Positions 1-64,000 of a stretch of 64,000 nucleotides of DNA are shown here, piece by piece. This DNA is from Casuarius casuarius (Eukaryota; Chordata; Aves; Casuariiformes; Casuariidae), in the NCBI GenBank assembly GCA_003342895.1, contig PTFA01000020.1:7152651-7216650 (forward strand), written 5' to 3'. The translations under genes and the position numbers were made by a program. Every line of letters starts with the position of its first letter. The first letter of the stretch is position 1. The notes beneath the pieces were generated by a model. It was not told the DNA's origin and made no database searches. It saw only the letters and a program-made list of their open reading frames with translations.

Positions 1-429
1 TAAACTATAACTGCTCAAAGTGATTGCTTGTCTTCGCATATTGCATCTTTATAATACCATGCAATATGTAAAAGGAGAGATTAAATGGAATGACTCATGT
101 TTTATATAAGTGAGGATTTATTCCTAATATCAATATCAAAAACTGGTATTTAATTAAATGCACATAACTTATTTTATAAAAACCATTAACTTTTACTCTG
201 TTTCTACTACGTTAATAAAACAGTTTATGCTAAACTTTTTGAACCTTAGTACCTAACAGAATAATTATAACATATTCTTAAGCCGGTAAGTTTATTTTTC
301 TACACTGCGTCCACGCCAATTTGGGGTTTCCTTTGAACAATCAGGTTACTTGGAGAAGCAAAATGTAAAAAGATTGCTCTTTCACTCGGTTAAAGTGGCG
401 TCTTTCAAGAGGTTTAATGGTCTCTGGGG

Positions 430-720
430 GCATCTACTGGACGTCGGGAAAACTGCAGTCGGAACGCGTTAATCCTGCGGCTGCCGGTGCAACACGACGG
501 GGCTGCAGAACAAAGGACGGCACCAGCCCCGCTCCCCTTCGCCGCGCGCAGCCAGCGCGGCCCGGAGGCGCGGCGAGGCGCCGGGGCTGCCCTGCGCGCA
601 GCGGCGGCCACCGGGCTCCCAGCGAGCAGCGCCCGGCGGCGCGGTGCCGACCCGCCGAGCACCGCGGGCGCGGCTGGGCAAGCACCTGTACTGCCCGGGT
701 AGACGGGGCACCTAGTTTTG
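430..720. promoter_or_regulatory. small CpG island, possible promoter
   Basis: A block of about 290 bases is strongly GC-rich and dense in CpG, with many CGCG and GGCGC-type words, inside sequence that is otherwise AT-rich and CpG-poor. This is how an unmethylated vertebrate promoter or first-exon island looks. Open frames across it on both strands (Arg/Ala/Pro-rich) are composition artefacts. I could not tie it to a coding exon; a gene leaving to the left would lie outside the window. The role as promoter is inference from composition only. Confidence 0.5.
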
Positions 721-3700
721 AAACGTTACCTGTGCTTAATTCTAAAATTGAACGGTGGGGCGAAGATAGACCGGAAGTCTTCTTTCCCTTTTGAGTGATC
801 GCGTGTGCGTGTTAGGAGAAAAAGATTTTCGATATATTTTTAAAAACGAATTATTTTTACATAAAATATGGGACATACCTATGTATTTTACATTATGCTT
901 AAAACAAAGAGACTGATTCATCTGCTTGTAATTTAAAACAGTGGATTTAAGGGTTTTTTTAATCCATAAAATGCAACAGATGAAGGACCTAATTCTTAAC
1001 ACAAACACAGGTGATGCTAAGTCTACTGTTCATCTCTGTAACACTCCTCTCTGTCATTACTGAAACCTGGTTGATGTTACTAGGTGTTTGTTTGCACAGG
1101 CTTACTAAAACACTGACAAGGAGGTCCATGTAGTGGACAGTCTTTTACAGCACGAGGTGCAGAAAAGTTCTGTGTGTGCGTTGGTGCTTGTGTGTGAGGA
1201 AGAGATCAGAACATTTTTCAATACAAAATAAATAACCACCAAAAGCTAAACTTACCATTTTAGTGGCACCATAAAAAATGATTTTCATATAGAGTTTAAC
1301 ACTACACTGGTGGAAGCAGCTACTGAATGTGGATCTGTGAGCTTGAAAAAGCACTGCTATTGTTAACATACACCAGGATATTGCTACAGGCATTTTACTT
1401 TTCTTACACTATACAGCTACTTGTATAATTTTCTTATGCAGATTTCTTTCATTATCATTATTTTTCTAAGAACACTTCCAGTGATACTGAGGAATCTGAC
1501 TTAAGCATAGAAACATGATTCTAATCTTTCTTCACCAGTATAAAAATTAGAAATACTAATCTTCACTGAGGCTAATGAAATCACACTATTGTTGCAAACC
1601 CAGGGAACTTCCTATGCTATTGTATTGTACCTTTACAAGAATCTTAAGCAAAGCCTGGAGATCAAGGCAGTACTATCCCACATTCCTTTTAACTCCAAAT
1701 CCTACGCAACAAGGCTATTTGCATTCTACCCTTCACATTGAAAGAGAGGAAAGAAAAAAGAAATTAACCCAAAAGACTTACACTGCTATTAAAAATAATC
1801 AGAATAATCAATACATCATAACAGAATTACTTGTCATGAGCCTAATTTATATACCGCATACCTGGTATAGTCAATTACAGTTAGATGCAATTACATGCAA
1901 AATCAGTGCAAAAGGTTACCATTTTCAGCTGAGAATTTTCTTTTTCATATCAGGGTTCATATCTTTCGATTTCCTAAGATTTAGTAAGTACTACAGGTTA
2001 ACACCAGCTGCTGATACAAGTGCATGGTAACAATCACATTTGTAAGGCTCAAAATGGCATGGAGTAAGCAGTGATACAATATAGAATATTACAGTGTACT
2101 TGCAGTGTAAAATAATTACTATACCAAATATTATACTCCTTAAAAACTGTACTGAAATAGGTTTCATCCACTTGGGACTTCCTTCTGTAGTTGGCAGGTC
2201 AATGTCTGATATAAATGCCTCACATTAGGATCACAAAATTAGGAAAAAAAAATACTTTTTGCCTGAGTTTATTTAAACAAATATTATATTTCCTGTTTAT
2301 AAAACTACAAGAAAATGAAAATTACATGCAGTAAGCTACTTTGTGCTTAACCTATATGAAAACACACACAGTGTAAACAAGGAGACATCAGAATTGCCTC
2401 ACTAAAATTTGAAAAGTATGTGCATTAAGTAAAAACAAACAGACAGAATATTGCAAAGCCAAGCATACTATAAGGGTTAAAACTTTCAGGGTGCTTCTTC
2501 TAAGAATCAAAAGAGGAAAATTATTATTTAGTTATAGCTGGACCCCCAAAACAAGTGATTTTGTAACACTGTTAATGATCAACATCTAACATAAAGTTTA
2601 CACTTTTGCTGAACATAAAAAGCACTTACACAAATACTTAGCTGCAAGCTAGGTATGTAACCATAAAGTAGGATTATTATAGCAATATACAGTCTAACTG
2701 CCTAAAGATGTATGTATTTATATATGAAAACTGAAAGATTTCATCTCTTTGGCATTCAGTGATGCAAAGAGCCAGGTTACAGTGGTATAAAACTGTGTAC
2801 TTGCACTGTTGCAAACCACCAAAATTAGGTACACACCTAACTTGGAAACATATCTGAGTCGTCTGAGTATCTGAGCTCAGTGGGTAAATGTATATACTTT
2901 TACGTAAGTAGTTTGGTGAGTCAAGCCCTCACTGGGCCAGCGTATTCAGCATATTTTCACCACATACTGCAACTGATACAAAGCTATTTAATTGATTCAG
3001 GGCACTGCCCCCTTTAATCCTAGTTTAAAGGCTGTCTGCTTAAATACTTTTCTTTTAATAAAATATTTACTGGATAGTAATATATTATATTGTAGAATAT
3101 AGTAATCTCATTAAATGAAAGATGTGAAAGTACAGTAAACGCTATTAAGTAGTAATAGCTTACACATCAGAATTTTTGATTACTAAGGCTGAGAATTAAG
3201 TGGTTGGAGGGGTGCATGTGTTCTGATTCCAAAATATAAACTTGAAATACCTAATTTCCTAATATAAAAAGCATAAATTTCCTTCAACCAAACTCTCAAA
3301 TGTTATAAAAAGAACTCCATACTCTAAGTAATAAAGAAAAAATACTGCATTTGAATTTGTTCATATAATTATAGGGAAGAACATCTCCCTGGAATTACCT
3401 CGATAACAATTTAGATAATTTTAAGTATGAAACTGTTTGTGGATCTATGTGTTCAGAACTATTAATAAAAAGCTGAAAATAAAGTATATCAGAAAATATA
3501 TAGGCAGTTTATACCATATACTTTACCAATATATAGGTACAATAACTGTCAGCATAAATAAGACAGCAATTTTCACGTTATATTACAGTCTACAATTGTA
3601 ATCAAACAACACATTTACGTAAATCACGTAATCAAAAGCAGATGCAGAACCTGTCAGTAACATCCTGCAATGAACACATATTTTGGTCTCTATTCCTTTT

Positions 3701-6700
3701 GTTCAAGGCTACGCTGCCACTTTAATACTACATAAAATGAAAAATTAATCAATTATAAACATCAAAGGATGACACTTAAAATGAATGTAAGTACTGGAAT
3801 AATTAAGAATACTCATTAATACAGAAAATGGAAATATAAATTTAGAAATGAACTTCTGGCACGTTCTGTCTCTAAACATAAATGCTAGGAAAGCTTTAAA
3901 AATAAAGATAAAAGTGCTACACTCATAAAAATGTTCTTTATACAACAGTGCACAAACACCTGCGATCATTACCTACTATTTTAAGCATAATTGGAAAAAA
4001 AATCATCCTCATTAATCTTTCTGCTTTCCTTTCTAAATTAATTATGTTCACTTACAAAAAGTAATTCCACCTACATTTTTATAGACTATTATTTATCAAA
4101 AGCAAAGTATTTCTTAACTTTTCCCCTTTATTTCAGAGCTGATCTAGTAGACTAAGAGCCAGGAACTTCACAGTTCGGAACCCTTTTCCTTTCACTTACA
4201 CGATATTGGATAAGTCATTAAATTTCTCTGCATGTTTCTTTCAGTGTGTAAAATTCTGTTAGAAAATAATAACGATAGTTACTGACTTACTGTATCTTCT
4301 CAAGCTGAAGCTATGGTTTAGCATAAAGCACTATACAAGGCTATGCATTTATTATCATGCTATTGCTATGAACAATTCCCCCAGTATTTTTGCATTTGTT
4401 TATGATATCGGATTCAAGTCCCCACTAGAACTTACTCAATAGTCTAAGGACAAACACACCACACAGAGATTAACTAAAAGGGAAAGAAAAGAGAGGATTT
4501 TACACAGTTGCAAAACATTCACTGTGAGAATTACTAGGAAGTCATGATTATACCAAGGCAAATTAGACTGTCTTTCTTTATTTCAGACTCTTTTTGTATG
4601 TTGCAGATGCTTCACCTCTGTGGACTGTTTTAAAAATAGAAGTCAGTTGTGTACAGCTTGTACATTAGCTTCAATACTAAATATTGTCGAACTACATAGA
4701 AATGAAAGCACTAGAAAACTGTAAGACCAAACTTAGTAAAAACAACAAGTTACATAAAAAAGAAAAACTTCAGCTCACTGTGTTCTTCTTTATTAAAGTA
4801 TGTCATGTATTTTATCTTTGCAAGAGTTTGATGAGTTTTTGCAAGTAAAATTCTGTTTCCTCTATACTTCCTAATAGTCATGAGAATCTGTAGTTTGCAC
4901 CTTCCCATTAAAAATGTATTGTATTTTTTGAAATTATTCACCCCGCCTTTTATCCAGATCATGTCTTTGAAAGGAGGAAGTAGATAATAAATGGAATAAT
5001 TCATGATTTCCCATTAAATATGAAACTTTCTTTTGCAGAGTTTAGAAAATGAAGTTCTACATAATGTACAGAAGTTGATTAGAACTTTTTTTAACCTTTT
5101 CAAGAAAAACCTTTCACATTACACAAATGCACAGAGAAGTTTCTTCAGGAAAGGCAAACCATTCACTTCCCACACAGATCTGTTCTTTAGATCACTGTCT
5201 AATTACACCAAATCTTATGTTTACCAGGCCTGAAATTCACACAGATCATTCATTTGACCAAAAATAATGTGTGCCTCTAAGTACTAAAGTCCCTTTTTGA
5301 AAGCTGTTTAATAAACATTGAATCCTGATCATGACGAGCAAGATTGCTAGGAATTATTCAGACAGAAAAAATACATATTTAAATAATATTGTGAAAGCAA
5401 TAGCAAAGAAATTTAAAATTTATCAATCTGTTCAATAAGTAACTTGTGCCATTTCCCTCTCCACAAGTATCACATCAGCTGGGAGTTTGGGACAGAGAGC
5501 CTTAATTTAAAATTTCTTTTATTATGAAAGGATACTTCTTTATTTTGAATTTCCCTTTTCCATATTTTTTGATATTTAAAAATGAAAAAATATCCTCATA
5601 AAATGTAAATGAGTTGACACAACTTTCTACCACTTCTAAACCACAGTAATGTAACCAAAGAGGGTCACAAGGTGTTCATGTTCATAGGCCAAATCCAAAG
5701 ACTGACATCAGCAAGAACAGTAAAATCTTTCTGGGACCTGAATATGGAAGCAAAAGAGCAGCTGACTTTGTGTTCCCTTTTACTGCTATGTCCTTCTTTA
5801 GCTCCCTGGAGCTCTCTTCTGTCCCTCTGTTGTGCATAGAAGAAGTGGAAGCAGCTTGAATCTGTGCACCACTAGAGTAAATCCTGTGCAGTCAAGGGCT
5901 GAAATACAAGAGGAAAGCAGAACACCTGCTACACCTGCACCTACACATTAACCAATCTGGATCTTCAATTGCCTTTTGCAAGCTTTTTTGTAATAGCAGT
6001 TGCCTCTCCTCCTCCTTTGCCTTAACCCCACACTAACAACATAGTTTTCCCAGCCTTTATCCTTAGCAGCACCCCTACCCCCTTGGGATCTTCACTTCAT
6101 ATAGCTTTGCTTCCTAACGAATTTTGTGGAGGATGCCCGACAAGCAAATGGTCAAAACCCATCTTATAACACAAAAATTCCAAAATCTAAATGAATAGTA
6201 TTATACATGTCCAAAGTGGTAAGTCTCCTGTGAAGATCTCAGGTTGTGAGAAAGAAAACTTACCAATATAATAAGCTTGTTAATGGACAAAAGGTCCCAA
6301 TCTATTTGTTGCGGAAAAGATGCCACAGGTCATCTATGAAGTCATGTTACTGATCTTCTTGATAGAGGTGACAGCAACTAAAAAATCTGGAATAATCAAA
6401 AACCCATTCAGGTATTTGCATTCAGCTTCCTTAAAAAAAGAGTCCGTCAACACAGAAGGATAAAATTAAGACATCTCTAGAAAAACAAGTAAGACTACAA
6501 TTGAATCCTGAAACTCTTGTGATTTAAACAACCTATAAACAGAGGACAAAATCAGAAGAAGCTGAGTCTAATAGTATGGCTTACTATTCTATCATGGCTA
6601 CAATGAAATAGGAATAAATAACTCTTCAAACTAGACAGCTGGTTGAGGAATCTCTCCTCTCCATCAGCCCACAAACTCCATTCTTCTTCCTTACTGGACT

Positions 6701-9700
6701 CTCCAGATCACCCTGGCCTCTAACAAGGTGAGGAAGCTCCTATCTCTTTAGTCTTGGACAGACTGGGTTGAATATTCAAAGATCAACTGGTAAGAGAGAA
6801 ATCTCAGTTACTTCCTCATACTTATCTTGAACACTAATATATAATCCCACATTAATTATCTGAAATCTTTTCTTCTTAACTCTATGTAGCTGAGATTGAC
6901 ATTGAAAATAGCAGGCACTCTTTTTATTATTAGTAGTAAATCGTCCCTTTTAATTCTCTCCAAAATATACTGTATTCAGTGAAGAATGGAAAAATAATCT
7001 TCTGCCGTATGGTACTAACATAAGATATAGAATAGATGCCAGGTCATTTTTGTTCCTGACCTGCCTGCTTCTGGTAGAAACACTGCATCAGGAATTAGTG
7101 TCCAAGAGATATTCTCTGATATCTTTTACAGCTTCTAAAATTCAACAGTTATCCAGTGTGGGATTTGGCAGATAAAATGTACATGTCTACATCTGAGCTT
7201 ATCACCCTTAGCTCTCTATACAGGCAATGGCAAGAAAGAGGTATCTCAAAAGTGTTATTTGCCTTATTTTAAAGCGGTTGTCCGAATCTTAAAAGATGGG
7301 GCTCATCTGATCAAATAATTTATTCTTATTTCTTTCTATTGATTATAAAGGGTGATTAATCAGTCAAATGGATCTAAATTAAACTTGGGTGAAATCCCTG
7401 TTGGTCTTTTTGCAGAGAAGGACAAAGGCTTATAGAAGCAAAGAATTACTGCTGTATTCACTGGTCTTCATTCCTGAAGAAAAAACAGTATGTTCTAGGT
7501 CTCTTATACTTACAGGTTGTCTTCATCAAGAAACACCAATTTCTATAGCTGTTGGATCAATCCAAAAATGGTAAAAACACAATACAGACTCCAATAGTAA
7601 AATCACTCCTTGTGCCTCAGTGCAGATGATGAGAACTATCTGATTGAAAATCATGAAGTTCACGATTTTCTTCCAAAAGCCCGTAATTTAAGGGACATGT
7701 TTACTACTTTCCTTCCTTTCAAATTAACACAAAGGTATTTGATAAAATATGAAGATGCTGAGGAATGATTCCAAAATTTGGAGGCCCCACACAGCCTTCT
7801 GGAGAATTCCAACATCATAATTCATTGGAAAAAGCAAAGCAAAAGAATGTCTTCTTTCAAGTCTCTACTTCTTGGAAATAAACCCCAGAACTTGAAGGAT
7901 ACTGTTTTCTACAGAGGACCACACTGGATATGAAAGCTGCAGAACACGGAAATCCTTTCACCTTCCTAAAGAAAATGCTGCAGAAACCTGTGAGGAGTCA
8001 GAGACCCACCTGCATACAAGCTGCAAAGTAGTTTAATGATTGATCTTGCAAGTATTATTTGAAACAGCAGGCATGTTGCTCTGGGGACCACAGCCCATCT
8101 GAGAATGAAAGCCTTTGCCTCTTTGTGTCCAAGATAACCTTTAAATGGACCAGCCTTCTTGTGAATTCTAAGTAGAACAACCCCCTGATCTCAAAAACAT
8201 CTGATTCAATATATATACACAATGATGTCTCCTGCCTGGACAACTCGGATCAGAGCATGTCTTTACTGACAAGTTTATCACAGTAAGCTTTCCGTAACAC
8301 ACTGATCCACCTCCTCACAAGACAGAAAACACAAATACTATTGGTTTTGCATATATAGCTCAGCCATACTTTCTTTATATATTATTTAGATGTCATCTGA
8401 CTACAAGTGAGTCTAGAGAGAGGACACTAGGAGGATTCTAAGTCCATTCTTTGATTCACAGAAATACACCTAGTAAGATCAGCAATGAAATATTTTTATG
8501 TTACTACTAACTGAGACTGTTGCTCTCATGAGAAAGATTTCCAAGTCTCTCTTTCTAGTCTTTAGGTTTTGATGATAAGGTCTTCTTTGGATGCTTTTCA
8601 CTTGTATTGAAGGGAAGAGAAGAGAACTGTTGCTTGATCATTCTGGCCCTGACAATAAAAATTAGGAAACAGGAACGACATTATCCAATTCTGGTAATTT
8701 GGTATTCTAAATGGTAACCTAAGTACCGATCTAGGCTCCAATCTCATTTGAAGATTCTGTTCTTGAATAAACCTTTTAATGAAAAACACCTTACTTCACA
8801 TTTCATCACGAGCTTTGTGACTCCGAGATCAGGCATAAGGATAATTTTCAATTTTCAAAACCAGAAACTATCAGGGAAAGCAAACTGGAAGCCAGTGAAG
8901 TCAGCCAACTTCCTTGTAAGCTTATACAAGCCTAATCCTGTAGCAAGAAAGCAGTCACATTCTGCATTAATGGGAACCTATACTTTGTTTCTATTTTCAA
9001 CTTCTTGCACAACACTTCTGATTGCAAGTTACAGTCTTAGAGAAGGAAAAAAAGCTGAATGAAAAAACAAAGCAACATTTAGCTTCAATATAAATATAAA
9101 GTACTATCTTTCTTTAGCAATGGTTTTCCTCTTCTATCATACCTGCCTGGGTCAAAAATTATTACAAAGAAAAAAAACCTAAAAATACCTCTGCATTTTC
9201 CCACAGATAGCTGACATTATAACACAAGTGCATTTAAAAGAATTCTTCTTATTTGCTCAAGTTTGGAATAGGATACAATACTTATAACAGAAGGATAACT
9301 GCAACCTTCCTTTTTTTCATCAAATATGAAGAAATTAGCTTATCTTAATTTTAAAGAATATTGCTTAACATATGACTTTAAGAAACAATTTTAAAGAACA
9401 TTGCTTGTTTCCATAAATGGGCTACTAACCATAAGATTCTTTATAAACGATAATACAATATTATCTGCCTAATATATACTGAAAAAACAAAGGGTATTTA
9501 ACATTAAGCAGGAGTGTTACTATGAGAATTTGTCTTGACAAGATAATGACTTAAATAATTATTTAATTAATCTCCATATGAGCATTATACTTTTTAAACG
9601 GTACAATACTCAGTCTAATCTTAGTAGCTATATTATTGGTACACTAGTCAACTTTTCCACACAGAAATTCCACAGGTTTCTCTCATCAGCATGACGTACC

Positions 9701-10190
9701 AATTATCAGTACAGAAGATGCAGGACTCATGACACCTAATTTGAGAATTCATGCATCAATACATTCTAACACTAATAAATATGTATCAAAAATATAGTAC
9801 CACTGACCTGCATGTGCATAACTGCTGTCAGCACAAATGGGAATGAATATTATTTACTTTAGTTCAAAAAAATAAACTTCTGTTAAAAATACTGATAACC
9901 CAATTTGTTGACTCAACTCTATGACATTATCACACTGGTTAAAACTGTTTGCTTTCTACTCCGATTTTAAAACATTGTCAGTGATGATGATTTTTTCCTG
10001 GGGGAAAGAAACCTTGATCATACATGATTTAAAATTTGGACAAAGTTTATTTAGGGAACATATTTTAAAGTATCTTAACAAAATAACAAGTATTTTTATG
10101 GCACAAGAAAAATATTCCATCCTCTTATATAGAAATATAATAATCTACTTTTGGAAGGGAAACAATATTTAAAAACCACACAGCAGATTG
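721..10190. other. AT-rich intergenic stretch
   Basis: No coding exon with convincing splice sites and phase could be supported here. The open frames present are short, low-complexity and unlike known proteins. The only recognisable element is an old MIR-type SINE near 4.15-4.40 kb. Most of the rest is unique-looking AT-rich DNA, probably intergenic between the small CpG island and the 3' end of the minus-strand gene. Confidence 0.5.
4140..4400 (+). repeat. MIR-type SINE relic
   Basis: The order of words follows the MIR (CORE-SINE) consensus in the forward direction. There is a 'taagagccaggaact' start, then a 'ggataagtcattaaatttctctg' equivalent of the 'gggcaagtcacttaacctctctg' block. A 'tgtaaaattctg' and 'aaaataataa' block follows, and finally 'gcataaagcactatacaaggc' near the end. 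It is heavily diverged, as expected for a SINE that stopped moving before the main amniote groups were old. Identification is by eye from the family consensus. Confidence 0.65.
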
Positions 10191-10207
10191 TAAACCATTT
10201 CTCACAC

Positions 10208-10213
10208 TTTATT
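10208..10213 (-). terminator. candidate polyadenylation signal of the minus-strand gene
   Basis: On the minus strand this is a canonical AATAAA. It lies about 710 bases after the proposed stop codon at 10920, giving a 3' UTR of ordinary length. AATAAA is common in AT-rich DNA, so position is the only support. Confidence 0.35.
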
Positions 10214-10919
10214 AATAAAAAGCATCTGTTGCATGCTGAGGCATACAAAGCATAACACTGATTTCAGTGAGATCATTTACAGATATAGCATTGCCTTATT
10301 TTATAAATTGGTTTAAAATTACATTTGATGCATTTAGTTTTTTATAACTAGATTAGCCTAGTACTAATATAGCTGTGTAGCTGCTAGTTTGTTATCATTT
10401 TTTTGTTCCCAAATTATTTTATCAGGTTTATGGAACAGCCACTGGAAAACTATATGCTATGGAAATCTTGTAACTCTGTAGTTATGATCAATAACAAATA
10501 TTCGAAGAATAATCAAATACACAGAACATGCATGTAATCTTTTAAAAGACATACTTAAAACATCTGGGTAGAAATAAACCAGAACGCATATGGTATTTCG
10601 GTTTTAATTTCTTAAGAGGCTTTGATAACTTTGAAAAATGACATATTATGAAACATGAAGAAAACTGTTACAATGGAACCCCTCTTTGTCTGCATATTGC
10701 AGAATAGATGATAAAATTCCCTCATGATTGTGGATTTCTGTGCTAGTTTCCTTTTCTGCAACCTCCAGACTCTTTCAGAGTTTGGCTATAGGAAGAAAAA
10801 TCTTATAAGAGGTGGGTTTTTTTTGTTTTTTGGGTTTGTTTTTTTTTTTTGCTATTATAAAATAAAGCAGTAAAAGGCTGACCTGATCAAATCAGAGCAG
10901 TAAAATGCACTTGCAAGCC

Positions 10920-11010
10920 CTAAGGCCTTCCTAAAATAGCAGTGACTTCCTGTATAATCACAGAGAAAACACTTCTGTCCCCAGCATGGTCAGTACACTG
11001 CGGAGATTCA
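10920..11010 (-). CDS. terminal coding exon of the minus-strand gene
   Basis: On the minus strand a strong acceptor (a C/T-rich run ending tttacccccag) precedes 91 bases that are open in the frame set by the previous exon. They encode 30 residues counting the split junction codon, ending SVIIQEVTAILGRP, then TAG. No good donor follows before the stop. The phase match and clean acceptor argue for a real last exon; its short length leaves room for chance. Confidence 0.5.
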
Positions 11011-14000
11011 CTGGGGGTAAAGACAGAAACAGTTTTTCTTCATTGGTAAGTATCGCCCATGCCTGAGGAAAGTCAATCTGCAACAACTGTAGCATATCGA
11101 CTACAGCAGCACTGTATAGCTGTTACAGAGCAAGGGTGATGATGAAGGGATGCGTTTATTTCTGTGCTTGCTCCCTGTGGTTTGGTACTTCTCCCCCCTT
11201 CATGGCGAAATGATGTTACCCTTACTTTGCTCAGGACCCTCTGACAACACAGAGTTTGCTGGGGACAGATCTGTTCCTTACATTGGTCCAGTTCACGTAG
11301 ACTGTGTCTGGGTTGCAACCCAATCTTAGCTCCCTTCTCTTTAACTGAGGTCAGCTAAACCAGCTATTACACTCAGCATGATTAGCATGATCAGCAAGGG
11401 TAACTGTCCCACCACAACCACATGTACTGACAGAACGGTAATGCAGCGCTTCCCGCCTGTCCTCCTGACTCACTTTCCCCCCACTGCCAGGCTGCTCTCT
11501 CCCATACACCATGGCCACCGTAACAGAATCTGTCAAAGAGAAACAACGGGACAAATTCCACTTTTCAGTCCCTAGGATGACATATAGAGAGGGTCCTATG
11601 CAGACCATCACTGAACAAATCTTCAGTTCATCATCCTCCAACCTAATCCTAATTCAAATGAAAGAAATGGGGCATGAGTATACTTTAAATAGATGGCCCT
11701 CCTAGGCCACCAGACTAGATACATTACAAGCTTTGTGCTGACAGTCTAAACACTATGTTACCATTGTGAAAACAGAGATGAACCAGACGTACTCCAGTAA
11801 AAGAAAGGGGGTCTGCCGGCTGAGTATTATATGGTAGGGTTTTACGACATTGTTAAAGTTATCATCCCTAAACATTTTAAGAGTAACAACTTAAATTCAA
11901 TAATTTTCTATATTTTAATTAGAGACCATTTCAAGAAAGGTTTGAAGGTACATTCTTAGGCTAAGGAAGGTGAAAAACAAGCATGTCTTGCAAGAGACTA
12001 GCTGGTTGAATTCCTGTCTGATTGATAGAAAGTTTTTATGCTGCAAGAGTGATGTTGCAATATTAATTGTTAAGGTGCCTAGAGCCCTTGTATATGCATC
12101 TTTTTATTATTTAAATATTGAAATAAATAAACCATCTCATTTAAGCTACCAGCAATTCAGATTTGTTAGAATTCTTTCATTAATTTTGATGGTGCTGAAC
12201 CCAGATCTGTTAAAAGACTACAGAAAAATAAGTCAGTCAGTAGTCTCTTGTAACTTCTCAAGGTAAATACCTCAGCTGTAAGAAATCAAAAGTTATCTAG
12301 ATTGCTTTCATTCACTGGGTTTTTAAATAACTAATGGCGTATTAAACTTCACTGCAGAAGTCAGCATTTGGGCTTAGCTAAATAATAATTCAAGATTACA
12401 AGAACATGCATTTTTGTACACTAAGCTTCAACCCCAGAGGAGATATACTAGAGGCTCAAAAAAAAAAAAAAAAGCACAATTTCAAATATAATTACTGACA
12501 CAATCTTAACTATAATGTTACAAACGTGATATAATACCTTGGTAAATATAAGAATTAATAAAGCCAAGGAGTTAAATGCTTTGACATATTTAAGATCAGG
12601 AGAAATGAACCATCATTATTTAATATCAACTTTAATTTTTAAATGCCAAGTTCCACTAAAAAGGGTAGGGCCTAGGGAACTTTAAATTTAAATGATTATG
12701 ATGACTAGAAACAAAGGAAACAATAAACTTCGTGGATGTTAAAATGCCTCAAAAAAGCCAACTTACGCAGCAGCTTCTTGTTTTGACAGCCCTTTGATAT
12801 TCTTCGCCAAATAATCATCTATGCCATCTTTGTCTTTGATCAAATGAACCCTAAATTTAAATGAAGAAAATTAAAAGAAACACTGTGAGGTGCTGATATA
12901 GACTTCTGCAGCATATATAATATATTAGCATTGCCAAGTAGAGCTAAACACTGAAATATTGACAAAGTAATGTATCAGACAGATTCTATAAACACATACA
13001 AATATCTTTTTAATTTTTTGGTCTGTAGCTCTTTTAAATCTTTATTTTTGCAAGAAAACAGAGTTGATACCAGCTTTTAAGGACCTGTTTATCCAAGATT
13101 TCTACCCAAACTGCAGGAAATTTTATATTAGCTAAATCAATATTAATTGATTAAGCTATCCACATTCAAACTGTTTTCTAAATCAGAGCCATTACATTTT
13201 TGCATTTTCAGTATGTATCAGACAGAGTGGTCTGATCTGTTCTGTATTTAACTCTCAAAATTAAAAAAAAAAAAAAGACTCATACCTATTTTCCCTTGTG
13301 CAATGCAGCTATTCTCATCTTTCTACAATTTGAGCAGCATATTCCAAAAGGTGGTTCACTAAGGGGATAATCCAAAGGGCACTACAATATTATTATTATT
13401 ATAATATTCCTAAAAACTTCAGGGTGCATGGATCTAATCCTAAAATTTGAACTGTACATCATTTCGGCTTTCATTTCAGCCATCATCTCTTTGCATCTCC
13501 ACTGATAATCAAGAAATGCCTTACATTTTAAAGAATAACATGCACTTACTGCATAAAGTGAATTTAAATAGATTCTGATATCCCAACAGTAGAGAACAAT
13601 ACCTTTACAAAAGTAATGTGAATTTCCTTTTTTTTTTTTTTTTTTTTTTTTTTAAGAGAGCATGAAGATCGTCTGGTTAATCACTCAAAGATGAAAAAGT
13701 TCAACAATAGTGTTGCACACAAATCTCTCTCTCCTTTCTCTGTCTGTATTACCCTGCTATCTTACAGGGTAAGTCTGTATTATCCTGCTGTCTTACAGGG
13801 ATGAGAGTAAATACTTTTCATAATGTTAGCTAATATAAGCATGGTGCTCCTTATTGCTCCGAGAATACCAAAGACACTCGATGAAGTTCATTTAATTGAA
13901 AACCAAATAGCAAAGCAACATCGAGATATTTTGACATTTCTGTATTTAAAACAATTTAACGGTGAAAACTTTCGGCACAAATAGGGCTTTTAAATTTGTT

Positions 14001-16873
14001 CCAGAATTTACTACTGAGCTGCACCAACAAATGCTCTCGCTTTCATGTAGGACATAACACACCTATATGACTTACTGCTGACTATAAAAAGTAGACTTAG
14101 TAGATAGTGCCATAAAATTCAGTTATAATCAATATGAAAGTTTTCACACCAAAGTAGTCACAATCTAGGAAGAGCTATAATGTCTTTAGGATAATGAAGT
14201 TAAGGCAACTATTGTATATTTTAAAATGATGTAAAATATTTTCCAAGATGCTATATGTTTATATCAGGTAACCAAAAAAAAATTTGAAAAAAAATATTTC
14301 TGAGTAAACAAATACAAAGTATTCAGCAGACAAAAGAATAGCTGACCTTTGCACTTTAAGACTTCAAAAACGACCTCTTTTCACATAACAAGCATATAGA
14401 GAACACTCAGGATACAGAGGACAAAAAGAGTTCCAAAAATCCCAAACCAAAGTCAATGAGTCAATGACAACAAGCAAATTTATAGGCAGCACTGACATCT
14501 AGTTGCAGCTTAATCTATACTGCAGCTAAAAATATTCTCAAACTGGAATACTGAAAAGTCTAATGCTGTTGCACTATCTCCTCAGATATATTTCAATATT
14601 AAACAATCAGGAAAAATCCCCCAGAAGCATGTACTATTTAGAATGTCACCTGCCTTATAGTCACGGTAAAAATTGCTGAATTTGGGTTGGGAATTTAAAA
14701 AAGTTCCCTCTAACTTAAAAAAAAAAAAAAAAAAAAAAAAACTACAACTACTGTCAAGGGGAAAAAGACCCAAAAGAAACAACTTTTAAACCAATTACTG
14801 TTTACGTAAGATCTACAATACCGTGTATTGGACTCATGAGACTACACAGTCATCCAGCATAAAGAATTTAACAGAAATTACTGAATTACTGAAACAGTAA
14901 AAACTTATTGCAGGCCCTGGCTATCAGTGATGTTAATGTAGCAAGAACACAGAAAAGACAGATAGACTACAGAAGAAGTTTCCCTCACCTCAATTATTAT
15001 TTATAATGGCTTGTTATATGCAGTAAGAATTAAAAATAAGAAAATGACTTAAGGTGAAAAATTGATACTGTGACTTAGAACGGACACTGTTTCATAACAC
15101 AGAAACAAGGTAAAGACAACACTCTCTAAAATGCATTGTTTCTTTTCTTCCAGAAGTTCTCACTTGCTTTTCCCAACTTAGTTCAGCTTTACTTCTCCAG
15201 TGCTCCCATGATGACTCACACTACATTTCATAAATAGTTTATCTAAAAATCTTCTTCACCTGTAAATTGGATTCTATTTCATTTTAAATCACTCACTTCC
15301 TTATTAAAAACAAATATATTTTAATCCAATGGGCAGCTAGCCCACAGTTAGCATTTTATACCACCTGTTCTTATAGCTATTTGTCTTATACAGCAAAAAA
15401 AAAAAGCGCTAATGATTGTTACTAGAAATAGACTTCATGATAAATTACACCTGACTTTTTAATCAAAGAATGGAACAAAATAAAAACAATCATACAAAGC
15501 ATGAAGGACAAAACCAAACCGATTCTCAAAACTTCCTATTCCCACTCCATACTCTATTAACTTAGACCGAAGTTTTCTCAACATTCCTTAAAAGAGAAAA
15601 CGGCAGAATTTGTATTGCTCTAATCAACAGGGATCTACAGCAGGGTCTAGACCACTACAGAGTCTCACATTTCTTTTTTGCAGATAGGCACAACCTCTCT
15701 AAGAATGGTGGACAATGATCTTCTGGAATATGAAACTCTCCAAGTAAAGGAAAGAAACAAACCTCGTTCTGGGACAAATTCTTCAGCAGTGTAATTACCA
15801 GAAAAGGTGATGGCTAGAGAATACAGCTCCAGCCATCCTTTCTTTTTTTTTCCTCTCCCCTATTTTTTTTAAGGTGACATCACTGCATTTCTTTATTCTA
15901 CTAATGTGTGAGACGATGCCTATCAGTGTAAGTCCCTCAGAAAGGCTGTGGCCAAGGACACCTTGTTCCTAGATCCTTGCGGCTTTTAGGCATGGCATGG
16001 CATTTTTAGGCATAGAATTCAGCAACTGCTGAATTCTGAGGTGCCCTGGACCTTTGAACCCAAGGTCTATGGGGAACACTAGGATTCAAAACAAAACAAA
16101 ACCCTGAAATGGAGGCAATTCCAGGAAAAACAGCATACATTTTCAGGGTTACAGTTAACTAATGAATATACTTGTGCTATTAAGTAGTGGGGCAGAGTAG
16201 CTACCGAGAGACCAGTACTCATCCAGAGAGAGACAAGTGTCTGGACACAAATACATGTGAGGAGAACTGAGTGCAACTGACTGGGTAGCCATGCAGGCGT
16301 GCGCAAGAGGAAAATGGCTCGAAAGAACTATGGCTGTGCTATATTTCAGCTTAATTCTCTCAGTCATTAAGTACAGTAATTTTTTTTCCAAGCTCAGTTT
16401 TATTCATCATATTTTGAGGTTCAAAAGTGTATTCTGCTCAAATAAAGAAAAAAAAAAATCTTGTTTTTCATCTGAAAAAGTATATTTTCAAGGAACTATA
16501 CTCATATATATGCAATATAATACCTGCTAATAGGAAATAACTTCTTGCAGTTCTTGAAAGGGTTTTGAAAACTTAGGATGAATTATCTACCTTGTATATA
16601 ATACATTTCCCATTTTACTTTTTTAAAAAAAATTACAAAACTTTTCTAAGAGCAAGTTTCCTTGCCTTGATTTTTGCATTTTTAAATATTGTAACAAAGC
16701 AAACATAATTTTTTGCCTTGGGATAGCTGATTGAAGCTATTCACAGTAAAAATGTTACTCTGCAAGAAAAGAGGCACCTACCTTGCAAAGTCTAATGCCG
16801 GGCAAACCGTCTGCTCTATGAAGGTGGGATGCACATGTGGCCTTTGTACGATCACGGGAGGCAACATACTCAT
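10920..16873 (-). CDS. small unidentified minus-strand gene, spliced, 88 aa (124 aa with upstream start)
   Basis: Three coding exons join in frame: 16873-16782 from an ATG, 12850-12767, and 11010-10920 ending in TAG. The junction phases (2/2, then 2/2) agree, and every intron end has a good site: donors GTAGGT and GTAAGT, acceptors with T-rich tracts ending CTTTAG, AATTTAG and CCCCAG. The predicted protein starts MSMLPPVIVQRPHVHPTF, has an acidic/basic middle (KDKDGIDDYLAKNIKGLSKQ) and ends QEVTAILGRP. I see no transmembrane segment and recognise no catalytic motif or family. A first exon ending at 19632 connects in phase and could add 36 residues with a basic, presequence-like start. Promoter: the shared CpG island near 20 kb. 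The exon chain is read from sequence; its translation in vivo is inferred, and a further alternative 3' exon cannot be excluded. Confidence 0.55.
12767..12850 (-). CDS. internal coding exon of the minus-strand gene
   Basis: An 84-base exon is bounded by an AATTTAG acceptor and a perfect GTAAGT donor on the minus strand. It is open only in the frame reading VHLIKDKDGIDDYLAKNIKG and LSKQEAA, with codon choice typical of real coding sequence. It receives phase 2 from the exon at 16782 (completing an Arg codon) and leaves in phase 2 (completing an Ala codon). This is the most protein-like piece of the gene and one of the strongest coding calls in the window. Confidence 0.75.
13628..13653. repeat. 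poly(T) run, 26 bases
   Basis: An uninterrupted run of T. It could be the tail of a decayed minus-strand retroposed sequence, but I recognise no SINE or LINE body beside it. Confidence 0.8.
13742..13800. repeat. two-copy tandem duplication, period 31
   Basis: The unit gtctgtattaccctgctatc plus ttacagggtaa is followed directly by a second copy differing at two positions and lacking the last bases. It lies in intron 2 of the minus-strand gene (between the exons at 16782 and 12850). Local duplication by slippage or unequal pairing is the simplest reading. Confidence 0.85.
14717..14741. repeat. poly(A) run, 25 bases
   Basis: Uninterrupted A run in the same intron as the T run at 13628. No retroposon body was recognised upstream. 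Confidence 0.8.
16014..16037. repeat. short perfect palindrome
   Basis: AGAATTCAGCA and its exact reverse complement are separated by two bases, giving an 11-bp stem. It sits just after the repeated word ggcatggcatggcat. No known site type is recognised. Confidence 0.7.
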
Positions 16874-16878
16874 TTTAA
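16782..16878 (-). CDS. exon 2 of the minus-strand gene, likely with the start codon
   Basis: A 97-base exon follows a strong acceptor (repeated GTTT units then CCTTTAG) and ends at a GTAGGT donor. It contains ATG at 16873, preceded by AAA (A at -3), opening the frame MSMLPPVIVQRPHVHPTF...CPALDFA. The exon enters in phase 1, which matches the exon 1 donor at 19632. The reading frame is therefore also open upstream through exon 1. The start is either here or at 19734. Confidence 0.7.
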
Positions 16879-19489
16879 CTAAAGGAAACAAACAAACAAA
16901 ACCCACATTATTTGAAACCCTGTCTTCACAGTGATCCAGTTTCTTATCCTTCTTCTGCTGATTCTCAGTAAACTCTTTCATTTCCATTGCATCATGTGTA
17001 AAACTGAGCTCCAGTTCCACACAAATCTTTTCAGGCCTCAGCATTACTTCACTAGGACATAATGCGTAGGAACGGTTACGATATTCCTTTCAATGGCTTT
17101 CTCTACTTCACTGGGATGCTCTTGATTTGCAGAGGTGTAACTGTTTCAAGAGAGTTGCATGTGATTCCCTATGCTTCCCCAAGCTATTTAGGTCTCAAGT
17201 ATGAATAATATTTTATTAAATTAATACATACAGTGGAGAAATGATTGATCATGTGGTGTGTGGTACAACAACAGGCATTATATTAACATTCAAAATAATA
17301 AATAATTGTAATAGTAACAACCATTTGAATAAAAATCATAACTAGCACTATACTTACAACACAGGATTTTAGTTAGAACAAAAGCAGAAAGCCCCACAGT
17401 TATGTAGAATAGTCTAGCTTGTCATTTTGAAATACATAAATGCTAATAGGACTTTTTTGTCATATAGAGCTACTGTGTTTTTTCCCCAAGTATTCAGTCT
17501 ACACTTCCTACCATTAGAGTTTCAGCTGCCAGTTCCTTCATTTTGCATGTCTGTGATCTGAGGACGTTAGCAGCAGGAGCACCCTTACTTTTAAATTTGG
17601 TTTAATGTAGGTATTGCATGCCCTGCTGGTAGGCCTCAAGGCACAAACTTTTAATAGGGATGGGAAAACAGAATAAAAAGGGGGAGGGGGAAGTTAACTA
17701 TTTGTTACATTTATGAAAGGAAATTTATTTTGCAGAAATAAATGATTGATACCAATCAATTTGATACTGAACTACATTAAAAGGCAAGCATAGTATTTTA
17801 TAAATTAGTCTTTCTAGAAAGAAAAGCCATCTCATTGTTGAAATATTTCACTACAGTTATTGCAGAGTAATTTTTTTTATTCTATTACTTAGAATAGAAT
17901 AGCAACAGACAACTACTGGTTGAAAAGATAACATTATATGAAATTTACTTTTTGAGTCATTCCTTTAAAATTTAGTACTAATGATAACATTTGTTACAGA
18001 ATGAAAAATATTACCTATAAACAAACTAATTTACAATTGGAGTTAAGATTTTATGCAAGTGTGTAATGGAAAAAAATAATTAGAATAAAAAAGTATGGGT
18101 AATTAATCACTATCAAAGATTATACATCTTACAAAGAATGGCTGGTTTGTATCCAGAAGCAATATAGAAAAAGAAATCTCTTTTTAGGAAGATGCTATTC
18201 AGTGAGAAATAGTAATAAAAGTTTGGAACAACAGTATCAAAGATCAGACAAGATGCAAAACCTTCTACAAGTCTCTTATTTTTAAGGCACAGAGTGACCA
18301 AAAGCAAGGAGATCATGTTGTAACAGCAGGTGTTGAGCCTGGCAGGCAGGACAGCTGACCGTCTGCAGCAGTGCGGTAGAGAAGGTGTGTGCAGGCACTG
18401 AAAGGAGGCCTGGAAAGGCCTGGTAAAGGCACTCTAACCATCAGGAGCTATTGACAGCTCAGTGTACTTTGTAGCATGCCCCAAGTCTCAGGCTCCTGGC
18501 TGCTCCCATAATGGACCAGGCTGGAGCATACAGTAGCTCTTCTCTGGCCCACACACTCTGGGTTCCCACCCCATAAAAATCAAGCATGTCATGAGACAGA
18601 TCGGTGTGCACGCAGGTCTCATGCCAGCATGAAGCACATATGCAGAAGTTCTCCTGACCAATGACTTACAAAGATTAAAACTATTGCCCCGACTTCTATT
18701 TCATAGTCAGGGTTTGCTTCAATTGAATATCTACTTCATTTTAATTTCAGAGGTAGGAGGTTGTTTCTGCATTGAAATGGCTGGTGGTTTTTTCTTACTT
18801 CCAAAAGATAATCTACATGTAAACTACAACCACAGAAACACAGAAGATATCAGCGATGCATCCTTCAGAAACGTGCTATTACATTCTCACAAATTTCTCT
18901 GCTGATGATTTAAAGACTGGTAAATCTTACTACTTTTTTAAGGTCCAAGCCGCATCATGTATACGTACAGCAAGTCCAACGCTCACAGAATTCAGTAAAA
19001 GACCAGACAGTGCAGTTTGTTTCTAAAGAAGCGCTATCCCCAGTTCCTCCAGAAAACAGTGGGAATCTTCCCGCAGGCTGGAATCCCTCCAAAGTCCACA
19101 GAAGCAAACAGGAAAATGCCAACTGACTGCAACGGCCTTTCCTGGCGTGTTTTGGAAATTCCATTCTTTGCAGCCCAAGTCTTCCCATGCATTTTCTGAG
19201 GCAAGTGTAAATCTGACTTGAAGCTGTGAATTTCCCAGGAAGGAAAAGAGCCTAGGAATCAGACATGGCTATGCCCAGCTATCTTTGTGGATGTCAGAGC
19301 ACGACTTACAACCAAGCCTTCATTATTCTCAAAGCACTGACATGATGGGAGTGAAAACTCAACACATTTTAAAAATCCATAAAGTCAGGAAGTGATGCAA
19401 TTAATTCCAAATAACCTGGATGACATCACGGCCCAAACCAGCATTATTTTTCCTCGTGCTCAACCCATCTGTTGTGAATCTCTGCCAGC

Positions 19490-20560
19490 CTTACGGCTGT
19501 CCACCTCCGGCTACAAGAGGCAAACAGCCCTCAAGCGGGGCCTTACAACCTAAGGGAGAAACATATTTTTAGCCACCCACCCAAGCTCCGTACCCTGAAC
19601 CCTCGACTCCGGTACAGCGAGGCAGCCTCACCTGCGAAAGGCCGCCCAACCTGACCGACCGCTGAGGGGAAGGCGCCTCTCCCCCAGGCCGGGGCGGGGC
19701 TAGAGAGCCGCCGCCGCCACCCGCGGGCGCCCAACGGCCGCTTAACGGCCGCCTCGCTCCCCGGGCGCCGCGCGGGCGGGGGAGGGGTCCCCGCGCCGGC
19801 CTCGTGGGCCGCCTCGCGCGGCGGAACGGCCCGTTTTCCCCATTTACGCCTTAAAAACTGGCAGCGTTGTCCCCCGCCCCTCCCCCCGACGGCTCCCCCT
19901 TTGCCTCAGCCCCTCACCGTCCCGCAGGGCGCCGCGGCCGGCGGCGGCCCCGCGGGGCCCGGCCATGCTCCGCCGCCGCCGCCTGCCGCCTCGGCGGGAC
20001 GCCCGCGGCCTCGCCATGGCAACGGGGGCGGGCGGCGCCGGGGCCGCCCCGCCGCGCCCCCGCCGCCGCCTTCGCCCAGGCCGGCGTCGCCAGGCGCCGC
20101 CGCCCCCGGAGCCTGCGGCCAGCCGAGGTGCGGGCGCTGGGGAGCTGCTGGCGGAGAGGCGCTCAGACCAAAGCGGGACGGAGCTGGCGGGCGGGCGCGG
20201 TGCGAAGGCGCCCGCAAAAATAAGAGGGGCGCGGGCGCTGGGCGGAGAGGGCAGGCGGGAGCAGCCCGAGCGGGGCCGCGGCGGCGGTCTGGGGACACGT
20301 CCCTACCTCAGGCTTGGCCAAGCAGCCGGTGGCCGCGGGGGGAGCGAGAGGCTCCGCGGTTTGTTTGTGGCAGAGGCCCGCGGGCCGGGCGAGCCGCGAG
20401 GTCGGGTTGAGACCATGGAAAACGCGGAAGCAGCGAGAAATCAGCACGGCTCGAGGTTTCCAGCATTGGCGTGTCCTCGGTGCCCAAACCGGGGGGGACA
20501 TTTCCGAAGACCTCGCTGGCTGGATGGAAGCGGGCGCCGTGACTGATACTCCTCCATCCC
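19490..20560. promoter_or_regulatory. large CpG island, likely bidirectional promoter
   Basis: More than 1 kb is extremely GC- and CpG-rich, with repeated CCGCC, GGCGG and GGGGCGGGG (Sp1-like) words, in an AT-rich landscape. A minus-strand donor at 19632 and a plus-strand coding exon at 20855 flank it, so it sits where two head-to-head genes would both start. There is no TATA box, as usual for such promoters. Long Arg/Pro/Ala-rich frames across it on both strands are composition artefacts. The plus-strand first exon, probably untranslated, should end within it; candidate donors are visible but I cannot choose among them. Confidence 0.75.
19632..19734 (-). CDS. candidate first exon of the minus-strand gene, with alternative upstream start
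   Basis: Inside the CpG island a near-perfect donor (CAG|GTGAGG) on the minus strand ends an exon at 19632. An ATG at 19734 opens 34 codons (MGARGWRRRLSSPAPAWG...) that join in phase to exon 2, adding Val-Lys at the junction. This leader has several Arg, many Ser/Ala/Gly and no Asp or Glu, the composition of a mitochondrial targeting presequence. The same composition is also expected from GC-rich 5' UTR, so whether it is translated is uncertain. The transcript start should lie somewhat further right in the island. Confidence 0.45.
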
Positions 20561-20854
20561 GTCTGTAAGGGAAATCAGATACGCTCACAAAAAACCGTTC
20601 AACTACCCATTGTAGAAAGACGTTTGTTAGGAAATCAATATACTTAAGCTAACTGAAAGGTGTATTTTTAAGACACAAGCTTTTGATTGCCTTCTTGGAG
20701 CTCAAGTGGGATTGTCTCTAAAAGCCAGATAATTTCCGAAGTAGGCAAGCAAGGAATCAGTGGCACTGTCATACTGATACTAGTAAGGGTGCTTTGTGGG
20801 CCGCCTCTTGGGTTGTAGATGCACGCTTACGGAGAACAGGCTTTTTTCTTTCAG

Positions 20855-20928
20855 GACCTCCCAGGCATGCTTCAGGTCTTTCGAGCAATGGAAGACAGGA
20901 AGCGGAAAATCCTGGAGTTAATCTCTAG
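20855..20928 (+). CDS. first coding exon of the plus-strand gene
   Basis: A strong acceptor (cttttttctttcag) and a consensus donor (AG|GTAAGT) bound 74 bases just outside the CpG island. Only one frame is open; it contains ATG at 20867 and a second ATG at 20888 in better context (gcaATGg). The translation from the second start is MEDRKRKILELIS. The other two frames stop before the donor, so coding must begin in this exon or enter in phase 0. The exon leaves in phase 2. Confidence 0.75.
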
Positions 20929-23900
20929 GTAAGTGGCACACCGTAAAAGGTTTTGGTTTGTGGAATATTTGTCACTTTATGTTGATGAGAGCATGCTGCC
21001 CAGTTTACTGCGATGGCAGAGGAACTATCCTTCTAAAGGACTGATCAGCTAGGGAGTCTGGGTGTTTATAAGACATGGAAATAGGGAAAAGGAACAAATG
21101 AGCTTTTGCTAAATGCAAACCAAAACGATAAAAGAAACCATAATCGAGATGTTAAAAAATACAAGGAGCAGAGATTTTTCAGTAGCCTGTATTCCGTTGC
21201 TGGAAACCTGACACCAGCAGAAGAGGTCATTTTTAGCACAGATTTGACCTGGTTGTTATTGCTAAAACTGTCTGGAAAACTGGAATGTCAAAATCAATGG
21301 TTATAATCTATTTTGGAAGGATCAAGTGGACAGAAAGCACTTCATCAAAAATGGCATTACCTGTTTCTGAGTTGATGGCAATCGGAAGCAAATGATCTTG
21401 AGTGTTTATGGGTCAGTGTTCTAACGGATAAGTCAGAAGCTGACAGGGTACTTAGCTGATATCAAATCACACTAGAGAACAGCATGACCTATGCCTTACC
21501 CACCTACAACATATAGGGAAAACACTGCTGTACTGTGGTATGCTTCAAATGAGTGACATATGCTGCCAATGTTAAAATGTCCTTGGAATTTGAAAACATT
21601 TTAAATGCCAATTTCCTAACTCAAAAAGTGTTGCATTCAACACAGGGGAATTTTATATTAGACCTCATCTTGACAGATAAAAAGGAATTGATCACAGAAC
21701 TAAAAATTAGTCATAGCTTAAGTTTAAGGGATCATGATTTCATCACATTTGTTATGTGCAAACAGAATTAAGTCCAAACCAGTAATATATATACTTGGTG
21801 CTTTGAAAGGACTAATTTTATAAAGGTGAAAACAATTACAAGGTAAATCAGTTGGGAGAAAGAATTTAAACTGAAATGAGAGAATGATAATTGGAAATGG
21901 TTTAAGAATGCTAGCCTAGATGCCCCCAAAGCCATAATCCCACAACTAAGAAGGAATATATTTGTTGAAGAGCCAGTGTGGTTTATGAGGAAAACGTACA
22001 TGACATAGAAGAGGGAATGTAGTATTATACATATAAATTGGAACCTCGGAATTGTTGAAAATTACTATGGGAAGCAAAAGGTTATAAGGGAAAATATATA
22101 TGGTCAACAGAGTTAAAATGAGGCAAAGGAAAGATTTTTTTTCAAGTACAGAGCATAGAAATATGATCTGAACAGCAATAAGACCCGTCAGCAGCTGAAA
22201 ATGACAGCTTTAGTCAAAAATTTGGAATGCTAAAATATATACATATTTCTTTTGTGCATTTGGGAAGATGGCAGATGATGTAGTTATGTTGTATGGTATT
22301 GAAGAATTTTTTTTTCAAATGATAATGTAGGAGGATGGTTCAACTTCAATTACTAAAAGAAACCTCTGGCATCAGAGAGTTTTGAATGAACATCTCAAGA
22401 AGCTCTATATACTATCAGTGTTCATTTTCAGCAGGTCTTGGAACACTAAGACATGTACATAAAGAGGCTAAAGCTAATAGTCTTCTAAAACTTTCAAAAA
22501 ATAAATAGGATAATAGTAGTTTACATGAACACAACATCGGTCACAAGCCAAATACAGGACAGCCAATATAAGATTCAGTTAATTAAGAATTTAAAAGAGG
22601 ACAGATAATTCCAATTAACATGGGCTTCTGCTAAAAAAACAGATCCTAGCAAATGGATTTTGTTTTGTTAATGAGATTGCAAGTATCACATATGGATTAA
22701 TTTGATTATACCAGAGTAAAGCATTTGCCTTATTATCATACAGCTTTTTGCATGAAGCACTACAATGACACAAGTATTTGTGTACTATACCTAAACTTAC
22801 AAAGAAAACTTACAAAAACTGAAAAAGATAAAACATGAGATTGAAAGTTACCAGCAATTTTCTGGAAAAATATCTTGAAAAATTATCTTGAATACTTTAC
22901 AAGCAGTCATTTTACACCGTGGGGAAGAGACTTCTGCATTAAGCATATATAATTAATTTGACTTGGACGCAAAGTAAGAATTTTTTTCTGGAGACGTTTT
23001 ACATGTTCAAAGGATCCTGCATGCCAAACAATATATAACTTACAGAGGACACTCTTTAACAAAGAATCAAAGGCAGTCTACATCTGTGTATATATAAGGA
23101 GGCAGTAGCCTTTCTGTGGTTAAGGGTGAAACCAACTCCTATTACAAAGCTGTGTTGTAGCACCAATATAACTTACCTAGAAATGTTTGGCCTGAAAGTC
23201 CTGAAGGGAAAAAGTGTCTATTCATGAAGAAAAATATTTTTCATTGCTAACATTTTTTGTTATCACTGGGTTAGGTCTTCTTCCAATTCTATAAGCACTG
23301 ATAGTATCTAAGGAATATTGCTATTAGGAGATCAACTTTGCAATAACTGTTTGTGTACCTGAAAAATTCATTTGCTTAAGCAAAATTTTGTGTTCAGATG
23401 TTGTCTTATTCGAGTATCTAATCTGTAGATGCAAAAAGTGCAATATATTGATCATTGTATGTAGCTGTTGCCCTTAGGAAATGTGTCTGTGCAACTTTAA
23501 TGGTTGGCTGAAAATGTGATTGTTAATATACTGTCTATGTTTAGATGCAGCAACGCCAAAAACTTACCAGAGCATACTGGATACTGCTCATAAAACTAGT
23601 TAAGAATCTGTGAGCTATTACTTTTAACTATATTTAATAAAAATATGAATAGGCATTACAGTTCATAAAAGACAGTGTAATGATCCTTGCAGGTATTGAA
23701 ATTGCATAGGACACCCCTCATCTTCGAATGATCCCTCTGCTTCCTATGGAAAATACAGGGGGGAGCATCATATTACACAAGCCTGTTCTACTCCTCCATC
23801 TTTGCCCCCTCGTAGTTTTGATTTTTCCCATTACCTGTTACCTGTCCACCACAACAATCAAGACTGTAATGTCCCCACTCCTCCACTGTAGAAGGGAGGA

Positions 23901-26900
23901 TAGAGAAAGGGACTTGGGGAAAACTAAAGTGATCATGGAGAACAATAAATGAAAAAAGGGGGAAGAGAAAAGGCCAGAGGGTCAAAAATACAAAAATAGG
24001 AGCAAGGCAGCACTGAGCATGCTACCAGGGCAGGAATCCCTGTTCCTTGATGTGTACAAAGAGCCAGTGCAGGCTGTGGTGGGGTGCGTGTGGAGTGTGG
24101 AGACATGACAAGGTGATGGAACAGAAATAACCTCCTGAGTGTCTGGGATTTCTTTCATCAAACTGCCTCCTCTGGGACCAGGGCCAGATTTAGGAGGAGG
24201 TAAATGAGAAAATTCTGCAACTCAGACCTTGGATGGCATACTAAACCAGACATTGGTTTGGGACAAACTTTAAAGTTGTATCTGTTACTAGCGTTGTTTT
24301 TCATACCAAACGAGATATACAGAAACATTAGAAAAACAAAGAATTTCTGCAGACAAATCCTGGAAGTTTGGCAGTCAGTACTTCTAACCTCAATTTAAAA
24401 TGTTTCATATGAACTTTCTTTAAAACAAAAGAGCTACAAAGCTGTCATGTCTCAAAAAAGATATATCTTTCAGTAAAATGATTCATTTTGCCCATGCACC
24501 TTTTCCTTAAAAATGCTGTTTCTGTCTCACATGTATGTTTTTCTGATGTTCCTGTATTAGTGGAAAGAATAACTTAGTGTTCTATGCAGTTAACATAGGC
24601 CAGGTACTACCAGCAACTGTTTCCCCTTACACACATACAGAACCACTTCCTTGAGCAGGGTATAAACACAGAGCCATCACAAATAGAGGTCCTGATAAAG
24701 GTAGGAATTAGCTATTTCACCAAATCTGTTTTATTGCAAGGAAGGATCTGCCAGACAGGCTTGGGTACTGCTTTTTTGACAGCAGTAATGTATACTTGCA
24801 ATATAAAAGTTAACCTTTACTATAAGATCCATCATTTTTAATTTTAGAGGCAGTTGTAATACATAACTAAACTGTCTGATTTGCATCTGATTTTTTCTTT
24901 ACAGCAAATACCTATTTAGATCTGAAAAAGTAGTATCATACCGACTGAAGATTTCTAATGTGGGGCTTGCATCTTGTTTAACCAACCTTAGCAATGTCTC
25001 TACCTCATGTATCTCCTTTTTTAGCTTTCTATTTGAATGATGAAATGGAGACAGCAGCGCTGATGAAGATCAAACAACTTACAGAGTAGGAACTACTATA
25101 AGAATCTCTAGTCTTGCTATTCATTATATACATATTATGCGTCAATATACCAGATTGTTGTCAAGTTCCACTGCTGGCATAATAGGCTCAGGAAAGAGCC
25201 AAATATTTGTAAGAGAACTCAAGTCTCCAAAATCTTTGTTCTACTGTTCTTGTCATGTTTCATCTCACTGTAGCATGCAGCTGGTATTTAGATGCAAGTG
25301 TTCCACAGTAATATTAGAGCGAAAGGATTAGACTATGAGCTTTCATTTTATCAGGCTTTCCATTTCTCTTTGCTTATGTCAGTTTAAACACTATAATAGG
25401 AAACTAGACAAAATGGGATGGTGCTATGCTACTCTAACATGCTGGGGAGCATTTATTTATATAAATTGTTCTATTCACTTCAAATGAAATCCCTCATACG
25501 AGTAAAAACTTAATCACATAAGTAAACTTTTTTCAGTTTAGCCCTAAACAAATAGTTCTAAGGGCTGATAAGGATAAACATAATTATGGTTTACTAAAAT
25601 AAACTATGGTAATTTCAATAACAATTTCGTATTAATGTTATGAAGGTATGGAATGTGCCATGGTAGTAATGGGGACTAGGGAAGAAGATATGCAACAAAA
25701 GATGAGAGGAGGGGTTTTTTTCTTTATTTTTGCAAAAATAACATTTCCTCTGCCATTGAAATAAGGGCTACAATGGGCAAAAATCTCTCCTCTTCCGAGC
25801 TCATTGTTCTGCAGGCCTAGAGATTTGAGTTTTATGTCATTAAAAAGAGGATATAAATATTTATTTGTAGTCCTAGAAGGTCCAGAGATATTGCACTTCA
25901 ATGTTATGGCTATCACAAATAATTTTTTGGGCTGCTCTAAACAAACTATTTGGATTTTCCTGTTTCTCCGAGTCCATATTGGTTGGATTCATGGTAACCT
26001 AACACATCTCAGAAACGTTTAGACCAGTATTTCTTTAACCTGAGAGATATCTACAGAATAAGTTAAGAGGTGGGATAGTATAAAGGTTCTATTAGCATTT
26101 GTTTGAGATCACCTATGAAGCTTACTCATGAATGCTAGAGCTGCAAATAATACTGCTTTCCAAAACTCATCATAAGTCTTTTATATCACACCATTGTAGG
26201 CACTATGTTCTACATGTATTACAGAGAAAACTGCCCCAGGATTAAAAAATTTTAGAAACATTTATTCTGAACATTTTCTTATGGTCATCCATCTGTAAAG
26301 CTATGCATACTAGTTATCAAGAATCTAGTGATATACAGCACAGAAGGAACCTTAGAAATGAACAAAATTGACCCAACATACACTTTGTATGTAATTGCAA
26401 AAATCTTTGAAGTCACTTCTCTCAGATCTTCAAAAACAAACAAAAAGGTTGTAAGTTAATTTTAAGAAGCCTAAATAATGAGTAGATTTTAGAGAAGTAG
26501 CTTTAGGTTTTAAAAATGTCAGTCAATATATAGGATCCTGTCAACCTCTAAGAGGGGAAAATCTCCTGTCCCTCTTCCTCCCTCTGCCTCTCCCTTCCTT
26601 TCTCTACTTCTCTCTTCCTCATAAAACTTTTGTTTTGGAAAGTTGTGTTCAGTGGACAAAAGTCAAGCATATCGGTCAAAGTCTTGATAAATACAGGAAT
26701 TTCATAGCCAAACAATTTATTACAATCCGCTTCAATTTATCCTTTTTTTTGTGATTGCTTGCCTGAATTCGGGTATTATTTATAGGCATGCATCATCTAC
26801 TGAAACATTTGTAACATTATCAACGTACTTGCTTTAGCTTGTTTAGAAAACTTGTCTAGAAAGATTTACTTAAAAAGTTAATCACATACCCTCACTGACT

Positions 26901-29900
26901 CAGCTCATAAGTACAACAACTTTTTCATCATCATATCAATATCTATGTGACATCTAGCTTAGCATCATGAATTATGGGGTAAAGGATAAACAACCCATTA
27001 AGAAATTAAAGGCCCACAAAGGTGCAGTTTGGTAAAGGATGAAAAAAACCCTCAGAGGGTATGTATAATCAGATCTCTGTCCCCTGAAGAGTAATTGTTA
27101 TCTTTCTTTCATGAGCGTCAAAGACCTGGAGCTTCTCAGTGCCTCAGGCAAGTAAGTTTGAAGGTCTCCTTCATGACTGAATGGAAGATTGTAATCAGAA
27201 TTTAGGTTGAGACTATTCTATAGAACATTTAAAAAAATGTTTTATGTTGGAGTTGATACAAACAGTCACTATAATGATAGTTAGAAAATTTTACTCTGTT
27301 ATGTGTATTCGGTGTGCCATTGTCTGTTTACTTTGGTTTATCTTGGCACAACATGTCTTGTTTCATGGAGAACTAGACTAAGTAGCTTTGCCTAATACAG
27401 TTATCCCCATTTAATTTGTGTAGTCTTCAGTCTGTAATAAATGGAAGCCTGTGTGAAAGAACAGTGACTTCTGGATAAAGATATCTTTAAAATCCCAAGA
27501 GAAATAAGTTATTCTAAAATAAGTTTTCATTTCCTGAGACTGATTATCTCTGCAGGTATAAATAATTTGTAACAGATTGAGACAAATTACAATAAATCTA
27601 TGTATTGTTACTTAAAACATATACAGCCAATACCCTGTATTGCAATTAATTAAATACGTCTTTCTTTATACTAATGGAAGGGAGTAGTATTTTCAGTCCT
27701 TCAGATTCCTCTGAGTGAATTTCATGATTCCGTATGTGGTATGTTCCTGAACCAGAATCTAAGTAAATCAGAGGAGACGCAATGAAAACGAATGACTTAA
27801 GTAATGACAATAGAGTTATCCTGCACAGTTCTCTTCCCTTTTTGATAGATTATGCTGAAGTTGGTGAAAAAATTATTTGACATCACTAGAAAGATTAATA
27901 GCTAAAAAGCGAGCTAGCAAAAGGTGCTCATATTAATTTGTGCTGAAGGACACATTTTTTTCCTCCAATAAGTAGGAACTCTTAAGTTTTACATTCGGTC
28001 CCTGAAGACTGTTTCTTATTTCTATTAAACTCTTCTTATTGATTTCTAGTTCTGGTCACACCTGTGCATTGCATCTCAGCTTAAATTAGGTTGTAAACAG
28101 TGACACGAACAAGTAACTACATACTATTTATAGATAACATTTCATAATTGAGGTCCTGAGACCTGTGTGCACTGCTGCGGTGCAAATAATAAATAGCAAT
28201 ACGTTAATTGCCTAGAACAGAAGTGTTCTGAGGTCCGGAGATCTGAAACGCTCTTTCCAGCTGACTTGTAAAACGCTGTCAGTGGCAGCCAGTGTTGCTT
28301 TTGGCCTGCTTTCTGTTGGCCCGTGACTTGTTTAACATATTCAGGTGGGAGAATAGCACCCAGTCGTGGGTCACCTACATCTTAAATGTTTGCCTGTTTA
28401 GGTTCAAAACTTAAAGTAGTTGGAGTGAAAACAGCATGGAAAGGCAGTTTCTAGGAATATATTAATATGTTATCATTCCAGAGTACTGAGACATTTAGTG
28501 TCTCATTGAGACAGTGTGCCACTGTCTTTGTCCTCATTTTCCTCTTTTGCTAATACACCAAAGATAGATACTGTCCCTTTGGGGACAGTAGGTCTGGGGC
28601 TAAATGGGTGTTTTTGCTCCACTCTAAACTCTTTTGTACCCATAAGGCTAAGAAGTGTTGCTCTTTTTTGGTAGAGTAGATGTTTACATATAACTTTGGG
28701 AACTTTGGGGATGAAAAGCATTATGTAAACATATACTTCCACTTAACTTCACAATGAGCTTACTGTAGTGTGATAAAATCATTGCATTATATTAATGCAA
28801 TTTTGTCTTAGTTTCCTAACTAAACTATTCCAGGAAAGTTTCTGAACAACATGTGATTGTTGTTCTCAGACAGCCACAAAAATGATACTGAAATTCTAAT
28901 TGGAGGCCATTTTAACATTCCCTATAAGCAACATGAATATTGGCTTCATTTATTAATTGTAACTGATTAGCCACAAGGCAAACATTTAATTAAACCTTGA
29001 GAGACAATAACATTGCACATAAATTATCCATTTAAGAGCACATAGGTCCTTACATTTCATTAAACATAGTTTAACCAATAACCACACATCTTAAGCTCAA
29101 TCTGTGTTTGAACAGGTTTGAAGTCAGAAGATCCCCGAGTGCATTGTTTTTTTTCAGTCATTTATTTCTTGATGCATTTTGATTTGTATTTACTTACTGC
29201 TTGTTCATGCTGCTTTCTTGATTAGTGAGACCATCAGTCATATCATGGCTGTGGCCATCAGTCCTACCAAATTGTTACTTTTTAAATTATTTCAGAATAT
29301 TCTCAAAGGTATACTAGGTGCTCATGAGCTTTTTAAAAGCAAAGATCAAAACAATGCCGTGTCACCTAGTTATATTTTGGAGGGTTTTGCTTTGAATTAT
29401 TCTTGTCCCTATGCAGCTACTTTCTGTTCTTCTAGAACTGAGATTATTATTCCCTACCAAAATATATGTTTATTGTTATGTATCTTTTTCTGAACACTGC
29501 CATTATATTAAATGCATGTTTGAGTATGCAATTCAGGTGTAAGCAGCAAGACAACTACTTAACAAAATAGCATGAGTCTTAATATCCAATTATTCCTAAA
29601 AGCTCCCACACTTAACATGAGTTTGAATGGACTCTAATCTGCTCTATTTAAGAAGTGGGAACACCCTCAAATTATTCATGGTCATGCATAAGCTTTGTGG
29701 ACAGGTAGTTTTTCTATGTTGTCTACCCACTGCATTTTCTGAATAATATAGAATTAGGCAAAAACATCTGACAAGTCGGTATGAAAAAAAAATTACCTGT
29801 AAAAAGAATAGTTTTGCTAATACAGAAAAACAGTCTTTCTCTCTTCAAATGATTTTAAGATTTACAGCCCAATCTCAAAGTTATAAGAACTTGAGAACTA

Positions 29901-32900
29901 TATACTATATACCAATAAATACTGTTTTACTGTCCTATGATATTGCCTAAGGAACACAGGGAAGCATTATGTGAGGTTTGCTTGATTTTCCTTTAGTGTA
30001 TTTATATTTATATTAAAGAGAAATTACATGACAAGTGTGCAAACACATTTACGGGTATTATACATTGCATATATTTTCTGGAAACAGGTCAGAACGAAAG
30101 CATAGAAACTAAGGAGGTTCCTGTAAGTGTCACTGCCAGTCCATGTGCCTGCCTTCCTCTTTACCTGGATTTTGTCTAAGGAATACTCTTCTTAGAGCAG
30201 GGACCTTGCCTCTCTGTTTTCAAAGTGTCTTATTTTTACAAGCACTGGGAAAACAGCTTCTACCTTAATTGTGGGAGGAAAGCACTTCCGAAAATCGGTC
30301 TTAGGCACACTACCAAAGCTTTGCAGATAGTTACTGTTACAACTGAGACATTAAAGCCAGACAAGCTACTCTTATTTGTAATAGACATTTTTGAAAGAAA
30401 TTGCCCAGCTCAAGTACATGATCTCCACCAAGGGAGCCAGTGTGAGGACTAAACCCGTTTCATCAGATGGGCCCTCTCATATCCCAGGCCAGTTACAAAG
30501 CACAAAGCAATGTTCTTTGTATTTGTGGCCTCTTTTCCTTCAGGTTTAGGGACATGCTGTGACTTCTTTCCTAACTGTTTTTTTTTTCCTTTTAGGAAAG
30601 AGAGTTTTATTTTAGATTTGGAAAGCAGACGAAAAAACAGGTAGAAGTCAATTATCAAAGAAAAGTAATCAGACAAATAACCCGAAAAGCTGAAATACAA
30701 TAGATTTGCACAACTGTCTGTGAAGTTAAATGTAGGTTGCTCCATTCATGTACAAAGATATTTAGATGGCAAATGGAAACTAGCTGCTGTGATGCACATC
30801 ACATTCATATATAATTGAAGCACCCAGGAGTAAAATACTCAGGCACAATAGATGACAACTGATAAGAGAAGAAGTATAAAACGGGAAGTACAAAACTCTG
30901 GGGAGTATAGAGAATATCTAACAGAGGCTGAAGAACCTACAATAGCTGTATTTAAATTACCAGATAGTACAAAAATAATAACAACTGAACTGCTGAAGCC
31001 AGAGAATTCAGTGAAATACTGCCACACGACTGTTGGAATGATACTGCGCAAACTGGTGATAAATCAGTAACATTTACCTGATTTTCTTCTTTACTATGTT
31101 TCAGGGAGAGGAAGATTTCCATTGGTCGCACTGTGTTCAGAACAGCGTAGCACCGGTTCCTCAGCATAAACCCTTTCCTGGAAGAACTGCTTCACCCACT
31201 CACTGTGGGTCTGACTCAAAAGGAAGCACAGGGAGTACTCTGATGGAGCTGCCATTTGTTGCCATTTGTTGTCCCTCAATCTTTAGGGAGGTCTAAGTGC
31301 AACTTAAGGTACTGTTGGTCCAGTCAAGCCTCATCTTTTTTCCGCTTGTTTGTCTAGTCAAAGTAACATCTTTTTGAGACTGAAATTGAAGACAGCAGCT
31401 GGCAGTGGCAATTTAGAAGCGTAAATTCTGAAAAGGACATATTGCTATGGAAATAGATGAATCTGGATGTGAGCAGTTGCAGTAGGCTTTGACATAAATG
31501 CCTTTGTCTTCTGGTGGCCACATGGCCAAAACTGCTGAGACAAATTCCTTTCTAAATGTGAAACAGGAGTTTGTATCAGACAGTTTCTTCTGAGTTCAGC
31601 TTTAGGAAAGTATAATATTTATAGAAAATGGATATTCTTGGCATTGATTCTTCTGTGGACAGACTTCAGGCTATTGAAACTGGTAGACAAACATGTAGCG
31701 TTTTTACACCAGAATTTCCTCAGGCTCAAATAAATTGGGCATATTGTCTACCTTGTTCTAGTCTGACCATCATTTTGAGCAAAGATGTAGGCTTTCTGAT
31801 TTTTAAATCTCTTCACCCCAAGAAGAAGAGAGGATGATACTAAGGGCTCCTTTTCTTGGGACATGACTGTAAATTGAAGACCTTTTTAACAGTTTGTTAT
31901 ATTTATGTCATAACAATGTCAGTCTTTAGCTCTGTGGTTAGATGTTGCCAGTTACATAGTGATTAATGATAATTTATTTGAATTTATTGGAACGATGTTA
32001 TTAAATAAGTTTCAGCTAAGTACTTAGTATCTCTGTCCTGAAACAAGCTGAAATTACAGTTCAGTAATCTAGCCCAATTTATCAAAGCGGATCGTCATGC
32101 TTATGGCACAGTAATGCCCATGTGGAAGTGTGAGATCAAGAGCTCCGTAATGCTGCCATGAACAGTTGTTTTTTGTGTTTTGCTCTTGGGAGAACCCAAA
32201 GCACAAATAGTTACTTATTTTGTTCTTTCCAGGCAAGATTTATTTAAAGTCCGTTCCTCTCAAGTGAATTACGTATGCATGGAAAATGCATCAGGACACC
32301 ACTTACAGATGTCTTTATCACAGGTAGTAGCAAGGGTAGGACATCAACATAGATATATGGATAGCTCATAAAGTAAAATGATGCAAAATTCATGAAATAT
32401 AGATTTCATGAAATAAAATGAAAATCTTACATATGTTCCTCAGATCACCACTGATTGCTTAATGGAACAATTTTGATTTAAACTTTGTAAGTCTTTGCAG
32501 AATATCTGTTTCATTTATAAGTGAAAAAGCTCTAATCAGACCTGCCATTCAATCTTAAAAGATTCCTTTCAGTTAGGTAGTTTCTTATCCAAAAATCTTG
32601 TGTTTATTATAAAGGTAGTATAATATCTCATTCTTATAAGGCCAGTAAGTAGCAGGTTAGAAGAAAAAGCAGTGAAATAAGTCTTCAGAAAAAAATCACT
32701 TTATATTTTTGATGCTGTTTGCTATACATTCATTGATTGATCTAAAGTTATCATACTATAGGTAGGAGAAGAGTTCTACCTTTGTATTGTTGCACAGTAT
32801 AAATAGAGGCGATCTATAGCTGATAATTCTGTGCATGATCTAAAAGTTAAATTGACCAGATAATGTTAATTTTCCTGTGCATTAAAACTCAGTTTTGGGT

Positions 32901-35900
32901 ATGCAAATTGTATTTTTCTGTACATATCAAGCATTTCTTTGCTTTTTTTTCAATATTACTACAGAATTTCTGTAGCAATTATTTGACACACTATAACCAA
33001 CAATAGCAATTCTGTAATTTGGGGTAATTACTGTAGAATATTGTTATATTTTATAAGTGTGACACTTCACATCCTATTTCACTCAGTAAAACTCAGTTTT
33101 TATGTTTAAAAATTAATGTGGTAAAAATTCAAGTTCACAGTTACAATTATGCAGATACAGAAGTAAATGTGAAAACCTAGGCTTTCATGCTACAAATTTA
33201 GGTATATAACCTGTATACAGTTGCAGTTCAGCATGAACTGTCATAAAAAAGGGTGACAAACCCTCAATTTTTTTGGAGATGCATCTTATTACTAAAGTAG
33301 GCAGTGATAGCTAATTCTGAGAAATAGAAATGTACAGAGATAAGAATACATGGATCTGAACTGCTATATGCAAAACATCCAGTAGAGTATTACAGAAATG
33401 GTCTCATTCTTTGATAAACATCTGTGTTACAGCATGTAATTAGTGGACATCAGCCTAATTACTTTTGGCTTGCTCACAAAACACACTAGCATGCATAGCT
33501 TTATATGCTTCCACTGTTATTTTTATTTGCTATTACAACAGTTATTACAGTATTAGTTGTGTTGGAAGGGGATAAACTACTTCATCTGGGGATAAATTTT
33601 TCAAATTAGGAAACTAGGATTAAAGGTAGGATTAAAATACTGACCCCACTACATGTTCTTCCACCCTAAATGGTTCAAATTCATATCTCAAGTGAGAAAT
33701 ACATATTCTTGTTATGAGTTGGACTTAATAAAGAAATATTAAAGCAGTGGAATGCTCAGAAGAACATATATTCTCTAAAGATTACAGCTAAGTCTTACCT
33801 GATTGTTTGCATCTTCAGAGTAAGTCAGGTTGTAAAAACCACAGCTGTGATTCACTTTTGAGTGCATGTGATGGGATTTAAGTTATCACACTGTCGTAGC
33901 TAAGTTTATGGACCTTAAGTTAGTCCAAGGTAGTGTCCTAGGATGTCTTCACATCTAAGACCTTTGTATGCTCATGAGAGAATTCTTGAACACACGTTGC
34001 TGCTTGCTTTTCCTTCAATTTTTTGTGCTTTAAAATACTCTCTATTTTCCCTGCACATATATCCATGGTACTTCAATCCTTATTTTCTTTTCAAGCATTA
34101 GCATGATGGGGGGTATAAAGAGCTGAGGTCAGGTGTTATTTTGCGTATCCTTTCTTGATTCCAGTCTTGTTCTTTGATTCAGCCATTCCCATTGCTTTAT
34201 CCAGTTACAGCTTTTGAACTTCTGGTTGCCATATAGAAAACTGGGTATCTTGCCAAGTTTTTTTCTATGCAGAGTAAATGTGCCAGTTCTGGGTTATGAA
34301 ACAGGATCTACAGTCAGTCTTTATGCAGTATTTAAGCATGTCTTTCTGGAAAGATTATTGTGATGTTAATTTTCGCAGGCTTGCAATGTTAGGCCACTGA
34401 AGAGCAGTCAACCATGACTAGTAAATTAAAACCTGTAGACAAATCAGATCTGTTATTTCATATTTTTCAAAATGATGACAACTAAATGATGTGTGACTAA
34501 CATATCTATCTCCCCCCTCCCCCCCCCAAACCTTTCTCGAATCCTGTCAGTGACATACAACTTCGCAATTTTTATGGTTTCATTTCTGTGAACTTTCACG
34601 GGATTCTACTATTTACAAAGTGGCAGATATCTCTGGAAGGTTAGGGTTGATGTAATATGTAACAGTAAGAGAAAAGATCTCCAAACATGCAACTTTTCCA
34701 GTATGTTTGCCAGAAATTTGCAGATACAGCTGGTAGAAAACTTGAAACGTTTTCGATTAAACATATTGTTTGACAAAGACAGGTGTGTATAATATTTCAA
34801 AAATGATTCATCATTATGGGCCAAAATATCATTTTAAATTGTCCCAGTGTAATGTACAATTCCTTTCAGGAATTCCTTTCAGGAATTGTACATTAAATAA
34901 ACTTATTACTGCAACATTGGTAAAAGGAAGCAAAATGTGGCCATGTAATAGAATGTCAAAATTCTGTGTGCGTGTATTTTCTAATGACATCACTGGTAAT
35001 AGTAATGCGGTCATGCAAACCTCTCAATTTGTTTTACTTTTTATAGTTATATATTATTCATGTTGCATTAGTATATGCAGTGTTTATCTATAATTGTAAC
35101 AAGCACTTAATTAATTACACTATAACCTCTTGAATCTATAGGCCAACTGTTGCATCTTTAGTTAATATTTTAAAGTCTCCTCTTCTACCATTTTTCCCTG
35201 TGTCTTTGATGTTTTGTTTCTTACCCTTCTTGTTTGGGTTCTCTGCAGAATAGTCTCAGAATAATCCTGCAGTTTTCTTTTATGACTGAAACTTTGCATT
35301 TTAACAGTTGTCTGGAGATAGCTTCCTCCTTGTGAAATATCTGTTTTAATAACGAGAAAAGAAAAATGCCATAAATCTGCACTAACCACATAAAGCTGAA
35401 GTCTCTGAGAGACTGATTAACATTGAGACTCTACACAGGTTTTTCAATAATTAGAGGATGTGCTTTCATGGAGCCATGACTGCTCTGGCCTTGATGCCGT
35501 TTCCCAGGGCAGACAGCAATTATTACAGCCCACAGTACATTTCCTACATTCTCTGCCTCCAGCCACTGAAGATCTTTTAGGAGTAAAGGTCTCTTAATTT
35601 TGCACACTCCTGTCATCAGCCTGGATTAGCAACATATTTTGATTATTTTCTTCAGCTGGTATAGGGATAATTGACAGCTGCTTTTCAGCTGCAATATCTT
35701 CTTTCCACCTGAGGTTGAAAAGATCGTGATCATCGCTTTGATTATATTAATGTGGTAGACCACTGTTTTGGCCTTTTCAGCAGGGCAGCTAGAACCAAAC
35801 TATTGCCTCCGTCTGTGAGCTCAAGCGAGTAACCCCCACTCAGCACTTGTAAGCTTTGTGCTGTAGTAAGTTTATATTTATTTACTGTTCTCAGATTTCT

Positions 35901-38900
35901 ACCACTTCTGTGTTTCAAAAATGAATTATTATAGAGGTGAAGGCTCTTCTATGATACAGTATCTTTGCCTTGTCTATATATACTCTGTGGACATTTCAAC
36001 TAGAGTTTCATTGTATCAAAACAGCACAAGCTATAAAACAGTGACTCACCTATTTTAATATTAAAACCCCAAATATATATTTTCTTGTGGCTAGTAAATT
36101 GAAAGTTAAGTGGTTAAATTTAAGTGGCTTTAGTGCTCTTTAATTATACAGGTGAGATCCTGCTGGAGTTGTTAGCAGGGAGAAAATGTCCAAAATGCTT
36201 TTTGTAACAAAACATTCAATTGGGCTGCATAAGATATGGGAGCTGTTCCTATATCCTGTAGAGTCCAGATCCAACCAGAAGAAATGGCAGATTTTGATAG
36301 TATATGTGTATGGGTTTGTGATTTCACTCCTAGTCATGTGGCATACCTCATAATTTTCATCTCCATCTAATGTTGTCTGTTCATGCTAAGCCTTTCCATG
36401 TGTTATAGTTCCAATGTTATAGTTAAATATAGTAAAATAATTTTTTAAACAAGAAGGGACTGCAAACTCACAAAATCTGCCTCTCAGCCATAACTGACTG
36501 TGTAGACGCTTTCAGTGCAAATTCGTATAAATTCAGCAATCTTTCAAGCTGGCATAGACCAGAAGATGTGGAAGGTGGGAATCCATAGCATCTCTTAGTT
36601 GTTTTTTATCCCCAGCTGAGTTGCAAACTACCTCATGTGGAGTACCCCAGCTCTGTCATATACATATGTCAAATACAGCTCTTTCTTGCTCTCCCCGAGC
36701 ATGTTGGTGAAACCCAGAACTAGAGCCCTGGTTCATGGTTTATGCATGTTAGACTTGAACTTTAGCAAACATTATGATGTTTTAGATGTCGATGCAAGGA
36801 GTGTTAGTGTGGCTTGTCTACCATATCAACATATTTATGTAGATGTACCCTAGGCAGGTTAACAGCTACCACAGATACCTAACCATGGGGCTCAGTGCAA
36901 GCTGGGTGCAATGCAGACTGTAAGAACTGAACAATGAAGAATGATCTCCAGAAAGAAGAGAGGAATATAACATTATGGATTAGAGAAATGATTAGAAATC
37001 CTTTAGAAAAGGAAGCGTATGGAAAGGGAAGATGACTTTTCAGAGATAAAGTTATAAAGATTGAAACAGGAGGAGAGAAAGAAAAAACTTCTAACAGGTA
37101 CAGGTAATTCAAAGAAATATAAATGGTTATTGAAAAAAGATGAGGAATTGTGAAGGAAGATGAAAGATGAAGGTAATAGGTAGAACGTGAAGAAAACAAG
37201 GCATAACTAGAGGTTAGAGGAGGATGGTAAGTTACTAAAAGGTGTTGAAATAACTTATGGAGAGAAAATAGAGTAAAAACACTGTCAGGCCAGATATTGG
37301 CTGAGAAAAAAGTGAACATGCAGGGAAATACAGCTGAATATCCAGTGGACTGATATCAGGGTTGCTAAGTACAGCGTCTGGCAGTTTTGAACTGACTTTT
37401 CATTCTTAGCTATTTTTGCTAGGATAGGTTTGAGTTATGAGATGGGAATACTGCGATGAAGTATACCTTGTTATTCCTGCATCTATTGCACATGTTCAAG
37501 AGATTTGCAGTCCAGCACAATTTAAACAGAGAAACTTTTTTTATGGCATTTTTCTTAAGGGAGAAGAACATAAAGTAATTCCTTTTAGCATATCATCTCA
37601 GCCACAGAAAGCATTAATAATAGTGGCTGTGCTTTGTACGTTTGAGTACCAGGGAAATTGAGCTGTATTAAAGGATCTGCTGATATTTCTGCTTCATCCT
37701 TTTCTAAAAGAAAATGGAGGAAAGAAGCAGACTACAAAATGGAGAGGAGTGCTCTTCCTCAGCCACTTAAAAAAAGTGAAACTAACACTATTGCATGCAA
37801 CAGAGATAAGAGATACACAGTACTAAGTAAACTGAGAGGGCCCCAAAGTAGCATTGCTTGGAGCTGACCTTTCCCATGCAGCGTTGCCGGAGTTGAGGTA
37901 AAGGAGCTGCTGAAGCTGGGAAGGAGAAATGCTGGCTGAGAAGGAAATTCCAGCAGAGCAGGTAGACTTAAAGGAGGAGAGAGGATAATGAGATTTTTGT
38001 TTAAGAATCCCTAGGTAAGATATTGCTGTGACAAATACTTTTATAAAAAACTTCATACTACTGTACGTTTTAATAGACTATTTGCTATGGAATATGATCG
38101 GTTACGGCTGTTAGAGGAATTAAGCAGAAGATTTAAGATGCTGATATTAAAGAACGTTCCAGTAAACACTCAAACACAACGGCCAGATTTGTAGCCACAA
38201 AGCAGTGGCTGCTCAGCCCAGTTCTTCAAACCTGTTTTGCCAGGAATAACGAGAAGTCAAAGAAACACTACAGATCTCATTTCTTAGCATACTATCAGTT
38301 GCCAGAGCACCAGAGAAAATCTGACAGGCTGGCAAATGTAGAGGTAGCCTGTTCCTTCCTGCCAGAGGTGGGATTAGCTCAGCTGAAGGTGCCTTAGAAA
38401 GGCACCAGTCCTGCGACATCGATGAAACCCTTTTAGTCCGAGACCTGGAGTGAGATTCCCCTCCGAACCCCGCTCCAAGGGAAAAGAACTCTTCCTCCTC
38501 ACCCCGCATCCTCACTTCATGCCTCCAAAGGTGTCTCTGAAAGGTGTAATTCCCTGTACTATAATTTCTTTTCCCAGGCTTTAAATGTTTTTATAACAAC
38601 AGTTGCAGAAATTGAACCCACAGTTCAACTCAATCTTGCAGAAACATTCTCCTTATTTGGTCCCTAAATATATTACCTTTTATTCCTACTCTTATGTTTT
38701 ATGCCATTTAAATTAGTCCAGCCTTCAGAGTCATTTGCTGCTCTGTTAGCATATTTGGATCCTTCTCTGTATTTAAAACTTCATCTCAGCTTTGACTCAG
38801 TTATTCCTAATTGCCAAGACCATTTCTGAATTTATTAAACATGGTTTATCCCCTCACCAGTACTTCAGGAGTTCTGTATACAGCCACTTTGTTGCCTGGC

Positions 38901-41900
38901 TATTTCTCTTTCAATAGTATGTCACCATCTACCCGTCAGTGAATTCCTATATGATTTTTTATACAAATTCCATTGTAAAAAGTTACTTCTATGTAGCATT
39001 GTGTTAGGTTCTTTTCTAAGGTGCAGATAGAAAATCTTTTGCATTTCCTTTGTCTAGAAAGAATGTCAGTTATCATAGGAGAGACAGATACTAGGTATTC
39101 ATCTGACATTCATTTCTGTAATGACAAGCAGTATGCTTTTGTGTGTATATATTCCAGATTCCAGTGGAGTTTTCTTTATTTCCTTTAAATTAAAGATAGG
39201 TTTTAATATAGCACATAAGTAATGTGCAGGTACATGGGGCTAGATTCTCAGCAAGCATAAAATATTACTGTTAGCTATGCCATTTTTTGCCAGTTGACAA
39301 CATCGCCTATGACCTCTTTCTATTTGTTTGAATTTCTATCATACAATAAAATGAAATTAATTAGATTTTCAGATTTAGTCTCAAATAAAGTCAGAAAAAC
39401 AAATGTTTCAGAGTTTATGACTGTTAAAGAACATTCTTACAAGATACAATGCTTTTAGTTTCAGAATGGTTCACACTGCATCCCCTTGCAGTTGTTCTGT
39501 AATTATGGAAGTCCTACTTAATAATACACTTCTTAAATAACGAGTGAGTGTTCTAGATGGATTAGTCCGTGTGTGTGTGTATGTATGTACGTACGTGTGT
39601 AAATATATATATAAAATAAAGGCATTTTTACATGCACATAATGAGTCTGACAGCTCATCACTATACTGTGTTACTGTGTTCCAGATTTTAACAGAATTTT
39701 AAGAGGGAATAAACATTTTTATATGGTTCACAACAACTAATACATTAGCTTAGTATTCAACTGGAGAACTATATTTTGCTTTGAAAAGGGGTAGAGAATT
39801 TATTTTAACTGCTTCAGAGTACAATCCAGCAGTAAGCGGAAGTGTGAGAAAGAAACACCTAAATGGGAAAAATGTGTCACAGTTCTGCACTATGAGATGT
39901 CTTCTGCCCTTTTACTGGTCAGAGACAGGTTACACAAACAAAACATATCTGTTCCAGCCTGATTTGGCAGCTGTTATGTTAAAGTCTTATGAGGAGAAGT
40001 AAGCAGTATTACGTAGATGGTGCGGAAGATGCTTTAGTCAAAAATGACAATATTATATTGTGGTATTTTTAGTATAAAAATGATTATTAACAGAGCATTT
40101 GACCACACTCACAACTCCTGCTTTTGTTTCAGGGTAGTGGGATTCACAGTAGCAAAGACAGTACAGGTATTAAATCTAATTGCGAAGGAGCCAGTTTTCA
40201 GACTGGAATACTGAATAAGGTCTCATGAAAGAGTAGTTCCCCTCTCTGACATGGTCAGACCAGGGGCGGTGCTGGCCATATAAAACCAGAGTGCAGCCTT
40301 TGCAAGGACCCTGGGGAAAGGATCGCGTGGGTTCTAGCGAGGGCTGCACCCTCCTTTCCTGGCTGTTGTTTCCAGGGCTAGCTGGGTACTGCTAGCCAGG
40401 GATGCTGGCAGACGCTACGCTTGTGTCTTCATTTTGCTGGGTAGACAGCAGCTCTGAAGTTTGAATGTTACGGGATTCCAGGAAGTTTATTTTTTTAAGG
40501 CAAAACAGGTAATGATAGAGTTTGATGTTAAAATTGATGAAACAGACTATCTAAATAGACTCTTTCAGAAATAAGGGCAGGAAAGAAAACATTAATACAC
40601 CAGGGTAAAGCAGCACTCAAGACAGATTGATCAGAGGGATCAGGAAAAGATAGATATAGTTAGAGATGAAGACTGAAGAAATTCTCAAGCTGTTTAGTAT
40701 TATTCTGGAGAAGCACGGCTGTCGTTGACAAGAGTGTTCTGAACACTTACAGAAAAAGGGGTGATCAAGGTCACATTTGAGACACTAGAAAAACATCATA
40801 GTGATAGCTGAGTTCTTGTCAACAGAACCAGAAAAGCAGATAAAAAGCCAAAAAAAGGAGAAAGGGGGTGGGGGGAGACACTATATCACAGAAACAGCCT
40901 GGTTCAGACTTACCTTTTTCAAGTATGACATACATTTTGAATTTACCCCACAATATACACAAAGTATTTCAAAATTATCAATAAAACTTAATGGAAAAGT
41001 GTGTTAAATTCCTCCTGCACCAACACCTACAACCACTCCCTCAAAAATTTCACATCTAACAGGGTAGTTTGCACAGATAGGTTTTCTGCACAACTTCCAC
41101 ACTGTGTTTGCTCAGTTTACCAGTCAAAACAGGGTTTTGATCATTTCTGCACTGTAGATCCTGCGTAACAGATGCAAAACTCTGTTCTTTTGGCTTCAGA
41201 CATCATTTTCAACAATAGAAAACAAAATTTGGATCCAAGAATGCAGTTTGTTAGTGATGCTGCCAAAAGCACAAAGAAGACAGTCAGCCTCTTGAAAGCA
41301 AGCAACTCCCAGGGCACTGCTAGTCAACGCTTCTCATAACTTTCTGTTTTGTGGCTTCTCAGTCACCTCGGACTGTCTCTCTGTTACACACTGACACTGC
41401 TGCAGCAAAAGAGCTACTGCTGGTCTGTGTCACGCATGTGGGGACCTTTGATAGCTCCATGGAAGTAGCGAGCGGTGGCCTCTGCTTTACTTGTTTTGTG
41501 CTTTGGGCTTTATGGGCAAAGTTACCCCTCACAATTACAACCAGCACTTTTGTTCCTGCTCTCAGCAGAGATCACTCTTTATTTTAGACTCACGTAGTCT
41601 CTGGAACATAGACATCTGGAGTGCTTTTCTGAGCTGTCTAAAAATGTCTGGGCATGCTGCCCACGATTCGATGCGTGAAGGGTTTTCGTACCTAGTAATG
41701 CCAACTTGTATTTTTTAAGTATAAGCAGTTCATTTTATACATGCCTGTCAATAATTTCTAGCAGTCTTTTAACAAAATAACAGATTATGAAGAAACAAGT
41801 TACAATTTAGTACAACCTCTAAACTGCCTTCTCTAAAATCCTTATTGATAGGCTAGTATAAACATACTCTAAGATGGTCAAGAGCAACAGAACGTAAAGG

Positions 41901-42452
41901 GTTGAAAATATAATCCTGCTTCTTTAAAAGGAAGTCCATATTTAAAATACTATAGTCAGCTTTGACAAGAACATCTGAAAAGGATACATAAAGAGGGGAC
42001 TCTTTGGAAGGCAGGAAAAATTATTAAGTATATTATTACTTAACTGTTCCCCACTGTAGCATCTATAACCCTCTAAATTATTTAAAATTAATACTCTTGC
42101 TCATCATTTCTGGCATGTTAGAGAAGGAGCTTATTTTTTATTCTTTAAACATATTCTGTGTTGCCATTTCCTGTAATTCTATTGAGCATCTTATTTATGT
42201 TTACTTGTTAAATATATAAAGGATTAAACACGGATGTTTTAATGTTTACATTTTATTAATTTAACTATAAAATAATTTAATTTAAAAATTCTTACCTATA
42301 TGAAGGATTTTTTTCCATGACCCCTTTGAGCTCTGTAACTATATGAGCTTTACAACTTTAATTAAGGAAGGGTCTCTAACTTCACGCTTTCCAAAATTTA
42401 GTGGACAGCTTCCTAAAGAAACAAAAAGACAAATATTAAGAGGCTGTAATTT

Positions 42453-42487
<35 letters not shown>

Positions 42488-45400
42488 ATGTATATATATA
42501 TGTATACACAATCATAGCTTTATTTGTTTTCTTTACTGCTTAGATTTATGATACTGTGTTTTTGAAAGAGAGGGACTTTTCCCTGAAGGAATGCTCCAAC
42601 AGACGGAGGAGATAATATTTTTACTGATTTCATGGAGGTTCAGTATTTATTTCTGTTATTTGTGACATGAATTTCATGACACATGTGTGTGTATCGGTTG
42701 GGTACTCAACCCTTTCTTTTGCTTAAGAATTTCATAGTTTTAAGGGAAACAGTTATTGGTGAGATCATTATCATAGAAGAAAAGGAGATTTTCCTTCATA
42801 GCTATAGTCATTCACACAAGTAGCTACGGCCACCTGACCACACACAGACATTTTCTAATTCATTTGAAATTATTCACACTAAATTTCTTGATAATGTTTT
42901 GTCAATAGTTGCTGTGTAATGATTTTCTTTAAAGTTTTTAAATGTAAGGACTCTTACCTCTAACTGGCCATCAAGATCACACATCTTTTTGTTCCCTGAG
43001 AGGATCGGTGTAGTCTTTTGAACTGGATTGCTAATGTGAATATTTGTATTTTAGAGTTTCAGACCATTTTAGTATTTATTATTTATGTAAATGCTCCTAC
43101 CATTTTTTTCTATTTTAGAATATTCATAGAAGATTAATACAAATACATGTGAATAGAGTCAAAGTATTGTTTTTAAATTTAATCCGTATTTGTGGATTTA
43201 TCTTTGATTCTGTTCTCAGCTCTAAGTTAAATTAGATTGTTTTCAAAGATATTTAGAGAATTTTTCTTCTTGCCTTAGACCCTCATTTGATTTTGGTATC
43301 AGTAACATTCTGACCTTTCCGTGTTAAAATAATATCTGAAGAAAAATCCTTTTACTAGATTACAGAAATTTGTCTTGCTCAAGAAATCCACACAGAGTTT
43401 CTGCACTGTGTCACACTTTGTGTTAGTTCCCTGACCAGCACATTTATGAAACTTTGCAGTTTTATATTCCTAAGAGCAGGAAGGATGGGACAAACATACT
43501 GGGCATTCATCTTTCTTTTTAATCAGGAGACTAGCACTATGTACGTAGCCATCCTGTGCTCTGTGGCCTTCTCCCTGGAAGTCCATCCGTTGGTCTGTGC
43601 ATAATCATCTAGGTGACTGAGGGTATGGAACAGCTTCTGTAAGAGGAGGGTCACATAAATTACAACTATTCAGCCTGGGAAAGCGTTGACTAAAAGAAGA
43701 AAGGCTGAAGGTCTGTCTAATCATTACTAGTATGAAGAAGGTGGTCAAGGAATGACTGTTCATTGTCTCTTCCAGAACAAAAGTTGAGAAAGAATTTTTT
43801 GCAAACACTCGCTGTAATCCCCTTCATATTTCATAGTGTTTGGCCCCAGACAAACCACTTGCCTTCATGGTGTTTTTTGTAACGCTCTTATTCAATACTG
43901 TTTTTCAAATGGTAAAATTTTCCTTAAAGCCTCAGCTGATATAATCATGTGATAATAGCTCAGATTTCTTTAGAAAGGGTGGGGGGAAAGCAAAAATTTT
44001 AAAAAAATTTTTGATACTCTGATAGTGGCTAGTTTAGTTTACAAATTTTACTGTGACTTAAAAAGATAAAAAACCCAACATCATTAATTTTTTAAATTCT
44101 CATAAATTTGGGGATATTTTTGTAAGATTCCTTTTTGGCTTTACTGCAATTTATTTGGAAAGGATTAAGTTGTAATTATAGACAGACAAGAAACACATTC
44201 AATCAAGATGACCTCTGACGGACTCCATTGCACTCATCACGGTATGTTGTTACACAGTAGCACAGCATCACCTGAATTTATTTTTCGCATGACTTGTTTG
44301 AGCGATAAGAACATAAAGTGTGTATAAAATCAGTACCCCATCCTTCTTAAGGGAATCATATGTACATAAATATTTTGTGCAATTTTCCTGTGCTATTTCT
44401 GGAGCACCCCAACTTTATATGAGCTTAATTGCGTTGTTTTATTATTTGCATTCTATTTTGTTATTTAGTAAGCTCCTAGTTAGCATGAGAAATAATGAGA
44501 GGGCTTTCAGAATGCACATTAATGCAGGAGCTTTTCCTCTCTGGCTGACATTTCCTATAGACCTACTGTACAAGTGTCATTTGGGAAAATAATATTTGTC
44601 ACAAATGTATTAGCATGAGGAGTAAAGTAAAAAAAAATTTAAACAAAACCAAATTATTATGTATTTTTCTCTTTTTTAATGGAAGAGATATATATTTCAC
44701 ACCATTGCTAATCTTGCACAAATCATGGTACAGACCACTTCATTACTGACCGCTTTGGCAGTATGCGGCCAGAGCTTTGACAGAACAGGCAGTTCGAAGG
44801 GTCATCTAATACTATGCAATTCTGTTTGAGCCTGGAGATTTGAAAGGAGGACCAGCCATGAAATTTAAGGTCTTTTCCCATGCTCCATCATCTCACTGAG
44901 AGTTTAAATAAAACATTGGGGGAGCAAAACAAGTTGAGAGTTCTTTGGAGATGGTAAGGAACAAACCAAGTAAACAACGAATCACTGCTTTGGCACCGGG
45001 GGGCACATGCCTGCCAGTCTTCCTGAGCGCTGCGAAACGACTGATAGACTGTACAGGTATCCTTATGGCAAATACTCTTAAGAATTAACTAACTAAAATG
45101 TTTATTTTTATACCTGGCAAATCATGTAACTGTATATTGTCACAACAGTGTTATACACCAAATCTACCAGCTGCCGTCTCTTCAAATTCCCACCTCAGTC
45201 CTCAGCTTTCCCTCTACCATCAGTGGAAAAACATTGCCTAGGAATCAAGGCACTATTGCCAGTCCAGCTTTTTCTACCGAGGCTATCAGAGGTAAGAACT
45301 TTTCCTAAGTCAGATATGTTTTCTGGTGAATTTGACAGAATTTGTCAGCCTAGCACAAAATAAAAATGTTGCTGCATCCCAAGTCATAATGGAATCCAGA

Positions 45401-48400
45401 TTTTACAATGATTAAGGTTTCCACAGCCAAAAGAGAAATGCCACAAATTCATTTCTTTCTAGGGCAAATTAGGCTACAAAATGAACACTAATTATTTTAC
45501 TTTGAACAGAGATGATCCATTTGCACACAAGTAATTCTGCTTTCAAAATATCCCATTCGGACACTACTGACTTAGCATTGTTGCCAGGAAAATACCTTTC
45601 TTCTTTCTCATCTCTTTCTCTTGCTTTTAGTACTTTCCCTTTTCCTTCCTATGCTCTGCTTGTGATTCGAGAAGTACCTCAGCTCCAAGGACCTCGCCTT
45701 CTGTTGGATGTTTCCAAACCTTGCCTGGCCTCAGCCAAAGGGGTCGGCACACTGTGAAGCAGCTCTGCCACTCAGAGTGGGCTCATTAGCGGGAGGCTGG
45801 GCACCACTGGACATTGTTTCGTTGCTAACCCGGAGACGAAACAATGTCCACCGGAGCCCAGGCTTCCACTGATCCCTTTCCATCCAAACAGAGTGCTTAA
45901 CCTATACGGTCACCTGAATGACGAGGCCCTTTATGTTTAGCACCTTCTCTGGATAGTTTAATATGAAGTAATTCCATCAATGTTTCATACTCTTGTTTCA
46001 TTAATTTTTTGAAGGAAGAATGTATTATTAAATGTTCAGTCCCTTCCCTCTTATCAGTTCAATTAAGGTACAGGAGGTACATTCACAAAGATATCCTCCA
46101 GCAAAACTAGAATTAACATCTGATATTTTGAGGATTAAAAAGTCTAGCAAAACCATAAAAATAAAAGGTTTTCAAGCTCCTCTTAGGTATAACATACAGA
46201 GTGTGCAATGAAGTGCAAGTAGTATTCTTCATATGAAAAAGAATTGTTTCTGGTTGTTGTAGTTTTTTGTTTTTCTTTTTATGAAAGGAATTTCGTAAAT
46301 GATGGGGAGGCATGTGAAGAACTCAGAAATGTAAACAAAAAGTGATTGAAAAAAAGAAAAAGACTGACATAATTAAAAGATACAAACTTCAGAATTAAGG
46401 ATGCAGAGAAACTTTAATTCTGTCTTTTTCTTTCCCCCGTCAACTTCTGTCTACATCACTGAGCACACGTTATGCTATTTTGATTATCCATTAGGAATCT
46501 TACATCCTGCATGCTATCACATTGTATATTGAGAGTCATCTATTAATTACAATTAAGCTGTACAATTAAGTATAGTTTCCCTGATGAACTTTTATCGATT
46601 AAGTCCTTGAGTTTTCTTATGGTAGTTTTGAAATGTCTATAGATTTCCAAATATATTTGACTACACACAGATAATATTTGAATGGTTTCATTTCATGTGT
46701 ATAAATAATACTTGTGTGGATGATAATCTGTGAAGCTTAAATCCAGGTGGTCAGTGATGTTTGGCACTACTTATGGTTACCCGATTAGCTATAACAACAG
46801 AAGCAGAAGGCCTGGAAAAATTCTTCTGACTTCAAATTTCTCTTAGAGGTAATAGTTGAGGTTTAAAAAGTAGATAACAGAGTTGAATAACAGGAAAAAA
46901 CAGTAGATAACTGGGCTGAATAATTATGGAAATTTCAAAATCTTTGCCTTGGTGAGCTACGGACTAATCAAATGTACAGTTCTTGAAAAAAAAAAAAGAA
47001 GGGAAAAGGATTATAGGATATAATGATTTGATGCTGAGATTTAGGGTTTTTTTCCTCATCACAGTGATTTCCAAGTATTTGTTTATAGGTCCCTTTTAAC
47101 TGCAAAGAATATAGGCAGAGGAGTGTCCAAAACATTTAATTCTCTTTGGGTACTTGCTTTACTTGGGAATTTGGTACAGAGCCCTGTTCCCAGGGAAGTA
47201 AAAGACCATGCAATCTAAAATCAATTCTGAGTCAGGCTAACTTTGCCTTGCTTGCATACTAACAAAACAGTACATCTTTTTGCTTTTGTTTTGGCTGGCC
47301 CAAACTTCCCCGTTAGCTTTACTCATGCAAAACCACTAATCACAGTGAGTTGTGTAAGACAGAACTTAACCCTTTATGTGTAATCGAGATAGGCAGTTTT
47401 CTTACCCACATAACGACTCAGGTTCTTCAAAATCTTTTCTTGTGCAAGGGTGAGATTTTAGTAAAGCATCTAGCAGATTTTTTCAGAACATTTCAGATTG
47501 TCAAAAGTATGGCAAAAAAATTAAAACATCTTTTTTTTGATCAGAAATTTCTTACTGTGCAGTAAGAAGAGGGTTTTCTGGCCAGTAGAATAATTGGTTT
47601 AACATTTGTGACAGAAATGTGACGTAAAATACCATCTTTAAATAGATAACTTTCTTGACTAGGAGAAAAACCCACACCGGGTCCGTGTGACAGGGTCTTC
47701 TTTTTCTAGGATATTCATCCTCCTCTGCTTCCCATGACTTCTTTTGTCTCTGTTCTCAAAACATAAGCCCTTCTCTCCACTTCCTGGCAGCTTGCTTTGT
47801 CTCCTTCACATTTCCCCCTATTTAATTACATTAAAATTCTAGTTTTGCTGCCTAATTATGTTGAATTTCAGTCATTTTTAATGCTGCTTATTACCACTAT
47901 TTATTTACTTAAGATGTCCTATGACTGACTTCATCCTGTGACTGCACCAACACTGTTTCAAACCTACACCATTGTCTGTTTATTTCTGTTTTTTTAATTG
48001 CGAGACAGTTTATTCTGTCCACCATAATTCAACTAGCTTTATAGTTACATGATACAATCAGAATGAACAGCCCAGCTCAGCAAGAGAAGGCAATTTTAAA
48101 ACAGTGGTAATTCTGTAGAATGCTCTTCTCCTGGATGTGGCAGTTCCACAATTGCCAGGAACATGGTTCTCCCCGTGGTGGGCAGTCGAGCGGCAGAACC
48201 GGGGCCGTCAGCAAGGAGAAGTGCTCCCAGAGCCCTCTGACAGCAGCGAGGTTCCTGCAGAAGCCAGCTCCGCTGCTCAGTCTTACTGCACATAATGCAG
48301 TGGTGCCCACGGCTCGAGCACCTCACACGTGCTGTGTGTGGACTGAGTAATTCTGTCCCAAGCAACCCTCACATCAGCCTCCTGCGCAAAGGTGACTTAT

Positions 48401-51400
48401 TTGGGACTGTGCCGTCTACAGCCTTTCACCAAAGCTCTAAATGAGGCTGTCGGAGTTCCCCAGAAGTGACTCCTTCCATTCGTGCAGGGACTCCAGAAAC
48501 ACTGAATTCTCTCCAGCCTCTCCCATTTCTCTACCCACTGTGCATGGTTCCTTTCTCTCTCATGCCTTCATTGTACATAGCACAAGTAAAGATGGAGAGT
48601 ATTTTGGCTTTTTTTTTCTTTTTTTTTAATATGGTGTGCCTAATGAGAGCATATATTCCTGTGTGTATGTTACAGAGCGTTCTGTAATGCCAATCATTCC
48701 TTTGACTTTATTGCCATGCTCAGGAAAAAGTTTCTGATTAATGAGTCTTTTTACCCATGCAGTCAAGCAAAAAACTAAGAGATACCATTTAAATCTAGTG
48801 AGTTGCAGAGGCAGGCAGAGGAATCAGCATAGCATAAGTTGTTCACGTGTTTGACTGATTTATGGCATATTACACAATGAAAATAGTGAAGGAATATTCT
48901 TGCTTTACCTTTTAATAGAGCACTGTGCCATACAATATTTTCATCTACTGAAAATATTTTTATGAATATGGATAAAGCATGTATATTTCCAAAAAACCCC
49001 ACTTACATAAGCATATGCATCAATGACATAATTGGAAGCACTTATGAAACCATGTATTAACTCTAAAATACAAAATGAAAACTGTATATTAATTGTTTTA
49101 TAAGCCCTCCTGTGTTTATATTTTATTAACTTTTTAATATTGTCATGTATCATGCTAGCCTGTGATATTCTTCTAAATAAGGTACTATTTTTACTTTGTT
49201 AAAATAAATGAGCATTTCAGATGAGCAGTTTGATTTTGAGGAAAGCACATAATGTTTTTTCTTTTATTCCCTGATTCTTTCAAGGGCATTATATCATATC
49301 ATAAAGCTGATGATTCTGTCAGATAAAGTTGCAGATTACTTTGAACTTTACACGGTATCTAAAGACTTTTAAATTTATTAATATTATCACCAGCAAACCC
49401 TAACAACATTTGGAATAATAAGACAGCCAATAACCTTTTTTTTCTGAATGTTTCTGTTACAAAGTACCGCAATGACATAATCCTCCTCCGCCTCATTCCC
49501 TTCCCTGACGAGAATTTTATCAGAGTACAAATGTTAGGAAACTCAGTGAAAATACAGTTTAATGCAGCCAGTTAAATTGCCTGAGAGGAAACAGTGCATA
49601 CAGCTTTTCTAAAGCCTTTCCCCTGAGGCCATTAACTAAGAAACTGGTCACTAACTGCTGGTAACAAACCATTTTGGAGGGATTATTGCTATTACCAGTA
49701 TGCAGTGGTTTATGGCTACATTTTGTTAAAGAGATTAGGAACTGTAACATGCATGGGCCCACAGTATAGGAAAAATCAATTCTTTTCCCTTGTGATTAAC
49801 AGCAGCTTTTCTTCCAGTCTTGAGTGTGCATAGTGGATTTCATTATTTGTCATAGCTCTCAATGCTGTAAAATAGACTTTTCATAATGGCCAGGATTCAA
49901 ATGAAAAGAGTGAAACCATAATACAGACTTCTGGGAAAGTATGATTCATCTAGAAACCACACATTTGCTAGATTTTAGCTATTTCAAGAATTTTAGCTGC
50001 CATTGAGAGCTGGTTGACGGAACAATATTGAGTAGCTTTCCATTCCTGTGATTAGCTGTTTCTTGGTGAAGGCAACAGCATTGCTGAAAAAATAAACAAG
50101 GTTATACTCTTCATTTTATATAACAATGTGTTGTGAGATTAGGTGCAAGAATGGGGTTTTGATCAGGATGTTTCTAGCACACTACAGCTAGTACAGCTCA
50201 TTTGCCAATTATTACACTTTACATAATCTCTAGTATTAACAAGAGTAGATCAGCCTTCGTCATACGGGAAAGTGCAGACTCTTGGAAAGTTCAGCACTCT
50301 AATTAGGAAAAGTTCTGTGGAGGTCCCAAAATCTTCTTTTTGTTCTTTTTTGAAGGAACTCCATCTAAGAAGGTATTTTGACAGCTTTGTTATATAAACG
50401 ATATTGTTGAGTTAGAATACAGATTACAAATATGTTATTTGCATGGGAAACGTGTTTTTCACTCTATTCTATTCACCCCCATCTTTTAATTTAAAAAAAA
50501 AACATAGATCAGAACATATCATTAGCTATGCTTCTTAGTGAACCTGACTTTTCTCCAGAAATTTACATCTTTCTCTCATTTTCTGTTAAGGTTTCTTACC
50601 CTGTTTTCTCACCTAAAGAATTATAATGAGGTAGAGTGAATGAGATCTATGGGGAGAGCAGTGGACCTAGAGACTAAAGGTAAAAGGATGATTGATGGTA
50701 TGAAATTACCATAAAAGTACAATCAGGATCAGATTTTAAAATGAATTTTTAAGCAGCCTAAGAGATACTCTTTGATTTGTAGTCTGGTGGAATGGATAAT
50801 GTCTCATTCAGTGGATAAAGTTTCTCACTGTGTGACTTGAGCTTTTTCTGATCTTTCTGACTGGGAGTAAAATGGAACCAAAGCTTAAAGTGGTTTTTAA
50901 TGTGGAAAATATCAAACACAATATTCTTAATGTCAAAACCTAGGCATAGCAGGTGAGAAAAGAAAAATAAATATAAGAAAATTATAGTGTTGGTATTATT
51001 ATATCAGATAAAGATGCTATCTTGTCTTCTAAGCATCCTCTTGATCTATAAAAATATTTTAAACCTAAGTGAAGAAAGGGTCAGATCCTTATGTTGATAT
51101 GAAAAAACACAGATCTTTGAATAGCTTAAGATTTAAATATTTGTGAGCTTGTTAAAAAAATCAGTAAAGCCCACCAATATATTAAAATACAACACAATTA
51201 CTCTAATTTTTGTCTGTTTGAGCAAAACATGATATAAAATAGTCTCGTGATCCCTGTGTATCAAAAAACAATTTACATTGCTTCTGCATTCAGTCAGCTA
51301 AAACCACAGTTTAGTGGGTATTTAAGTGTGTGAACTATTCTGTGAAACTATTCCTGTATAATTGCATCAAATATTAAAATAAATTTAGACAAGTTTTAAG

Positions 51401-54400
51401 TTAAAATCAGAACATTTTTATTCTTCTAATTTAGTACATTCATATGAAGCAACTAATTGGCTTTCTAGGATTCATGTTAGAAATGATTATGTTATTGACA
51501 GTCTTCTTATTTTAATAAAACTCTTTCAGTTGTGAATTCTTATTTTTTCTCCCACTACTTTGGTTTTTTTATTTATTTAATCTAGGGGAGTAAAATAGGA
51601 TGGAAATACATTTTAAAATAGTACAGATTTTTTGTATGCTAATTCATTTTTCTTTCAAGTAAAAGGAAATTTATAATTAATTTACTTTTTCCTATATATG
51701 CAATAAAGAGGAATGTGTATACCATTTATAGTATAACCTAAGAGGATTCCATTTATTGCATGGATCTTTATTATGTGGCTGGGTATTGTGATATTAAAAT
51801 TACAGACAATATTTTAAAATAGTTTAACATTATAAAAAATCCTAAAATTTCCAACAGTTGCTTCTTATGACAGTTTTCATTTTTTTCCCTCCTACTGACA
51901 GTTCCCATAATGACTTTAATCATATAGTCTGGAAATGGAGCAGGTTACTGAACAGCAACAAACTCACTGGTCAATGTCGGTGTCACTTTTCTGGGAGCAG
52001 GACTTTTTGAGCATCAAGGAACTAATTTTAACAGCCTGCTGGAAAAGTGTTAAGTGCATTAACTCCCTGTCAATCACATTTTTAGCATGCTGGCCAAATT
52101 ATTATTATTTGGCTCGAGACATTCTCTTGAAACTTATTTGTATGGTATTCTTATCTGTGTACCTTATGTGACTAATGATGATTGTTTATGGAGAGGTGCC
52201 TGTCCAATTATTTTTGAAGGAACACAAGAATGCAGAATGACTGGAAGCATCAGGTTTTTGCCAGAGAATGCCTCAGGTAAGAGGAGAATGGCTAGAGGCT
52301 ATAAGGAATCACAAGAGACAAGTCAGAGTCGTAAATTGGGAAACTGACATATCTCATCTAATATACTTGCTAACTAGGCCTTTAAAAACCTTGACATTTA
52401 ACTAAGTTTGTGGAAAAGTTATAGATTTTGTCCTTTTCTATTGGCTATAACTCATTAATATGATGAACTGAGGTGTTTATAATCATTACCAACATTAGCA
52501 GACTAGCATATGGGATCATTTAGAGATGCAGTTAAGCACCTAACAGCTGCTCAGTTGTTTACATAGGTTGTGCCTTTTTCAAAGTCAAGTCAGTCGAAAA
52601 TGATATTGCAAGTTATTTACCCTTTTGGTACTTCAGTGTGTGAAATGGGATAAAAGAATACTGTTATTCAGCTGAGGCATTTAAATAATGCTTTGGAAGT
52701 CATGGCCTGCTTAGAACAGACCACAATCTTTACTGGAAAACGGAAATTTCTGATGGTTTCAAGGAAAAAAAGGTAGCATAAAAACAACCTTTGCAGTGAA
52801 TGCAGCCTATTTACTCAAATTGATTTAAATACGTTTGGGAATTAATGGCAAAATAAACTTTGTCTTTATCCATTAATGTTTCAAGGTTGAGATATACTGT
52901 GTAATTAAATACTTTCTCTATCCTGATTCTGACTCTGTGTGTGTAGATTTTAATACGGGTGCAAACATCTAATTTCTGTTTAGAAAAAACAAGCCACAGA
53001 ATTCTGTGAAAAGAAACAGCAAAAGGAACTTGCTGCAATAAGAAGAGCAGAGATGATTACAAAAAAGGTAGGAGGAGGCACTATAGCACAAGCTGTATAA
53101 GACCGTGAGCTCTAATTTTTTGAACAGCTTTCCTATGTAAAGAATTAATTTAAAACAACATAATGTGCAAGCAAGCATTTTTACACTTAGGAATTGCTAT
53201 AATTATTCTAAAAAGCAGGGAAAATGTGGAGGGAGCTCTTCAGTGGGGGGGAGAAAAGCTATTAGGGATTGTTTTCCCAGGACAGGAAACTGAAATTCAG
53301 TAGGAAATGGCATTTTGACAACTACTTTGTATTTCCAGCTGAAATGGAGTCTTGCTAATTTAGTGGAACTGGAAAACAGTTAATTGAGACAAAAGCCCCT
53401 CCTTAATCTTCCCTGCGAGCAACTGTATCAAATAATATAGGATTTGAGTTAACTCTTCTAGCACTAAGAATTTATTAGTTTTACGAAATATACTTTCAAA
53501 CATGAATAAATTATACTGTAACAGATTATAGCAGGAGAGAAAATGACTACTCCTATTCAGGTTGTGTGACGTTTTCCATGCTACCCCCATTTGCAGCAGC
53601 TCATAACTTTCTGAAAACTTCCAGCTGCCAGACTGAAGTTTTCTTAGTTTAGGTCTCTGGTGAATGAAAATTATTTGGGGGAAGCTTGCAATGTGGAATT
53701 TAACTATGGTTCCATTATTTCTGGATACACATGAAGAAAAACAATAGTCCATTATGCAAACATTCTTGTTTCTTCTGCACAATCCTGTCCTTCAAATAGA
53801 AGGCGAAAGAGGGATCTTGAAAATATAAGTTACTATAAGAATAGTCATCACTGAGGAAAAAATATGTTGGAATGCTTTAGAAAAAAAATTAACACTGGAG
53901 ATTTTGAAAGTCCAAATCCAACAATGTACAGAACATTTTGTATGAACTTGTGGACTGCAAATGAGTAATTGCATCTCCACATTGGAGTATCTTAAATACT
54001 TTTGAAAACAATGAAAATCTTAGAAGAACTTCCATTTTTTGTCCAGTTTACTGTTGTATTCCCCAGGTTCTTTGTCCTTAGGAAAATTTCTTCAGTGCAC
54101 CTTTAGCACGTTTTTCATGTGATAATCACACAGGCTTATTCAATATAGTGTTCTTTAACTGATCACTTATGATCAATTATTACTTGGCGGTAAGCTGGCT
54201 GGTCTGAGATTGCTCAAGATTGTAAGACTGCAGTAAGTAGTGAAATAAGTAAGCAAGACTGCAGATGTAGTGAAATTAAATCACAACGTTTCAGTAGGTG
54301 TAGCCTCCTTGAAATGCTACAGATCTACCTAGCCATTCTGTTGTGAATCTGATCTTTCAGTGGGCCAAGCTGAAGGGGCATGTTAATTTTCTTCTGATTA

Positions 54401-57400
54401 CACTGGAAGGCATTACCTAGTGAATTTAAAAAGTCACTGTAAGCCACCTTGAAAAGACATTTGTCCTAGGAAAAATAAAATGAGAATCTGGCTTTTCAAA
54501 TTGTTGCTGCCACCCTCTTCAGTTGAGGAATTCAGTTCCACAGGTATTCTGGCAGGAATGTTCACAGAAGTAATAGGACTCTTAAATGTTGGTATTTACA
54601 CCAGAAACTTGAGTACAAATTATTCCCATCCAGTGAAGAAAAAGTAAACATATAATATCACTCAATGTCTGTAGAAAAACAGTAAAATATTTTAACAAAT
54701 TGCTTTCAGGTAATCTGCAGGACAGGAATGACTGGAAAAACTATTTAGTATGCAAGTGCTTCAGATAAGAAAGGAAATAATTCCTATCTCAAGAGATTGC
54801 AAGCTAGACAGGCAGTCAAGGCAAAAGGAAGGCAGAACATGCATCCACATTTGACTATATATAGGCATTTGTGTGTGTCACTGGTAATTAGTGTTCCCTT
54901 TACACTTCTTTTTCTGAACAGAACCATGAGAGTTATGTGAAGACAACTGTGAAACCTTTAGGCAATATGTTTTCCCCAATCTACAGATATATTTCCTTTA
55001 AAGAACAATAATTTTACTATGAAGAGCAATGTATAGCAATAAATATACAACATACAGGCCTCTCATTTCTGCTGTACTAGTCTCTGCCTCTGAATACTCT
55101 TAAAGGACCATGGCAGATCTCACAACTTGTTCCCACCTCTTTCCATCAGAGAATTTTTTTTCCTATTACTAGTACCTCAATATGAAGAACTCCTTGTTCT
55201 TGTTCAGTGTAATTCCTCCATCTTCTTGGTCATGCAGGCAGCTGGAAATGACAGGTATCTCAGAGATCATTTGCTTCTGTTTCTATCATTGTAATAACAT
55301 GTCATCATTCTTCATAGACCTCCCCTATTCCTGATTAAATCTTTCCACATATCATTCTCCTTTGCTGAACTCAAAATTAATCTTATTATTTTATTTTGGT
55401 GTCATTCAGTTGGTATTTTTTTCTCCTTCCTTGTCCTGTTAGCTTATAGCATTGTCTTTTGGTAGATGTTCAGAGTCAAAAATTCTCTGAAAACAAAAGG
55501 TCTAGGCATTGTCACTGTGATGCACCTGTGGTGCTCTTTCCTTTCTCATTGGTAAACTAACTTCTCTTTTGCCAATAGCGACATGACTGTCATAATCAGT
55601 CACTCCCTGAAAATCCTTTGGTCATGCAGATACCATGAATATTTCCAGAGTGGCTCTACAGATAACCTATGGCACAGAACCTAATCCGCTGCCCCAGCCA
55701 GGCACGCAGCTGGACAGAGGGAGGAAAGGGTGCAGATTGCCTCAGCTGCCTGCACCAGCACTTGTATGACAGACCGACCTGGCAAACTTTAGGTTTTCTT
55801 TGCTCCAAGTGCAGCAAGGCTGCTTTGTCATACAAACTCCATGACACTTCTGTGATACTGAGCTGTGGAGACGGGGTCATTCATTCAAATAAAATGACTA
55901 GATAAAAGTGAATAAGGGAAATATCTACTACAGTCACTGGAAATAAGCCCTTCTAAAGAGATGATGTTGAAGGGAGCACATCTTCCCTCCAGAATGAAAA
56001 AAGGCTAAGGAAGAGTCATTTTCTTTCCTTCCTAACAGAATTGGACCATGCTTAATGAATAAATTTGGACTACAGATTGGTAAAATTGTTTCATTTAAAG
56101 TTCTACATTTAATCTCCCTTTCTGTACTTACAAAGCAAATGTACTAACAGAAAAGGGGAAAACCACAATGATCCAGCTCCTATTTATTCTCTGCATTTGA
56201 TCTGATTTTGTAAAATACCTTCCTCTAAATGTGAGTGGATTGTTACGTCTTTCCATGTGAAGTTATCTGAACCAGACTACACCAAGATAAAAATGACTTT
56301 TTATTCTGAGTCTAAACTTGCAGTTAGCCTTTTCTACCATTCTGTAGGCTAAAACCTCAGATCTCAACATACCAAAATTGTAGCTCCAGCCCCAAGTTTT
56401 GTTGCTTAGATAGTACATCAATTATATAACAGCTCTTTTATCCTGTTTTCTATTAGTTAATTGATAGGAATAAGTGAGTAGAAGTTAATTATTTGTAGTA
56501 ATACCAGCAGGAAATTAAGAAAGAAATACGAAATATTTTTGCCTCAGTTTGAGGTACAGTTTGTTATTGTGGAGGTCAGTGAAGTTAGCAAAGAAAGTTA
56601 ATACCAGATGCATACAGTGTATGAGCTAAATTTGTAAGAGCATTTTCTGGGAAGGTGTATGTCTAAGTCTTCCAGTAGAAAGTATTGTTAATAAAACAGC
56701 AGCTCTGTAGATTCAAACCCTACGAGTGTCTAAGTGCTCTAAATGTGTTGGGCTGCCCACGTTGTTTTCAGATTGGCTGTTCTGTTCAGCATGCAGGCTT
56801 AGCACTGTGCATTAACAGCTGCTGACTTCAACGGGGCCTTTAATCCTACACATGAGTATATCTCTCTCTGCTTCACAAATCCAAAATTTATTTAATCAGA
56901 TCTGAGACATGTGCGTCATCAGACATGAATGGAATAATTTTAGAGAAGGAACTGGAAAAGTACTTGGAACATTCATTGTTTATTAAAACAATACTCATGG
57001 ATATACTTTATTGCTTCCATTTCCATTTTCTTGTCTTATTACAGTTTATGAGAAGTGAACAAAAGGCTGTAACCTCTTCTGTATAGGTCTTCCTTACTTC
57101 TGTCATATACCAATATTTAAGCGTGAGGAATGATGAATCAACAGCCATGATGCCCCTTGCGGCTTTGCGAACGCCTCACTAACGTCCATGCATACAGAAG
57201 TAGAGCTCTCATAATGCGGTCCTTACTTAAGGAATCAATGTGACCCAGTGGCAGTAACATCCAATTTGGCTCTTTTCCTGACTCGATCACCAGTTTGCAG
57301 AACAATCTTGTGCTAATCACATAATATTCAGTACCTAATTTTCTTATCTATAAGACTGGGTAACAACTTTCACTTTATCTGTAAACAAATAAAAACACTT

Positions 57401-60400
57401 GAGAGAAATAGATGTTATTATTTTTAATGGGATCAATTTCCTGAATCCTAAGATACTTACTAAGGCCTGGAACATCTTTCACTAGATGAATGAGGCCACC
57501 AGACTAGACGGAACTCATAAGTCCATCTGAATGGGACCATTAACTTGATCTATTTATTTTATGTTCTTTCTTCCTTCTATAACGGTACATCTGGTACTGT
57601 TGTGCTTTAGAAATTTAGTCCTGGGAATTTTAAGTACTTGTGTTGAACATAATTGTTCATAAATAACACACAAACATCTTTGCAATGTCCAAAAAGAGAA
57701 ATATCCAACTCCTCTTTTTTCTTCTCCAGGCAAATCCTTATCTCAGTGCATTCTTGGTACGTGTGCAGGTAATCTGTCTGGTTTACAAGGGGGTGCATGC
57801 TCTAATTTTACTTGTTAAAACAGTTTTAATAGCCTTTCTTTTTGAAAATAACTCTGGAACTCTGACATCTCCATTAGATTCACGTCCATTTTACTGAATT
57901 GATGTTCTTTCAACAGCCTGTTTAGTTCCCTCTCCTTTCACTCTTTTGTTGCTAATAAAGTAGCCTCAAGAGCCACTTTAGCTATGTATGTCCCAAATTA
58001 TATCTTTATTTGCATCAACAGTATTATTAGATCAAAATAACACTTAATTACTTGTGCAATTTTATTTTTATCAACAATGAAGTGATTCTTAAAAAGGCAG
58101 TTGTTATGTCTTCACAACTTTCCTCCACTGGCGTATCTGCTGTCTTTGAGAGACAGTTACCTGATATTCAGTATACCTGGTTTTAGGAGGTAGCATTTTT
58201 TTTCACTATTGACTAAGAAGAAATGACTTCTCATGAAAGAATTGTAAGGAACATGCATCATTTTTTTTCCCGAGCAGGGGTTGCCAGAAGTAGTATCAGA
58301 GAAAGGGTATTCACTACCTACAAAAATTGCTTACCCATTGCAGGTTTTATTGCAACAATCTTCTCCGACAGTATTATTGGTAATTAAAATCTTCTCTTGT
58401 TAACTAATCCTTTCTGAATTCAGATATGTTAGCATAAAATGCTCAAAGACCAATGTGTAGTTCATATTAAAGAGCACAGATGAATTCTAGGAAAGCAGCT
58501 GGTCTCAGTTTTTCTTTACAAAGTTATATTTACCGGTCACACTCTTTAAAAACTTTTTTGTAAGTCTGTGTAAAGTTCAGAAATTTTTCCCTCAACATCA
58601 CATTTTTCTAAAGCTCCTCCCTCAAAAAAAAAAGGTTATTCCCACCTCAGTGCTATCAAGAATGGATAATAAACCATCTGTTACTTACCCCTTTCTCAGA
58701 ATCACCAGCAGTTGGCTGATTCAAAGAAGGAAGACTGTTTTTAAAGCACATACTTCTAGCTGTGATTATCAGGCTCATCAGCAACTCACATGACTTTAGT
58801 TTCACCAGCATCTATCTGTGCTGTAGGCATACACTGTTATCCCCATTTATTAATGGAGAACTGAAGCACAGGAAAATATAATGATTTACTCCATCTCACA
58901 CAGAAAGGTTATAATAGAACTAGGACAAAACCTGAATTCCCTGGTCTTGGTAGAATGCTTTAACCATACATCATGAAAAATTGCTAACTGAAAGGATATA
59001 AAGCTGGCAACTTGAATTAATAATGCTTCTTTTATATCATTATCTGAGGACGAAAAAAAGAACTTGTCTTATTTTTATATTACTTCTTGCTTTACATGTC
59101 TTTAAAAGTCTCTCTTACATCACATATGTTTTCAGGTGTCAGACTGTGTTGGGGTTGATTTTTTGGGAGAAGCAATTTTTGGAATACTCCGGGACTGAGG
59201 GAAAAGTGATCTTCAACTCAGCAATATTACGAGCGGTGGGTGCCAGTGTATCTCTGTTTGCGTCTATTGCTGAGAGTTTGTAGATATACCAGAAGGATCG
59301 AGTGGGTGAAGTAGTATTTGATAGCTGCTGGGCTCTTCGTATCAGATTATTTGTGGGTGGAAGGAGGTTTCTCCTACCTGATCTTGCTAGTGCCCTTCAC
59401 TGGATTCTGGAGACTGAGACTAATTAAAATAAGAAACAGGTAGTCATTTTTCAAAAACAAATGGTAAGTCTATAAATAAAAAATGACCTGACTGGGAAGT
59501 CATTATTTAGGGAATTACTATGTTGCCATGCAGCTTACAATAATATCTCCATGTTTGTAAATTTATCTTACTAGTTCATTGGCATGGTTGTCTTCCCAGG
59601 CAACTTTTCAGATTTCCTAATACTCTGTTTTTGTCCCAGGTCTCCAAGTTCTCATCCAAGTTTTAATCCTGACCATTAAACAGGTGGTGGTATCCATTAC
59701 CACTGGTAAATATAAACAGTCTTACTGGAAAATGAACACCAGTTTATTTAATATAGGTATCTGTCAGATTCATGGAATATCATTATTATAATCTTAGTGG
59801 AGGGTGGAATATTTAAGCCCATATTAAATCAAGTCTTGTGGCGAAATTCTTTTGCATCACTATTGATAGGTGGATGAGCACCATAACACACCTATGATGA
59901 GCACCAAACCACCGTCTTTTGGTGGCCTAGTTTTTATGCTGCGTATTTTTTATATCATGAGATGTTCCGATTGTTAGACAGGGTCACTTGGAGTAAACCT
60001 TTTATCTGATTCTCAGAAAGATGGAAGCACTTCTCTCACTAAAAGTATTTTTGATGTCTGTGCTTAGTTCTTTTGTGTTTTTCTGACTGTTGTTCTTAGT
60101 ATGAGGCTAGTTTATGATGGTAGTTGAGAAAAGCCACTGAAAGCAGCATATATATATTGTTTTTAATGTTTGTCTTACTAACCTCTATCAAGGTTGACAG
60201 TCAGCGACTGAATATGCAATGGCTGTAAATCCTGTGATATGATGCACCAAAGGGCATCATAACTAACAGGCTCCTAGAGAAGGAGAAGGGTTCTACCCAG
60301 CTGGTCTGCCGTTACAGATTTAACTCAAGTTACTGTTTGTGTTAGCCTAACTGAAATAGAACAACCACTTTGCAGAAAATACCCGTAATGTTTCTAGGTC

Positions 60401-61104
60401 AGTCTTTGTTACAGGATCTAGTAGGCCTATCCCTACTGTAAGCTTAATTTTGAAGATCATGAAGAATCAGAAAATGTTATGTTATAATAAATGTTAACAA
60501 AAACATAGAAAAATGTAACAATAAGTTAGCTGAACTGGTCTTCCCAAGGACTGTATACCTATCAAATGAATGTGAGAAGGAATCAGAAATTAATGCACCA
60601 TAGTGGGTTTCTGAAAAATTAGGCCAAACCAACAAAATAATGAGAAGGGGATTGTAACACTTATCAACCTCTTTCTGAGCTCTTCTAGTGGGATTCTATA
60701 AACAACCTGGAGACTTTGGTTCCTGCTAGCATTCCCTGATTCGCATTTCTTTTTTCGTTGTCATTTTATTTCCTTTCTTTCTCCTTTCGCTCTCTTTTTT
60801 TTCGCTTCTGCCCAATAAGAATCCTCTCACTTGCCTCTTCTGCAACACTGCTGTGAGCCTGTGATCAGAGAGAAAACTAAAAGCAATGCCTTCAACAGCC
60901 AAAAGCTGGTACAAGTTTGCCATGTCTCAGAGAGGCTGATAAGATGGGTATGCCGGAGTCCCTCTGCATGTGCCAGTCAGAGCCACCAGCAGGGACAGAA
61001 GCTGCATCTCCTCCCTTCCCCGTTCCTTTCTTACTCCATCTAAACACATTTTTCTCTTGTCTTTGAAGAATCAGGAGAGGACTAAAAAGTTGCAGCAACA
61101 ATAG
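20855..61104 (+). CDS. unidentified plus-strand gene with many small exons, model of 275 aa
   Basis: Fourteen candidate exons join without a stop: 20867-20928, 27116-27151, 30597-30641, 32233-32323, 40133-40166, 45199-45291, 50868-50952 (weak), 51902-51943, 52220-52276, 52715-52772, 52984-53067, 57730-57768, 58278-58343 (weak) and 61069-61104. The phases across junctions are 2,2,2,0,1,1,2,2,2,2,0,0,0, each met by the next exon. The N-terminus (MLQVFRAMEDRKRKILELIS) is charged and helical. The middle is Ser/Thr-rich. Residues from about 160 to 230 are rich in Trp, Lys, Glu and Gln (DWKHQVFARECL, EFCEKKQQKELAAIRRAEMI), suggesting a coiled coil. There is no signal peptide, membrane segment or enzyme motif. 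Many coiled-coil centrosome or cilium proteins look like this, but I cannot name it. The chain is built by eye; individual exons may be wrong, missing or alternative. Confidence 0.5.
21300..22300 (+). mobile_element. decayed CR1 LINE, ORF2 endonuclease region
   Basis: In three frames, with stops and frameshifts, the region reads like the end of the CR1 ORF2 endonuclease domain and the linker to the reverse transcriptase. At 21553-21771 the order is 'NANFLTQKV', 'GNFILDLILTDKKELI', then 'LSLRDHDFITFV'. This matches the family pattern of a threonine-rich target strand block, LLDLILTN and SDHxxxxF. Further on, pieces such as 'NWKWFKNASLDA' and 'KAIIPQLRRN' match the CR1 linker. It lies in sense orientation in the first coding intron of the plus-strand gene. 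It is inactive and very diverged. Limits are approximate. Confidence 0.75.
22301..27115 (+). other. intron of the plus-strand gene, no further element recognised
   Basis: AT-rich intronic sequence. The left part may continue the CR1 relic into its decayed reverse transcriptase region, but I cannot follow it reliably. A pyrimidine-rich stretch lies at about 26565-26625. I saw no RNA gene. Confidence 0.4.
26565..26625. repeat. polypyrimidine (CT-rich) tract
   Basis: About 60 bases of almost pure C and T with repeated CCCTCTTCC-like words; simple sequence of low complexity in an intron. Confidence 0.6.
27116..27151 (+). CDS. candidate 36-base coding exon
   Basis: A T-rich acceptor (ttatctttctttcatgag) and a perfect GTAAGT donor bound 36 bases that are open in the incoming frame (phase 2 in and out), encoding VKDLELLSASGK. 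It joins smoothly to the exons on both sides. The AG is preceded by TG rather than by a pyrimidine, and the exon is tiny, so it could be skipped without shifting the frame. Confidence 0.5.
30597..30641 (+). CDS. 45-base coding exon
   Basis: The acceptor has an uninterrupted pyrimidine tract (ttttttttccttttag) and the donor is CAG|GTAGAA. In the phase set by the previous exons the 45 bases read KESFILDLESRRKN, helical and charged, leaving in phase 2. Another frame contains a stop. This is one of the better supported small exons. Confidence 0.62.
32233..32323 (+). CDS. 91-base coding exon
   Basis: A good acceptor (ttttgttctttccag) and a CAG|GTAGTA donor flank 91 bases. Entered in phase 2 they read QDLFKVRSSQVNYVCMENAS... 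and end in phase 0 (MSLSQ). This shifts the exit phase in the way the downstream exons require. Confidence 0.6.
34850..34895. repeat. interrupted palindrome with internal tandem repeat
   Basis: TAATGTACAATTCC and its exact reverse complement form a 14-bp stem around an 18-base centre. The centre arises because the 13-base unit aattcctttcagg is present twice in tandem. The result is a small cruciform-prone element. It may be the fused ends of a short inverted-repeat DNA transposon, but the sequence is too small to assign. Confidence 0.75.
38077..38160 (+). CDS. possible alternative exon of the plus-strand gene
   Basis: After a moderate acceptor (tacgttttaatag) one frame reads LFAMEYDRLRLLEELSRRFK, continues MLILKNV, and is open past a weak donor (CCA|GTAAAC) to a TAG at 38192. 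The peptide is helical and protein-like. Its phases (2 in, 0 out) equal those of the exon at 32233, so it could replace that exon but cannot follow it. It might instead be chance. Confidence 0.25.
39569..39613. repeat. GT/AT microsatellite
   Basis: A (GT)n stretch runs into GTAT, GTAC and then AT repeats; a compound dinucleotide microsatellite. Confidence 0.8.
40133..40166 (+). CDS. candidate 34-base coding exon
   Basis: A strong acceptor (ctgcttttgtttcag) and a CAG|GTATTA donor enclose 34 bases. Entered in phase 0 they encode GSGIHSSKDST and leave in phase 1, as needed by the next exon. A second frame is also open, so the reading depends on the chain being right. Confidence 0.45.
40220..40440 (+). 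other. GC-rich patch with TATA-like motif, possible solo LTR or regulatory element
   Basis: A locally GC-rich patch sits in AT-rich intron just after the exon at 40133. It holds a TATA-like ggccatataaaacc followed by GC-rich sequence, and a 7-bp inverted repeat GGCTAGC/GCTAGCC with an 8-base loop at 40376-40397. The layout resembles a small retroviral LTR promoter, but I could not find paired ends or a target duplication. Confidence 0.25.
42454..42510. repeat. (GT)n/(TA)n microsatellite
   Basis: About 14 consecutive GT units pass into GTAT and TATATA; a compound dinucleotide repeat in an intron. Confidence 0.9.
43615..43815 (+). mobile_element. CR1 LINE 3' fragment
   Basis: The sequence follows the CR1 3' region in the forward direction. 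A 'actattcagcctgggaaag' block is followed by 'agaagaaaggctgaaggtct', then 'aatcattactagtatgaag', and 'tgttcattgtctcttccaga'. The 5' truncation is typical of CR1 copies. It is diverged, and the assignment is by eye. Confidence 0.5.
45199..45291 (+). CDS. 93-base coding exon, Ser/Thr-rich
   Basis: An acceptor after a pyrimidine-rich run (tcaaattcccacctcag) and a consensus donor (AGAG|GTAAGA) bound 93 bases. In phase 1 they encode VLSFPSTISGKTLPRNQG and ASPAFSTEAIR, a disordered Ser/Thr/Pro-rich segment. A phase-0 reading is also open (SSAFPLPSVEKHCLG...), so the frame is not decided by this exon alone. Phase 1 is the one delivered by the exon at 40133. Confidence 0.45.
45788..45870. ncRNA. microRNA-precursor-like hairpin (candidate)
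   Basis: Two 35-base arms (45788-45822 and 45836-45870) pair at 29 positions plus one G-U. The inner 14 bp are perfect (GGACATTGTTTCGT with its complement), around a 13-base loop. Scattered single mismatches lie in the outer half. Total length (83 bases), single stem and small loop match a microRNA precursor. It lies in an intron of the plus-strand gene, so it could be processed from that transcript. I do not recognise the arm sequences as a known microRNA. It could instead be a foldback DNA element. Confidence 0.35.
48130..48420. other. GC-rich intronic patch with several CpGs
   Basis: A patch of about 290 bases is richer in GC and CpG than its surroundings and is open in more than one frame on both strands. 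No splice sites or family resemblance support coding. It may be an old repeat or a weak regulatory island. Confidence 0.3.
50868..50952 (+). CDS. weak candidate exon bridging the phase gap
   Basis: The exon at 45199 leaves in phase 1 while the one at 51902 needs phase 2, so an exon of length 1 modulo 3 is required between them. This 85-base segment has a pyrimidine-rich upstream tract, an AGCAG|GTGAGA donor and is open in exactly that phase combination. Its peptide (KWNQSLKWFLMWKIS...) is not very protein-like, and the acceptor has a G before AG. It is included only because it satisfies the phase requirement; another exon may do so instead. Confidence 0.2.
51902..51943 (+). CDS. 42-base coding exon
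   Basis: The acceptor is one of the best in the window (ttttttccctcctactgacag). Of three frames, only the phase 2 reading is open, giving SHNDFNHIVWKWS. It leaves in phase 2 at CAG|GTTACT, a mediocre donor. It starts a tight cluster of four small exons. Confidence 0.45.
52220..52276 (+). CDS. 57-base coding exon
   Basis: A T-rich acceptor (aattatttttgaag) and a consensus donor (CAG|GTAAGA) flank 57 bases that in phase 2 read NTRMQNDWKHQVFARECL, a helical charged segment. A phase 1 reading is open too but less protein-like. It joins the neighbours on both sides in phase. Confidence 0.55.
52590..52705 (+). repeat. possible MIR-type SINE fragment
   Basis: Words such as 'ggtacttcagtgtgtgaaat' and 'gggataaaagaatac' follow the MIR core order (cctcagtttcctcatctgtaaaatggg, then ataatan). 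It is short and strongly diverged. Confidence 0.35.
52715..52772 (+). CDS. 58-base coding exon
   Basis: Entered in phase 2 the 58 bases encode TDHNLYWKTEISDGFKEKK and leave in phase 0 at AAG|GTAGCA. That is exactly the change needed to reach the strong exon at 52984. The acceptor (tcatggcctgcttag) is moderate. The peptide is charged and continuous in character with both neighbours. Confidence 0.52.
52984..53067 (+). CDS. 84-base coding exon, coiled-coil-like
   Basis: A pyrimidine-rich acceptor (ctaatttctgtttag) and an AAG|GTAGGA donor bound 84 bases open only in phase 0 to phase 0. They read KKQATEFCEKKQQKELAAIR and end in RAEMITKK. The heptad-friendly Lys/Glu/Gln/Ala composition is typical of a long single helix or coiled coil. 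This is among the most convincing coding exons of the window. Confidence 0.72.
53068..57729 (+). other. intron of the plus-strand gene
   Basis: AT-rich intron containing part of a MIR relic near its end (57.2-57.4 kb). No further phase-compatible exon with good sites was found, though tiny ones could be missed. Confidence 0.4.
57225..57400 (+). repeat. MIR-type SINE relic
   Basis: Forward MIR order is visible. 'cctgactcgatcaccag' stands for the tRNA-related and 'gctgtgtgacc' part, 'tgctaatcacataa' for the 'gcaagtcacttaa' block, and 'cctaattttcttatctataa' with 'gactgggtaa' for the 'tcctcatctgtaaaatgggg' core. Diverged and incomplete. Confidence 0.5.
57730..57768 (+). CDS. 39-base coding exon
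   Basis: A very strong acceptor (ctcttttttcttctccag) and a CAG|GTAATC donor enclose 13 codons, ANPYLSAFLVRVQ, in phase 0 in and out. This matches the exit phase of the exon at 52984. It is slightly more hydrophobic than the coiled-coil part. Confidence 0.45.
58278..58343 (+). CDS. weak candidate 66-base exon
   Basis: A strong acceptor (ttttttttcccgagcag) precedes 66 bases open in phase 0 to phase 0 (GLPEVVSEKGYSLPTKIAYP). The donor CAG|GTTTTA is weak. The exon can be included or skipped without changing the frame, so it may be absent or alternative. Confidence 0.3.
58815..58975 (+). repeat. MIR-type SINE relic, 3' of core
   Basis: The order 'ttatccccatttattaatgg', 'gaactgaagcacaggaaaa', 'tttactccatctcacacag' and 'ggttataatagaactagga' follows the antisense MIR consensus (ttatccccattttacagatgaggaaactgaggcacagagaggttaa...cacacagctagtaagtgg...gaac). 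It continues with 'cctgaattccctggtcttgg' and 'gaatgctttaaccatac'. The relic is therefore inserted opposite to those at 4.1 and 57.2 kb. This is the clearest MIR in the window. Confidence 0.75.
61069..61104 (+). CDS. terminal coding exon of the plus-strand gene
   Basis: A strong acceptor (tttttctcttgtctttgaag) is followed in phase 0 by NQERTKKLQQQ and TAG. The charged, Gln/Lys-rich tail fits the composition of the preceding exons, and phase 0 is what they deliver. A short last coding exon followed by a long 3' UTR is common in vertebrate genes. Confidence 0.58.
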   Translation, partial: NQERTKKLQQQ

Positions 61105-64000
61105 TTTCTTTTCTTTACCCACTAAAATGGAGCAGTTTTCTTCAGCATCAGGTAACTACTGTCAACTAATACATTTTCCTTACAATATACTTTATATTTG
61201 GAAGGAAAGGCAGTAAGTAACAGTTAAAAGCCATATGTAATACCATACAGTTTTGGTGCTTTAACTGTTTTCCTTTTTCTGTATCTCTAATAGAGTATTC
61301 AAAAGATTTTACTGTTCATTGTCATGAGTTCATTGTCATGAGGCTAAGCACACTAGAAACTCTCTGTGCAGAATCAACATCTAATGTTTTTGTGTTGTAC
61401 AGCAACAGGGTCAATTTAACACTTCTGGCTTCTGCATGCACAAGCTATAACACCACACAAGTGTAGAATTAGTCTCCTAGGGGTATATTTTTGTCTCCGT
61501 TGCACTGGAGTAAACCAAGCCCTTCCATGAATCATTCTCCAGTTGTGTGAGAATTCTCCCCTCTCTTTTCTGTGCACGTGGGGTCATTTTGGGAAGCGCG
61601 AGAAGGCAGCTAGGGCTGAATATAGCTAATATCTGCAACCACACTATTAAATAGTTATTTTAACACCTGATGTGCTCACTGAAATTCTAGCACATACTCT
61701 TCTTGAGACAAGCACTTGGAGTGAAAAGGGTATCTAACTGCCATTTTTTTCAAATGAAATATGTGCTGGGAACTGGTGCTGGGACAATATTTAAGAACAT
61801 GAATGAAACTTTGTAATGAAAACAAGCCAAATGGATTTAAAGTATGTGATCTGAAGATCATTTTATGTAGGTTGTTTATCACCCTCACGTGAATTTTCAT
61901 CTGATGAATGCTCGGGGAAGACGAGGAGGTGGACCGCATGAAGAGACACCAGCCCAGCACAGGGAGGGTTCTCGCAGCCCTGCCGTCACCCAGCTCCCTG
62001 CCCAGTGAGGCTGCTGCGATCCGAGATCACAAATGTCATTTAAAATCACCAGGCACAGGTGTGTGAGTGTCACTAGGCCAAATTCGTTTCTGGAGTCATT
62101 CTGCTGCAGTCAATGAACAGACAAGAAGGGTGAGTTCTGATAATTAATTATAGTTTGCACTTTAATGCAATTAACGCTTCTTTGAATGGTAACATTTCTA
62201 GTGCGAAGAGGTTATGTGTAATTCCATTTTTATTTCGTCCTTGCTGCTATATGCTGTATGTTTCTTCTTTTAAACAGTGTTAATATTCTCTCTGACTACA
62301 TCATATACAATAGCACATCTCCCTTTTGATTTATAAAATATGTTTATGAGACTAAGAGCATGTTCAGTATTAAAATACATTAGGCAAATTGAGCCATTGT
62401 CAATTAAAAGACTCCTCCAAAAATGCAGTTTAAGGGCTCAGCAAAGTCTCCTCAAAAAGATCAGCCCTGAGGCTTCTGGGGGAACAATCTGGGCTTTTGT
62501 AGTCAGCAGGGAGCTGAACTCTGAGCTCTCACTGCTCAGCACAATTCACTGCTGCCTAAATAGCTTTATAATTCAAGAATTTCATCTGATCTGAAGTGTC
62601 AAAGTAGAATACAAATAGAGAAGTGACCTTTAATCAGGAACCCAAACCATAAGATCCCTGTATTTGGAAACAATCCGGAAGCCACTGCAGGTTTCCCTGT
62701 GAAGCAATCCCACCACAGCAAGCACAGCCTGTACTACATGACGAGACATCAGATTTAGCTCAGCCTGAATGCATTACAGGGTGGAGATGAATCTCTGAGA
62801 GGAATATTTGTATTTTTCCTTGCCAAATATATGTATGAAGAAAGCACTCTTGGCTCCTGATAATATTATTTGTCCGTCAACAATAGTCAAAGTCATAGTT
62901 TAACACATTTCCAGCAAAAATACAGCTACAACTACTTTTCCATCATATATATTTTGCCAGAAATCATTTCTTCATAGTTAAAAGCAAAAACTCTAGCAAT
63001 CATTGGAGCATATGCTGCCTCTCTACACTGTGCTTCTTAGCAATAGAGGCTTCGACATAACTTTTACCGATTTTTGTTTAAATAAAAGATCCAGTTATCA
63101 TTTTAAATAAAATTTTTGATGAAGAAAAAAGCAAATTCTGTTAAAGACTGAAACAGAGATCCCATTCAAGTCATGCAGTGCAAACTATAACTTCAAAATT
63201 AAAACAATAAAAGAAGAAAAACTTTCTATTCATTTTTCAGGCACATTTCCTACAAACAAGATATATACAAAATAATCTTTTGTTACTATTGTTTAATGAT
63301 ACCCCTGGCTCCAAAGATGCTCTGTATACTGGACAAAAGTATTCATGCAGTGTCTGGTAGCTTTATTATACTAGAAAGCAAAGAAACTACAGAAGGATGT
63401 GCAGTATAGTATGACTGAGGAGAAAAAAGATTTTTAGATTTTTTTCCATGTTTTCTCTGGGAGGCTCTGTTGGCAGTGTTCATATTAATTTAATTTTGTG
63501 ATTCTTTTCCTTCCGTAAATAGTCAGTGCTACTATATCAGATGATTTGAGATTGTATCAACAGACAAAGCTTCAGCTTTCATATTTAGATGCTGCTGGTC
63601 ATTTGCTCATCGGATTCATCGGTCATTTCAGACAACATTGAAAGAATGCGCAAATTCAAAAAAGGCACTTCAAGCACACAGCTGCTATTGCTTCTCGCTA
63701 CAGTATAAGAGCTGCCTTCATTTATATCACTGAAATTAAGAACTAATTTCAGAAGAGTAAGATGAAGCCCGATTCCTTGCAGGCTCACAGCCGCAGCTAG
63801 TTATTCACCAGTGCAAAAGGGCTCTGTGCCCAGAGAGGCGCAGAGGGGACCTCATCCTGGCTGAGGGACACGCGTGCAAGGGGTGATGCACTTTGTGAGG
63901 CATCCCCCGGACACCACTGCTTAGTTTTATTGCCATCATTAACAGGAATGAAAAGAATTGCTGAGACTGTAAAAGAGTCTGTCTGGGAAAACAAAGGGAC
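61105..64000 (+). other. 3' UTR and downstream sequence
   Basis: No coding exon is supported after the stop at 61104. Two GC-richer patches, about 61890-62050 and 63780-63910, interrupt the AT-rich background; I recognise neither. Confidence 0.4.
61646..61651 (+). terminator. candidate polyadenylation signal (ATTAAA)
   Basis: First ATTAAA after the proposed stop at 61104, giving a 3' UTR of about 560 bases. A canonical AATAAA occurs at 63081-63086 and could serve a longer form. Both words are frequent by chance. Confidence 0.25.

What the first reader, a model, noticed from the sequence alone, without database searches (positions are those of the whole stretch)
45788..45870. Intronic hairpin shaped like a microRNA precursor
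Two 35-base arms pair at 29 of 35 positions plus a wobble, with the inner 14 bp perfect and a 13-base loop. Such a long, near-perfect inverted repeat is very unlikely by chance. Length and mismatch pattern fit a pre-microRNA hosted in the plus-strand gene's intron. I do not recognise the arms as any known microRNA, so it may be undescribed or lineage-specific.
Basis: partly seen in the sequence, partly recalled or inferred. Interest (0 to 1): 0.75.

Follow-up and report, generated by a model that had tools for sequence, protein, structure and literature searches.

The report
Single-copy hairpin, possible microRNA precursor
A long, strongly folding inverted repeat, found once in what is probably a bird genome, sits in apparently intergenic DNA; its shape suits a microRNA precursor, but nothing available shows that it is transcribed, processed or conserved, so it is best read as an inverted duplication that might have become a young microRNA.

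Summary
Shuffles give about 3-5e-5 such repeats per 64 kb. It is the best-folding 110-base segment outside CpG islands in 224 kb. A genome search (1.19 Gb) finds one copy, while a CR1-like control gave 1800 candidates, so a multi-copy foldback transposon is unlikely. The stem and loop sizes suit Drosha. Against a microRNA: no Rfam match, no plus-strand Microprocessor motif in register, and no strand bias in the mismatches. The 'plus-strand host gene' is not supported: the only gene identified is TTC29, on the minus strand, its likely promoter island about 25 kb away. Most likely this is a single-copy inverted duplication, perhaps made by replication template switching, whose transcript, if any, would be an unproven proto-microRNA. 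Small-RNA reads and related genomes would decide; neither was available.

The parts
45785..45822 (+). 5' arm of the inverted repeat (38 nt)
   Evidence: 31 of 38 Watson-Crick pairs with 45836-45873
45823..45835 (+). 13-nt terminal loop (a short helix may form inside it)
45836..45873 (+). 3' arm of the inverted repeat (38 nt)
45779..45876 (+). full hairpin as folded, including three outer G-C pairs
   Evidence: MFE -57.9 kcal/mol for 98 nt
45801..45822 (+). inferred 5p product if Drosha cut 22 nt below the apical junction (prediction only)
   Evidence: offset 0; no read evidence
45838..45859 (+). inferred 3p product, same register (prediction only)
   Evidence: offset 0; no read evidence
45773..45779 (+). 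left copy of a 7-nt direct repeat flanking the hairpin; probably chance
   Evidence: read; 7 nt is the longest shared word of the two 40-nt flanks, reached in 4.9% of 3000 shuffles and 10.9% of 3000 real-sequence controls
45889..45895 (+). right copy of the 7-nt direct repeat
   Evidence: as above
12766..12852 (-). TTC29 5' coding exon (nearest identified gene, opposite strand)
   Evidence: tblastn E 2.2e-5 with a recalled human TTC29 stretch; AG and GT splice signals seen
19251..20750 (.). CpG island, likely TTC29 promoter, possibly bidirectional (inference)
20855..20928 (+). plus-strand exon-like segment with good splice sites just outside the island; no homology found
   Evidence: PDB search empty

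Best explanation
A single-copy inverted duplication of about 38-42 bp, most simply made in one step by template switching during DNA replication and since diverged by point changes. It lies in DNA that looks intergenic, about 25 kb upstream of TTC29's likely promoter. If either strand is transcribed, the RNA folds into one long hairpin with a stem and loop of the size Drosha prefers, so it could act as a proto-microRNA. Shown: the repeat, its fold, its non-chance nature and its single-copy status in this assembly at the search's sensitivity. Inferred: template-switch origin, transcription, processing and any function. My default is no established function.
For: Ungapped, contiguous inverted repeat with a short spacer, far above shuffles. 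One copy: 1 first-look candidate for 103 bases and for 361 bases, against 1800 candidates (40 scored) for a CR1-like control from the same contig. A covariance model built from this one hairpin finds only itself, on its two strands, in 224 kb at E up to 5. Mismatches do not favour one RNA strand: 2 G:U on +, 2 on -, 3 neither, as neutral divergence would leave. Other inverted repeats occur in the same 224 kb, for instance at 34864 and at window-relative 125104, as expected of a recurring mutational process. PMC8794818 (abstract, passages and section 5 read; [quoted passage not shown]
Against: Template switching cannot be shown without an ancestor that lacks the repeat. All 7 non-Watson-Crick positions of the 38 lie away from the loop, leaving a 15-bp perfect inner stem (P 0.019 for a loop-side run that long, 0.15 for such a run anywhere), and each arm keeps a CpG there although the window is CpG-depleted (O/E 0.30; hairpin 0.71). 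That hints at constraint or re-templating of the inner stem rather than plain decay. It is weak: five other places outside the islands also have 5 or more CpG in 89 nt. The genome search may miss very diverged copies.
Confidence: 0.6

Rival explanations
1. A genuine, undescribed, lineage-specific microRNA: Drosha and Dicer cut the hairpin and a 22-nt strand enters Argonaute. The host transcript is unknown and could be on either strand.
For: Stem of about 35 bp and 13-nt loop match published optima (PMC10954719 and PMC7174388, passages). Best MFE outside CpG islands in 224 kb, second after GC correction. MFEI 1.04. Single copy. Perfect inner stem with retained CpGs. On the minus strand a CNNC lies at +17 or +18 in two of 7 cut registers, and a UG at -14 in one other.
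Against: No Rfam match at gathering in the window and none on the hairpin at E up to 5. No plus-strand UG, UGU/GUG or CNNC at 16-18 in 7 of 7 registers. No host gene shown. Balanced G:U and A-C mismatches. No read or conservation data. Six 13-15-nt arm strings occur in no paper of the held library, which says little.
Confidence: 0.22
2. Relic of a palindromic (MITE or foldback) transposable element.
For: Length and layout resemble a short palindromic element (MADE1, recalled). A 7-nt direct repeat flanks it.
Against: One copy in 1.19 Gb although the same search gave 1800 candidates for a CR1-like repeat. The flanking repeat is matched by 10.9% of real-sequence controls. Very diverged copies could be missed; the tool says counts are lower bounds, and the mismatch-tolerant arm search did not complete.
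Confidence: 0.1
3. A DNA-level palindrome, such as a regulatory site or a cruciform, kept for protein binding rather than as RNA.
For: Both strands fold almost equally well. The surrounding 45660-45940 block is GC-rich (0.54) with CpG O/E 0.50 in AT-rich DNA and is single-copy.
Against: No chromatin or conservation data; the arms are longer than usual binding palindromes (general knowledge).
Confidence: 0.08

Closest known systems
Young microRNA loci attributed to template switching (MIR633 in monkeys and apes, PMC8794818)
   Same: Long hairpin made of one inverted repeat, with mismatches that can arise later
   Different: MIR633 is annotated and its origin was reconstructed on a phylogeny; here there are no reads and no outgroup
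Canonical metazoan pri-microRNA
   Same: About 35-bp stem, loop over 10 nt, symmetric internal mismatches
   Different: No motif in register on the plus strand, no shown transcript, no Rfam family, no reads
Palindromic MITE such as MADE1 (source of mir-548; recalled)
   Same: Similar length, near-palindromic
   Different: Single copy here; MITEs are multi-copy

Membership tests
microRNA gene | Single imperfect hairpin with about 35-bp stem and terminal loop over 10 nt | tested here: met
microRNA gene | Two arm products of 20-26 nt with precise 5' ends and 2-nt 3' overhangs in small-RNA reads | not testable with these tools
   no read data available
microRNA gene | Microprocessor motifs (basal UG, apical UGU/GUG, CNNC at 16-18 nt); helpful, not obligatory | tested here: inconclusive
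   plus strand none in 7 of 7 registers (one CNNC at +20); minus strand CNNC at +17 or +18 in 2 of 7 and UG at -14 in 1 of 7. mGHG was displayed but not scored
microRNA gene | Match to a described microRNA family | tested here: not met
   Rfam 15: none at gathering in the window; for 45500-46200 at E up to 5 only one weak lncRNA hit, outside the hairpin. miRBase and MirGeneDB were not available
microRNA gene | Conservation of arms and pairing in relatives | not testable with these tools
   no related genome is held; exact-pattern scans of the prokaryote and viral collections were empty, as expected
   a plus exon-like segment at 20855-20928 without homology; no Pfam family on + from 20560 to 64000; identified gene TTC29 is on -
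foldback transposon or MITE | Many related copies in the genome | tested here: not met
   one place; control, 1800 candidates. Very diverged copies not excluded
foldback transposon or MITE | Target-site duplication | tested here: inconclusive
   7-nt direct repeat; 4.9% in shuffles, 10.9% in real-sequence controls
template-switch inverted repeat | Contiguous ungapped inverted repeat with short spacer, single copy | tested here: met
template-switch inverted repeat | Ancestral sequence without the second arm | not testable with these tools
   no outgroup held

The most novel reading that the evidence does not exclude
An undescribed lineage-specific microRNA caught early in life: a template-switch hairpin whose inner, CpG-bearing 15-bp stem has stayed perfect while the outer stem diverged, implying selection on, or repeated re-templating of, the inner stem.
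Probability: 0.2. Interest if true: 0.45.

Novelty: new member of a known kind. Interest (0 to 1): 0.27.

Why it matters
If processed, it would be a clean single-copy case for watching a microRNA arise from an inverted duplication, and for asking whether a hairpin needs Microprocessor motifs or only the right length. If not processed, it shows that microRNA-shaped hairpins arise without becoming genes, which matters for computational microRNA annotation.

Tried and rejected
Led nowhere: Rfam with relaxed E-values (one weak lncRNA hit beside the hairpin; one; four hits elsewhere in the window, three of microRNA type, the best mir-297 on a GT repeat at E 0.0014, all far below gathering); Rfam at gathering for 14 of the 16 flanking stretches (none; L017 and L018 not given); six short arm strings in the paper library (0 papers); the hairpin pattern in genome contigs and viral contigs (none); Pfam scans of read-through frames (0 families), whose long stop-laden frames may lower sensitivity. 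The plus strand of 1-20559 and most of the minus strand were not scanned with Pfam. Paper searches gave nothing on this locus (listings only).

Considered and rejected: a mirtron (a weak GT at 45777 and a CAG ending at 45891 flank the hairpin by eye, but no exons were found next to it; not scored); SOX-like sites in the arms (CATTGTT and AACAATG, motif recalled, not tested). Searches proposed many exon-like segments; of these only the TTC29 exon left of the window was confirmed by homology, and the TTC29 exon at 12766-12852 came.

Full report
Observation. Arms 45788-45822 and 45836-45870 have 29 of 35 Watson-Crick pairs plus one G:U around a 13-nt loop; the perfect inner run is 15 bp. The repeat finder extends the arms to 38 nt and folding to 45779-45876. 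MFE of 103 nt is -59.1 kcal/mol on plus (z -8.4) and -55.8 on minus (z -6.9); 0 of 200 shuffles were as stable on either strand.

Chance. With an ungapped inverted-repeat score the hairpin gets 20.5, and the next in the window 15.0 and 13.0. The best of 234 whole-window and 255 block-wise dinucleotide shuffles is 16.5; the extrapolated expectation is 3.3e-5 and 4.9e-5 per 64 kb. Real sequence is a fairer control. In the surrounding 224 kb, with loops up to 60, one AT-rich repeat scores 23.0, this one 20.5 and another 18.5. By MFE of 110-nt segments (29636 folded on both strands; those with N dropped) it is fourth, after three segments inside CpG islands, and second after GC correction, behind a TG-rich segment in L016.

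Copy number. The window is part of a 1.194-Gb assembly. The 103-base hairpin has one first-look candidate and matches only itself and its own opposite arm; the 361-base surroundings behave the same. The same search with a CR1-like fragment from the same contig gave 1800 candidates, of which 40 were scored. So it is single-copy at that sensitivity. A covariance model built from this one sequence (entered twice) finds only itself, on both strands, in 224 kb. This argues against a foldback transposon. A 7-nt direct repeat flanks it, but 10.9% of 3000 real-sequence controls share words as long.

Setting. The one gene I could identify is TTC29 on the minus strand. An exon left of the window matches TTC29 chains in the PDB (E 7.9e-31); two further exons lie farther left, and an upstream coding exon lies at 12766-12852 with splice signals. 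The CpG island at 19251-20750 is its likely promoter (inference). The hairpin is about 25 kb beyond it. On the plus strand a segment at 20855-20928 has good splice sites but no PDB match; other exon-like candidates, such as 48244-48391 and 45206-45291, have no support beyond their score. Three-frame translations of 20560-64000 gave no Pfam hit, and no EDNRA exon was seen in the 224 kb, which reaches 120 kb beyond the window (best E 0.18). The locus therefore looks intergenic; an unannotated non-coding host transcript is not excluded.

Clade. A genome of 1.19 Gb, few repeats within the window, CpG depletion (O/E 0.30) and an abundant CR1-like repeat (weak endonuclease Pfam hit below its cut-off, E 3.9e-4; the name CR1 is recalled) suggest a bird. 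No call names the species.

MicroRNA tests. Geometry: met. [quoted passage not shown] Motifs: on the plus strand none of 7 cut registers has UG at -14, UGU or GUG at the apical site, or CNNC at 16-18 (one has CNNC at +20); on the minus strand CNNC falls at +17 and +18 in two registers, and UG at -14 in one other. PMC10954719 notes that most natural pri-miRNAs carry only a subset of motifs, so absence is not decisive. Families: no Rfam match on the hairpin. Strand: the 7 non-Watson-Crick positions of 38 are 2 G:U on plus, 2 that would be G:U on minus, and 3 neither, so selection for one RNA strand leaves no visible mark. For the reading: all seven lie away from the loop (P 0.019 for a loop-side run of 15, 0.15 for such a run anywhere), and each arm keeps a CpG in the perfect part although CpG is depleted around it. 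This is suggestive only: five other places outside the islands are as CpG-rich over 89 nt, and the boundary was chosen after seeing the data.

Mechanism. An ungapped single-copy inverted repeat with a short spacer is what replication template switching can produce. PMC8794818 (abstract, passages and section 5 read) reports patterns consistent with this for human microRNA loci such as MIR633, with mismatches arising after a phase of perfect pairing. I commit to such an inverted duplication as the origin (0.6), with the RNA hairpin as a possible by-product that may or may not be used. A functioning microRNA gets 0.22; the two are not exclusive in origin. [quoted passage not shown]

Limits. No small-RNA reads, no other vertebrate genomes and no miRBase were available. 

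Noticed in passing
window 40245-40365 (+): A second stable hairpin (MFE -59.5 for 121 nt, z -3.8, 1 of 200 shuffles as good) with a 20-bp, one-mismatch duplex, about 5.4 kb from the first; also microRNA-like in size. Copy-number search did not complete.
   Followed up: partly
window 34850-34895: A 46-bp near-perfect palindrome built around a 13-base tandem unit.
   Followed up: partly
L009 about 1054-1164 (window-relative 125104): Another inverted repeat, score 18.5 with a 4-nt loop; its fold is only modestly better than shuffles (z -2.7).
   Followed up: partly
window 12766-12852 (-), and 2.6-2.9 kb left of the window (L015): TTC29 coding exons on the minus strand; the CpG island at 19251-20750 is its likely promoter, and a smaller island at 251-1000 lies between these exons.
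   Followed up: yes
window 20855-20928 (+): Exon-like segment with good splice sites and an open frame but no PDB match; possibly a transcript divergent from TTC29.
   Followed up: partly
window 45660-45940: GC-rich (0.54), CpG-enriched (O/E 0.50) single-copy block around the hairpin in AT-rich DNA; cause unknown.
   Followed up: partly
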